A stretch of DNA of 42,590 nt from Planctomycetia bacterium (GTDB lineage Bacteria; Planctomycetota; Planctomycetia; Gemmatales; Gemmataceae), in contig SYHD01000221.1 of NCBI GenBank assembly GCA_005799265.1, forward strand, positions 1 through 42,590, given 5' to 3'. This document shows, in pieces, positions 1 to 42,590 of the stretch. The notes beneath the pieces were generated by a model, which made no database searches, was not told the DNA's origin, and worked only from the letters and a program-made list of their open reading frames with translations. The first letter of the stretch is position 1, and each line of letters opens with the position of its first letter. Made by a program: the position numbers and the translations under genes.

Positions 1-50
1 CCTCACCCCCGACCCCTCTCCCCCTGAGTACAGGGGGAGAGGGGAGGTGA
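1..50. repeat. Palindromic repeat, CCTCACCCCC family (intergenic copy)
   Basis: Perfect 14-bp inverted repeat at 13-26 and 31-44 around a 4-base loop, preceded by CCTCACCCCC. The same arrangement recurs inside coding genes at 23110-23150 and, inverted, at 30190-30226. It lies just beyond the stop codon of the minus-strand kinase, so it could also help end that transcript, but there is no T-tract. Confidence 0.8.
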
Positions 51-95
51 ACGGTTACCAAACGAACTTTGGATTCGCGACGGGCGAATGCACCA

Positions 96-3000
96 TCACG
101 GAGTCTTGATCTCGCTTACGAGCTTCTTGAACTCCGGACGCGAGCGCACGGCCTCAAGATCGGGATCGACGGCCAGCTTCCGTCGGTCCTCGGGCGACTT
201 GAAGAGGCCCGCCGCGTGCGCGCCGCTGAGCAGCTTCACCGACGCTGCCGTGTAATCGGCCGCCAACTTCTGGCGCTCGGACGCCGGCAGTTTCGTGTCC
301 GCTTCCACGGCCGCAACCGCGAGCGAATAGACGCACGCAAAGCTATACATCGCTCCGGGAGTCTTCACCAGCGGCAACAACAAGGCGGCTTCCTTGGTTG
401 CTTCGACATGCTTGCCCGCCCGCGCCAGTGTCGCCGCGCGCGGAAGTTGCAGCAGCGGCCTGTCCTTCTCCTGTGTCAGGGCGATAGCGCGATTCCAATC
501 CGCAAGCGCGTCGGCATGATTTTTCAACGCCGTCAACGCCTTGGCTCGACCCATGTGAGCGTCGCGCAGCGCTTCTTTGACCGACGCGCTGTTTGGAGTC
601 TTCACCTTGCTGGCGTCGAGCATCGCCAGCGCCTGCGTGTAAAGCGGCTGCGCTTCCATAGGTTTGCCGACGAACAGCGTCAGATTACCGAGGTTGCTGA
701 AGGTCGTCGACAAACCGACGGCGAAATCGACCTCGTTGGGATAGGCCGCGACGAGCTGCTCCCAGATCGTTTTTGCTTTGTGGTAGACTTCGAAGGCTTT
801 GTCGGTCTTGCTTTCTTGATAATACAGCAAGCCCAGGCCGTTGAGAGCTTGCGCCTGTCTGGCGCGGAGGTCGGGAGCTTTGGCGGATAGCTTCTCCAGT
901 ATCTGGATGGCTTCCAGATACGCGGCCTCCGCTTCCTTGCCGTGATGGTGCGATCGGCCAACCTCGCCGAGCGCGAAGAGCCCCCCCGCGAGGTTGCTCT
1001 CGAACGCTAGATCATCCTTTTGCACAAGGACCAGCTTGCGCTGCGTCGCCACCGCTTGCAGAGCGGCCTCGTCGGCTTTCTTCGCGTTGGCCGTTTCGCG
1101 ATAGGCGCGCGCGATGGCCGCGTAGGTCTCGGCGAGCATCTTGTGGAAGTCGGTATGAGTGGGGTGTCTTTCCATCAGCGCCTTCCAGATGCGCGCCGCC
1201 TCCTCGTAGCCTGCGGCTTCGTCGCCGTGTGCCGGGCCGCCCTGCGTTTGCAGATCGCCAAGATTGAAGTGGGTGCGGGCGAGATCATCCTGATACTGGC
1301 TGATGTACGGATGCGCGTCGGCAAGCTGCTTTTGAATCTTGAGCGCCGCCTGGTATTCCGCTGCGGCGTCTTTGCCGATCGACTTGAAGAGCACGGCTCG
1401 ATTGTTATGGCTTGTTGCCAGCTCGCGTTGATATAGTGCAACTTCCGGATGGGCCTCGACAAGCGCCTGCCGCGCGGCGAGAGCGGCCGCATAGATTTTC
1501 TCCGCTTCCGGGAGCTGGCGATTGTCTTGATAGACGTTACCCAGGCCGAGCTGGCTGCGCGACAGCCCAACCCGAAAATGTTCCTCCTTGGCGTTGTGCT
1601 GCAATAACTGTTCCCAAACGCCGATGGCTTTTCCGTAAAACTCCTCGGCTTTGTCGGCCTTGCGGAGTTGCCGATAAACTCGGCCGAGGTGATGATAGCA
1701 CGCCGCCAGTTCGCTCTTGTAATCAAGATTCGCCTCGTTTGTGGGCAGTGTCTGGAACAACTCGGCCGCCTCCTCCAACAGCTTGATCGCTTTGGGCTTG
1801 GAGTCGATGTCGGCCGTGATCAGCGCGAGCCGCAATGTTGCCGTGCCCAACTCGCCTTGATAGGTAGGATTGCCGGCGTGGACCTTGAGAAACTTTGCGT
1901 AGTACCTAGCCGCCGTTTCGAGCAGCTCCTTGCGCAACGGCTGCATGCCCGGCTCGTTCAGTAATCGTTGTTCGCTCACCGAGATGAAATAGCGATCCAC
2001 CGCCCGGCGCGCGAGAAGATAATTCTCCTCGACCTTCTCCTTTTGCTTGCGAACCTCCTTCTCCTGCTCTTGCGCGTGCTCTTTGGCGACGCGCTCACGA
2101 TCCTTCGCCTTGCGTTCGCGGTCGTTGGCGGCCGTCAACAGAAAGTTCACGACGATCAGACCCACCAGCGTAACCAGCACCGCCGACGCCGCACCTGTCA
2201 CCATCGTCGCATGACGGCCGATCCAGCGGCGCGTCCTGACCGTCCACGGCTCCGGCCACGCGGTCACGGGTTCATCCGCAAGCCAATGTTCGAGGTCGTC
2301 CGCGAGTTCGCGCGGCGACGCATAGCGATCCGCGGGATTCAGGGCCATCGCCTTCATGCATACGGCTTCGAGCGGCGCGGGTACATCGCTTTTTACCTCG
2401 CGCGCTCTAAGAATCTCCCCTCGCTGGACCTTACGTAGTATGGTGCCGACGTCGCTGTTGCCGATGGGCGATTTGCCGGTGAGCACGCAGAATAGCGTCG
2501 CGCCGAGGCTGTAAATGTCGCTGGCGGGGCCGAGTAGATCGAGTCGGCCGGCGGCTTGCTCCGGGCTCATGAATTGCGGCGTGCCGACTGCGGCCCCGGC
2601 GATCGTCTCGGAGGCCGAGCTGAGTGAGGCCGGGATGAGCGAGCCTTCGCCGGCGTTGGTCGCGATCGCGCCTTGGGCCGGTTCGCCAAGTACCTTCGCG
2701 AGCCCCCAATCAACGACGATCGTCTCGCCGTATTTGCCGAGCATGACGTTGGCCGGCTTCAGATCGCGATGGATAATGCCGCGGGAGTGGGCGTAGCTGA
2801 TGGCGTCGCAGACCTCGAGAAACCGGCGCAGCAAGGAGCGCAGAATCACCACGCGCTGGCCCGAGTTCAGGCTTGCCGGGTCCGCCTTGTGAAATTGGTC
2901 GATCGCATCCTTGAGGCTGTCGCCGCGGATGAAACGCATCGCATAATAAGGCCGGCCATCCGGATAGACGCCGAGCCCGTAGACCGGCACGATGCCCGGA

Positions 3001-3629
3001 TGCTCCAGTCCGCCGGTGATCTCCGCTTCGATCATGAAGCGATCTCGGCTATCCTTGTGGTCCGCCTGCCTCTCCAGGATCTCCTTGAGCGCGACCTCGC
3101 GATTCAGCTCCTCGTCGCGCGCGACAAATACTTCGCCCAGGCCCCCTTTGGCGTGAGGCCGCACGATGCGAAAGCGCATGCCGGTCGTCGGCCGCGCCGT
3201 GCTCTGCGAGGGGGCGATGGTCGCGTACCTATCGGCCGCGTGGGCCGGCACATGAGCAAGGTTCGCCTGTACGTCGAGGGTCGCATACATATCGGCTGCG
3301 CTGGCCGGCACATGAGCAAGGCTCGCCTGTACGTCGAGATCGGCGATCCGTTCGAGGTCGGTGCGCACGTCGACCGCCGCGCTGACGGCGGCCAGGCTCT
3401 TTTCGACATCGTCGCCATGTTGCACGAGATGTTTGCGTACGAGAGCGTCGAGCAAGACGCGAGTATCCTCCGCGAGCGCCTTCTGGGATTGAAGAATCTC
3501 GCCGAGCGATTTGGTCTTGTCGAACACCCATCCTTGCATGGCCGTGATGAGTTGTTCGCGGCTGATGAAGTCCATCTGCAGCGCCAGGATGCCGAACAAG
3601 AGATTATGATCCGCGGCGGGTTGCGGCAT
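96..3629 (-). CDS. Membrane Ser/Thr protein kinase with TPR repeats
   Basis: A planctomycete-type Hanks kinase that phosphorylates Ser/Thr on unknown partners. I chose the start at 3629 (1177 aa) because GGAG sits 8 nt upstream and the protein then begins MPQPAADHN, directly before an N-terminal segment (about 8-70) that I associate with such kinases; an open frame continues to 3728. Kinase domain about 151-450: glycine-rich loop KGGLGEV, catalytic Lys in VALKE (K182), HRDLKPANV (D289), and DWG (307-309) instead of DFG, common in this family, then GTPQFMSPEQ. One membrane segment lies at about 476-499, followed by a charged coiled coil and a long TPR region (about 560-1160) expected outside the cytoplasm. 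Residues 98-137 are two tandem copies of a 20-residue unit. No adjacent gene shows the substrate; the cyclase upstream on the same strand suggests a signalling cluster. Confidence 0.93.
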   Translation of the reverse strand: MPQPAADHNLLFGILALQMDFISREQLITAMQGWVFDKTKSLGEILQSQKALAEDTRVLLDALVRKHLVQHGDDVEKSLAAVSAAVDVRTDLERIADLDVQASLAHVPASAADMYATLDVQANLAHVPAHAADRYATIAPSQSTARPTTGMRFRIVRPHAKGGLGEVFVARDEELNREVALKEILERQADHKDSRDRFMIEAEITGGLEHPGIVPVYGLGVYPDGRPYYAMRFIRGDSLKDAIDQFHKADPASLNSGQRVVILRSLLRRFLEVCDAISYAHSRGIIHRDLKPANVMLGKYGETIVVDWGLAKVLGEPAQGAIATNAGEGSLIPASLSSASETIAGAAVGTPQFMSPEQAAGRLDLLGPASDIYSLGATLFCVLTGKSPIGNSDVGTILRKVQRGEILRAREVKSDVPAPLEAVCMKAMALNPADRYASPRELADDLEHWLADEPVTAWPEPWTVRTRRWIGRHATMVTGAASAVLVTLVGLIVVNFLLTAANDRERKAKDRERVAKEHAQEQEKEVRKQKEKVEENYLLARRAVDRYFISVSEQRLLNEPGMQPLRKELLETAARYYAKFLKVHAGNPTYQGELGTATLRLALITADIDSKPKAIKLLEEAAELFQTLPTNEANLDYKSELAACYHHLGRVYRQLRKADKAEEFYGKAIGVWEQLLQHNAKEEHFRVGLSRSQLGLGNVYQDNRQLPEAEKIYAAALAARQALVEAHPEVALYQRELATSHNNRAVLFKSIGKDAAAEYQAALKIQKQLADAHPYISQYQDDLARTHFNLGDLQTQGGPAHGDEAAGYEEAARIWKALMERHPTHTDFHKMLAETYAAIARAYRETANAKKADEAALQAVATQRKLVLVQKDDLAFESNLAGGLFALGEVGRSHHHGKEAEAAYLEAIQILEKLSAKAPDLRARQAQALNGLGLLYYQESKTDKAFEVYHKAKTIWEQLVAAYPNEVDFAVGLSTTFSNLGNLTLFVGKPMEAQPLYTQALAMLDASKVKTPNSASVKEALRDAHMGRAKALTALKNHADALADWNRAIALTQEKDRPLLQLPRAATLARAGKHVEATKEAALLLPLVKTPGAMYSFACVYSLAVAAVEADTKLPASERQKLAADYTAASVKLLSGAHAAGLFKSPEDRRKLAVDPDLEAVRSRPEFKKLVSEIKTP
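3221..3340 (-). repeat. 60-bp tandem duplication inside the kinase gene
   Basis: Two adjacent 60-bp units (3221-3280, 3281-3340) differ at only a few bases and encode consecutive 20-residue blocks, each starting LDVQA and ending YAT. They lie in the linker between the N-terminal domain and the kinase domain. Confidence 0.85.
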
Positions 3630-3890
3630 GATTCTGACTCCGGTAGATGGTTGCGAAGCACGCGTCTCATCAAGCCTCATGCTGGCGGAAAAAAAACACC
3701 TTCGTGAATGAATGGAGTCCGCCATCACACGCGCTGAAGCAAGTCGATCGCCAGACCCGCGCTCGTGATCCGAGCGATGTATGTGCGACGGATCAGTCTT
3801 GCACCACGCAAGCGGATCGGTCCCAGATGGAGCAGGAAGATGTTTTCGCCCTCAAGATAGCCTGCAGGTTCGCCTCGGATCGCACGACGG
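3630..3890. other. Intergenic region between kinase and cyclase
   Basis: About 260 bp separate the two minus-strand genes. The kinase ribosome-binding site is at the low end. A minus-strand open frame through 3728-3870 reads like protein (about 45 residues, including GYLEGENIFLLHLGP) but has no independent start and is out of frame with the cyclase. I see no clear promoter, terminator or RNA gene. Confidence 0.5.
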
Positions 3891-5702
3891 TCACTTCCCT
3901 TCCAGGACCATAACCGGATCGAACGGCACCGGCGTCTCGACCAGGCAGTCGACCGTGCGCGACAGGAGCAGCAGGGCGGGGCCATCGTTGGGGTAGTCGA
4001 TTACCAGTTGGCCGAGGATGCGGCAGGCCTGGCGGAATTCTCCTTTGGTGAAGAGTTGCCAGGCTTCTTCGTAGCCTTTTTTCAAGGAGGCCCAAGATTT
4101 GTCGCCGGTACCGACGAGTTCGAAGAGCGTCACCGGCTGTGCGATGTTAACGACGCGGACCTGGCAGAGTCGGCGGGCGTCATGGCTGCCGTCGAGCAAG
4201 GCGTAGGTGGCATCGGTGATGAGGAGCCACGACTTGAGGTACTTCGTGCAGCCCTGGACTCGGCTCGCCAGATTGACGGTGTTGCCCAGAGGGCCGTACT
4301 TGAATTTCAATTTCGACCCGACGTTGCCGACCACGGCTGCTCCGCTGTTGATGCCGATGCCGAAGTTCAACGGTTCCTCGAGAACGGGCTGCCAGCGTTC
4401 GTTGAGGCGAGGCAAGCTCTGGAACATGGCGAGCGCGGCCGCACAGGCGCGCGCGGCGTGATCGGGCTGATCTTCCGGAGCGCCCCACATCGCCATCACT
4501 GCATCGCCGACGTAATCGACGACCACGCCGTCGCGGTCTTGCACGCATTGCGTCAATACCCCCATAACATCGGAGAGCCATTCGACCGCTCTGTCGGGAC
4601 CAAGACGTTCCGTGATGCGGCTGAAACCGCTGATATCGCAGAAGAGGATCGTGACTATCGTATCGCGGCCTTCGAGCAATTCAGGATGATCGGCGAGCTT
4701 GGCGCCGAGACGTTGGCCGAAATACTGCTCCATATTCAGGCGTGCTTGCAAGGCGGCGCGTTCCTGATCGACCCGCGCGAGCCCGGAGGCGATGCCGCTG
4801 GCGAGAACCTCAACGAGCATCGCTTCGAGCTGCGAGATCGGATCGAGTGCCTTGGCGCCGGTGAGCCGGCGTTCGCCGTAAACGGCGCCGATGACCGTCC
4901 CCTTGCGGTCGAGTATCGGGGCGGCAACGATGGCTTCGAGGCCCAACGTCGAGGAGGTCAGGTCGGGAACCTGCCAGAATGTCTTCTTCTCGCGCAGCAC
5001 GTTGTTCAAAACGCGGCTGCTCGGCCGCCACTCCTGCGGCGTCGATTTGCGCGAACGGAGTTCGAGTGCCTTCTCCTGCCATTGGCCGTTGACGTACAGC
5101 AGTACGCGGCCTGAATCGAGGTTGACGAGGTCTACTAGCGCCTTCGCCCCCTTGGCGTAGAAGTCCTCCGAACCGGCGGCGCTATGCAATAGCCCGATAA
5201 ACGCCTGGATCCACGACATCAGATGTCCAGTGTCCATCGTCGCGCGCCCGTCGTCGCGCTCCAGGGTGGCCTGCATGCCAAGCAGGAGCGAGCCCGCCCC
5301 CGGCGCCAGGCTCGCCATCGGCAGGCTCTGCATCATCTGGTCGTCTTCGCTCGGCTGGACACGCAGCACCTTGCGGCCGACCCTCAGCACGATCGGCAAT
5401 GTCACCTTGCACGAATCGCCGGGGACGAGGTTTTGATCGTTGGGCAAGCCGACCATCAGCTTGTTGCTTCGGTTGCCAAGCAGGAATTGGCCGTCGGTCA
5501 AGGGTTCGACGCTCAGGTGTTGGCGAGAGATTGTGATGTCGTCAAGGGGAGCGATGACGACGCGCCAGACGTTGTTGGCGAGGGTGTGCGACGGCTGCTT
5601 CTCGTCCTTGGTCTGCTGCCGGCCGATCTCAGCTTTGCCCATAAGATCGGCGATGTAGACGTGTCCGCTGTCGTAGACGCGCAACTGCCAACGATTGTTC
5701 AT
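3891..5702 (-). CDS. FHA-GAF-adenylate/guanylate cyclase (class III)
   Basis: A 603-residue predicted cytoplasmic nucleotide cyclase. An N-terminal FHA domain (about 1-118) has the phosphothreonine-binding signature EIGRQ (25-29), SRQH (59-62) and NRS (77-79). A GAF-like sensory domain follows (about 165-310). A class III cyclase domain (about 345-530) has metal-binding aspartates in FCDISGF (D356) and DYVGDA (D400) and the transition-state motif NTVNLASR (N477, R481). All key catalytic residues I looked for are present, so it is probably active; whether the product is cAMP or cGMP cannot be read with confidence. The FHA domain would recruit it to phosphorylated Thr, which fits the kinase encoded next on the same strand. 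The ribosome-binding site is weak. A TATAAT lies about 52 nt upstream of the start. Confidence 0.93.
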   Translation of the reverse strand: MNNRWQLRVYDSGHVYIADLMGKAEIGRQQTKDEKQPSHTLANNVWRVVIAPLDDITISRQHLSVEPLTDGQFLLGNRSNKLMVGLPNDQNLVPGDSCKVTLPIVLRVGRKVLRVQPSEDDQMMQSLPMASLAPGAGSLLLGMQATLERDDGRATMDTGHLMSWIQAFIGLLHSAAGSEDFYAKGAKALVDLVNLDSGRVLLYVNGQWQEKALELRSRKSTPQEWRPSSRVLNNVLREKKTFWQVPDLTSSTLGLEAIVAAPILDRKGTVIGAVYGERRLTGAKALDPISQLEAMLVEVLASGIASGLARVDQERAALQARLNMEQYFGQRLGAKLADHPELLEGRDTIVTILFCDISGFSRITERLGPDRAVEWLSDVMGVLTQCVQDRDGVVVDYVGDAVMAMWGAPEDQPDHAARACAAALAMFQSLPRLNERWQPVLEEPLNFGIGINSGAAVVGNVGSKLKFKYGPLGNTVNLASRVQGCTKYLKSWLLITDATYALLDGSHDARRLCQVRVVNIAQPVTLFELVGTGDKSWASLKKGYEEAWQLFTKGEFRQACRILGQLVIDYPNDGPALLLLSRTVDCLVETPVPFDPVMVLEGK

Positions 5703-5753
5703 GATGCCATCCGCTCTTCGGGTCGCCCAAGCGCCTCAACAAGTCTCTCGTGT

Positions 5754-5782
5754 ATTATAGATAGGGAGTGGACGAATGGAAT
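5754..5782 (-). promoter_or_regulatory. Candidate promoter for the cyclase gene
   Basis: On the minus strand a perfect TATAAT (5759-5754) lies about 52 nt upstream of the cyclase start. The hexamer 17 nt further upstream (5782-5777, ATTCCA) is a poor -35, so the call rests mainly on the -10 box. Confidence 0.35.
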
Positions 5783-5977
5783 TCCGATTGTTTTCGACAA
5801 GGCGTGCCTGGAGCACCGGCCTATTCGATGCCCTTGCCCGCGCCACGCCGGGGACGATTGGGACCACTGGGAGACAGGCTACCCATCAATCACCCGCCTC
5901 GGCTTGAATGAAGACCAAGACGTGCTTATCATGAAGACACGGACAGGCCGTACACGCGACATGTGCAGGACTCTCTC

Positions 5978-6376
5978 ATGGTCAGACTGAGCATCTGGGC
6001 CGACAGCCGGCTCGAAATTGATCGGCACAAATGGATCGAAAGCCAGCGTGCCGGCTTCGACAAGGGGGAGGTCGCGGTCTGCGACTGGATCGGCGCCCAT
6101 TGGCAAGGCTACCTGCGCGCCAAATGGCTGGAGCATCTGCAGGGCAGCGCCTTCTGGATCGAACTCGATCGCGCCAATTACGGCAAACTGCAAACCGACT
6201 TTCGCGACAGGGAACTACTCTTGGATCGCATCATCGATCGCTTCAAGGCCGGTCAGGAAAACTTGCACATCATTCTCTGGGCCCTCGACTGGCACATCCC
6301 GATGGACGACGTCCTCGACATTCTCGAAGCTCTCGACGTCAACAGCTCACGTCTGGTCTATCAATTCCATGGCTGA
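5978..6376 (+). CDS. Conserved hypothetical protein (132 aa)
   Basis: I do not recognise a named domain. The protein is soluble, with no signal peptide or membrane segment, and rich in Trp and charged residues (HKWIES, DWIGAHW, RAKWLEHLQG, ALDWHIP), suggesting a compact alpha-helical fold. I chose the ATG at 5978, with AGGA 8-11 nt upstream; a GTG at 5963 in the same frame would add five residues. Similar short proteins with an HKWIES-like start exist, as far as I recall, in other planctomycetes, but without an assigned function. It is divergent from the cyclase, with 275 bp between the two starts. Confidence 0.7.
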   Translation: MVRLSIWADSRLEIDRHKWIESQRAGFDKGEVAVCDWIGAHWQGYLRAKWLEHLQGSAFWIELDRANYGKLQTDFRDRELLLDRIIDRFKAGQENLHIILWALDWHIPMDDVLDILEALDVNSSRLVYQFHG

Positions 6377-6517
6377 TGCCAGTGACCTGGCGCGTCGCTA
6401 CCGGCGCCCGAAAATCCGACAAAAATCTGAAAGCAAGGAACTTTTTCGCCAACGGCTCGTCAAACTTTGCGTCATGAGATGTAAGAGCGATGTCCCCTTC
6501 ACACAAGGAGTCGATAC

Positions 6518-6865
6518 ATGATACGTCTTTCCGCAATCGCGTGCGCCCTGTTGGCCTGTGCGTTCCTCCTGAACACCGCGTCCGAAGGCGCTCAGCAGAA
6601 AAACCAGATGGTCAAGGGCACCATCAAGGAGGTGCAGACCGACAAGGACGTGCTGATCATCCTGCAAAATGTCAAGAAGGACAAGGTCGATCGCGAACTC
6701 AGCATCGAGCAGACGACCGAATTCATCGTCACCAGGGCAGGCGTCACGAAGACCGCCACCGGTTCCGCGGGCTTGAAGCTCCTCGAAGGCGCGAAGGGCG
6801 CCATGGTCAACGTGAAATGCGACAAAGACGTGAAAGTGTTGCAAGTGAAGGCAACGATCAAGTAG
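6518..6865 (+). CDS. Small secreted hypothetical protein (115 aa)
   Basis: The start is well supported by AAGGAG 8 nt upstream. The N-terminus is a signal peptide (hydrophobic core AIACALLACAFLL) with likely cleavage after about residue 25. The mature part of about 90 residues is Lys- and Val-rich with alternating beta-strand patterns (KGTIKEVQTDKDVLIILQNV) and ends in VKATIK, suggesting a small beta-barrel such as an OB-like or DUF5666-like fold, but I cannot assign it. It stands alone, with 141 bp before and 241 bp after it. Confidence 0.75.
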   Translation: MIRLSAIACALLACAFLLNTASEGAQQKNQMVKGTIKEVQTDKDVLIILQNVKKDKVDRELSIEQTTEFIVTRAGVTKTATGSAGLKLLEGAKGAMVNVKCDKDVKVLQVKATIK

Positions 6866-6990
6866 AGTAGGCATCACGCTAGGCCTGATGGCTTCTTGGC
6901 ACATGGCGCGGCTCGCACCCACCGGACCACGCCCGTTTTTCTCATTCATTCCTGCCGAGCTTGTTTTTCTTCTCGGAACGCAGAAACAGT

Positions 6991-7028
6991 TTTGGGGGCG
7001 CGACCTGAAATCAGGTCCCGCCCCCAAA
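6991..7028. repeat. Intergenic stem-loop (18-bp arms)
   Basis: Arms 6991-7008 and 7011-7028 are complementary at 17 of 18 positions around a 2-base centre; the outer part is TTTGGGGGCG. There is no T-tract after it, so it is more repeat-like than a classical terminator. It lies in the 241-bp gap between the small secreted protein and the DUF1080 gene. Confidence 0.75.
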
Positions 7029-7106
7029 GTCGTTCGTTGGGTGTGCTCGGCTCGCCAACGGGGTTCCATCCGGCTACGATGGAAGATAATCCCCATGAGG
7101 TGAGCC

Positions 7107-7910
7107 ATGAATCAAAGATGTCTGCTGCCGCTGGTTGCGTCCCTCTTCCTGATAGCGCTTGCGGATCTGCCCGCCGGCGACGTCACCAAGCCGCCCGAAG
7201 GCTTCAAATCGATCTTCAACGGCAAGGATCTCAAGGGCTGGGACGGCCTCGTCAAATATTGGTCGGTCGAGGATGGCGCCCTCACTGGCGTCGCCGACGG
7301 CAAGCTCGATTACAATCGCTTCATCGTCTGGCGCGGCGGCAAGCTTAAGAACTTCGAGCTGCGCGTCAAAGTCAAGGTCACTGCCAAGGGCAACAGCGGC
7401 ATCAACTATCGTTCGACTGAACGTCCCGACCTCGGCGAATCGGTCGTTACCGGCTATCAGTGCGACGTCGTGCCCAACCGCGCCGATTACAACGGCATGC
7501 TCTACGAAGAACGCGGCCGACGCATCCTGGCCCACACCGGCGAGAAGGTCATCATCGACAAGGACGGCCAACCGTGGGTCGTCGGCGCGTTCCCGCTCAA
7601 GGAATTCAAGCCCGATGAATGGCACGATTTCCACGTTTTGGTTCGCGGCAATCATCACCAGCACTGGATCGACGCCCATCCGACCGTGGACGTGATCGAC
7701 CTCGACGAAAAGGGCCGCAAGCTCGAAGGCGTGCTCGCTTTGCAAGTTCACGTCGGGCCGGCCATGAAGATTCAGTATAAGGACTTTTTCTTAAAGCACC
7801 TGCCTGACGACCTCGCGCTCATCACGCCGGAGATGGCGAAGATCCCGGCCAGCGCGGTCAAGGTGGTTCCGCAAGGGAAGGACAAGGCGAAGAAGCCGAA
7901 TGCGAAATGA
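7107..7910 (+). CDS. DUF1080 (3-keto-disaccharide hydrolase-like) secreted protein
   Basis: A 267-residue protein with a signal peptide (about 1-23) and one DUF1080 domain, a concanavalin-like beta-sandwich abundant in planctomycetes and recently linked to hydrolysis of 3-keto-glycosides. Family hallmarks are the opening GFKSIFNGKDLKGWDG, the core GNSGINYRS followed by GYQCDV, and the closing strand IQYKDFFLKHL. The start is supported by GAGGTGAG just upstream. The last codons overlap the open frame of the following sigma factor, so the two may be co-transcribed. A second DUF1080 gene is cut by the right edge of the window. Its substrate is not readable from sequence. Confidence 0.9.
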   Translation: MNQRCLLPLVASLFLIALADLPAGDVTKPPEGFKSIFNGKDLKGWDGLVKYWSVEDGALTGVADGKLDYNRFIVWRGGKLKNFELRVKVKVTAKGNSGINYRSTERPDLGESVVTGYQCDVVPNRADYNGMLYEERGRRILAHTGEKVIIDKDGQPWVVGAFPLKEFKPDEWHDFHVLVRGNHHQHWIDAHPTVDVIDLDEKGRKLEGVLALQVHVGPAMKIQYKDFFLKHLPDDLALITPEMAKIPASAVKVVPQGKDKAKKPNAK

Positions 7911-7920
7911 GTCCTCGGAT

Positions 7921-8514
7921 ATGGCCGACACGAATTCGCAACTGTCGCTGCTGCCGGATTTGTTGCAGCGCGCCGCGTCGGGCGAGGACGCGGCGCTCGA
8001 CGCCCTGTTGCGGCACTGCGGCGATCGCTTGACGCTGTTGACGCGGCGCATGCTGGGCGACTTCCAGCGCGTGCGCCGCTGGGCGGAGACGGACGATGTT
8101 TTACAGAGCGCCCTCATTCGTCTCGTCGGCGCCTTGCGTGACGTGAAGCCGGCGACGCCGCGCGATTTTCTCGCGTTGGCGGCGTTGCAGATTCGCCGCG
8201 AATTGTTGGACCTGGCGCGCCGCCATTATGGCCCGCACGGCATCGGCGCCAACCATGAGAGCCAGGCCGACGGCGATGCCCGGAACGATCCGTCGGACGT
8301 TCGCGACGAGCCGAGCTCACTGGCGCAATGGACCGAACTGCACGAGCAGATTGGTGCGCTGCCTGACGAGGAACGCGAAGTCGTTGGCCTAATTTTTTAC
8401 CAGGGAATGTCGCAAATGGAGGCGGCTGAACTCCTCGGTATTTCGCTACGCACGCTGCAAAGGCGTTGGCACGACGCGCTCGGCAAATTGCATCGCGTGT
8501 GGAATCGTGATTAG
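7921..8514 (+). CDS. ECF-type RNA polymerase sigma factor
   Basis: A 197-residue sigma-70 family protein. The sigma2 region (about 20-95) contains LLRHCGDRL, AETDDVLQSALIRL and AALQIRRELLDLARR. A linker rich in Asp and Ser follows, then a sigma4 helix-turn-helix (about 140-195) with LPDEEREVVGLIF and GMSQMEAAELLGISLRTLQ. An in-frame ATG at 7900 would add seven residues and overlap the DUF1080 stop; neither start has a strong ribosome-binding site. In planctomycetes such factors are typically encoded beside a Ser/Thr kinase of the type found here at 9698; in this window a pectate-lyase gene sits between them. No anti-sigma factor is visible. Confidence 0.9.
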   Translation: MADTNSQLSLLPDLLQRAASGEDAALDALLRHCGDRLTLLTRRMLGDFQRVRRWAETDDVLQSALIRLVGALRDVKPATPRDFLALAALQIRRELLDLARRHYGPHGIGANHESQADGDARNDPSDVRDEPSSLAQWTELHEQIGALPDEEREVVGLIFYQGMSQMEAAELLGISLRTLQRRWHDALGKLHRVWNRD

Positions 8515-8537
8515 ATTGTTTTCGTTGAGGGAGGGCC

Positions 8538-9668
8538 ATGAACACTGTACGAATCGCATTGTGTTTGTGCGCCGCGATCGCCTTTGCTTTCGTGCTCGCG
8601 GAGATTGAGTCGTCCGCGGCGCAAAAGAAGAAGGACGTGCCCAAGAAGAAGAAAACGCCAAAGGCCGCGCCGTTTCCGACTGGCGGCCCCTACCACGGCT
8701 ATGGCGGCGCCGCCACCGGGGGAGCAGGATATCCCACCGTCGAGGTACGCACCTATCCGGAACTGCGTGACGCTCTGCTCAAAGGGAACGCCGTCATCGT
8801 CGTCAAGGCACGCGAGATCTTCATCCCGGAACGGATCGAGTCGCAGGCCAGCAACATCACTCTCGACGGCCAAGGAGCGACCCTGCGCGGCGACGGCATC
8901 AAGAACCGCGTCATGCAGATGCTCAAGTTCCACAAGGGCCGCAACTACATCGTCAAAAACGTCCGCCTGCGCAATGCCGGCGACAACATCGCCTTCTACG
9001 GCGGCGCTCATGACATCGTCATCGATCACGTCTCCAGCACCGGCGCCGGCGACGACGGCATCACCATTTCCAACGACGCCCATAGCGCCACCATCACGCA
9101 CTGTTTTCTGGCCGGCAACACCCGCGCCATCTTCTGCAAGTATGGCAAGACTGACAAGATCACCATCGATCACTGCATCGTCAGCAAACTGTGGATGCGG
9201 GCGCCGTTGCTCGACAAGATCAAGGCGTTCGACGTGCGTAACAACCTGATCCAAGAATGGCGCGTCATGGGCATCAGGCTCTCGGGCGACAACTGCAACG
9301 GCAACATCATGGGCAACATCTTCTTCACGCCCAGCGATTCCAAGGGCGCCTTGAATCGCCGCTCCATTGTTTTCGCCAACAACCAGGGCATCGGCGACGT
9401 TTACATCGCCGACAATGATTTCCGCGGCTGCTTCGAGGCGAAGATCAAGAGCACGACCAAGACGCCGTTAGTCACGCCGCCGATCGTGCCCGCGTACAGC
9501 ACGGATCTGCCCAGGCTGGAGAAGTCGCTGCTCTCGGAAACGGTAGGCGCCGGCTGCATGCCGCGCGATACCGTTGACAAGGCATACATGGCCGTGAAAG
9601 AATGGCCATTGAACCCGGACAATCCGTTTCGCATTCCCAAGACCGGAGCACCGTTGCCGGAGCGTTGA
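8538..9668 (+). CDS. Secreted pectate-lyase-like right-handed beta-helix protein
   Basis: 376 residues with a signal peptide (cleavage near SSAAQ, about residue 29) and a Lys-rich stretch before the catalytic domain. The body is a polysaccharide lyase family 1-like parallel beta-helix: the opening GGAGYPTVEV, the typical ITLDGQGATL, then repeated rungs such as IVIDHVSST, ITISNDAHSATITHC and IDHCIVSKLW. PL1 enzymes cleave pectate by beta-elimination with Ca2+ at acidic residues on the helix surface; I cannot confirm the full catalytic set, so polysaccharide lyase is likely but the substrate is open. GGGAGGG lies upstream of the ATG, 24 bp after the sigma factor stop. Confidence 0.85.
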   Translation: MNTVRIALCLCAAIAFAFVLAEIESSAAQKKKDVPKKKKTPKAAPFPTGGPYHGYGGAATGGAGYPTVEVRTYPELRDALLKGNAVIVVKAREIFIPERIESQASNITLDGQGATLRGDGIKNRVMQMLKFHKGRNYIVKNVRLRNAGDNIAFYGGAHDIVIDHVSSTGAGDDGITISNDAHSATITHCFLAGNTRAIFCKYGKTDKITIDHCIVSKLWMRAPLLDKIKAFDVRNNLIQEWRVMGIRLSGDNCNGNIMGNIFFTPSDSKGALNRRSIVFANNQGIGDVYIADNDFRGCFEAKIKSTTKTPLVTPPIVPAYSTDLPRLEKSLLSETVGAGCMPRDTVDKAYMAVKEWPLNPDNPFRIPKTGAPLPER

Positions 9669-9697
9669 GAGAACGCCGCCAGCCGCAGATTGCAAAC

Positions 9698-11524
9698 ATG
9701 CCGACAAGCATCCACATCGACGATCTGATGCATCGCTGGGAGGACGTGCGCCGGCGCGGCGCGAAGCCGTCGCTGGAGGAGTTGTGCGCCGATTGCCCAC
9801 ACCTTGTCGCCGAGCTACGTGCGCGTATGGACGTGGTCATGGCGATGGAGCAGATCATGGGCGTCACCGATCATGATCCGCGCAAGACGATGGCCGACCC
9901 GACCGTCCCCATCGTAGCGCACGTCATGCCGGCGATTCCGGGATACGAAATTATTCGTATAATCGATCAGGGCGGCATGGGCGTCGTCTATGAAGCCAGA
10001 CAGCTCAAGCTCGGCCGTACGGTCGCGCTCAAGATGATTTCCAGCCTGCACTTGCGTGCGCAGCTCGTGGCACGCTTCAGCGCCGAGGCGGCGGCGGCGG
10101 CGCGCTTGCAGCATCCCAACTTCGTGCAGATCTTCGAGGTTGGCCAAGTCAACGGACGGCCGTTTTATTCGATGGAGTACGTTCCCGGCGGCAGCCTCGC
10201 CGAGCGTTTGAGGGGCAAGCCCTTCACGCCGCGCGACGCCGCTCAGCTTATCGAGACGATCGCCCGCGCGGTGCACGCCGCGCACGGGCGCGACATCGTG
10301 CATCGCGATCTCAAGCCAGCCAACATCATGCTGACGGCCGACGGCACGCCGAAAATCGCGGACTTCGGCCTCGCCAAGCGTCTCGACGACGATTCAGGAC
10401 ACACACACACCGGCGAAGTCCTCGGCACGCCGAGCTACATGGCCCCGGAACAGGCGGAGGGCAACAAAAGCGCGATCGGCCCGGCAACCGACGTTTACGC
10501 GGTGGGCGCCATTCTCTACGAACTCCTCGCGGGCAAACCGCCGTTTCTGGGAACGAGTCCACTCGATGCGCTGCGGCAGGTCGTGTCCACGGAGCCGATT
10601 GCGCCCTCGCAACTCGCTCCGGCGTTGCCGCGCGACCTCGAAGCGATTTGTCTGAAATGTCTGGAAAAAGCGCCGGCCCACCGCTATGTGACGGCGGAAA
10701 CGCTGGCCGATGACCTGCGACGCTTTCTCGACGGTCAGCCCGTGACGGCACGGCACATCGGTTCCCTGCAGCGGCTGTGGAAGACGATTCGCCGACGGCC
10801 GCAGGCAGTCGCCCTGGGCGGCGCGCTGGCGGTGCTCGCGCTGGTCCCGGTGTATCTTCTGAGCGAAAATTATCGTGCCCAGCAGCAAGTTCGGGCCAGG
10901 GCCACGGAGCAGGCGCCGCTGGTGCGCGAGATCCTGCAGCGCAATTGTTATGAATGTCACGGGCAGAATCCCAGGAAGATCCAGAAGTTCGACATCCTCA
11001 ATCAGCAACAACTGCTCGACTCCGCGCGCCGCTTTGTCGTGCCGGGCGCGCCGGGGGACTCGCTGCTCATTCAGCGCATCGAGGACGGTTCGATGCCGCC
11101 CGAGAAATTGGAGACGCATTTGCCGCGCGTGACCGAGGTGGAGCTGGTTCTCTTGCGCGACTGGATACTTGGAGGCGCGCCGGCCTTGCCAGCCGCGGAT
11201 ATTGCCAGCCCGGCGCCGAGCGTGGTCCCTGATTCACCGGTCGCAGCCAAGACCAAGGCGATCTTCCGGAAGCACTGCTACGAATGCCACAAGTATGACG
11301 ACGCTCAAGGCGGCATCAAGATTTTGCATCACCGCCTGCTTGTGTCGGTCCGCAAGGTCGTCGTCCCCGGCGACCCGGAAAAGTCGAAACTGTTGCAGCT
11401 CTTGACGACCGAGGACGACGAGGTGCGCATGCCGCGCGACGCCCTGCCTCTATCCGCACAGGATATCGGCACGATTCGCCGCTGGATCGAAGAGGGAGCG
11501 CCGCCGTTTCCGAAGGGCGAGTGA
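9698..11524 (+). CDS. Ser/Thr kinase fused to two cytochrome-c-like (CXXCH) domains
   Basis: 608 residues from the ATG at 9698, where the protein begins with a kinase-associated leader (DDLMHRWEDVRRRG; AELRARM). An open frame extends back to 9602 but overlaps the lyase gene. Kinase domain about 82-345: QGGMGVVYEA, K112 in VALKM, HRDLKPANI (D204), DFG (222-224) and GTPSYMAPEQ. One membrane helix lies at about 368-388. The outer part has two PSCyt1-like units, each with NCYECH or HCYECH (heme motifs 417-421 and 527-531), then VVPG(A/D)P, then MPP (466-468) or MPR (578-580). The predicted topology is a cytoplasmic kinase and a periplasmic heme-binding sensor. The stop overlaps the start of the DUF5690 gene by 4 bp, so the two are translationally coupled. 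Heme loading is inferred from motifs only. Confidence 0.93.
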   Translation: MPTSIHIDDLMHRWEDVRRRGAKPSLEELCADCPHLVAELRARMDVVMAMEQIMGVTDHDPRKTMADPTVPIVAHVMPAIPGYEIIRIIDQGGMGVVYEARQLKLGRTVALKMISSLHLRAQLVARFSAEAAAAARLQHPNFVQIFEVGQVNGRPFYSMEYVPGGSLAERLRGKPFTPRDAAQLIETIARAVHAAHGRDIVHRDLKPANIMLTADGTPKIADFGLAKRLDDDSGHTHTGEVLGTPSYMAPEQAEGNKSAIGPATDVYAVGAILYELLAGKPPFLGTSPLDALRQVVSTEPIAPSQLAPALPRDLEAICLKCLEKAPAHRYVTAETLADDLRRFLDGQPVTARHIGSLQRLWKTIRRRPQAVALGGALAVLALVPVYLLSENYRAQQQVRARATEQAPLVREILQRNCYECHGQNPRKIQKFDILNQQQLLDSARRFVVPGAPGDSLLIQRIEDGSMPPEKLETHLPRVTEVELVLLRDWILGGAPALPAADIASPAPSVVPDSPVAAKTKAIFRKHCYECHKYDDAQGGIKILHHRLLVSVRKVVVPGDPEKSKLLQLLTTEDDEVRMPRDALPLSAQDIGTIRRWIEEGAPPFPKGE

Positions 11525-12831
11525 ACACACGCATGACCGAATCGCTGACCGACGAACGCGCGCACGCGGCGGGGAACTGGCGGCTGTCAGCCTGGTGCGT
11601 CGTCGCGGCGTTCGGCGCCTATTTTTGTATGTACGGTTTTCGACAACCCTACACCGTCGCTTCGTACGAAGAGCCGTGGTGGTGGGGGATGAAAGCCAAA
11701 GATCTTCTCGTGATCGCCCAGGTGCTCGGCTATACCCTGTCGAAATTCATCGGCATCAAAGTCATCGCGGAGATGCCGCCGCCGCGGCGCATCGCGTGGC
11801 TGCTGGGATTGATCGCGTCGGCGCAGGCGGCGCTGCTGCTGTTCGCGCTCACGCCGTCGCCGTATCGCATCGTCTGGCTGTTCGTCAATGGGCTGCCGTT
11901 GGGCATGGTGTTCGGGCTGGTGATGAGTTTTCTGGAGGGGCGCCGGCACACGGAGGCGTTGACGGCGGGGTTATGCACGAGTTTCATCGTGGCCGACGGC
12001 GTGACCAAGAGCATCGGTCAGGAGTTGCTGTCGCGCGATGTATCGGAATGGTGGATGCCCGTAACGGCGGGCCTCCTGTTCGCTCCCGCGCTGTTGTTCT
12101 TCACCTGGATGCTGTCGCGCATCCCGGCGCCGTCCGCAGCCGACGTCGCCGCGCGCAGCCGACGCGCGCCGATGAACGGCGCCGAGCGCTGGCAATTTTT
12201 TCGACGTTACGCGTTCGGCTTGACGCTGCTTGTGCTGGTGTATCTGCTGGTCTCGGTGCTACGCAGCATTCGTTCGTACTTCGCGCCGGAAATCTGGCGC
12301 GGCCTGGGGATCGAGAACACGCCGAGCGTCTTTACGCAATCGGAAATTCCCGTGGGCCTGGGCGTACTTTTTCTGGGCGGCCTGGCGGTGTGCATCCGCG
12401 ACAATCGCCGGGCGTTCTATGCGGCCATGGCCCTGGCACTCGTCGGCACCATGCTCTTGGGCGCGGCGCTGCTCGGATTTCGCGCCGGGATGCTCTCGCC
12501 GCTTGCTTTCATGGTGCTGCATGGCTTGGGAGTCTTCCTCCCTTACGTGGTTTTTCATACAACCGTGTTCGAGCGTCTGATTGCCCTGACGCGCGATCGA
12601 GGCAACATCGGTTATCTCATGTACCTGGCCGACGCCTTCGGATACCTGGGCGTCGTCTGCGTACTCCTGGCGAAGAACTTGTTCGCGCCGCCGAGCGACT
12701 TTCTCGATTTCTTTGTCGCGGCCACCTGGATCGTCACGGGGGCATGTGTCGTGGGCTTGATTCCGTGTTGGCGCTATTTCGCGGTCCGCCCGGCGCCGCA
12801 AGCAGTCGTGGCGGCGACTGCCGATGCTTGA
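11521..12831 (+). CDS. DUF5690-family MFS-like transporter, possible organophosphonate carrier
   Basis: A 436-residue polytopic membrane protein with about 12 helices, in the DUF5690 family as I recognise it. The GTG at 11521 overlaps the kinase stop by 4 bp; an ATG at 11533 is the alternative. By eye it matches organophosphate:phosphate antiporters such as GlpT: first helix GAYFCMYGFRQPYTVASY with R41 where GlpT has its first phosphate-binding Arg; GYTLSKFIG (70-78), like the family's YGFSKFIMG; NGLPLGMVFG (123-132), like NGWFQGMGWP; and in the seventh helix SVLRSIRSYFAP with R248 matching GlpT's second phosphate-binding Arg. Four phosphonate-catabolism genes follow at once, so import of a phosphonate is a reasonable inference, not a demonstrated role. 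Confidence 0.85.
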   Translation: MNTRMTESLTDERAHAAGNWRLSAWCVVAAFGAYFCMYGFRQPYTVASYEEPWWWGMKAKDLLVIAQVLGYTLSKFIGIKVIAEMPPPRRIAWLLGLIASAQAALLLFALTPSPYRIVWLFVNGLPLGMVFGLVMSFLEGRRHTEALTAGLCTSFIVADGVTKSIGQELLSRDVSEWWMPVTAGLLFAPALLFFTWMLSRIPAPSAADVAARSRRAPMNGAERWQFFRRYAFGLTLLVLVYLLVSVLRSIRSYFAPEIWRGLGIENTPSVFTQSEIPVGLGVLFLGGLAVCIRDNRRAFYAAMALALVGTMLLGAALLGFRAGMLSPLAFMVLHGLGVFLPYVVFHTTVFERLIALTRDRGNIGYLMYLADAFGYLGVVCVLLAKNLFAPPSDFLDFFVAATWIVTGACVVGLIPCWRYFAVRPAPQAVVAATADA

Positions 12832-12842
12832 GTGGAGCGGCC

Positions 12843-13916
12843 ATGTCGCGTGCCATCCTATTTCACGGCCCTGGGCGTCCGTTCGAGTGCGTGCAGCATT
12901 CGACGCCGACGCCGAGCGGCCAAGAGATGCTCGTGCGCGTCACCTGTTGTACGCTGTGCGCGAGCGATTTGCATACGCACGCGGGTCGGCGCACGGGACC
13001 GATGCCGACGGTGCTCGGACATGAGATCGTCGGACGCATCGAGGGATTCGGGCCAATGGCGTCGCGGCAGGACGCGCGGCGGCGCGAACTTGCGGTTGGA
13101 GATCGCGTGAGCTGGAGCGTGACGGCGAGTTGCGCCGGCTGCTTTTATTGCGTTGATGGATTACCGCAAAAGTGCGTGACGCTCTTCAAGTATGGTCATG
13201 AACGCGCGGAGGGCGAGCGTTGCTTCATCGGCGGTCTGGCGGATCACGTGCTGCTGTTGGCCGGCACGGCGTGCTATCGCGTTCCCGAAACGCTGACGGA
13301 CACCCAGGCAGCGCCTGCGAATTGCGTGATTGCCACGGCCGCGGCGCTCGTTCGAGGGACCTCTCTAGAGGGCCGCAATGTGCTGATCTTTGGCGCCGGC
13401 GCACTAGGCTTGACGGCGAGCGCGATAGCGAGCATGGCCGGCGCAAATTCGGTGATGATTAGCGAGCCTGACCCGACGCGCCGTGAACGCGCGTCGGCGT
13501 TCGGCGCGACGCACGTTTTCGCCAATGAGTTCGACGAGTTGAAATCGCGTGTGAACCACGTCACCGAAGGTCGCGGCGCCGATCTCGTGCTGGAGCTGGC
13601 CGGCGTTCAAGCGGCCGTCACGGCAGGCTTGAAGTTGGTGCGTATCGGCGGCACGCTCGTTCTCGCCGGGACGGTTTTGCCGACGCCGACCGTCGCGCTC
13701 GATCCGGAAGCCGCGGTGCGTCGGATGCTGACGTTGCGAGGCGTCCACAACTATACGCCCGCCGATCTGGGGACCGCGCTCGATTTTCTCGCGGGACCGG
13801 GTCGGGCGTTTCCATTTGCCGAGTTAGTTGCCCGGAGCTTTCGCCTGGATGAGGTTGAAGACGCGTTCACATTCGCGCATGCTCATCCTGGTGTTCGCGT
13901 TGCCGTGGTTCCGTGA
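12843..13916 (+). CDS. Zn-dependent alcohol dehydrogenase, phosphonate-catabolism associated
   Basis: A 357-residue medium-chain NAD(P)-dependent dehydrogenase. Catalytic zinc ligands: C39 in CASDLH, then H60-E61 in LGHEIVG. Structural zinc site: C97, C100, C103 and C111 (C-x2-C-x2-C-x7-C). Rossmann motif FGAGALGL (183-190). The family resembles the proposed phosphonate-catabolism alcohol dehydrogenase (TIGR03366 as I recall it), which fits the HD, FAD and HAD genes downstream. Its substrate would be a hydroxy- or oxo-phosphonate or a downstream alcohol, which sequence cannot settle. The start at 12843 is supported by GGAG and lies 11 bp after the transporter stop; a longer open frame reading back through the transporter gene is a shadow. 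Confidence 0.92.
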   Translation: MSRAILFHGPGRPFECVQHSTPTPSGQEMLVRVTCCTLCASDLHTHAGRRTGPMPTVLGHEIVGRIEGFGPMASRQDARRRELAVGDRVSWSVTASCAGCFYCVDGLPQKCVTLFKYGHERAEGERCFIGGLADHVLLLAGTACYRVPETLTDTQAAPANCVIATAAALVRGTSLEGRNVLIFGAGALGLTASAIASMAGANSVMISEPDPTRRERASAFGATHVFANEFDELKSRVNHVTEGRGADLVLELAGVQAAVTAGLKLVRIGGTLVLAGTVLPTPTVALDPEAAVRRMLTLRGVHNYTPADLGTALDFLAGPGRAFPFAELVARSFRLDEVEDAFTFAHAHPGVRVAVVP

Positions 13917-13936
13917 CGTAGTTGAGGACTCGATCG

Positions 13937-14515
13937 ATGCAACATGCCGAGATCGTCAACCAGATCATGGAAATGTTCGCCGTCGCCGGTCAAGCCGCCT
14001 ACTATGGCGAGGCGGTGTCGCAGACGGAGCACGCTCTCCAATCGGCGAACCTGGCTGTGCAAGCGAATGCCGCGAATGAACTCATCGTCGCCGCGCTCTT
14101 GCACGACGTTGGCCACATGCTGCGCGGTTCGGATGAAACCACCGCCAAGCGTGGCATCGACGATGTTCATGAGGAACTAGGCGCTGCCTGGCTGGAACGG
14201 CACTTCGGCCCGACAGTGACAGGTCCGGTTCGCTTGCATGTGGCGGCCAAGCGCTACCTCTGCGCCGTCGATAGCGCCTATTTGAGTGGGCTCTCGTCCG
14301 CATCCCAGTTGAGCCTGAGATTGCAGGGCGGACGGTTTTCCCCCGGCGCAGCGCGCGCGTTTGAATCGGAGCCGCACTTCGTCGAGGCCGTGGCGCTCAG
14401 ACGTTGGGATGACGCCGCGAAGGTGGCGGGGCTTACGGTGCCAGGACTCGAACACTATCGGGACATGATGGAATCGGTCCTCAGTGAAGGGAGCATCGAT
14501 GTCACGGGAAGTTGA
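13937..14515 (+). CDS. HD-domain oxygenase, PhnZ/TmpB-like (phosphonate C-P cleavage)
   Basis: A 192-residue HD-domain protein of the phosphonate-operon HDIG family (TIGR03276 as I recall). PhnZ is a mixed-valent di-iron oxygenase that cleaves the C-P bond of alpha-hydroxyphosphonates. Its known residues, as I remember them, have equivalents at nearly constant offset: Y22/E25 (PhnZ Y24/E27), H32 (H34), H56-D57 (H58-D59), H78 (H80), H101 (H104), K105 (K108), R155 (R158), D158 (D161). Both the iron ligands and the Tyr/Glu gate of PhnZ are therefore present, arguing for an oxygenase and not an HD phosphohydrolase. The ATG at 13937 has GAGG 9 nt upstream. The 3' end overlaps the FAD gene by 17 bp. 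No PhnY-type hydroxylase is adjacent. Confidence 0.93.
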   Translation: MQHAEIVNQIMEMFAVAGQAAYYGEAVSQTEHALQSANLAVQANAANELIVAALLHDVGHMLRGSDETTAKRGIDDVHEELGAAWLERHFGPTVTGPVRLHVAAKRYLCAVDSAYLSGLSSASQLSLRLQGGRFSPGAARAFESEPHFVEAVALRRWDDAAKVAGLTVPGLEHYRDMMESVLSEGSIDVTGS

Positions 14516-15629
14516 TGTCGCCGTCGTCGGCGCGGGCGTCCTCGGTCTCGCCCATGCGTATCATCTCGCAAATCGCGGGTTGCGCGTCGTCGTATTCGAG
14601 CGAACGCCGGTCGCGCAGGGAGCGTCGATCCGCAACTTCGGCATGCTCTGGCCCATCGGTCAGCCGCCGGGGAAGCTCTATCGCCTTGCCCGACGTAGCC
14701 TCGAAGTCTGGCGCGGCATCTTGTCCAGTGCCGGCATCGATCATGAACCGGTCGGTTCGCTGCATCTCGCCTATCATGACGACGAGGCCATGGTTTTGAA
14801 CGAATTCGTGAGTCGCTTCGGACGCGACTATTCGGCTGAAATGCTGACGCCTGCACAGATTGTCAATCGATTCCCCGCAGTTCGCCAGGACGGCCTGCGC
14901 GGCGGCATGTTCAGCCCAGTCGAGGTGACGGTCGACGCACGCAAAACTCTGGCCGCGCTGCCGTATTGGTTGCAACGGACCTACGGCGTCGAGTTCGCAT
15001 TCGGTACCACCGTGCTCGGCTACGATTCGCCGCGCGTGGAAACGACGGCAGGCGAATGGACCGCGCCGCGCATGGTTGTCTGTGCGGGCGTTGATTTTCG
15101 CGACCTGGCGCCGCAAGCCTTCATGCAAGCCGGCCTCGTGCCGTGCAAGCTGCAAATGATGCGCTCCCAGGCTTACAGTCGCGCATGCCGTGTTGGCGTC
15201 ATGCTCGCGGCAGGGTTGACGCTGCGCCATTACCGCGCCTTTGCCGACTGCGTCAGCTTGCCCGCGCTGATCCAGCGATTCGACCGAGAGATGCCAGAGT
15301 ATGGCCGTTACGGCATCCATGTGCTTCTGTCGCAGAATTCGTCCGGCGAGCTGTTCATCGGCGATTCGCACGAATATGGCAATGTCATCGAGCCGTTCGA
15401 CAAGGCGGAGATCGACGATCTGATCCTGCGCTACCTGCATACATTCGTCGCGATCCCCGACCTGCGCATCGCCGCCCGTTGGCACGGTATCTACGTCAAG
15501 CATCCGACGGAGCCGTACGTCGTCGCCCATCCGCAACCCGGCATGATGGCGGTCGCGGGCGTCGGCGGCAACGGCATGACGCTTTCCTTTGGCCTCGCTG
15601 AGCAAACCATCGCCGACTTCGTGAGTTAG
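14499..15629 (+). CDS. FAD-dependent oxidoreductase (TIGR03364-like, phosphonate-associated)
   Basis: A 376-residue DAO-type flavoenzyme. The N-terminal dinucleotide-binding fold has GAGVLG (11-16) and the ribose-binding Glu at E34 (VVFERTP). The C-terminal GVGGNGMTLSFGLAE is the usual FAD-contacting end. Sequence and neighbours place it with the FAD oxidoreductases that recur in phosphonate clusters; members of that group have been reported to oxidise aminoethylphosphonate or N-methylated forms, which I recall but cannot verify here. The chosen ATG has GAAGGGAG upstream; the gene overlaps the HD gene by 17 bp, indicating coupled translation. The stop codon TAG lies inside the left arm of the following palindrome, so the exact C-terminus may have been set by repeat insertion. 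Confidence 0.9.
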   Translation: MSREVDVAVVGAGVLGLAHAYHLANRGLRVVVFERTPVAQGASIRNFGMLWPIGQPPGKLYRLARRSLEVWRGILSSAGIDHEPVGSLHLAYHDDEAMVLNEFVSRFGRDYSAEMLTPAQIVNRFPAVRQDGLRGGMFSPVEVTVDARKTLAALPYWLQRTYGVEFAFGTTVLGYDSPRVETTAGEWTAPRMVVCAGVDFRDLAPQAFMQAGLVPCKLQMMRSQAYSRACRVGVMLAAGLTLRHYRAFADCVSLPALIQRFDREMPEYGRYGIHVLLSQNSSGELFIGDSHEYGNVIEPFDKAEIDDLILRYLHTFVAIPDLRIAARWHGIYVKHPTEPYVVAHPQPGMMAVAGVGGNGMTLSFGLAEQTIADFVS

Positions 15630-15685
15630 CCGGAAGCGCAAGCGACGAATGCTGTGAAATTCCGTCGCTTGCGCGTCCGGCTAAC
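15625..15685. repeat. Palindromic repeat, TTAGCC...GCGCAAGC family (intergenic copy)
   Basis: Arms 15625-15650 and 15659-15685 pair almost fully (one mismatch, one bulge) around an 8-base loop. The left arm begins GTTAGCCGGAAGCGCAAGC; its TAG is the stop of the FAD gene. It is nearly identical in layout to the copy inside the DUF1549 gene at 21613-21674. Confidence 0.88.
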
Positions 15686-15697
15686 TGGAGAACGCAA

Positions 15698-16375
15698 ATG
15701 ATCGAGCTCGTCGTCTTCGACATGGCCGGTACCACGCTTTACGACGGCAATGCAGTGAGCGATTGCTTCCGCGCGGCCCTGTCCGCAGTAGGGGTGCATC
15801 CTGACCAGAACGCTGTCAATCGCGTCATGGGGTTTCCAAAGCCCGAGGCGATTCGCACGCTGGTAACGGCGGCGCAGCGTTCCTGCACCGAGCGCGAACT
15901 CGACGCTGTTCACGCCGACTTTGTGCGGCGCATGAGCGACTATTACGCAACGAATCCAGCCGTGCGCGAAATCCCAGGCGCCAGCGCCGTGTTCGCGACG
16001 CTACGCGGTCGAGGCATCAAGGTCGCCCTCAATACCGGCTTCAACCGCGCGATCGTGGACGTAATCCTCGGCCGGCTCGGTTGGACCAAGGTCGTCGACG
16101 CCACGGTCGCCAGCGATGAGGTCGCACGCGGACGGCCGTACCCGTACATGATCTTTCGTTTGATGAACCAACTCGAGGTGCTTGATTCGCGGCACGTCGC
16201 AAAAGTCGGCGATACGCCCGTCGATCTCGAAGAAGGCCACAACGCCGGCTGTAGTTTGGTGATCGGCGTGACGACAGGCAGCTTCACGCGCGAAGAATTG
16301 CTCGTGCATCGGCACACCCACCTTGTCGATTCGGTGTCTGGCGTTGCCGAGATCGTGTTGAAGACTCACGCTTGA
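15698..16375 (+). CDS. PhnX-like HAD hydrolase (phosphonatase-like)
   Basis: A 225-residue HAD-superfamily enzyme. Motif I is FDMAGTT (D8 nucleophile, A10 at the second position as in phosphonoacetaldehyde hydrolase, where most HAD enzymes have Asp). The cap carries MGFPKPEAI, with K48 at the spacing of the Schiff-base Lys in PhnX (MGxxK). Motif II is LNTGF, motif III KVGDTPVDLEEG. PhnX hydrolyses phosphonoacetaldehyde to acetaldehyde and phosphate; keeping both the D-x-A-GT motif and the Lys makes C-P cleavage more likely than simple phosphate-ester hydrolysis. The family is the phosphonatase-like group (TIGR03351 as I recall). GGAG precedes the ATG; the gene follows the palindrome by 12 bp and closes the phosphonate run. 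Confidence 0.92.
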   Translation: MIELVVFDMAGTTLYDGNAVSDCFRAALSAVGVHPDQNAVNRVMGFPKPEAIRTLVTAAQRSCTERELDAVHADFVRRMSDYYATNPAVREIPGASAVFATLRGRGIKVALNTGFNRAIVDVILGRLGWTKVVDATVASDEVARGRPYPYMIFRLMNQLEVLDSRHVAKVGDTPVDLEEGHNAGCSLVIGVTTGSFTREELLVHRHTHLVDSVSGVAEIVLKTHA

Positions 16376-16437
16376 CGCCAATGACCAACTGAATCGTACG
16401 TCTGTGGAACATGGACTCATTGCGGAAGGAACTTGAC

Positions 16438-18315
16438 ATGTCGCGCGCATTCTTTGCCCTCGTTTTCGTATTGGCGATCACGGCGTCCGCAACGGCTCAA
16501 TCTCCTCAGCAGCCCAAGCGGCCCAACATGGTCTTCGTCATGGCGGACGATCTCGGCGTCAACGATCTCTCTTGTTATGGCCGCAAGGATCAGCCGACGC
16601 CCAACCTCGATAAGCTAGCCAAGCAAGGGATGCGTTTCACGTCCGCCTATAGCGCGGCGTCGGTCTGTTCGCCGACGCGGGCGGCGATCATGACCGGGCA
16701 CTCGCCGGCGCGGCTCAGGCTGACGACCTTTCTGCCCGGCCGCAGCGACGCGGTGTCGCAACTTTTGCTGCACCCCGCGATCAATCAGCAACTCCCCGGC
16801 AACTTTCGCACGATCGCGGAGTTGTTGCACGCGTCCGGCTATCGCACCGGCATGGTCGGCAAATGGCACCTCGGCGGCAAAGGCTCGTTGCCGACCGATC
16901 GCGGCTTCGATTACTATCACGCGGGCCAAGCGCTCACGAAACCGTCCGCGACCGAGGCGGGCAAAGGCGAATACGATCTGACGGAGAAAGCCGAGAAGTT
17001 CATCGAAGACAACAAGGCTCGCCCATTCTTCCTGTATCTGTGCCACAACAATCCACACGTCGTTCTCAATGCGAAGGAGGAGCTGATCGCGAAACACAAG
17101 GACGCGTTCAATCCCACCTACGCCGCAATGCTCGAGACGCTTGACGATTGCGTGGGCCGCGTGATGGCGAAGCTCGACGCGCTGGGCCTCGCCGAAGATA
17201 CGATCGTCATCTTCACGTCCGACAACGGCGGGTTGCACGTGCTCGAGTCGCCGCGCACGCCGGCGACGTACAATCGGCCCTTTCGGGCCGGCAAGGGCTT
17301 CCTCTATGAAGGCGGCATTCGCATTCCGCTCATCGTGCGTTGGCCGGGCCATATCAAGGGCGACCAGACGACGGATGTGCCGATGATCAGCACCGACTGG
17401 ACGCCGACGCTGCTGGGCCTTGCGAAGATCGCGGTCAAGGAGAAATTCGAGGGGGCCAATCTCGCGGATCTGTTGCTGCACGGGAAGGCGCCGAGTGCGC
17501 GATTGCTCTATTGGCATCAACCTCATTACATGAATCAAGGCGGCCGGCCGGCGGGGGCGATCCGCGATGGCTCGTGGAAGTTGATCGAATCCTACGAGAC
17601 CGGCGCGTGCGAGTTGTACAACCTCGCCAACGATGTCGGCGAATCCACCGACCTCGCCGCCAAGGAGCCCGCGCGCGTCGCCGACTTGCGCGGCAAGCTC
17701 GAAAAATGGCGGCGCGAGGTCGGCGCTCAGGCGAACGCCGCCAATCCCAAGTTCAACGGCAAGGTCTGGAAGCAACTGTATCACGATGTCGATGCGTCGC
17801 GGCTCACGCTCGAAGACAAGGCATCCGCCATGGGGACCAGACTAGAGCCGTGGCGTGCTTTGATGGGCGGCGTCCTTGCGAATCCGAAGAAAATGATCGA
17901 GCCAAAGGTCGCACCGGGCGCCGGCGCCGTTATCTTGCACGCGCGCGATGCCAAGGTCACGGGCACGAAGCTTCGCTATGAGGATCCGCCCAACAAGGAC
18001 ACGCTCGGATTTTGGGTTAACCAGAATGACTTCGCCGAGTGGAGCTTCGTCGTGCCGAACGCGGGCAAGTTCGAAGTCGAAGTGCTGCAAGCGTGCGGCA
18101 ACAAGAGCGGCGGTAGCGAAATCCAAATCGTGGTCGGTAACCAAGCGCTGACGATGAAAGTCGCGGAGACCGGCCACTTTCAGCGTTTCATCCCGCGCAC
18201 CATCGGCACTCTAACGCTCGAAGCCGGCAAGACGACGTTGATGGTCCGGGCGTTGACGAAGCCCGGCGTCGCCGTGATGGACCTGCGACGGGTCGTCCTG
18301 CGTTCCGCGCCTTAG
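16438..18315 (+). CDS. Secreted sulfatase with C-terminal beta-sandwich domain
   Basis: A 625-residue type I sulfatase. The ATG at 16438 has GGAAGGAA upstream and starts a clean signal peptide (cleavage near ATAQS); an ATG at 16411 in frame is less likely. Metal ligands D37-D38 lie in MADDLG. CSPTRAAIMTG (77-87) carries the Cys converted to formylglycine. GKWHLGG and TSDNGG complete the active site. These enzymes remove sulfate esters from polysaccharides or other substrates. The last 150 or so residues form a beta-rich domain (FAEWSFVVPNAGKFEVEV; VMDLRRVVL) resembling carbohydrate-binding or DUF5077-like modules of planctomycete sulfatases. No sulfatase-maturing enzyme is encoded nearby. Confidence 0.94.
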   Translation: MSRAFFALVFVLAITASATAQSPQQPKRPNMVFVMADDLGVNDLSCYGRKDQPTPNLDKLAKQGMRFTSAYSAASVCSPTRAAIMTGHSPARLRLTTFLPGRSDAVSQLLLHPAINQQLPGNFRTIAELLHASGYRTGMVGKWHLGGKGSLPTDRGFDYYHAGQALTKPSATEAGKGEYDLTEKAEKFIEDNKARPFFLYLCHNNPHVVLNAKEELIAKHKDAFNPTYAAMLETLDDCVGRVMAKLDALGLAEDTIVIFTSDNGGLHVLESPRTPATYNRPFRAGKGFLYEGGIRIPLIVRWPGHIKGDQTTDVPMISTDWTPTLLGLAKIAVKEKFEGANLADLLLHGKAPSARLLYWHQPHYMNQGGRPAGAIRDGSWKLIESYETGACELYNLANDVGESTDLAAKEPARVADLRGKLEKWRREVGAQANAANPKFNGKVWKQLYHDVDASRLTLEDKASAMGTRLEPWRALMGGVLANPKKMIEPKVAPGAGAVILHARDAKVTGTKLRYEDPPNKDTLGFWVNQNDFAEWSFVVPNAGKFEVEVLQACGNKSGGSEIQIVVGNQALTMKVAETGHFQRFIPRTIGTLTLEAGKTTLMVRALTKPGVAVMDLRRVVLRSAP

Positions 18316-18328
18316 TGTGTCTGTACTT

Positions 18329-18362
18329 TTTTAGCGCTCACAGGACGCAAGCGAGCGCAAAA
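18329..18362. repeat. Intergenic stem-loop TTTTAGCGCTC / GAGCGCAAAA
   Basis: An imperfect inverted repeat (one bulged A) lies 14 bp after the sulfatase stop and contains GACGCAAGCGAGCGC. Its TTTAGCGCT core is shared with the hairpin at 30496-30551. It may serve as a transcript end, but no T-run follows. Confidence 0.55.
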
Positions 18363-18472
18363 CGAATTTATCGGATGCGTTGAAGGAATAACTGCGATTT
18401 TGCTTGCGATTCCACGCGCCCAGCAATACTCTCAGAACAGTTCCCAACCCGTCTCTCGTTGAGGTATCTCCC

Positions 18473-19369
18473 ATGCGGCACGGCATCCCTTTCTTGGCAG
18501 CGGCAATCTGCGTCAGCCTCCTGACGGCGCCCGCCATTGCTCAGGTGTCCCTGCAATGGAAGTTCAAGGAGGGAGCACGCTTCTTCGCCGAGGAGACCAC
18601 CAACGTCAAACAAACCACGACGGTCATGAACAAAGTGCAAGAGAAGCACGAGATCCAATACACCCTCGTTAGCTTTTTCGTCGAGAAAGTGACGCCCGAA
18701 CACGTCGTCCTCGTGCAGACCATCGAGGAACTGAAGAACGAGTTGCTCAAAGGAGATCCGCAACCGGAGGACGAAGAAGTCCTCAAGAAGATGAAGGGCT
18801 CGAAGTTCACGATCACGCTCAATACGAGCGGACAGATCACGCGCTTCGAAGGCTATGACGCTCTCGTGAACAAGTTAAGCGACGGCGACGACAACATCGC
18901 ACGCGCCTTCCGCGCCATCTTGCCCAAGGAAGCCCTGCAGAAAATCGCTGAAGGCTCGTTCGCTTGGAGTCCGACCAAGGCCGTCAAGAAAGGGGACACC
19001 TGGCAACGAATTTCGCAGATCCCGCTGGGGCCCCTCGGCTCGCTCAAGGCCAATCAGAAATTCACCTACGCCGGTAAACAAAAGGACCTTGATGTCGTCG
19101 GGCTCGTTAGCGAATTGACGTACCTCCCGGCCAAGAAAGATAATCCTGATGTGCCGTTCAAAATCATTCGCGGCGACCTCAAAGCCGAGAAGGCGACGGG
19201 CACGATTCTCTTTGATCCCAAGCTCGGCCGGCCGACCCAGGAAAGCGCCGCGATCACGCTGCGCGGCAAGATGACCGTCGAGGTGCTTAACATGGAGATC
19301 GAGGTCGAGCTCTATCAAGAGCAGACCATGGTCACGCGCATCAGCGCCACACGGCCCAAGGTGAAGTGA
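18473..19369 (+). CDS. DUF6263-family secreted protein
   Basis: 298 residues with a signal peptide (cleavage after about AIAQ). I recognise the DUF6263 pattern: LQWKFKEGARFFAEET near the mature N-terminus, NVKQTTTVM, then FTITLNTSGQITRFEGYDAL, KKGDTW in the middle and a C-terminal beta-rich half. Family members are predicted periplasmic or outer-membrane-exposed beta proteins of unknown function. The ATG at 18473 has GAGGT 8 nt upstream; the in-frame ATG at 18404 adds a non-signal-like tail. The next gene begins 1 bp after the stop, so the pair is probably co-transcribed. Confidence 0.85.
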   Translation: MRHGIPFLAAAICVSLLTAPAIAQVSLQWKFKEGARFFAEETTNVKQTTTVMNKVQEKHEIQYTLVSFFVEKVTPEHVVLVQTIEELKNELLKGDPQPEDEEVLKKMKGSKFTITLNTSGQITRFEGYDALVNKLSDGDDNIARAFRAILPKEALQKIAEGSFAWSPTKAVKKGDTWQRISQIPLGPLGSLKANQKFTYAGKQKDLDVVGLVSELTYLPAKKDNPDVPFKIIRGDLKAEKATGTILFDPKLGRPTQESAAITLRGKMTVEVLNMEIEVELYQEQTMVTRISATRPKVK

Positions 19370-19370
19370 C

Positions 19371-19850
19371 ATGGCGCGCGTCCTCAAGCCGCCGACGCCG
19401 CTCGTGCTCGATGCGCGAACGCCGAGCGTCTTTCTGGCCGGCTCCATCGAGATGGGGCAAGCCGAAGATTGGCAGTCGCGCATCGAGCAGGCGCTGATCG
19501 ATTACGAAGTCGTTCTTCTCAATCCGCGCCGCGACGAGTGGGACGCCACCTGGGTGCAATCGATCGAGCATTCGCAATTCCGCGCACAGGTCGAATGGGA
19601 GCTAGCCGGCCTGGAGCAAGCAACGCTCGTCGCGATGTACTTCGCGCCGACCACGAAGGCCCCGATCACGCTCCTGGAACTGGGCTTGACGGCGCAGAGC
19701 GGCAAGCTCGTTGTCTGCTGCCCGGATGGCTACTGGCGCAAGGGCAATATCGAGGTCGTGTGCCGACGCTTTGACGTGCCCTTGCTCGCGAGCCTGGAGG
19801 AATTGATCGCGGAGTTGCTACAGCGAATCCGCGTGGCGGTGGGATCGTGA
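19371..19850 (+). CDS. Nucleoside 2-deoxyribosyltransferase-like protein
   Basis: 159 residues, soluble. The fold is the nucleoside 2-deoxyribosyltransferase-like type (PF15891-like): FLAGSIEMG near the N-terminus as the nucleotide-binding loop, LLNPRRDEWD as the second loop, and ITLLELGL with E103 in the position of the nucleophilic Glu. Characterised relatives exchange the base of deoxynucleosides; this shorter subgroup often acts in nucleotide salvage or sits near phage or NAD-related genes, and its activity here is unproven. It sits 1 bp after the DUF6263 stop and 12 bp before the PSCyt gene, with no shared pathway evident. Confidence 0.85.
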   Translation: MARVLKPPTPLVLDARTPSVFLAGSIEMGQAEDWQSRIEQALIDYEVVLLNPRRDEWDATWVQSIEHSQFRAQVEWELAGLEQATLVAMYFAPTTKAPITLLELGLTAQSGKLVVCCPDGYWRKGNIEVVCRRFDVPLLASLEELIAELLQRIRVAVGS

Positions 19851-19862
19851 GGTGGTGTGATG

Positions 19863-22355
19863 ATGGGTGATCTCGTTTTCGTTCTTGCATTCACGGCGCC
19901 CGCCCTGGGCGGCCAACCCGCACCCACGGCCGAACAGGTCGAATTCTTCGAGAAGCGTGTGCGCCCCATTCTCGTCACGCACTGCTACGAATGCCACAGC
20001 CAGAACGCCAAGAAGCTCCAGGGCAAACTGCTGCTGGACTCGTGTGCCGGCATCGCCAAGGGCGGACGCTCCGGTCCAGTGCTCGTGCCAGGCAAACCGC
20101 AAGAGAGTCTGCTCATCACGGCCGTCAAGCACATCGATAAGGACCTGCGTATGCCTCCCAAGTCGAAGTTGTCGGCTCAAGAAATCGCCGACCTCGAAGC
20201 GTGGGTCAAGATGGGCGCCCCTGACCCGCGCGTGGCGAACCCGCTGCCGAAGCGCGGAGAGATAGACATCACCCAGGGCAAGAAGTTCTGGTCGTTTCAG
20301 CCGATCAAACGCAGCGAGCCGCCGCCTGTCAAAGACAAGAACTGGCCAATTACAACCATCGATCGATTCATCCTCGCCAAGCTCGAAGCGAAGGGCATGA
20401 TGCCGGTCGGCCCAGCGGACAAGCGCACGCTGATTCGCCGGGCGACGTACGATCTCACTGGCCTGCCGCCGACGCTGGAAGAGATCAACGCGTTTCTAAA
20501 AGACGATTCGGTCGACGCTTTGGCGAAGGTCGTCGATCGGTTGCTGGCGTCGAGCGCTTACGGCGAGCGCTGGGGCCGCCATTGGCTGGACGTGGTGCGC
20601 TACGCCGACACCGCGGGAGACAATTCTGATTTTCCGATTCCGCAGATGTACCTCTATCGGAACTGGGTCATCGACGCCTTCAATCGCGACATGCCTTACG
20701 ATCAATTCGTTCGTGAACAGCTCGCGGGAGATCTATTGAAGGATGAAGGCAGAAGGATGAAGGATGAAAAAAAGGAGCAATTCGATTCATCCTTCATCCT
20801 TCATCCTTCATCCTTTTCTCCCCTCATCGCGACAGGCTACCTCGCCAACTCGCGCCGCCACGGCTCCTATGAGGACGCACGCTATCCGTGGCATCTCACA
20901 ATCGAGGATACGATCGACAACCTTGGCAAGACATTCCTGGGCATCACGATTCATTGCGCGCGTTGCCACGATCACAAGTTCGATCCCTTCACCAATGAGG
21001 ATTACTACGCGCTCTACGGGATCTTCTCCAGCACGCGCTATCCGTGGCCCGGCATCGAACTCGATCGCGTGCAGCGCGATTTGATTCCGCTCGGCTCCTC
21101 CGCCGAATTCAAGAAGGCCGGTGACGAACACTACAAGAAACTCGCGGCGATGGAAGCGGTCGTCAAGAAGCTGGAAGCGGCGAAAGCGTCGGCCGACAAG
21201 ATCAAGAGCGCGAAGGACGAGCGCGATGCCTTCGCCAAGCAGCCGTTACCGTACCCGACCGTGTACGGTGTCATCGACGGCAAGAATGAGCCGAAGAAGC
21301 GCATCGGCCAGGTCGGCAACGCAAAGGTGCAAATCAAGGGCGATCCGGATCGTCTCGGCAAGGAAGTGCCGCGCCGCTTTCCGGCGGTGCTCGGCGGACA
21401 ATCGTTGAACGCCGCCGTCAAGGGGAGCGGCCGATTGGAGCTGGCGGCGTGGATCACCGATTCCGCCAATCCGCTGACCGCGCGCGTCATGGTCAATCGC
21501 ATCTGGCAGTATCACTTCGGCCAGGGGCTTGTGCCGACAGCGAACGACTTCGGCAAGCAAGGCCGACCGCCGACGCACCCGGAACTGCTCGACTGGTTGG
21601 CAAGTGAATTCATTAGCCCCGAGCGCAAGCTCGGGGATCGCGCGGCCCCCATGCTTGCGCATGGGGCTGGTAACTGGAGCATCAAACGGATGCATCGCCT
21701 CATCATGCTCTCGCGCGTCTATCAACTTGCGAGCACCGACGACGAAGCGAACCTGAAAGTTGATTCGGCCAATGATTATCTCTGGCGCTTCGCGCGGCGC
21801 CGGCTCGACGCCGAGTCGATCCGCGATGCGCTGCTCTTCGTCAGCAGCAGTCTCGATCGCACGCCGGGAGGACCGCATCCATTTCCGCCGACGATGAAGT
21901 GGGACTTCTCCCAACACAAACCGTTCAAGGCCGTTTACGAAACGAACCGCCGCAGCGTCTATCTGATGACACAACGCATCGCCCGGCATCCGTTTCTCGC
22001 TCTCTTCGACGGCCCCGACACGAACGCCAGCACAGCAGCCCGGCCGACGACCACGACGCCGTTGCAGGCGCTGTTCCTGATGAACGACCCGTTCGTCCAC
22101 GAGCAAGCGAAGAAGTTGGCCGCACGCCTATTGAGGGAAGACTCCGAGGACGCCGTCCGCATCGAGCGCGCGTTCGTTCTGCTGTTCGCCCGCTCGCCGA
22201 GCGCGGAGGAAACGATGCAAACGAGCGCGTTTTTGGCGCTGGTTGCGGGGCGATTGCGCGGCGCGGGTATGACGGCAGAGCTGGCACGGGTGGGCGCCTG
22301 GGAGAGCTTCGCGCGGGCGCTGTTGATGAGCAATGAGTTTATGTATGTGAATTGA
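19863..22355 (+). CDS. PSCyt1-PSCyt2-PSD1 (DUF1549/DUF1553) protein with two in-frame repeat insertions
   Basis: 830 residues from the third of three tandem start codons (19857, 19860, 19863), which gives the best spacing to GAGGTGG. A signal peptide is followed by a PSCyt1 domain with HCYECHSQ (heme motif C41-C44-H45) and DLRMPPKS. The DUF1549 domain has TIDRFILAKL and YGERWGRHWLDVVRYADT, then a CARCHDHKFDP motif. The C-terminal DUF1553 has LTARVMVNRIWQYHFG and TPLQALFLMNDPF. This planctomycete family is of unknown function, probably periplasmic and heme-containing. Two low-complexity peptides, KDEGRRMKDEKKEQF... (about 293-318) and SPERKLGDRAAPMLAHGAG (about 585-604), sit where relatives are, as I recall, much shorter; both are encoded by palindromic repeats. 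It forms the usual pair with DUF1501. Confidence 0.94.
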   Translation: MGDLVFVLAFTAPALGGQPAPTAEQVEFFEKRVRPILVTHCYECHSQNAKKLQGKLLLDSCAGIAKGGRSGPVLVPGKPQESLLITAVKHIDKDLRMPPKSKLSAQEIADLEAWVKMGAPDPRVANPLPKRGEIDITQGKKFWSFQPIKRSEPPPVKDKNWPITTIDRFILAKLEAKGMMPVGPADKRTLIRRATYDLTGLPPTLEEINAFLKDDSVDALAKVVDRLLASSAYGERWGRHWLDVVRYADTAGDNSDFPIPQMYLYRNWVIDAFNRDMPYDQFVREQLAGDLLKDEGRRMKDEKKEQFDSSFILHPSSFSPLIATGYLANSRRHGSYEDARYPWHLTIEDTIDNLGKTFLGITIHCARCHDHKFDPFTNEDYYALYGIFSSTRYPWPGIELDRVQRDLIPLGSSAEFKKAGDEHYKKLAAMEAVVKKLEAAKASADKIKSAKDERDAFAKQPLPYPTVYGVIDGKNEPKKRIGQVGNAKVQIKGDPDRLGKEVPRRFPAVLGGQSLNAAVKGSGRLELAAWITDSANPLTARVMVNRIWQYHFGQGLVPTANDFGKQGRPPTHPELLDWLASEFISPERKLGDRAAPMLAHGAGNWSIKRMHRLIMLSRVYQLASTDDEANLKVDSANDYLWRFARRRLDAESIRDALLFVSSSLDRTPGGPHPFPPTMKWDFSQHKPFKAVYETNRRSVYLMTQRIARHPFLALFDGPDTNASTAARPTTTTPLQALFLMNDPFVHEQAKKLAARLLREDSEDAVRIERAFVLLFARSPSAEETMQTSAFLALVAGRLRGAGMTAELARVGAWESFARALLMSNEFMYVN
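20739..20815. repeat. Heptamer-repeat hairpin inside the DUF1549 gene
   Basis: Left arm 20739-20768 is built of GGATGAA units, right arm 20786-20815 of TTCATCC units; they pair at 28 of 30 positions around a 17-base spacer. The reading frame runs through it. Architecture matches the intergenic heptamer hairpin at 35364-35504, though the unit sequence differs. Confidence 0.9.
21613..21674. repeat. Palindromic repeat, TTAGCC...GCGCAAGC family, inside the DUF1549 gene
   Basis: Contains two perfect 7-bp-stem hairpins (21617-21636 and 21647-21666), bounded by TTAGCCCC on the left and GGGGCTGGTAA on the right. The left part TTAGCCCCGAGCGCAAGC differs from the intergenic copy at 15626 in three of 18 bases. 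It is read in frame as part of the protein. Confidence 0.88.
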
Positions 22356-22360
22356 GTATT

Positions 22361-22438
22361 GCCGCTTGCGGCTTAGCGTTCGCGGACTGTGACCGATCGT
22401 AATTGATACGATCTTGCGAGCGCTAAGCCGCAAGCGGC
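22361..22438. repeat. Intergenic palindrome with GCCGCTTGCGGCTTAGCG arms
   Basis: Perfect 18-bp arms at 22361-22378 and 22421-22438, with a second perfect hairpin inside (GATCGTA at 22395-22401 against TACGATC at 22407-22413). It fills the 101-bp gap between the PSCyt and DUF1501 genes. The core GCTTGCGGC is also in the 40031-40065 hairpin. Confidence 0.9.
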
Positions 22439-22456
22439 GATCATTGAGGGAGTACG

Positions 22457-23866
22457 ATGATCCACAGTTCCGTCACCCGCCGCCTGATCCTTCGCTCCCT
22501 CGTCGGTGGATCGATCCTCTTGCCCGGCATTCTCGCCGACTTGCTGGCTCAGGACGCACGCGATCCGCTGGAGGCGCGTGAGCCGCACTTCATGCCCAAG
22601 GCGAGGCGCGTCATCTTTCTCTTCTCGACCGGCGGCGTGTCGCACATGGATACGTTCGATCACAAGCCGCGCCTCTTTCAAGCGGATGGACGCATGACCG
22701 GCGTCGGCGGTGGCCTGTCGCTCGAACAGCGGCCGCTCTTGAGGCCACGCTGGGCGTTTCGGCCCGGCGGACGCTGCGGCACTCTCGTCAGCGACATTTT
22801 CCCGCATTTGCGCGAGCGCATGGACGATCTTTGCCTCATCAACTCCATGACGACCGACAACAATGAGCACTTCCAGGCGACACTCGCGATTCACACCGGC
22901 TCGTTCTTTCAAGCTCGGCCCAGCGTCGGCTCGTGGCTGAGCTGGGGCCTCGGCACGTTCAATCGCAATCTGCCGTCGTTTGTCGTGCTGGCGCCGAATC
23001 TTCCCTATGCGGGGACGCAAGTGTTCGCGAACGACTTTCTGCCGGCGTATCATCAGGGGACGCGCGTCGTGCCTGGGCCGGAACCGATCGCGAACCTCCG
23101 ACGACACAACCCCTCACCCCCGGCCCATCTCCTCCAAGGGGAGAGGGGGGATTGGTTGCAACAGGCTGAGCTCGACCTCGCCAACGCCTTCAATCGCGGG
23201 CATCTCAAGCGCAACGGCAACGACTCCGATTTGGCCGCGCGCATTCGCTCGTTCGAGACGGCGTATCAGATGCAGTTCGAGGCGCCCGAGGTCTTCGATC
23301 TGTCGCGCGAAACCGACGAGACGCTGCGGCTCTATGGCCTCGATCGTGGCGATACGCAGAGCTACGCCTGGCAGTGCCTGGTCGCGCGGCGTCTCGCGGA
23401 GCGCGGCGTGCGCTTCATCGAGCTGATCGACACCGGCTCGTCGAACAACTGGGACGCGCACTCCGATCTTGGCGCCCATGAGCCTCTGGCGCGGCGCATC
23501 GATCGCCCCATCGCGGGTCTTTTGCAGGATCTGAAACGCCGCGGCATGCTCGATGACACCTTGGTCGTCTGGACTACGGAGTTCGGTCGCACTCCGGGGC
23601 AGGACGGCCCGCGCGGCCGCGGGCATCATCCGGCGGTGTTCTCGTCGTGGCTGGCGGGCGCCGGCGTCAAGGCGGGTGTCGTGTACGGCAAGTCGGACGA
23701 CATCGGCGCGACCGTCGCCGAGAAGCCGGTCCATGTGCACGACTTCCATGCGACGATCCTGCACCTGTTCGGCCTCGATCACGAACGGCTCACGTATCGC
23801 CATGCGGGCCGTGACTATCGGCTGACCGATGTGTATGGGCAGGTCGTGCGCGAGATCTTGAGCTAA
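22457..23866 (+). CDS. DUF1501-family protein with an in-frame repeat insertion
   Basis: A 469-residue DUF1501 protein, an alkaline-phosphatase-superfamily fold in my recollection, exported and of unknown function. The N-terminus TRRLILRSLVGGSILL resembles a Tat signal. Family motifs: VIFLFSTGGVSHMDTFDHKP, GTLVSDIFPHL, LCLINSM, GVRFIELIDTG, NWDAHSD and the C-terminal TEFGRTPGQDG...GRGHHP. It pairs with the DUF1549/DUF1553 gene upstream, the standard planctomycete couple. Residues about 218-232 (NPSPPAHLLQGERGD) are encoded by a CCTCACCCCC-family palindrome (23110-23150), in a loop after PIANLRR where I expect relatives to be shorter. GAGGGAG precedes the ATG. Confidence 0.93.
   Translation: MIHSSVTRRLILRSLVGGSILLPGILADLLAQDARDPLEAREPHFMPKARRVIFLFSTGGVSHMDTFDHKPRLFQADGRMTGVGGGLSLEQRPLLRPRWAFRPGGRCGTLVSDIFPHLRERMDDLCLINSMTTDNNEHFQATLAIHTGSFFQARPSVGSWLSWGLGTFNRNLPSFVVLAPNLPYAGTQVFANDFLPAYHQGTRVVPGPEPIANLRRHNPSPPAHLLQGERGDWLQQAELDLANAFNRGHLKRNGNDSDLAARIRSFETAYQMQFEAPEVFDLSRETDETLRLYGLDRGDTQSYAWQCLVARRLAERGVRFIELIDTGSSNNWDAHSDLGAHEPLARRIDRPIAGLLQDLKRRGMLDDTLVVWTTEFGRTPGQDGPRGRGHHPAVFSSWLAGAGVKAGVVYGKSDDIGATVAEKPVHVHDFHATILHLFGLDHERLTYRHAGRDYRLTDVYGQVVREILS
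23110..23150. repeat. CCTCACCCCC-family palindrome inside the DUF1501 gene
   Basis: CCCCTCACCCCCGGCCCATC starts the element and AAGGGGAGAGGGGGG closes it; the same order and motifs occur at 1-50. The reading frame stays open through it and encodes a Pro-rich, then Gly/Glu/Arg peptide. Confidence 0.85.
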
Positions 23867-23980
23867 GGCGACCGACAGAATCATGGTCAATGGCGAGGGA
23901 GGCATTTTCACCGGGTCTTAATGTTGTTCGGCTAGAATTGCTGAGTTGAATCCACTTCTTTCCCCGTCGAGGAGGCTCCC

Positions 23981-25360
23981 GTGACGACCACAACTCGCTT
24001 CGCAATGGCTCTCGCATTATTCACGATGGGGCTTGGTACGCTCTTCGCCTCCGACTGGCCAGCCTTTCGCGGGGCGCGCGGCGGCGTGGCGGACGATGCC
24101 GATCTGCCCGTCAAGTGGACCAAGGACAACGTTCTGTGGAAGATCAAGCTCTCCGGCGCCGGCACGTCCAGCCCCATCACCACCGGGGAGAAAATTTTTC
24201 TCACCTGCAATGCCGAATATGGAACCAGTATCACCAAGGGCTTCAGCGGCTTCGGCGGCAAAGGCGGCAAAGGGGGCAAGGGAGGCTTCGGCAAGGGGGG
24301 GCCCGATACCGGCGATCAGAAAAAACTCAAGCTCCTCCTCGTCGCCATTGATCGCAAGAGCGGCGCAGTCCTCTGGCAAAAGGAAGTCCAACCAAAACTT
24401 CCCGAAACCCCCTTCACCGGCATGATGCGCGAACACAGCTACGCCTCCGCCACCCCCGTCACCGACGGCAAAAACGTCTACGTCTTCTTCGGCAAATCCG
24501 GCGTCCACGCGTTCGACCTCGACGGCAAGCAACTTTGGTCCGCTGACGTTGGCTCGACCACTCACAGCTGGGGGTCGGCCGCCAGCCCGATCGTTCACAA
24601 TGATCTCGTCATCGTCAATGCCGCCATTGAAAGCAAGTCGCTGGTTGCACTGGACAAGAACACCGGCAAAGAAGTGTGGCGCAAAAGCGGCATGGGCACC
24701 ACCTGGGCGTCGCCCGTGATCGTCGAGACCAAGGACGGCAAACATGAACTCGTTGTGAATCTGCCAGGCAAGATCGTCGGCTATGATCCCGACACCGGCA
24801 AGGAACTCTGGAATTGCCAGGGCGTCACCACCCCTGGTGGCGGCGGTTTCGGCGGCGGCGGCTTCGGATACGGACCGTACACCGCGTCCACCCCCGTGGC
24901 GCGCGACGGCGTCGTCTACATCATCGGCGGCGGCGGGCCGACTCCCGCGGCGTCGGTCGCCGTCAAGACCGGCGGTCGCGGCGATGTCTCCACGTCGCAC
25001 GTGCTCTGGCGCGCCAAGGTCGGGGCCACCAATTGCTCCCCCGTTCTCTCCGGCGACAGCCTCGTCTGGGTCGATGGCACGGTCACTTCTCTCAGGATTG
25101 CCGACGGCAAGACCGCCTACAAGGAACGCCTCTACGACGCACGCAACGAATACGTCTCCGCCGTCGCCAATGGAGACAAGATCTACGCCCTGACGCGCTA
25201 CAACGGCATCTACGTCATCACGGGCGGCAGCAAGTTCGAGAAGCTCGCCCACTTCGACTTCACGGGCGACACCAGCATCTTCAACGCCAGCCCCGCGATC
25301 GCCGATGGCCGGATGTATCTGCGCTCCAACGAGTATCTCTATTGCGTCGGCAACAAGTAA
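23981..25360 (+). CDS. Secreted PQQ-like beta-propeller protein
   Basis: A 459-residue protein with a GTG start supported by GAGGAGG. After a signal peptide (about 1-23) comes DWPAFRGARGGVADD, the usual opening of planctomycete BamB-like or PQQ-like propellers. Repeated blades carry GKEVWRKSG, GKELWNCQG and AVLWQKEVQ type motifs. There are two Gly-rich insertions: GGKGGKGGKGG (about 88-108) and GGGGFGGGGFGYG (about 285-297). I see no PQQ-coordinating residues or cytochrome motif, so a scaffold or binding role is as likely as a dehydrogenase. It stands alone, with a hairpin after its stop. Confidence 0.88.
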   Translation: MTTTTRFAMALALFTMGLGTLFASDWPAFRGARGGVADDADLPVKWTKDNVLWKIKLSGAGTSSPITTGEKIFLTCNAEYGTSITKGFSGFGGKGGKGGKGGFGKGGPDTGDQKKLKLLLVAIDRKSGAVLWQKEVQPKLPETPFTGMMREHSYASATPVTDGKNVYVFFGKSGVHAFDLDGKQLWSADVGSTTHSWGSAASPIVHNDLVIVNAAIESKSLVALDKNTGKEVWRKSGMGTTWASPVIVETKDGKHELVVNLPGKIVGYDPDTGKELWNCQGVTTPGGGGFGGGGFGYGPYTASTPVARDGVVYIIGGGGPTPAASVAVKTGGRGDVSTSHVLWRAKVGATNCSPVLSGDSLVWVDGTVTSLRIADGKTAYKERLYDARNEYVSAVANGDKIYALTRYNGIYVITGGSKFEKLAHFDFTGDTSIFNASPAIADGRMYLRSNEYLYCVGNK

Positions 25361-25386
25361 TATTCCCAGATCGGCATCATTTCACC

Positions 25387-25418
25387 GCGCGACGATCCCC
25401 GTTTGGGGTTCGTCGTGC
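25387..25418. terminator. Stem-loop after the PQQ-propeller gene (possible terminator)
   Basis: 14-bp arms 25387-25400 and 25405-25418 with two mismatches and a 4-base GTTT loop, 26 bp after the stop. A short T-rich stretch (CTTTTCTTG) follows about 8 bases later, so termination is possible but not typical. Confidence 0.45.
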
Positions 25419-25431
25419 CATGAAACTTTTC

Positions 25432-25460
25432 TTGCTCTTGCCAAGTAGCACTCCTATCAT
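25432..25460 (+). promoter_or_regulatory. Candidate promoter for the retropepsin-PDZ pair
   Basis: TTGCTC (25432-25437) and TATCAT (25455-25460) are separated by 17 bp and end 42 nt before the ATG at 25503. The match to the sigma-70 consensus is moderate. Confidence 0.4.
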
Positions 25461-25502
25461 GCCAACATCCCCTCGATTCTCTTCCTTTCGGAGCTTCCGT
25501 CG

Positions 25503-26330
25503 ATGAAATCGATCAGTGTCGGAATTTGCTCATTGCTCCTTCTGCTGCCGCTCAACGCGGGAGAACCCAAGAAATCGCCGCCGCCGACCTATCAAGTCCC
25601 CTATCGCATGAGCGGCGCCCAGCACGTCGTCGTGCGGGCCAAGATCAATGGCAAAGGACCGTACAACTTCATCATCGACACCGGCGCCCCGGCCGTGTTC
25701 GTCAGCAAGGACATCGGCACCGCGCTCAAATTGACCGTCGGCAACGGCCAAGCCACGGTTGATCGCTTCGAAGTCGAGGGAGGCGCCGCGCTTGCGAAGT
25801 TCCCGTGTCAGATCGAGACGCCGTTTCAACTCTCTGCGATGAACGCTCTCGGCATCGCTGGCGTCGAGTTGCACGGCATCATCGGCTACACGTATCTGGC
25901 GCACTTCAAGATCGAACTCGACTTCACGCGCGACAAGATGGCCTGGACGAAGCTCGACTATCAACCGCCGCCGCCTTTGCGCCTCGGAGCCGCCGGCAGC
26001 ACCGCGAGCTTCCCGGGCATCAAGATATCGAATCCCGGCGCCAAGAAGCCCGCGGCGGCCGTACCTGAGTTGCGCGGCTTCATCGGCGTCGAACTGGCTG
26101 AAGCCGACGGCGCTGTCAGCGTCAAAGCCGTGCTTGCCAAAAGCCCGGCGGCGACTGCGGGCTTGCAGGCTGGGGACAAGATCAGCCAGATTCAGGGCAT
26201 GGCCGTCCAGACCGGCCTCGACGTGCATCGCCAACTCATCAACGTGACCGCCGGCCAAACCGTGCGCTTCACGATCGTGCGCGACGCCAAGGAAAAAGAG
26301 ATCACCGTTACCGCCGGAGAGGGACTTTAA
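25503..26330 (+). CDS. Retropepsin-like aspartyl protease with PDZ domain (first of a tandem pair)
   Basis: 275 residues with a signal peptide (about 1-20). The protease-like domain starts with VVVRAKINGKGPYNFIIDTG (catalytic D59-T60-G61) and ends around ELHGIIGYTYLAHFKIELDF. A PDZ domain (about 190-270) follows: AVLAKSPAATAGLQAGDKIS and VRFTIVRD. Retropepsins act as dimers; the PDZ part may bind C-termini of substrates. The DTG is intact, so activity is plausible. The next gene starts 2 bp after the stop and is a paralogue. GGAG lies 9 nt before the ATG. Confidence 0.88.
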   Translation: MKSISVGICSLLLLLPLNAGEPKKSPPPTYQVPYRMSGAQHVVVRAKINGKGPYNFIIDTGAPAVFVSKDIGTALKLTVGNGQATVDRFEVEGGAALAKFPCQIETPFQLSAMNALGIAGVELHGIIGYTYLAHFKIELDFTRDKMAWTKLDYQPPPPLRLGAAGSTASFPGIKISNPGAKKPAAAVPELRGFIGVELAEADGAVSVKAVLAKSPAATAGLQAGDKISQIQGMAVQTGLDVHRQLINVTAGQTVRFTIVRDAKEKEITVTAGEGL

Positions 26331-26332
26331 CC

Positions 26333-27172
26333 ATGAAAACAACCATCACCATTCGCCGCGCGATTGCGGTTGCCGTCCTCCTGCTGGTCTTCACGAATCT
26401 TGCGCCGGCGCAAGATGTCAGGCCGATCAAAGTTCCGTTCGAGTTGCTCAAGACGCAGCACAAGGTCATCTCCGTCAAGATCAACGGCAAGGGACCATAC
26501 CGTCTGATTTTTGACACCGGCTCGCCGGTCAACCTGCTCAACACGAAGGTTGCCGCGGCGGCGGGCGTCACAGGGAAGGAAGCGGCCAAGAATCCGTTCG
26601 GCGCTCTGGGCGGCGGCGCTCCGGTCAAGATCAAGACGCTCGAAATCGGCGGCGTCAAGGCGGAAGATCTGCCATGCGTCGTCATGAATCATCCGACCGT
26701 CGAGGCTCTCTCCAAGGCGATGGGGCCGTGCGAAGGCATTATCGGTTATCCCTTCTTCGCACGCTACAAGATGACCATCGACTACCAAGCCAAGGAGATG
26801 ACGTTTGTGCCGTCGGCTTTCGTGCCGTCGGACGCGCTCGGCGGCCTGCAGATGTTGCTGCTCGGCGGCGTCAAGAAAAAGCCGCCGACCCCAATCGCGC
26901 CGGCAGCGCAATTCGGCATCCGCGTGCAGAAGGACGATAAGGACGAGCAGGCCGGCGTCAATGTGGCCGAGGTCTTCGCCGGCAGCCCCGCCGCTGCCGC
27001 GGGCCTGCGCGTCGGCGATCGTCTCCTTACCGTGGACGACCGCTGGACCGACAGCGTAACCGATTGTTACCATGCGGCCGCGGGCGTGCGTCTCGGCACT
27101 CCGGTGCGCATTTTGATTCGGCGCGACAAGGCCGAAAAGGAAATTACTTTGACGGTTCGCGCCGGGGTGTGA
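26333..27172 (+). CDS. Retropepsin-like aspartyl protease with PDZ domain (second of a tandem pair)
   Basis: 279 residues with the same architecture as the upstream gene: a signal peptide (about 1-27, ending APAQ), ISVKINGKGPYRLIFDTG (D61-T62-G63), EGIIGYPFFARYKMTIDY, then a PDZ domain with VFAGSPAAAAGLRVGDRLL and PVRILIRRDKAEKEITL. The shared phrases KINGKGPY, GIIGY and KEIT indicate a tandem duplication followed by divergence. It lies 2 bp after its paralogue and is surely co-transcribed. A long open frame that starts inside its 3' end belongs to the lactate permease reading back, not to this gene. Confidence 0.88.
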   Translation: MKTTITIRRAIAVAVLLLVFTNLAPAQDVRPIKVPFELLKTQHKVISVKINGKGPYRLIFDTGSPVNLLNTKVAAAAGVTGKEAAKNPFGALGGGAPVKIKTLEIGGVKAEDLPCVVMNHPTVEALSKAMGPCEGIIGYPFFARYKMTIDYQAKEMTFVPSAFVPSDALGGLQMLLLGGVKKKPPTPIAPAAQFGIRVQKDDKDEQAGVNVAEVFAGSPAAAAGLRVGDRLLTVDDRWTDSVTDCYHAAAGVRLGTPVRILIRRDKAEKEITLTVRAGV

Positions 27173-27264
27173 TGCCCCGTCCTTCATCTCGGAATCAGGC
27201 AGCATGGCAAGATAATTCAACGCTAAATGATTCTGTTCCGCATGATTCTGAGGTCAATGCTCTG

Positions 27265-29013
27265 ATGTGGACGCAAAACTACGCTCCGCTCGACAATCCG
27301 TGGCTCTCGACCGCAGTCGCCGCGATTCCGATCGTGCTGCTGATGTCTTTGCTGGCGACGGGCCGCGTCTCGGCGCCGAGAGCGGCGCTCGCGGGATTGG
27401 CGTCGGCGCTTGGGCTGGCGATTGTCCTGTACGTTCCCAAAGAAACGACCGTTCTCGAATGGATGCCGACAATGCTCGCCGCCGCGCTGAACGGCGCCGC
27501 GTTCGGGCTTTTGCCGATCGGCTGGATCGTGTTGGCGGCGATCTTCCTTTACAACCTCACCGTCGCAACCGGACAATTCGAGATTGTCAAGCATTCGGTG
27601 GTCTCGCTTTCGGACGATCGCCGCATCCAGGCGCTCTTGATCGCGTTCAGCTTCGGCGCGTTTGTCGAAGGGGCGGCGGGGTTCGGCACGCCGGTGGCGA
27701 TCTCGGCGGCGCTGTTGATGGGCGCGGGCTTCAAGCCGCTGTATGCCGCCGGGCTGGCGCTGCTCGCGAACACGTCGCCCGTCGCCTTCGGCGCGCTGGG
27801 GACGCCGACTTTGACGCTCGCCAACGTCACCAAGCTTGACGCACTCGAACTCAGCGCGATGGCCGGCCGGCAACTGCCGATCTTCTCACTGCTCGTCCCT
27901 GCCTGGCTGGTCTGGGTGATGGCCGGCTGGCGCGGCGTCGTCGGCGTCTGGCCCGCGCTCTTGGTCTGCGGCGGCAGCTTTGCCCTCGTGCAGTTTTTCG
28001 TCGCCAATTTTCACGGCCCGGAATTGGTGGACGTCGCCGGCGGCATCATCTCGCTCGTTTGCTTGACTTTGTTCCTGCGCGTTTGGCAACCAAAGGAGAC
28101 CTGGCACTTCGCCGATGAACCGAAGCAAGTAAAGGCCAATGCCGCGCCGTTGTATTCACGAACGCAAGTCGCCTCGGCGTGGGTTCCGTGGGCGCTGCTG
28201 ACGATCTTCGTTCTTCTTTGGGGCGTGCCGCAGGTCAAGACCACTCTCGGCGCCGCCAGCAAGGCCGACAAAGAATCGTTCAGCGCGGGGGAGGATCTGA
28301 TCGAAATTCGCGCAATGAATGTGCTGCTGCAAGTACCGGAACTGCACCACCGCATCACGCGAAAACCGCCGGTCGTGAAGACGCCGGAACTCGAACGCGC
28401 GGTCTACGAATTCAACTGGCTGTCTACGACCGGAACCGGCATCTTCCTGGCCGCGGTTCTGTCGGCATTCTGGCTCGGCGTCGCTCCCATGCGCTTCCTC
28501 ACCATCTTTCGCGACACGTGCTACTCGATGCGCTGGCCGCTCTTTACGATCGCCTGCATGCTCGCCATCGCCTACACGACGCGCTACAGCGGCATGGACG
28601 CGACGTTGGGCCTCGCCTTCACGCACACCGGCTGGCTCTTCCCGTTCTTCGCGGCGCTGCTGGGCTGGATGGGCGTCGCGCTCACGGGCTCCGATACGTC
28701 GTCGAACGCCCTGTTCGGCAGTCTGCAAAAAATTACCGCGTCGCAACTCTACGACACCCCCGGCGTTTTCGACCACGCGCTGCTCACTGAAACGCAGGCC
28801 CAGGTCTTGATCTGTACTGCGAACTCCACCGGCGGCGTCATGGGCCAGATGATCGACGCTCAGAGCATCGTCGTCGCCGCCGTCGCCACCGGCCAACACA
28901 ATCAAGAGGGGCCGATCCTACGTTTCGTGTTCTGGCACAGCCTGGTGCTTGCGGTCTTGATGGGCTTGCTCGTCCTGTACCAGGCGTACTGGGGCACGTG
29001 GATGATTCCATGA
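27265..29013 (+). CDS. lctP: L-lactate permease (LctP family)
   Basis: A 582-residue polytopic transporter for lactate or glycolate with proton symport. I place the start at the ATG 27265, which has GAGGT 10 nt upstream and begins MWTQNYAPLDN, the normal LctP beginning; the open frame extends to 27064 but would overlap the protease. Family motifs: FSFGAFVEGAAGFGTPVAIS, LALLANTSPVAFGALGTPT, GVALTGSDTSSNALFGSLQ and TGGVMGQMIDAQSIVVAAVA. The cytoplasmic loop near the middle (about 345-425) is rich in charged residues. No lactate dehydrogenase is nearby; the next two genes (1 bp and then a 4-bp overlap) form an apparent operon with it, so another 2-hydroxy acid could be the cargo. Confidence 0.92.
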   Translation: MWTQNYAPLDNPWLSTAVAAIPIVLLMSLLATGRVSAPRAALAGLASALGLAIVLYVPKETTVLEWMPTMLAAALNGAAFGLLPIGWIVLAAIFLYNLTVATGQFEIVKHSVVSLSDDRRIQALLIAFSFGAFVEGAAGFGTPVAISAALLMGAGFKPLYAAGLALLANTSPVAFGALGTPTLTLANVTKLDALELSAMAGRQLPIFSLLVPAWLVWVMAGWRGVVGVWPALLVCGGSFALVQFFVANFHGPELVDVAGGIISLVCLTLFLRVWQPKETWHFADEPKQVKANAAPLYSRTQVASAWVPWALLTIFVLLWGVPQVKTTLGAASKADKESFSAGEDLIEIRAMNVLLQVPELHHRITRKPPVVKTPELERAVYEFNWLSTTGTGIFLAAVLSAFWLGVAPMRFLTIFRDTCYSMRWPLFTIACMLAIAYTTRYSGMDATLGLAFTHTGWLFPFFAALLGWMGVALTGSDTSSNALFGSLQKITASQLYDTPGVFDHALLTETQAQVLICTANSTGGVMGQMIDAQSIVVAAVATGQHNQEGPILRFVFWHSLVLAVLMGLLVLYQAYWGTWMIP

Positions 29014-29014
29014 C

Positions 29015-29539
29015 ATGGACGCCGGCGAACTCCTGACACGCTGGACCGTCCGCATTGCCGTCGCGCTTTACGTGGCGACCCTGGCGTCGCGCCCGTTCAC
29101 GCCGCGCTGGAGCCGGCTCGCGTGGACCTGCGGTTGTGTCGCCTATCTTGTGCATGTCGCGTGCGCTTTCGAGTATTATCATTACTGGAGCCACTCGGCC
29201 GCTTTCAATGCGACCGCGAAACAGACGGCCGAGACGGTCGGGCTCGACTGGGGCGGCGGGCTGTACGTCAACTATGCGTTCACGCTCGTCTGGCTTGCCG
29301 ATGCCGTCTGGTGGTGGGCCGCCGCGCCGGGCTATCTCGCACGACCACGGTTGATCGAGTGGACCGTGCAAGCCTTCCTCGTCTTCATCGTTGTCAACGC
29401 TACCGTCGTGTTCGCGACCGGGTTCAGCCGCTGGCTGGGCATTTTTGGATGCGTGTTGATCGTGGCGGCGAGATTCCCATCTTGCCGCGCTCTCATCGGC
29501 ACGATCGGCGTCTCGCCGCCACGGGAAAAATCGCCATGA
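29015..29539 (+). CDS. Small integral membrane protein, unknown (174 aa)
   Basis: I do not recognise a named family. About four hydrophobic helices are visible: VRIAVALYVATLAS, WTCGCVAYLVHVACAF, YAFTLVWLADAVWWWAA and VQAFLVFIVVNATVVFATGF. Between helices 2 and 3 lies a conserved-looking FEYYHYWSHSAAF with several His and Tyr that could bind a metal or cofactor. It starts 1 bp after the lactate permease stop and overlaps the dioxygenase gene by 4 bp (ATGA), so it is co-translated with both. Confidence 0.8.
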   Translation: MDAGELLTRWTVRIAVALYVATLASRPFTPRWSRLAWTCGCVAYLVHVACAFEYYHYWSHSAAFNATAKQTAETVGLDWGGGLYVNYAFTLVWLADAVWWWAAAPGYLARPRLIEWTVQAFLVFIVVNATVVFATGFSRWLGIFGCVLIVAARFPSCRALIGTIGVSPPREKSP

Positions 29540-30501
29540 CGACGCAAGCCAATAACGATGCGCGGGCCTGGACCGCCGCGACGATCGATGATTCTACCTA
29601 TTGGTATTATCACCTATCCGGGCCGTGCCTGGCCGCGTTGCAGTCAGTGCGTTGTGATCGCCGAGGCTCGCGTCCGCTCGCCGACGTGCGTTTGCCCGGT
29701 GAGCTGCGCGCCGCGTGCATCGAGTCTCTAGGGGGAATTCGCGACGCTCTGGAAACGGGCCGCGGCTTCACGATCATCAGGGCGCCCGATGTGCCGCGCG
29801 ATGACTTGCCGCTGCTCTACTGGCTCGTCGGACAATCGCTCGGCGAACCGATGACGCAGAATGTGCAAGGGACGATGCTTTACGACGTGCGCGACACCGG
29901 GCAGGACCTCTCGCGAGGGGCGCGATTCTCAGTCACTAACTACGAGAGCAGCTTCCACACCGACAACTCGTTCGGCGTAGCTGTCCTCGACTACGTCGGT
30001 CTGCTCTGCGTCAACGTCGCCAAGTCAGGCGGCCGCAGCCAGATCGTCAGCGGTATCAGCGTTCACAATATGCTTCGCGCGGATCACCCCGACGTGCTGG
30101 AGACGCTTCAGCAACCGTTTCACGTCGATCGCCGCGGCGGCATTCGCGAAGGCGAGACGTCGACGATCGAGGTTCCGGTTTTCGCATTTCTCCCCTCTCC
30201 CTCTGGGAGAAGGGCTGGGGGTGAGGACCTGCTCGTCCGCTACCTACGTTACTGGATCGAGGCCGGGCACGAGAAGATCGGCCAACCGTTGACGCCGGCG
30301 CAGACGCACGCCTTAAACGTGCTCGATGAATGCTTGAACCGGCGCGAGTTGCGCGTCGAATTCGATCTCAAACCGGGCGACATGTACTTCATCAACAACC
30401 GCTGGACGCTGCACAACCGCACCGCGTTCGACGATCACGCCGAGCCGGAGCGCCGTCGGCATCTCGCGCGATTGTGGTTGGCCCGCCGTCTCCCCGTTTA
30501 G
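29536..30501 (+). CDS. TauD/TfdA-family Fe(II)/2-oxoglutarate dioxygenase with an in-frame repeat insertion
   Basis: A 321-residue cytoplasmic oxygenase. The iron-binding H-x-D is FHTDNSF (H141, D143) and the distal His is H293 in NNRWTLHNRTAF; RRRHLARLWL supplies the Arg (308 or 312) for 2-oxoglutarate. GGRSQIVSGISVHNML (165-180) is typical of the gamma-butyrobetaine hydroxylase-like/TfdA branch. Substrates of this branch vary widely, including taurine, carnitine precursors and phosphonates (TmpA), so the substrate is unknown. Residues about 219-230 (LPSPSGRRAGG) come from a CCTCACCCCC-family repeat. A longer open frame reaching back into the membrane-protein gene is a shadow; the ATG at 29536 overlaps that gene by 4 bp. 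The stop TAG lies in the left arm of the next palindrome. Confidence 0.9.
   Translation: MTTQANNDARAWTAATIDDSTYWYYHLSGPCLAALQSVRCDRRGSRPLADVRLPGELRAACIESLGGIRDALETGRGFTIIRAPDVPRDDLPLLYWLVGQSLGEPMTQNVQGTMLYDVRDTGQDLSRGARFSVTNYESSFHTDNSFGVAVLDYVGLLCVNVAKSGGRSQIVSGISVHNMLRADHPDVLETLQQPFHVDRRGGIREGETSTIEVPVFAFLPSPSGRRAGGEDLLVRYLRYWIEAGHEKIGQPLTPAQTHALNVLDECLNRRELRVEFDLKPGDMYFINNRWTLHNRTAFDDHAEPERRRHLARLWLARRLPV
30190..30226. repeat. CCTCACCCCC-family palindrome (inverted) inside the dioxygenase gene
   Basis: Read on the minus strand it starts CCTCACCCCCAGCCCTTCTC and ends with GGGAGAGGGGAG, the same order as at 1-50 and 23110-23150. It interrupts the segment between VPVFAF and EDLLVRY without breaking the frame. 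Confidence 0.85.
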
Positions 30502-30551
30502 CGCTTGCAGAGAAGTGCCGGGCCGGCGGCGCTTCTCTGCGAACGCTAAAC
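30496..30551. repeat. Palindrome between convergent genes, GTTTAGCG arms
   Basis: Arms 30496-30515 (GTTTAGCGCTTGCAGAGAAG) and 30532-30551 pair at 18 of 20 positions around a GC-rich 16-base spacer. The TAG at 30499-30501 is the stop of the dioxygenase. It separates two convergent genes and could end transcripts from both sides. Confidence 0.88.
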
Positions 30552-30561
30552 GAAATGCGGT

Positions 30562-33500
30562 TCACTTCTTCTTCAACAATTCGTCAATAAGCAGGCGTTG
30601 GATCCGTTCGAGTTCCCGCGTATGGTCGGCCTGTCTTCGTTCGATTTCGCGCAAGAGGCTGATGAGCTTGAGTTCCGTGCAGGACTCAACAAGCGAGTTC
30701 AACACCTTCTCGGTATCCTTGTTCATCGACTTGAGCGATAAGCGTGCTTCCTCCATGTGCCTGCGAAGTTGATCCGCGTTGCCCTTCCCCATCCCCGCGG
30801 AAAGCGCGCTCAGTGCATCTTCCACGCCGCGTAGATTCGGGCCATGCGTGAGCGCATCGAGCGCGATGACGAGGTCAAACGCTCGGTCGTGCTGCGCCTT
30901 GTTCACGCGGTTGCTTTCGAGTTGACGCCGGATGCGCTCGGCGGCAACGGCGGACTCGCGGATGCCCGTCATGCTATGCTGAACGGCGCGCGCGACCTCT
31001 TCGACGCGCAATGCGATGACCTCGCGATTGGCCGCGGGGTCCTTCAGGCGATTGCCCTGCTCGGCAAGTTGGTCCTCGGCGCCGCGCAGAGAATCTTGAG
31101 CCGACTCCAAGCACGCGGCGATTTTTTCGAGCGGCGCCATCGTCTGTGCCAGCACCTCATTTTCCGACGCGACCAAAAACAGCATCGGCTTCTCGCTGCG
31201 GACGACGACGGCGGGATCGCCCCCCTCTGCCATGAGCCAGATCTTGACGAGATGCATCGGCTGCACCTCGCCTTTACCCTTGAGCCGGCCCAGGTGTTTC
31301 TTGAAATCGAAGCCCGGCTCGCCGGCGAGCGAATGGAACGTTGTAACGCCCGTCGGAAACGGCTTGTCCTTGGCGCCTCGCAGGACATTGTTGATCGCTT
31401 CGTCGAGCGCGCGGCGATGCTGTTGGGCGAACAATGCCGTTAGCGGCACGCGCAACTCGGGCTCCGGCTTCCTGTCTTGGCCCGGCTCGACCTGAACGAT
31501 CCAATGCGCCTTGCGCACGCCCACGTCGTCGCGCATGCTGCCGGCGCAGGGCACGATGGCGTCCGGCGTGACGAGATAGACGGGACCTTCGTCCTTCTTG
31601 TCATTCTTGTTCAACGGCAGGCGCGGTTCGAGCAACGGCGCAACGTCCAGCAGACGCGGGCCATTCTTGGAACGCTTCTGCCTCGGCAACTCCGGCACGA
31701 ACTCCGGCGGCGGCGGTTCTTGCCCGGAGAGATGATCGAGCATCTCATTGATGAACGGCGCATAGAGCATGCTGGACATTGAGCCGGCTGGGAATTCGGT
31801 CCACTTCTTGCCGGCGGTCGTCATCACGGCGATGGTGCGTCCCTTGCCGAACTGTCCGCCGACGATGAGCGGATCGCCAAGACGTGCGTGCCGATGGAGG
31901 TTGACGATCTCCGCGAAAAGCGGGCGGACCCTGGCGTCCTTCCAGAACTCGAGCAGGCCCCTGTCCCGGAGCATGGCGTCGAACGCCGCGGCCAGATGGT
32001 ATGCCTTCGCGTCCGAACCCGGCAGGGCCAAGGCGTCGATGGCCTTGATATGAAGGCCGAGCGGCGTTCGATACAGCTTGAACGATTTGTCCGCGTGGAG
32101 CTTATTCAAGGATCCGCGCGTCAATTGGGCGACAGCTTGCTCGAATTTGCCGATCGATTCGAAGTTCGGCAACGTCGCCAGCTCAAAGGAACGATTCACT
32201 TCGGGTCGCCAGTCGGCGCGGGCGATCTTGAAGTAGCGATTGAGGGAAAAATCGCTCAGAGGAAGGCGGTGCTGAGGTTCGAGAAAAATCTCCCCGAAGA
32301 TGGGAATGCGTTCGCCTTTTGGGACCAGATCATCACGTACGATTAGCCCCTCGCTGCAAGCCGCGGGATCGAGCGGCTTTTCGTTCGGGGCCGGATAGAA
32401 GGTCTGTGCCAGCGGCACGGGAAAGATGCCTTTGCCCGCCTTGAAAAGGTGCTTATTGTAATGCCCGGCATTGACGAGCGGCCCCATGAAAAACGCGACG
32501 CCGCCGCCGGTCTTCGCGAAGGCTTCGAGATTGGCGATTTGCTTCCCATTCAACTCATGCACGTTTAGCAACAAGATGACACCATATCTTGCCAGATCGT
32601 CGCGTTCCAGCGCCTTGACGGCTGCCGCACCGGTTTCAATATCGCCGTAGTGGACCTTGTAGGGGCCATTCCGGAAAGCTGCGATCGCATTTTGGACGTG
32701 ATAGCTGTCGCCTCCCTCTTTTCGGCCGGCCGGGCCTGCGCCATCGATGATGAGGACGTTGGTCGGTTCGAGCTTGCGGACTTGATCGTGCGCCGATTTT
32801 GTCTCCGGTCGCTTTCGTGGGGCGTCGCGTTTTGGCATCGGCTTGGGCGACAGTTTCTCAAGCAGAGCCGGGAGCGTATGTGCCTCCGACAGGCGGAAGT
32901 AGAGCCGCCGCTCGGCGCCGGGAGGCTCCGACGCGCGCAGGGCCGCATCGACTTCCTCGCGAACGTCCGCCGGGAGTTTCGCGAGCAGCGGCTTGGCGTC
33001 GCCCGCCAGTTCGAAGAGGCGGGCAAAGTCCACACGATCGTCGTCCGCTTCGCGATCGGCGGCGCGCACCTTGACGCGATGACTCAATGATTCCGTGGTG
33101 CCGGGGATTGCGATGCGTATCTCGTAATCGCCGGGCGCCGCGAGCTTGATGCTGCCGGCGAATCGGCCTGCCTCCTTCGCCTTCACGTCGAATACGATCG
33201 GCGCCGCGGCCTTAGCGCTGAGATGGCGTGCCTCGGCCTTCAGTTTGTCATCGTCGAGGGGCATGCGATCTTTGTTGAGGACGAGTGCCTCGAGTGGGAT
33301 CGATCCGACGAGTGCATTCCGACTCATCAGAACCTGGACGTGCTTCTGGACCAAGCCGCGCGCCGGCGCCGCGGTGAAGTGAATCAGGCCGGTCCAGAAG
33401 CGAGCCTGAAATTCTTCGCGATATTGCCGCAGCCGCCACGTCTCCTGGCCGCCGAGATACCAGGTCATGCCACTGCCGTGGCGCATGCGCACGAAGTAGG

Positions 33501-35205
33501 GTTGCTGGTCCTTGAACGCATCGGTCTTATCGCCGATGCGCGATTCTTTCGGCCCCCCGAAAGTCGCAATGACTTCCGCCGCGGGCTTGAGGCGTTCGAC
33601 GGGGTAGTAGCTGTAGAAGCCGCGCACGGGCTTGGCGTCCGGCGCGGGCTTGGCATTGGGTCCCCAGAAGAACGCATCCCAGCCGGCAGTTGGTGAGTTG
33701 CCTGCGTCGTCGAGCTTGAGGAACGGGAACTGCTTGGCGTTGGGCGCGAAATGGAGCGGATGAGGGCGGCTGGCGTCGTGGCCCGCGCCGCTGGGGAGGC
33801 TACTGCCGTGCAGCCGACTATCCCTCAATACGACAGGCATCAACGACAGCAGCGGTCCGATGCCGAAAGCATTTGGCCGTGCGAATTGATAGGTGTACAC
33901 CGGCCCCGCGGCAAAGATCACGCTGCCTCCGTCCAACGCCACCCACTCCGCCAAGAGCTTTGACTGCTTCTCGCCGACGGCTGACCAATCAGGATCGAGC
34001 GAGACGATCACGTCGAACGAAGCGAGGTTGTTCGGGAACGTTTTCAAGATGCGTTTGAGATTCGGGTCCGCATCGACGCCGTCGCCGCTGTTCTGCAGTA
34101 GGATCGACAGATCGAGCCGATTCTCGAGCGCCTCGCGGTAAAAGAGCGTGCGCAGAAATTGATACTCGCGCGTCGGGCCGCCCGAAAACAAGAGGACGCG
34201 AATCTTGCGGTCCTGCACGACGACATCGATCGGCTCACTGACGTGCTCGGCGCCGTTGAAGGCTTCGCGCGGATGGCTCGTCGTTCGCGCGACGAAGCGC
34301 CACGTCCCCGCGAGACTGGCGTCCTTGATGTCTTTCCCCAGCGCGGGCGCGTCAAGCGCATAATCGACGTATTGAATCGCTGATCCAGTAAATTTACCTA
34401 TCTTCGGGCCGGGCAAATAGCGCTTCGCGCGCGCGACCGGCTTGCCCGCGGCATCCAGAAGGCGCTGGGCTTCGAGCATCACCTGGAACTCCTCGCCGGC
34501 GAGGCCGCGCCCTTCGATCGGCACACGAACGATGAACTTGTCGTCCGGCCGCACGTTGCGAGGCGCTTGCAATTCATGCAAGCGGATACTCGGAAGCGTG
34601 CGCGGATCGCCGACGCCGACCGTGATCACGGGGATCGGCCGACGTGGATCGCGGACCTCTTCGAGAAAGTCGTCGATCTCCTCGCGGGTCGCGCGCGTGC
34701 CTCGGCCATCGGATACGATGATGATCGCCTGAATGTAGCTGTCCTTCTCGGCGTAAAGCATCTCCAGCGCAGAGCCGGCGATATTGGTGCCGGAGCGCAG
34801 ATCGATGTTTTTGGGCTCGGCTCTGAGCCAGCGCGACCATTCATCGGCGCTCCAGCTCTTGCCGGCCTCGAATTGCGCGATGCTGAGGTGATCCGGCGTC
34901 GCCCCAAAGCGATATGCGGTGACAGGCGCCTTCTTCAGTAGTTCGTCAAGGAAGGTATTCGGCGTGCCCTTCTTGACCGCGCCAAGGAACCGCAAGACTT
35001 GATCTTGCCGCGTGGGCAGCGTCGTCGGATCGCGGCCCGGCTGCTCCGGCCCATCGATGGTGTTCATGCTATCGGATACGTCGAAGAGAATGACGATCCG
35101 CGGTTGCTTCTCGACGGCCTCCTGGCTCATCACGAACGCCGCGAGCAGCACGAAGACGCCGGCGATTACAGGCAACTTCCACCACTTGCGAAACGTGGAA
35201 ACCAT
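30562..35205 (-). CDS. Giant von Willebrand factor A membrane protein (1547 aa)
   Basis: The N-terminus (WWKLPVIAGVFVLLAAFVMS) is a membrane anchor or signal. A VWA domain follows (about 36-200) with intact MIDAS metal site: DVSDS (42-46), a Thr in RSGTNIAG and the Asp in IVSDGRGT. The middle contains CARDB-like or beta-sandwich segments and regions such as VLIIDGAGPAGRKEGGDSYH and RYGVILLLNVHELNG, resembling the glutamine-amidotransferase-like fold found in large planctomycete VWA proteins. The last 200 residues are a coiled coil (LAEQGNRLKDPAANREVIAL; RELERIQRLLIDELLKKK). The start has AAGGAG 8 nt upstream. The usual MoxR and DUF58 partners are not in the window. Function is unknown; a role in envelope or complex assembly is only a guess. 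Confidence 0.88.
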   Translation of the reverse strand: MVSTFRKWWKLPVIAGVFVLLAAFVMSQEAVEKQPRIVILFDVSDSMNTIDGPEQPGRDPTTLPTRQDQVLRFLGAVKKGTPNTFLDELLKKAPVTAYRFGATPDHLSIAQFEAGKSWSADEWSRWLRAEPKNIDLRSGTNIAGSALEMLYAEKDSYIQAIIIVSDGRGTRATREEIDDFLEEVRDPRRPIPVITVGVGDPRTLPSIRLHELQAPRNVRPDDKFIVRVPIEGRGLAGEEFQVMLEAQRLLDAAGKPVARAKRYLPGPKIGKFTGSAIQYVDYALDAPALGKDIKDASLAGTWRFVARTTSHPREAFNGAEHVSEPIDVVVQDRKIRVLLFSGGPTREYQFLRTLFYREALENRLDLSILLQNSGDGVDADPNLKRILKTFPNNLASFDVIVSLDPDWSAVGEKQSKLLAEWVALDGGSVIFAAGPVYTYQFARPNAFGIGPLLSLMPVVLRDSRLHGSSLPSGAGHDASRPHPLHFAPNAKQFPFLKLDDAGNSPTAGWDAFFWGPNAKPAPDAKPVRGFYSYYPVERLKPAAEVIATFGGPKESRIGDKTDAFKDQQPYFVRMRHGSGMTWYLGGQETWRLRQYREEFQARFWTGLIHFTAAPARGLVQKHVQVLMSRNALVGSIPLEALVLNKDRMPLDDDKLKAEARHLSAKAAAPIVFDVKAKEAGRFAGSIKLAAPGDYEIRIAIPGTTESLSHRVKVRAADREADDDRVDFARLFELAGDAKPLLAKLPADVREEVDAALRASEPPGAERRLYFRLSEAHTLPALLEKLSPKPMPKRDAPRKRPETKSAHDQVRKLEPTNVLIIDGAGPAGRKEGGDSYHVQNAIAAFRNGPYKVHYGDIETGAAAVKALERDDLARYGVILLLNVHELNGKQIANLEAFAKTGGGVAFFMGPLVNAGHYNKHLFKAGKGIFPVPLAQTFYPAPNEKPLDPAACSEGLIVRDDLVPKGERIPIFGEIFLEPQHRLPLSDFSLNRYFKIARADWRPEVNRSFELATLPNFESIGKFEQAVAQLTRGSLNKLHADKSFKLYRTPLGLHIKAIDALALPGSDAKAYHLAAAFDAMLRDRGLLEFWKDARVRPLFAEIVNLHRHARLGDPLIVGGQFGKGRTIAVMTTAGKKWTEFPAGSMSSMLYAPFINEMLDHLSGQEPPPPEFVPELPRQKRSKNGPRLLDVAPLLEPRLPLNKNDKKDEGPVYLVTPDAIVPCAGSMRDDVGVRKAHWIVQVEPGQDRKPEPELRVPLTALFAQQHRRALDEAINNVLRGAKDKPFPTGVTTFHSLAGEPGFDFKKHLGRLKGKGEVQPMHLVKIWLMAEGGDPAVVVRSEKPMLFLVASENEVLAQTMAPLEKIAACLESAQDSLRGAEDQLAEQGNRLKDPAANREVIALRVEEVARAVQHSMTGIRESAVAAERIRRQLESNRVNKAQHDRAFDLVIALDALTHGPNLRGVEDALSALSAGMGKGNADQLRRHMEEARLSLKSMNKDTEKVLNSLVESCTELKLISLLREIERRQADHTRELERIQRLLIDELLKKK

Positions 35206-35666
35206 GGCTTGGCTCCTTGGTCACGTGGTTTCAGCCCACGGTCCTGACGAATCAAGCGATGTAATCGAACCGATCAACGCATCAGTCGACGTGTTCCTAT
35301 TTGTTGTAGCCCGACTATCGCCGGTGGGCGACAACACCTCGCGTGGGGAACGCTGAGTTGAACAATGGGAAATGGCCAATGGCTAATGGCTAATGGCTAA
35401 TGGTAAATGGACAATTGCGTCACCAGGCTTCCCCTGTTTTTTTTATTCCTGAAGCGGAGTGAATGAATTGTCCATTGAGCATTAGCCATTGGCCATTTCC
35501 CATTTATCAAGAACCCCGCTGCATATACCCATATCCTTAAGAGACGCGTGAGGGAGCCAAAACGCCGCGCCGGGAAAATAGCCATCGCCGAGCGCGAAAT
35601 TCTGTTTCAACTTGCTTAGCGTTCATGGCACAATACCACAGTCCCCAATCCTCACAGGAGCGTGCC
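35206..35666. other. Intergenic region between divergent VWA and PQQ genes
   Basis: 461 bp hold the two ribosome-binding sites and a large heptamer-repeat hairpin (35364-35504). Inside the hairpin an 8-T run (35437-35444) follows a weak GC stem. Promoters for both flanking genes must lie here; I see only weak candidates. No gene is evident. Confidence 0.6.
35364..35504. repeat. Intergenic heptamer-repeat hairpin (ATGGCTA units)
   Basis: Left arm 35364-35416 and right arm 35466-35504 share AATGGGAAATGGCCAATGGC and AATGGACAATT in inverted order. The left arm carries extra 7-bp units (AATGGCT three times) that the right lacks, consistent with slippage. The 49-base centre contains a run of eight T. 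Confidence 0.9.
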
Positions 35667-38657
35667 ATGTGTTTCATTCACCTGCGATTCGCGGCCGCAG
35701 CTGTCATTCTCGCTCAATTCAACACCATTGTCTCGGCAGGCGATGTTGGCGTCGAGCACCGGCTCGCTCAAATCGGCACGAACAAAGGCATCGTCGTCCT
35801 TGTCGGTGATGCGGGATTGCTCGCGCACGGGCTCGCCAAGAAGAGCGAGCTGACCTTCTTCGTGCAGGCGCCAAAGAAACAGGCCGACGCGCTACGCGTT
35901 CAACTGGACAAAGCCGGCCTGCTGGGGCAGCGCGTCTACGTTCAGGAAGGCGTCGCCTCGCTTTACCTCGCCGACGATCTCGCTGATGCGGTCGTCGTGT
36001 CAACCGACGTCAAACTTCCCGAAGCCGAAATCCTCCGCGTCCTGCGCCCCGAAGGCAAAGCGATCATCGGCGACAAGATCGTCACAAAGCCGTTCCGCAA
36101 AGGCACCGACGAATGGTCGCATCCTTATCGCTCGCCCGACAACAATCCGCAATCGCAGGACACCGTGATGAAGCGTCCGTACCTGACGCACTACATGGCG
36201 GAGCCGTGGTATTGCCCGCTGCCGATGCAGTCGGTCATCTCAGGCGGCCGCATCTTCAAGGTGTTCGGCGATCGCTCCAGTGCCAAGCCGCAGGAGCCGC
36301 TCATCAACAAGCTTCTGTGCATAAATGCCTTCAACGGCACGCAGCTCTGGCAGCGCGATCTGTCGCCTGGATTCATGATCCATCGTAACACGTTGATCGC
36401 GACGCCTGACACGCTGTTCGTGGGTGATGACAAGTCGTGCAAGCTGATCGACCCGCTCACCGGCAAGATTCGCGACGAGATCATCGTCCCCGCCGACAAA
36501 TCCGACGGCCCCGTCTGGAAGTGGATGGCGTTCGAGAACGGCGTGCTGTACGCACTCGTCGGCGTGAAGGAAGCGTCCGATGAGCCGCTCAAGGGGGATC
36601 GCATCCGCGGCGCCGGCTGGCCGTGGTGGAAGATCCAGAGCTACAAGTTCGGCGAAGGCAGGAACCTCCTTGCGTTCGATACGAAGACGAAGAAGCTTCT
36701 CTGGCACCATCGCGAGACCGAAATGATCGACGCTCGTGGCATCGCCATGTCGAAGGGAAAGCTTTTCTTCTACAGCGAAGGCAAGTTCCTCGCCTGCGTC
36801 GAGACGAAAACCGGCAAGCTCGCCTGGAAGAACTCTAACAAGGAACTGCTCGACGCCGTCGGCACGACCAAGGGGGCACAACATCCGCTGCTTGGATTCG
36901 CCAGCACGATGTACCTGAAGAGCAGCGATGACGCAGTCTACTTCGCGGGGCCGCATCGACCTATGCTCGTCGCCGCTTCGGCCAAAGACGGCAAGCTGCT
37001 GTGGAAACGCGATTGCAGCGTCCAGAACCCGAAGTACAAGTATCCCAACGAAGGCGGCAACGTCCATATCCTCTTGCGCCCGGACGGTCTGTACGCGATG
37101 GGTCAAGGACGCATCAACGAAGAGATGAGTAGCGTCAAGCTCGATCCGCTGACGGGCCAGGTCCTGGCGACGTTCCCCAGCCGCGATCGCTGCACGCGCG
37201 CGACCGGCTGCATCGACAGCATTTTCACGCGCGGCGGCAAAGGAGGCAGCACCGCAGTCTTCGACGTGACCAGCACCGAGCCGCGCATGGGCATGCTCTC
37301 GCCGATGCGTCCCGCGTGTCAGGATGGCGTCATCACCGCACATGGCTATCTCTTCTGGGGACCGTGGCAGTGTCGTTGCGATATGACCCAACTCGGCCTC
37401 ATTAGCCTCGGTTCCGGCGGCTCGTTCGATTACACTGCGAAAGCAACGGAGAAGGATCGCTTGCAAATGATCAACGATCAGCCGCTGCACGAGCGTGGCT
37501 TCGTTAATCAGTGGGCTGCCTATCGCCGCGACAATTCGCGCTCCGTGACGATCGACGACACTGTTTCCAATATGGTCAAACACGCCTGGACCTGGACGCC
37601 AAAATCGCCAACGCTGCCGACCGCGCCGATCATCGTGGACGGCCAGGTTATTGTCGGCGGCCAGGACGGCATCGTGCGCGGCATCGATCTTAAGAAAGGG
37701 GCGCTCGCCTTCTCCGCGTACACCGGCGGGCCGATGAAGTATCCACCGACTGTCGCCCATGAACGCATGTACGTCGGCTCCGGCGACGGCTACATCTATT
37801 GCTTCGGCGCAGGCAGCGGCGATTTGCTATGGCGTTTCCGCGCCGCGCCGGCCGAGCGCGTCGTGCCGATCTACGGCTCGCTCTCCTCGACGTGGCCCGT
37901 CGGCTCCGGCGTCCTCGTCGATCGCGACACCGTCTACGGCGCGGCCGGCATCTCCAACTTCGACGGCACGCACGTCTTCGCCCTCGATGCCCGCACCGGC
38001 AAGATCAAATGGCAGAACAACAGCTCCGCCTACCCCGACGACGACAAACTCCCCGGCGGCGGCGTCAGCGTGCAAGGCCCGCTCCTCTTGCACAGCGATG
38101 CGATCCACATGGCATCAGGCAATACGCCGCCCCTCGCGTCGTACGCAACCAAGGACGGCAAATTCAGGCCGTCCGAGAACGGCCGCGGCAAGGACCTCTT
38201 CATCCGCAACGGCAAAGTCGCGGCTACGGGTTTTCCTCTGTACTGGCGGCCCGATGACGATCAGTTCATCAGCACGATGGAATTGGAAACATCAGCCGGC
38301 GTGCTTCAAGTCGGCATCCCGCCGGCGAATCCAACGGCGCCGAACCGTTTCGCGATGTTGCCCAAGCACACGCCCGGCGAGAAGGTGAAGGAACTCTGGT
38401 CGAACGAACTCTTCCAGGAGACCGCCGCGGTCGCCGTTGCCAAGAATGCCATCATCGTGACGGGCCTGAATCGCGACAAGAATGACCACACCAAGGTGGA
38501 CGCCGCGATCTGTGCCGTCAACATCAACAACGGCAAGGTGCTCTGGCGCGAGAGCTTGCCCGGCGTCCCGACCGCGTGGGGCCTCGCCGTTGCGTCGCGC
38601 GGCAACGATATCGTCGTGACGCTGATGGATGGTCGTGTTGTCGCGTTCTCAAAGTGA
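35667..38657 (+). CDS. Large secreted PQQ-like propeller protein with methyltransferase-like N-terminus
   Basis: 996 residues from the ATG 35667 (AGGAG 7 nt upstream); an upstream in-frame start at 35625 is less likely. A signal peptide comes first (FAAAAVILAQFNTIVSAG). Residues about 30-145 look like a degenerate SAM-methyltransferase fold (GIVVLVGDAGLLAHGLAKKS; LADAVVVSTDVKLPEAEILR; LRPEGKAIIG), then KGTDEWSHPYRSPDNN opens a PQQ-type beta-propeller of repeated blades (NAFNGTQLWQRDLSPG; GKLAWKNSNKELLDAVGT; ALDARTGKIKWQNN; INNGKVLWRESLPGV). This fusion is, as I recall, common in planctomycetes and of unknown function. I see no CXXCH heme motif. It is divergent from the VWA gene and stands alone. 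Confidence 0.88.
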   Translation: MCFIHLRFAAAAVILAQFNTIVSAGDVGVEHRLAQIGTNKGIVVLVGDAGLLAHGLAKKSELTFFVQAPKKQADALRVQLDKAGLLGQRVYVQEGVASLYLADDLADAVVVSTDVKLPEAEILRVLRPEGKAIIGDKIVTKPFRKGTDEWSHPYRSPDNNPQSQDTVMKRPYLTHYMAEPWYCPLPMQSVISGGRIFKVFGDRSSAKPQEPLINKLLCINAFNGTQLWQRDLSPGFMIHRNTLIATPDTLFVGDDKSCKLIDPLTGKIRDEIIVPADKSDGPVWKWMAFENGVLYALVGVKEASDEPLKGDRIRGAGWPWWKIQSYKFGEGRNLLAFDTKTKKLLWHHRETEMIDARGIAMSKGKLFFYSEGKFLACVETKTGKLAWKNSNKELLDAVGTTKGAQHPLLGFASTMYLKSSDDAVYFAGPHRPMLVAASAKDGKLLWKRDCSVQNPKYKYPNEGGNVHILLRPDGLYAMGQGRINEEMSSVKLDPLTGQVLATFPSRDRCTRATGCIDSIFTRGGKGGSTAVFDVTSTEPRMGMLSPMRPACQDGVITAHGYLFWGPWQCRCDMTQLGLISLGSGGSFDYTAKATEKDRLQMINDQPLHERGFVNQWAAYRRDNSRSVTIDDTVSNMVKHAWTWTPKSPTLPTAPIIVDGQVIVGGQDGIVRGIDLKKGALAFSAYTGGPMKYPPTVAHERMYVGSGDGYIYCFGAGSGDLLWRFRAAPAERVVPIYGSLSSTWPVGSGVLVDRDTVYGAAGISNFDGTHVFALDARTGKIKWQNNSSAYPDDDKLPGGGVSVQGPLLLHSDAIHMASGNTPPLASYATKDGKFRPSENGRGKDLFIRNGKVAATGFPLYWRPDDDQFISTMELETSAGVLQVGIPPANPTAPNRFAMLPKHTPGEKVKELWSNELFQETAAVAVAKNAIIVTGLNRDKNDHTKVDAAICAVNINNGKVLWRESLPGVPTAWGLAVASRGNDIVVTLMDGRVVAFSK

Positions 38658-38689
38658 ATGCGTGGCATCGGTCCGACATGACTTGCCAA

Positions 38690-38717
38690 TTGACGCAACA
38701 TTCCCAATATCTACAAT
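38690..38717 (+). promoter_or_regulatory. Candidate promoter for the coiled-coil gene
   Basis: TTGACG (38690-38695) and TACAAT (38712-38717) are separated by 16 bp, about 80 nt upstream of the ATG at 38796. This is the closest match to a housekeeping promoter I found in the window. Confidence 0.5.
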
Positions 38718-38795
38718 TGTTCCGTTCCTCTTATCTTTCCAAGAGCGAAACCCGGCTAACCTGGCAACCCGGTGTTCCCTGTCGAGGAGAATCGA

Positions 38796-39923
38796 ATGAC
38801 CGTGAAACAAAGTCGAACGTGGTTGGCATCCCTGTTATTGGGTTCCGTCGCGACACTTCTGGCGGTGGTCGGACAAGACAAGGTCTCCTCCAGCGAGGAA
38901 AGCCTCGGCGATCCAAAGGCCAAGGCGCTCGAGATGCAACTGGCGGACGCTAACAAGCTGATCAAGCTTCTCACTGACGAGAAGAAAAAGCTGACCGCCG
39001 ACGCCAAGGTTCAAGCCGAAAAGGCAAAGACGCTCGACAAGCAATTGGCCGAGGCGAATCTGCAAATCAAGCCCCTAGCCGAGGATAAGAAGAAGCTTAC
39101 CGAGCAGGTAGCCGACGCCAATTTACAGATAAAAATTTTGACAGCCGAGAAAAAGAAGCTCGCCGACGCGCTCGCGACGCAGGCCGACAAGGTCAAGACG
39201 GTTGAAAAAGAACTGGCCGACGCGCTGAAGCTGAACAAGACCTTGACCGATGAGAAAGCCAAGCTTGCCAAGGCGGCGCTCGACGCTGACGGCAAGATCA
39301 AGGCGCTCGAAGGCGATCTGGCCGACGCTGTTAAGAAGTCCAAGGTCCTCGTGGATGAGAAGGCCAAGCTCGGCGATCTGGCCGCGAGCCGCTTGAAGGA
39401 GGTTGACGCCGCGAATAAGCAGCTGGCCGACGCCCTCAAGCAAAACAAATCGCTCACCGACGAAAAAGACAAGCTTGACAAGGCCGTGCTTGCCGACGCG
39501 GTGCAAATCAAAAAGCTGGAGACCAGCCTGGCCGCCGAGCAAAAGAAGAACACAATGCTGCTGGCCGAGCAGAAGAAGCTTCAAACCAGCCTCACCGACG
39601 CCCTGGAAACACTCGCGGCTCTGAACAAGAGCCTGGATGCGGAAAAGACGACCACGACCAAGTTGGCCGCCGACAACAAGAAGCTCGCCGGCACGGTCGC
39701 CAATCAGAACAAGACGCTCGACGCGAACAAGAAAGCACTGGCGCAGGCGGCCTTGAGTGCCAAGAAAGACGCCGACAAGATCGCCGAGTTGGAGAAGTCG
39801 CTAGCGGAAACCAAAGCGCGCGCCGACGCCGCAGAGATGTCCGCCAAGCGTAGCCGGGGTATTTTTCCCCTGTTCGGAAAATCCTGCGTGCCGCGTACAA
39901 GTCACGGGCAATCCAGTCCATGA
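38796..39923 (+). CDS. Secreted coiled-coil protein with internal repeats
   Basis: 375 residues; GAGGAGA precedes the ATG. A signal peptide or anchor (WLASLLLGSVATLLAVVG) is followed by about 300 residues of near-continuous coiled coil in units of roughly 35 residues, each with a form of LADAxKxxKxLxxEKxKL (for example LADALKQNKSLTDEKDKL, LADALKLNKTLTDEKAKL). It lacks Pro, Trp and nearly all aromatics over this stretch. The tail (KRSRGIFPLFGKSCVPRTSH) differs sharply in composition, which could be a true C-terminus or the result of a frameshift near 39845. It probably forms a long rod in the periplasm; no partner is visible. Confidence 0.82.
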   Translation: MTVKQSRTWLASLLLGSVATLLAVVGQDKVSSSEESLGDPKAKALEMQLADANKLIKLLTDEKKKLTADAKVQAEKAKTLDKQLAEANLQIKPLAEDKKKLTEQVADANLQIKILTAEKKKLADALATQADKVKTVEKELADALKLNKTLTDEKAKLAKAALDADGKIKALEGDLADAVKKSKVLVDEKAKLGDLAASRLKEVDAANKQLADALKQNKSLTDEKDKLDKAVLADAVQIKKLETSLAAEQKKNTMLLAEQKKLQTSLTDALETLAALNKSLDAEKTTTTKLAADNKKLAGTVANQNKTLDANKKALAQAALSAKKDADKIAELEKSLAETKARADAAEMSAKRSRGIFPLFGKSCVPRTSHGQSSP

Positions 39924-40030
39924 CCTTTCCGGGAGCATGCGAGCTTCAACGGGGGCATGGCCAGCGTGCGCGTAAGGCTGCAATCCAGCGCGAAGACATG
40001 AAGTATTTGAATGCTGTTCGCGAGAGTACC

Positions 40031-40065
40031 GCTTGCGGCGTAGCAGCAGATGCTACGCCGCAAGC
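40031..40065. repeat. Palindrome GCTTGCGGCGTAGCA between convergent genes
   Basis: Perfect 15-bp arms at 40031-40045 and 40051-40065 with a 5-base loop. It lies between the convergent coiled-coil and Gfo/Idh/MocA genes, 10 bp from the latter's stop, and could end both transcripts. It shares GCTTGCGGC with the 22361-22438 repeat. Confidence 0.9.
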
Positions 40066-40074
40066 ATGCTCGGA

Positions 40075-41346
40075 TCACACCAACCGCGTCACCCCCGGGA
40101 TCGCGACATCCGCTGCCGGCGGCCGCGAATCAAACGTGTAACCCGCCGGCGACAAATCTTCGCGTGAGTTCATCGCCTGCTCCCACGTCACCATTTGGCC
40201 CGTGTAGCACGCCATGCGGGCCTGGATCGCCATCAGCGTGCTCTTGGCCATGTATTCGCCGTTGTTGATCGGCCGGGCATTCCGGATCGATGCGAACAAG
40301 ACATCGTGCTCGGTCTGGTACATGTTGTTCGTCGGCCCCTCGTAGACGCGTTCGTTGCCGTCGGTGCGCAGGACCAGACCGCGCCGGCGTTCGGTCAAGA
40401 GGGCGGTGCCGCGCCGGCCGGCGGCGTGGGCGCTCATGTCGTTACGGCAACCGGTCTGCTGACGGCAGGTGCTGAAGAGCTTGGCGCCGCTTTCATATTC
40501 GTAGCAGACGGCGAAGTGATCGTAGATGTGGCCGAACGTCTCGGTGCTGGTGCGCACCTGTCGGCCGCCGGTGCCGTAGCAGCGGACGGGATACTGATCG
40601 CGCATGACCCAGGCGCACACGTCGAGGAAGTGGACGTGCTGCTCGACATTGAAATCACCCGATAGCCAGGTGTAGTAGTACCAGTTGCGCATCTGCCAGG
40701 TCATCTCGGACATGTCGGCCGTGCGTTCGCGCCGCCAGATTGGGCCGCGCAGATCGTTGGCTTGCAGCGTGACGATTTCGCCGATGGCGCCGTCGTGGAT
40801 GCGCTGCACCGAGTCCTTGAAGCCGTTGTCGTGACGCAGGCACAACCCCGACACGACCGAGAGATTGCGCCGCCGCGCGTCCTGGCACGTTTCGATCACC
40901 GAACGCACGCCCGGTGCGTCAACGGCGCACGGCTTCTCCGCGAAGACGTGCTTGTTCGCTTGCACGGCCGCGCGCAGATGAATGGGCCTAAATTGCGGCG
41001 GCGTGCACAGCAACACGACATCGCACGACGCGATCACCTGGCGATAGCCGTCGAAGCCGACGTGCTTGCGGGCCGCGGGGACGTCGATCTTGTTGGCGAT
41101 CTCGCGATCGTTCTGCAAGACGGTGAGGCTCTGGTTGAGCCGATCCTCGAAGGCGTCGGACATGGCCCAGAGCTTGACGTTGCGATCGGCCCGCAGCGCT
41201 TGCGAGGCAGCGCCGGTGCCGCGCCCACCGCAGCCGATGAGGCCGACTTTCAGTTCGTCGCCTCCTTGCGCGTGCGCGTTGGCCGCGATGACGGACGTCG
41301 CGGCGAGGCCGGCGGAGGTTTTGAGGAAGGTGCGGCGGGTTGTCAT
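40075..41346 (-). CDS. Tat-exported Gfo/Idh/MocA-family oxidoreductase
   Basis: A 423-residue NAD(P)-dependent oxidoreductase. The Tat signal is TTRRTFLKTSAG (RR at 4-5) with cleavage near ANAHAQ. Rossmann motif GLIGCGGRGTG (35-45) and EKP (137-139) with the expected AEKPCAVD. Members of this family act on sugars or cyclitols; exported planctomycete forms presumably use tightly bound NAD(P), and their substrates are unknown. The C-terminal alpha/beta domain contains NWYYYTWLSGDFNVEQHVHF. AAAGGAA lies 6 nt before the ATG. It neighbours a DUF1080 gene (end of the window); DUF1080 proteins and Gfo/Idh/MocA enzymes both occur in 3-keto-sugar pathways, which would fit, but they are separated by the toxin-antitoxin pair. 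Confidence 0.92.
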   Translation of the reverse strand: MTTRRTFLKTSAGLAATSVIAANAHAQGGDELKVGLIGCGGRGTGAASQALRADRNVKLWAMSDAFEDRLNQSLTVLQNDREIANKIDVPAARKHVGFDGYRQVIASCDVVLLCTPPQFRPIHLRAAVQANKHVFAEKPCAVDAPGVRSVIETCQDARRRNLSVVSGLCLRHDNGFKDSVQRIHDGAIGEIVTLQANDLRGPIWRRERTADMSEMTWQMRNWYYYTWLSGDFNVEQHVHFLDVCAWVMRDQYPVRCYGTGGRQVRTSTETFGHIYDHFAVCYEYESGAKLFSTCRQQTGCRNDMSAHAAGRRGTALLTERRRGLVLRTDGNERVYEGPTNNMYQTEHDVLFASIRNARPINNGEYMAKSTLMAIQARMACYTGQMVTWEQAMNSREDLSPAGYTFDSRPPAADVAIPGVTRLV

Positions 41347-41365
41347 GTCAGTTCCTTTCTAAGGT

Positions 41366-41752
41366 TCAAGCCCATTCAAGGTGGATCTCAGTTTTTTCGC
41401 CAATGCGCCACATCGCCAGTCCAGTGCCATGAACCTGGATTACCGCGCCCATGCGCTTGGTTTTTGTGTCAAGCGCTGCATGCCGCAGTACCCGGCGGAT
41501 GTAATTGGCGGCCATACGATCCGCGACATTTAGGTGAACGAGGCAATAGTTCCTATGCGCAAGACGAGGTCGATAGAAGTCCACGTCATGAGTAAATAAC
41601 GTCGACTTCGGCAACGCATGCAATAGCGGAATAATCTCCGAGTCGTCCATTCCCAATCGTCCGAATTCTCGCCCCACGCGTCGGACGCGAATTCGCTTTT
41701 TGAGGAGCAGTTCTTCCTGATCGTCACGAATATTCTCGTCCAGGATAATCAT
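41366..41752 (-). CDS. DUF5615-like PIN-type toxin candidate
   Basis: 128 residues. The N-terminus MIILDENIRDD provides Asp5-Glu6 as in DUF5615 PIN-like proteins (usually DENV/DENL), with further acidic residues in GMDDSEIIP and TLFTHDVDFYRPRL. These small Mut7-C/PIN-like proteins are presumed RNases and toxins of a DUF433 partner. The start overlaps the stop of the DUF433 gene by 4 bp, the usual arrangement. The central Asp residues needed for metal binding appear present, so it may be active. Confidence 0.82.
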   Translation of the reverse strand: MIILDENIRDDQEELLLKKRIRVRRVGREFGRLGMDDSEIIPLLHALPKSTLFTHDVDFYRPRLAHRNYCLVHLNVADRMAANYIRRVLRHAALDTKTKRMGAVIQVHGTGLAMWRIGEKTEIHLEWA

Positions 41753-42063
41753 TTTTCAATTATTTCGCCGAAGGCATATTCATCCGCATGGTTTTCGAAC
41801 GTGCGTTCAGCGAGCTGAACTGCCTCGGCTATCGCGTCCTTGCTTACTCGACCGCCCCAAAGTTTTGCGATCCTGTTCCACGAAGTTCCCCTTGCGACTT
41901 CTTTGAGAATCTGCCAAACCATGATGCGCGTGCCAATAAAGGTAGGCTTGCCGTGGCAGATATTCGGATCGGCAACGATGAATTGCCCAAGAAGTCTTCT
42001 TTGCTTTTTCGCTTTTCGGGATTCTGTTGGTTTGCGATGGTTTTGGGATGCTGGCCGAATCAT
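41749..42063 (-). CDS. DUF433-family antitoxin candidate
   Basis: 104 residues with a Lys/Arg-rich N-terminal tail (about 1-25) and a DUF433 domain (about 26-104): FIVADPNICHGKPTFIGTRI and VSKDAIAEAVQLAERTFENH, a winged/helix-turn-helix-like fold. DUF433 genes usually precede a DUF5615 toxin gene, as here. AAGGAT lies 7 nt upstream of the ATG. A 14-bp palindrome lies 25 nt further upstream and could be its operator. The basic tail is longer than in the minimal family form. Confidence 0.88.
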   Translation of the reverse strand: MIRPASQNHRKPTESRKAKKQRRLLGQFIVADPNICHGKPTFIGTRIMVWQILKEVARGTSWNRIAKLWGGRVSKDAIAEAVQLAERTFENHADEYAFGEIIEK

Positions 42064-42087
42064 GGATGATCCTTTGCAATCATGGTC

Positions 42088-42101
42088 GATCTCTTGAGAT
42101 C
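42088..42101. promoter_or_regulatory. Palindromic operator candidate upstream of the DUF433/DUF5615 pair
   Basis: GATCTC and GAGATC are inverted around TT at 42088-42101, 25 nt before the antitoxin start. A wider, weaker symmetry (GATGATC...GATCATC) surrounds it. Autoregulation by the antitoxin is inferred from position only. Confidence 0.4.
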
Positions 42102-42152
42102 ATCATACTCAAAACTCCAAGGGACCGGCTGGCTCGCCCACGGTCTTCGCGG

Positions 42153-42590
42153 TCATTTTAGCGGCATCAACTCAAACCGCCGAAAATCAATCTCGAACCC
42201 CTCCGTCTGCAACAAGATCTTGCCCGCGGCCGGGAAGACGTCGAACGCTTCGTTGACCTTGGCGCCGTTGACGCGGATCTCGATCTTGCTCCCCTTGCAG
42301 ATGCACTCGACCTTGGTCCAATCGCCGAGCTTGCTTTCGACGTCGTCTTTGCCGTTGGTGTCGATCAGCTCCTTGAAGCCGGCTTCGTGCAGGGACCACC
42401 AGAGTTGGCCCTTGGTGAAGGTGCGGACCTCGCCGCCGGCCTTCCAGCGGGGGCGTTTGTCCGTGCCGAGGACGGTCTCCGACTTGAGCGAGACGGGGAT
42501 GTCTTTGCCGCGGATGACGATGAGGTCGCCGACGCAACCCTGGGCGAGCTGGCATTCGATGGACGACATCCACGTGCCGCCGGCGCCGCC
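42153..42590 (-). CDS. DUF1080 (3-keto-disaccharide hydrolase-like) protein, 5' end outside the window
   Basis: Only the C-terminal about 145 residues are here; the frame is open to the right edge, with GGAGGTWMSSIECQL reading in from beyond it, so the ATG at 42569 is internal. Visible motifs: SSIECQLAQGCVGDLIVIRG, GDWTKVECICKGSKIEIRVN and the closing FEIDFRRFELMPL typical of DUF1080. It resembles the 7107-7910 protein in fold but is of a different subgroup. It is the upstream neighbour on the same strand of the toxin-antitoxin and Gfo/Idh/MocA genes. Confidence 0.85.
   Translation of the reverse strand, partial: GGAGGTWMSSIECQLAQGCVGDLIVIRGKDIPVSLKSETVLGTDKRPRWKAGGEVRTFTKGQLWWSLHEAGFKELIDTNGKDDVESKLGDWTKVECICKGSKIEIRVNGAKVNEAFDVFPAAGKILLQTEGFEIDFRRFELMPLK

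Follow-up and report, generated by a model that had tools for sequence, protein, structure and literature searches.

The closest described counterparts of the element reported here are the REPINs that are associated with RAYT genes (PMC3116915, PMC3733652, PMC6006769). As characterized in these reports, a REPIN consists of two inverted REP hairpins around a poorly conserved center, the spacers being less conserved than the arms (PMC3116915); the copies are many and dispersed, RAYT genes are flanked by the same doublets, and the TAG of an element can serve as the stop codon of a neighboring open reading frame (ORF). Di Nocera et al. 2013 (PMC3733652) described REP families from Rhodopirellula baltica as well as REP dimers within genes of several bacteria, noted that those of the GTAG type are most frequent in Opitutus terrae, a verrucomicrobium, and counted these intragenic REPs as REPs. 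According to the same report, inserts in genes of one category sit at different sites, with a single same-site exception in recB of two Xanthomonas. An earlier note on the DNA analyzed here had proposed that a mobile hairpin tolerated in coding DNA would be a new class of protein-inserting repeat for its phylum, a proposal that is anticipated by the published REPs of R. baltica and in-gene REP dimers (PMC3733652). REPs that lie in frame within genes are generally regarded as exceptional. The in-gene class is already known, but its recurrent capture by a single loop appears new to us, and no report of such a recurrent single-loop hot spot, or of its absence from a repeat-rich genome of a sister genus, was found in the open-access collection searched, as judged by titles and abstracts.

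The window, which is the whole stretch of 42,590 nucleotides that was analyzed, contains a gene on the + strand (19857-22355) encoding an 832-aa protein that comprises the domains PSCyt1, PSCyt2 (DUF1549) and PSD1 (DUF1553). A REP doublet (REPIN) of the ACCAGCCCC type lies in frame in the DUF1553 domain at 21612-21671 (+) and encodes the peptide ISPERKLGDRAAPMLAHGAG. It is formed by a left REP hairpin at 21617-21636 on the + strand, CCCCGAG-CGCAAG-CTCGGGG (CCCCGAGCGCAAGCTCGGGG), and an inverted right REP hairpin with the loop CTTGCG at 21647-21666 on the - strand (CCCCATGCTTGCGCATGGGG), both of which are perfect. The two loops (CGCAAG and CTTGCG) are complementary to each other, and the two hairpins form one larger hairpin with gap-free arms of 27 nt each that are 78% complementary. 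The conserved Trp codon (TGG, 21675-21677, +) of the motif WSIK closes the turn in which the insert sits. A second REPIN, of the GTTAGCCGGAC sub-family, is located between genes at 15625-15685 (+), and the upstream ORF 14484-15629 uses its TAG at 15627-15629 as stop codon. The location and sequence given for the in-frame element by the earlier note were confirmed on the window, as were the three differences in 18 bases between its left half and the copy at 15626 and the preservation of the frame and of all downstream motifs, the ORF being uninterrupted across the doublet. The claim that the same element occurs between genes and in frame needs a correction: a dispersed palindrome is present in both settings, but the two copies belong to different sub-families.

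The note had also described this segment as being only a few residues long in relatives. In an alignment of 109 homologue rows, drawn from two collections so that some organisms appear twice (e.g. L026 and L055) and not all rows are independent, 106 rows have exactly 3 residues at the turn between F[IV] and W, one (L066) has 10, with extra residues of the type GGRQPPVA, and two are truncated there. The short length therefore holds in 106 of the 107 informative rows, and a peptide of equal length in most homologues is ruled out as the explanation of the segment, which has 20 residues in the window protein, a net gain of 17. An AlphaFold2 model of the window protein built with 56 sequences (mean pLDDT 88.9) suggests that the insert fills a helix-helix turn, as a low-confidence loop (pLDDT 48, residues 591-600) between helices 575-586 and 609-617. 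A search for solved structures that resemble the DUF1549/DUF1553 model gave none at E <= 0.001.

We searched for further copies in the genome to which the window belongs (G000; 6.47 Mb, 372 contigs, 87% complete). The doublet pattern GCGCAAGC-N8..38-GCTTGCGC gave 88 matches, compared with 4 for the reversed pattern, and TTAGCC-N2..4-GCGCAAGC gave 173 matches (83 + 90), compared with 1 for its control; these counts exclude a chance palindrome and show the high dispersed copy number that is expected of a REPIN. At least three doublet sub-families occur in G000, namely GTTAGCCGGAC, ACCAGCCCC and ACTAGCCCGCA. In 19 GTTAGCCGGAC copies with an inner length of 36, identity is 95% in the arms and 33% in the 8-nt center, which resembles the published REPINs; the unpaired head at the foot of the REP (GTTAG, ACTAG or ACCAG), which is similar but not identical to the canonical GTAG, and the loop CGCAAG differ from them. 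The doublet pattern was matched in 46 of 95 genomes of the family, with the reversed control equally high in many of the 46, while six congeners have 12-108 doublet matches each compared with 0-3 for the control, and G075, from another genus, has 68 doublets. Rfam gave no match at the gathering score in the window, L168 or L217, and an RNA family was rejected as the identity of the element in these stretches. Contigs C11, C113, C132, C164 and C167 are among several G000 contigs that begin or end at the repeat, which probably breaks the G000 assembly.

Two RAYT-like genes were found in G000, one at C120:15245-15697 with ACCAGCCCC doublets on both sides and one at C190:16765-17205 with GTTAGCCGGAC doublets on both sides, so that each is flanked by its own sub-family, as is typical of a REPIN and its cognate RAYT. 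The RAYT-like protein passes the Pfam Y1_Tnp model (33.5 bits, cut-off 23), and its sequence contains NHVH and Y----Q, as would be expected of a Y1/HUH single-Tyr transposase. We use the label RAYT-like because the protein scores below the NCBIfam REP_Tyr_transpos cut-off (27 bits vs 80). Homologues at E <= 1e-10 are present in 58 of the 95 family genomes. In the 30 best RAYT loci (L333-L362, C190 excluded, with less than 300 bases of flank covered at a few), CGCAAG-loop doublets lie within 300 bases of the gene on both sides in 8 cases, on one side in 5 and on neither in 17; the both-side loci are L333 of the own genome and L334, plus L339, L341, L343, L344, L353 and L359. The 17 loci without such a doublet, among them the nearest RAYT of G075 (L335), weigh against a RAYT-linked element. 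In L168 (G000:C120) and likewise in L329/L334 (G063:C104), orthologous DUF1553 genes are immediately followed, on the downstream side, by the RAYT gene.

We consider it likely that the element is a RAYT-linked REPIN that spreads widely, its in-frame copies being kept, and that one tolerant turn has been refilled by about six kinds of repeat. The two inverted REP hairpins would move as a non-autonomous unit, mobilized most likely by RAYT/TnpA-REP tyrosine transposases that the genome itself encodes and that would cut and join single strands. Copies would land widely; those that shift the frame or create a stop would be lost, and those that keep the frame would persist as an extra peptide in proteins that presumably still work. 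The inter-helical DUF1553 turn of this genus would tolerate such peptides and so permit many independent entries, and the repeats in it would be gained, lost or exchanged between related species.

The copies that lie inside genes were identified in 60 stretches around doublets by scoring both flanks for the coding frame. Together with the window these stretches hold 62 doublets, which cover part of the 88-match set and leave out several copies at contig ends; since one base variant per half was permitted, the 62 do not all have to be among the 88 exact matches. The same best frame in both flanks, open through the element, was found for 28 of the 62, while 2106 of 3000 random 60-nt places in the same DNA (70%) pass the coding-frame test. 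The doublets are thus depleted in genes, not absent. The published REPIN sets, in contrast to the 28 of 62 intragenic copies here, are described as mostly extragenic, a difference that we do not regard as excluding the element from the REPINs, given that PMC3733652 counts intragenic REPs as REPs. The 17 credible intragenic copies of the GTTAGCCGGAC type all read xLAGRASDG..SLARPAN(x) or a close variant, and their inner lengths, 36 (16 copies) or 42 (1 copy), are all multiples of 3. A multiple of 3 was found in 10 of the 21 GTTAGCCGGAC-type copies that fail the in-gene test, two of which (L191 and L205), being at contig ends, could not be assessed; the contrast is significant (Fisher p = 0.002, calculated with 17/18 by including the doubtful L189). 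These copies use a single frame because, at that length, a TAG at one end and a TAA at the other close the remaining two. The nine intragenic copies of the ACCAGCCCC type use two frames, seven reading [T/I]SPxRxxG and two PAPRASVG. L189 passes the in-gene test but is regarded as a false positive (no Pfam match, 159 aa, inner length 35), and the in-gene copy in L207 (2238) has no Pfam match.

By Pfam, the carriers of intragenic copies include AlaRS, UvrD, AtuA, RlmL, an ArgZ-like protein, an aldo/keto reductase, malate synthase, DAHP synthase, a beta-CASP nuclease, DUF1501 and an FAD oxidase with two inserts. The inserts sit within or beside the Pfam matches, that of UvrD being inside the UvrD_C match. 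The AlaRS insert (L175:1649-1681) encodes a peptide immediately ahead of the second additional domain (tRNA_SAD match, CGGTH region). In-frame presence in unrelated genes is also a property of Rickettsia palindromic elements (RPEs), whose logic the earlier note had invoked. The comparison is apt in that an in-frame palindrome is tolerated in genes, but the anatomy of an inverted REP doublet, with a RAYT flanked by the same doublets, is that of a REPIN and not of an RPE. The sequence and tag differ from those of RPEs, which carry CGTC tags in R. conorii according to PMC3733652, and a RAYT-like gene is linked here, while the account in PMC3733652 links no transposase gene to CGTC repeats.

The turn in the DUF1553 domain was then compared among paralogues. 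The genome has 91 PF07587 matches, from which 75 distinct PSD1 proteins were used, those left out being mostly low-scoring and of the short class; 31 of the 75 are of the short class, all with a short loop, and 44 are of the long class. At least 4 extra residues at the turn were found in 18 of the 44 long-class paralogues. By type, seven of these 18 inserts are ACCAGCCCC REPs (one a single REP), one is a GTTAGCCGGAC REPIN, five are of the CTCTCC type (SPLPTGGEGPGVRG and kin), two are AGERSEPAG, one is GGLRPP and two have no family label. Extra residues at the turn are present in 21 of 37 long-class proteins of G063 (from a set of the 37 best-scoring proteins and one of the short class) and in 12 of 30 loci, the ten best-scoring per genome, of G061, G062 and G065 (3, 4 and 5 of 10, respectively). 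The in-frame REPs in uvrA of O. terrae, also a member of the PVC superphylum, are described as REP dimers that are read as 20-30 residues in conserved enzymes (PMC3733652), and are alike in this respect; here one turn of one paralogue family has been taken dozens of times by several repeat families. The single insert of the earlier note has become a more striking case, the same loop being hit repeatedly by several families in paralogues and orthologues.

For the 40 turn inserts of G000 (18) and G063 (22, counting one of only +3 residues), we examined similarity to other DNA and hairpin formation relative to shuffled sequences. At least 3 similar places were found for 30 inserts, these counts including the insert itself and other DUF1553 inserts in DNA that was enriched for such loci, and for 10, among them the GGLRPP insert, the DNA searched contains no second copy. 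The 16 ACCAGCCCC-type inserts share the design of the intergenic copies, and every one of them folds better than shuffles (z -2.7 to -11.4); the GTTAGCCGGAC insert, the KGERLN type (3 of 3) and GGLRPP also do (z -2.4 to -11.4 with the ACCAGCCCC type included), as does one AGERSEPAG insert of two. For the most part the CTCTCC type folds no better than shuffles (z 0 to -2.5); its label for L326 derives from a text rule (GGEG), and as this insert has no second copy the label is doubtful. We conclude that the turn inserts come from about six repeat-like families, not all of which are proven palindromes. Ordinary variation in loop length, with a chance similarity to repeats, would account for the 10 inserts that lack another copy and for the five CTCTCC-labeled inserts of G000 (z 0 to -1.6). 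It is very improbable as a general explanation in view of the 30 inserts with similar places and the 16 that are built like intergenic copies, and for the REP types it is contradicted by the copy counts (88 vs 4) together with the hairpin z values. An assembly artefact could be suspected in a draft genome with frequent contig ends in the repeat, several contigs starting or ending within the element, but it is hardly credible given that the frames are open through the inserts in the separately assembled G000, G063, G061 and G065.

Orthologues differ in both the presence and the family of the insert. On an 81-row tree calculated with the loop cut out (a quick IQ-TREE run in which 52 of 78 inner branches are starred), insert type has to change 30 times and presence 19 times. 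The 32 sister pairs of G000 and G063 comprise 10 in which both turns are empty, 9 filled/empty pairs, 4 with different named families (L176/L296, L165/L297, L250/L314, L262/L331), 4 with the same family and 5 in which at least one insert has no family label and neither member is empty. Two of the filled/empty pairs have an unlabeled or doubtful insert (L303, L326) and three have a ACCAGCCCC REPIN (L315, L299, L310); for example, the empty L230 (AQQ) and L299, with the REPIN peptide MAPTSPRRKPGDEENPTLARGAG, are 87% identical in the domain. The G063 protein nearest to the window protein (L321; 57% domain identity) has an insert with no second copy, and the best G065 match is 69% identical with an empty turn.

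These comparisons bear on the idea that a loop cassette spreads chiefly by gene conversion among DUF1553 paralogues after a few insertions, which would explain why all carriers use the same turn and why a [MV]-x-Pro lead-in is common to most ACCAGCCCC-type inserts across separate sub-clades. We regard this as unlikely, because about six repeat-like families occupy the turn and the family differs between orthologues, because AlaRS, UvrD and other unrelated genes carry the same elements, and because the six listed G000 paralogues are 43-56% identical to the window protein, which leaves short tracts for conversion. At the junctions, a Pro codon (CCN) lies just 5' of most ACCAGCCCC-type inserts (L299, L310, L302, L307, L165, L173, L176 and others), and the empty orthologues compared at the turn lack it. 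Flanking changes accompany the inserts in many sister genes, so that these do not represent clean insertion into an unchanged turn. The inserts stop at the TGG codon or a few codons upstream of it in most sister genes. A fixed target sequence at the turn was rejected when junction codons were compared by eye, only the conserved TGG adjoining the site.

The concentration of inserts at this site would most plausibly reflect tolerance of the turn, rather than targeting or benefit. Tolerance alone does not account for the case of G075, which, with its 68 doublets, has no turn inserts, extra residues being found in 0 of the 30 proteins examined, of which 19 are of the long class (18/44 in G000 vs 0/19, Fisher p = 0.0005). 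It is conceivable, and in our judgment improbable, that the turn is actively targeted or favored, through useful peptides (loop diversification) or a DNA preference of the transposase. In its favor, 18 of the 24 repeat-like inserts counted by eye in the 44 G000 paralogues are at this one turn, five genomes of the genus have extra residues at it while the 19 long-class proteins of the one other repeat-rich genome examined have none, several repeat families are involved, and the conserved TGG codon adjoins the site; against it, no common target beyond TGG was established, the insert is floppy in the model and it shows no sign of a conserved function. A broader proposal, in which the turn is a landing site for several repeat families, through a target preference or through selection that favors loop variety, can be entertained tentatively. 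If it were true, mobile hairpins would be a steady source of new protein loops that are captured in frame, retained as peptide and exchanged between species. In related genomes several repeat families have repeatedly filled a turn whose length in most other homologues is 3 residues. With its many filled and many empty orthologues, a candidate transposase and a control in a sister genus, the case is a naturally replicated experiment in the conversion of mobile DNA into protein sequence.

The host gene in the window has a second in-frame palindromic insert at 20742-20822 (+), an inverted repeat of GGATGAA units (DEGRRMKDEKKEQFDSSFILHPSSFSP) that sits in another turn, with inserts there in three sister genes. 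This second turn lies after REQLAGDLL and has four inserts in own-genome paralogues when the GGATGAA palindrome of the window gene is included. Its modeled confidence is also low (pLDDT 51 and 59 for residues 301-320). The insert is read as a peptide that includes SSFILHPSSFSP, and the paralogue L193 has a related insert in the same turn.
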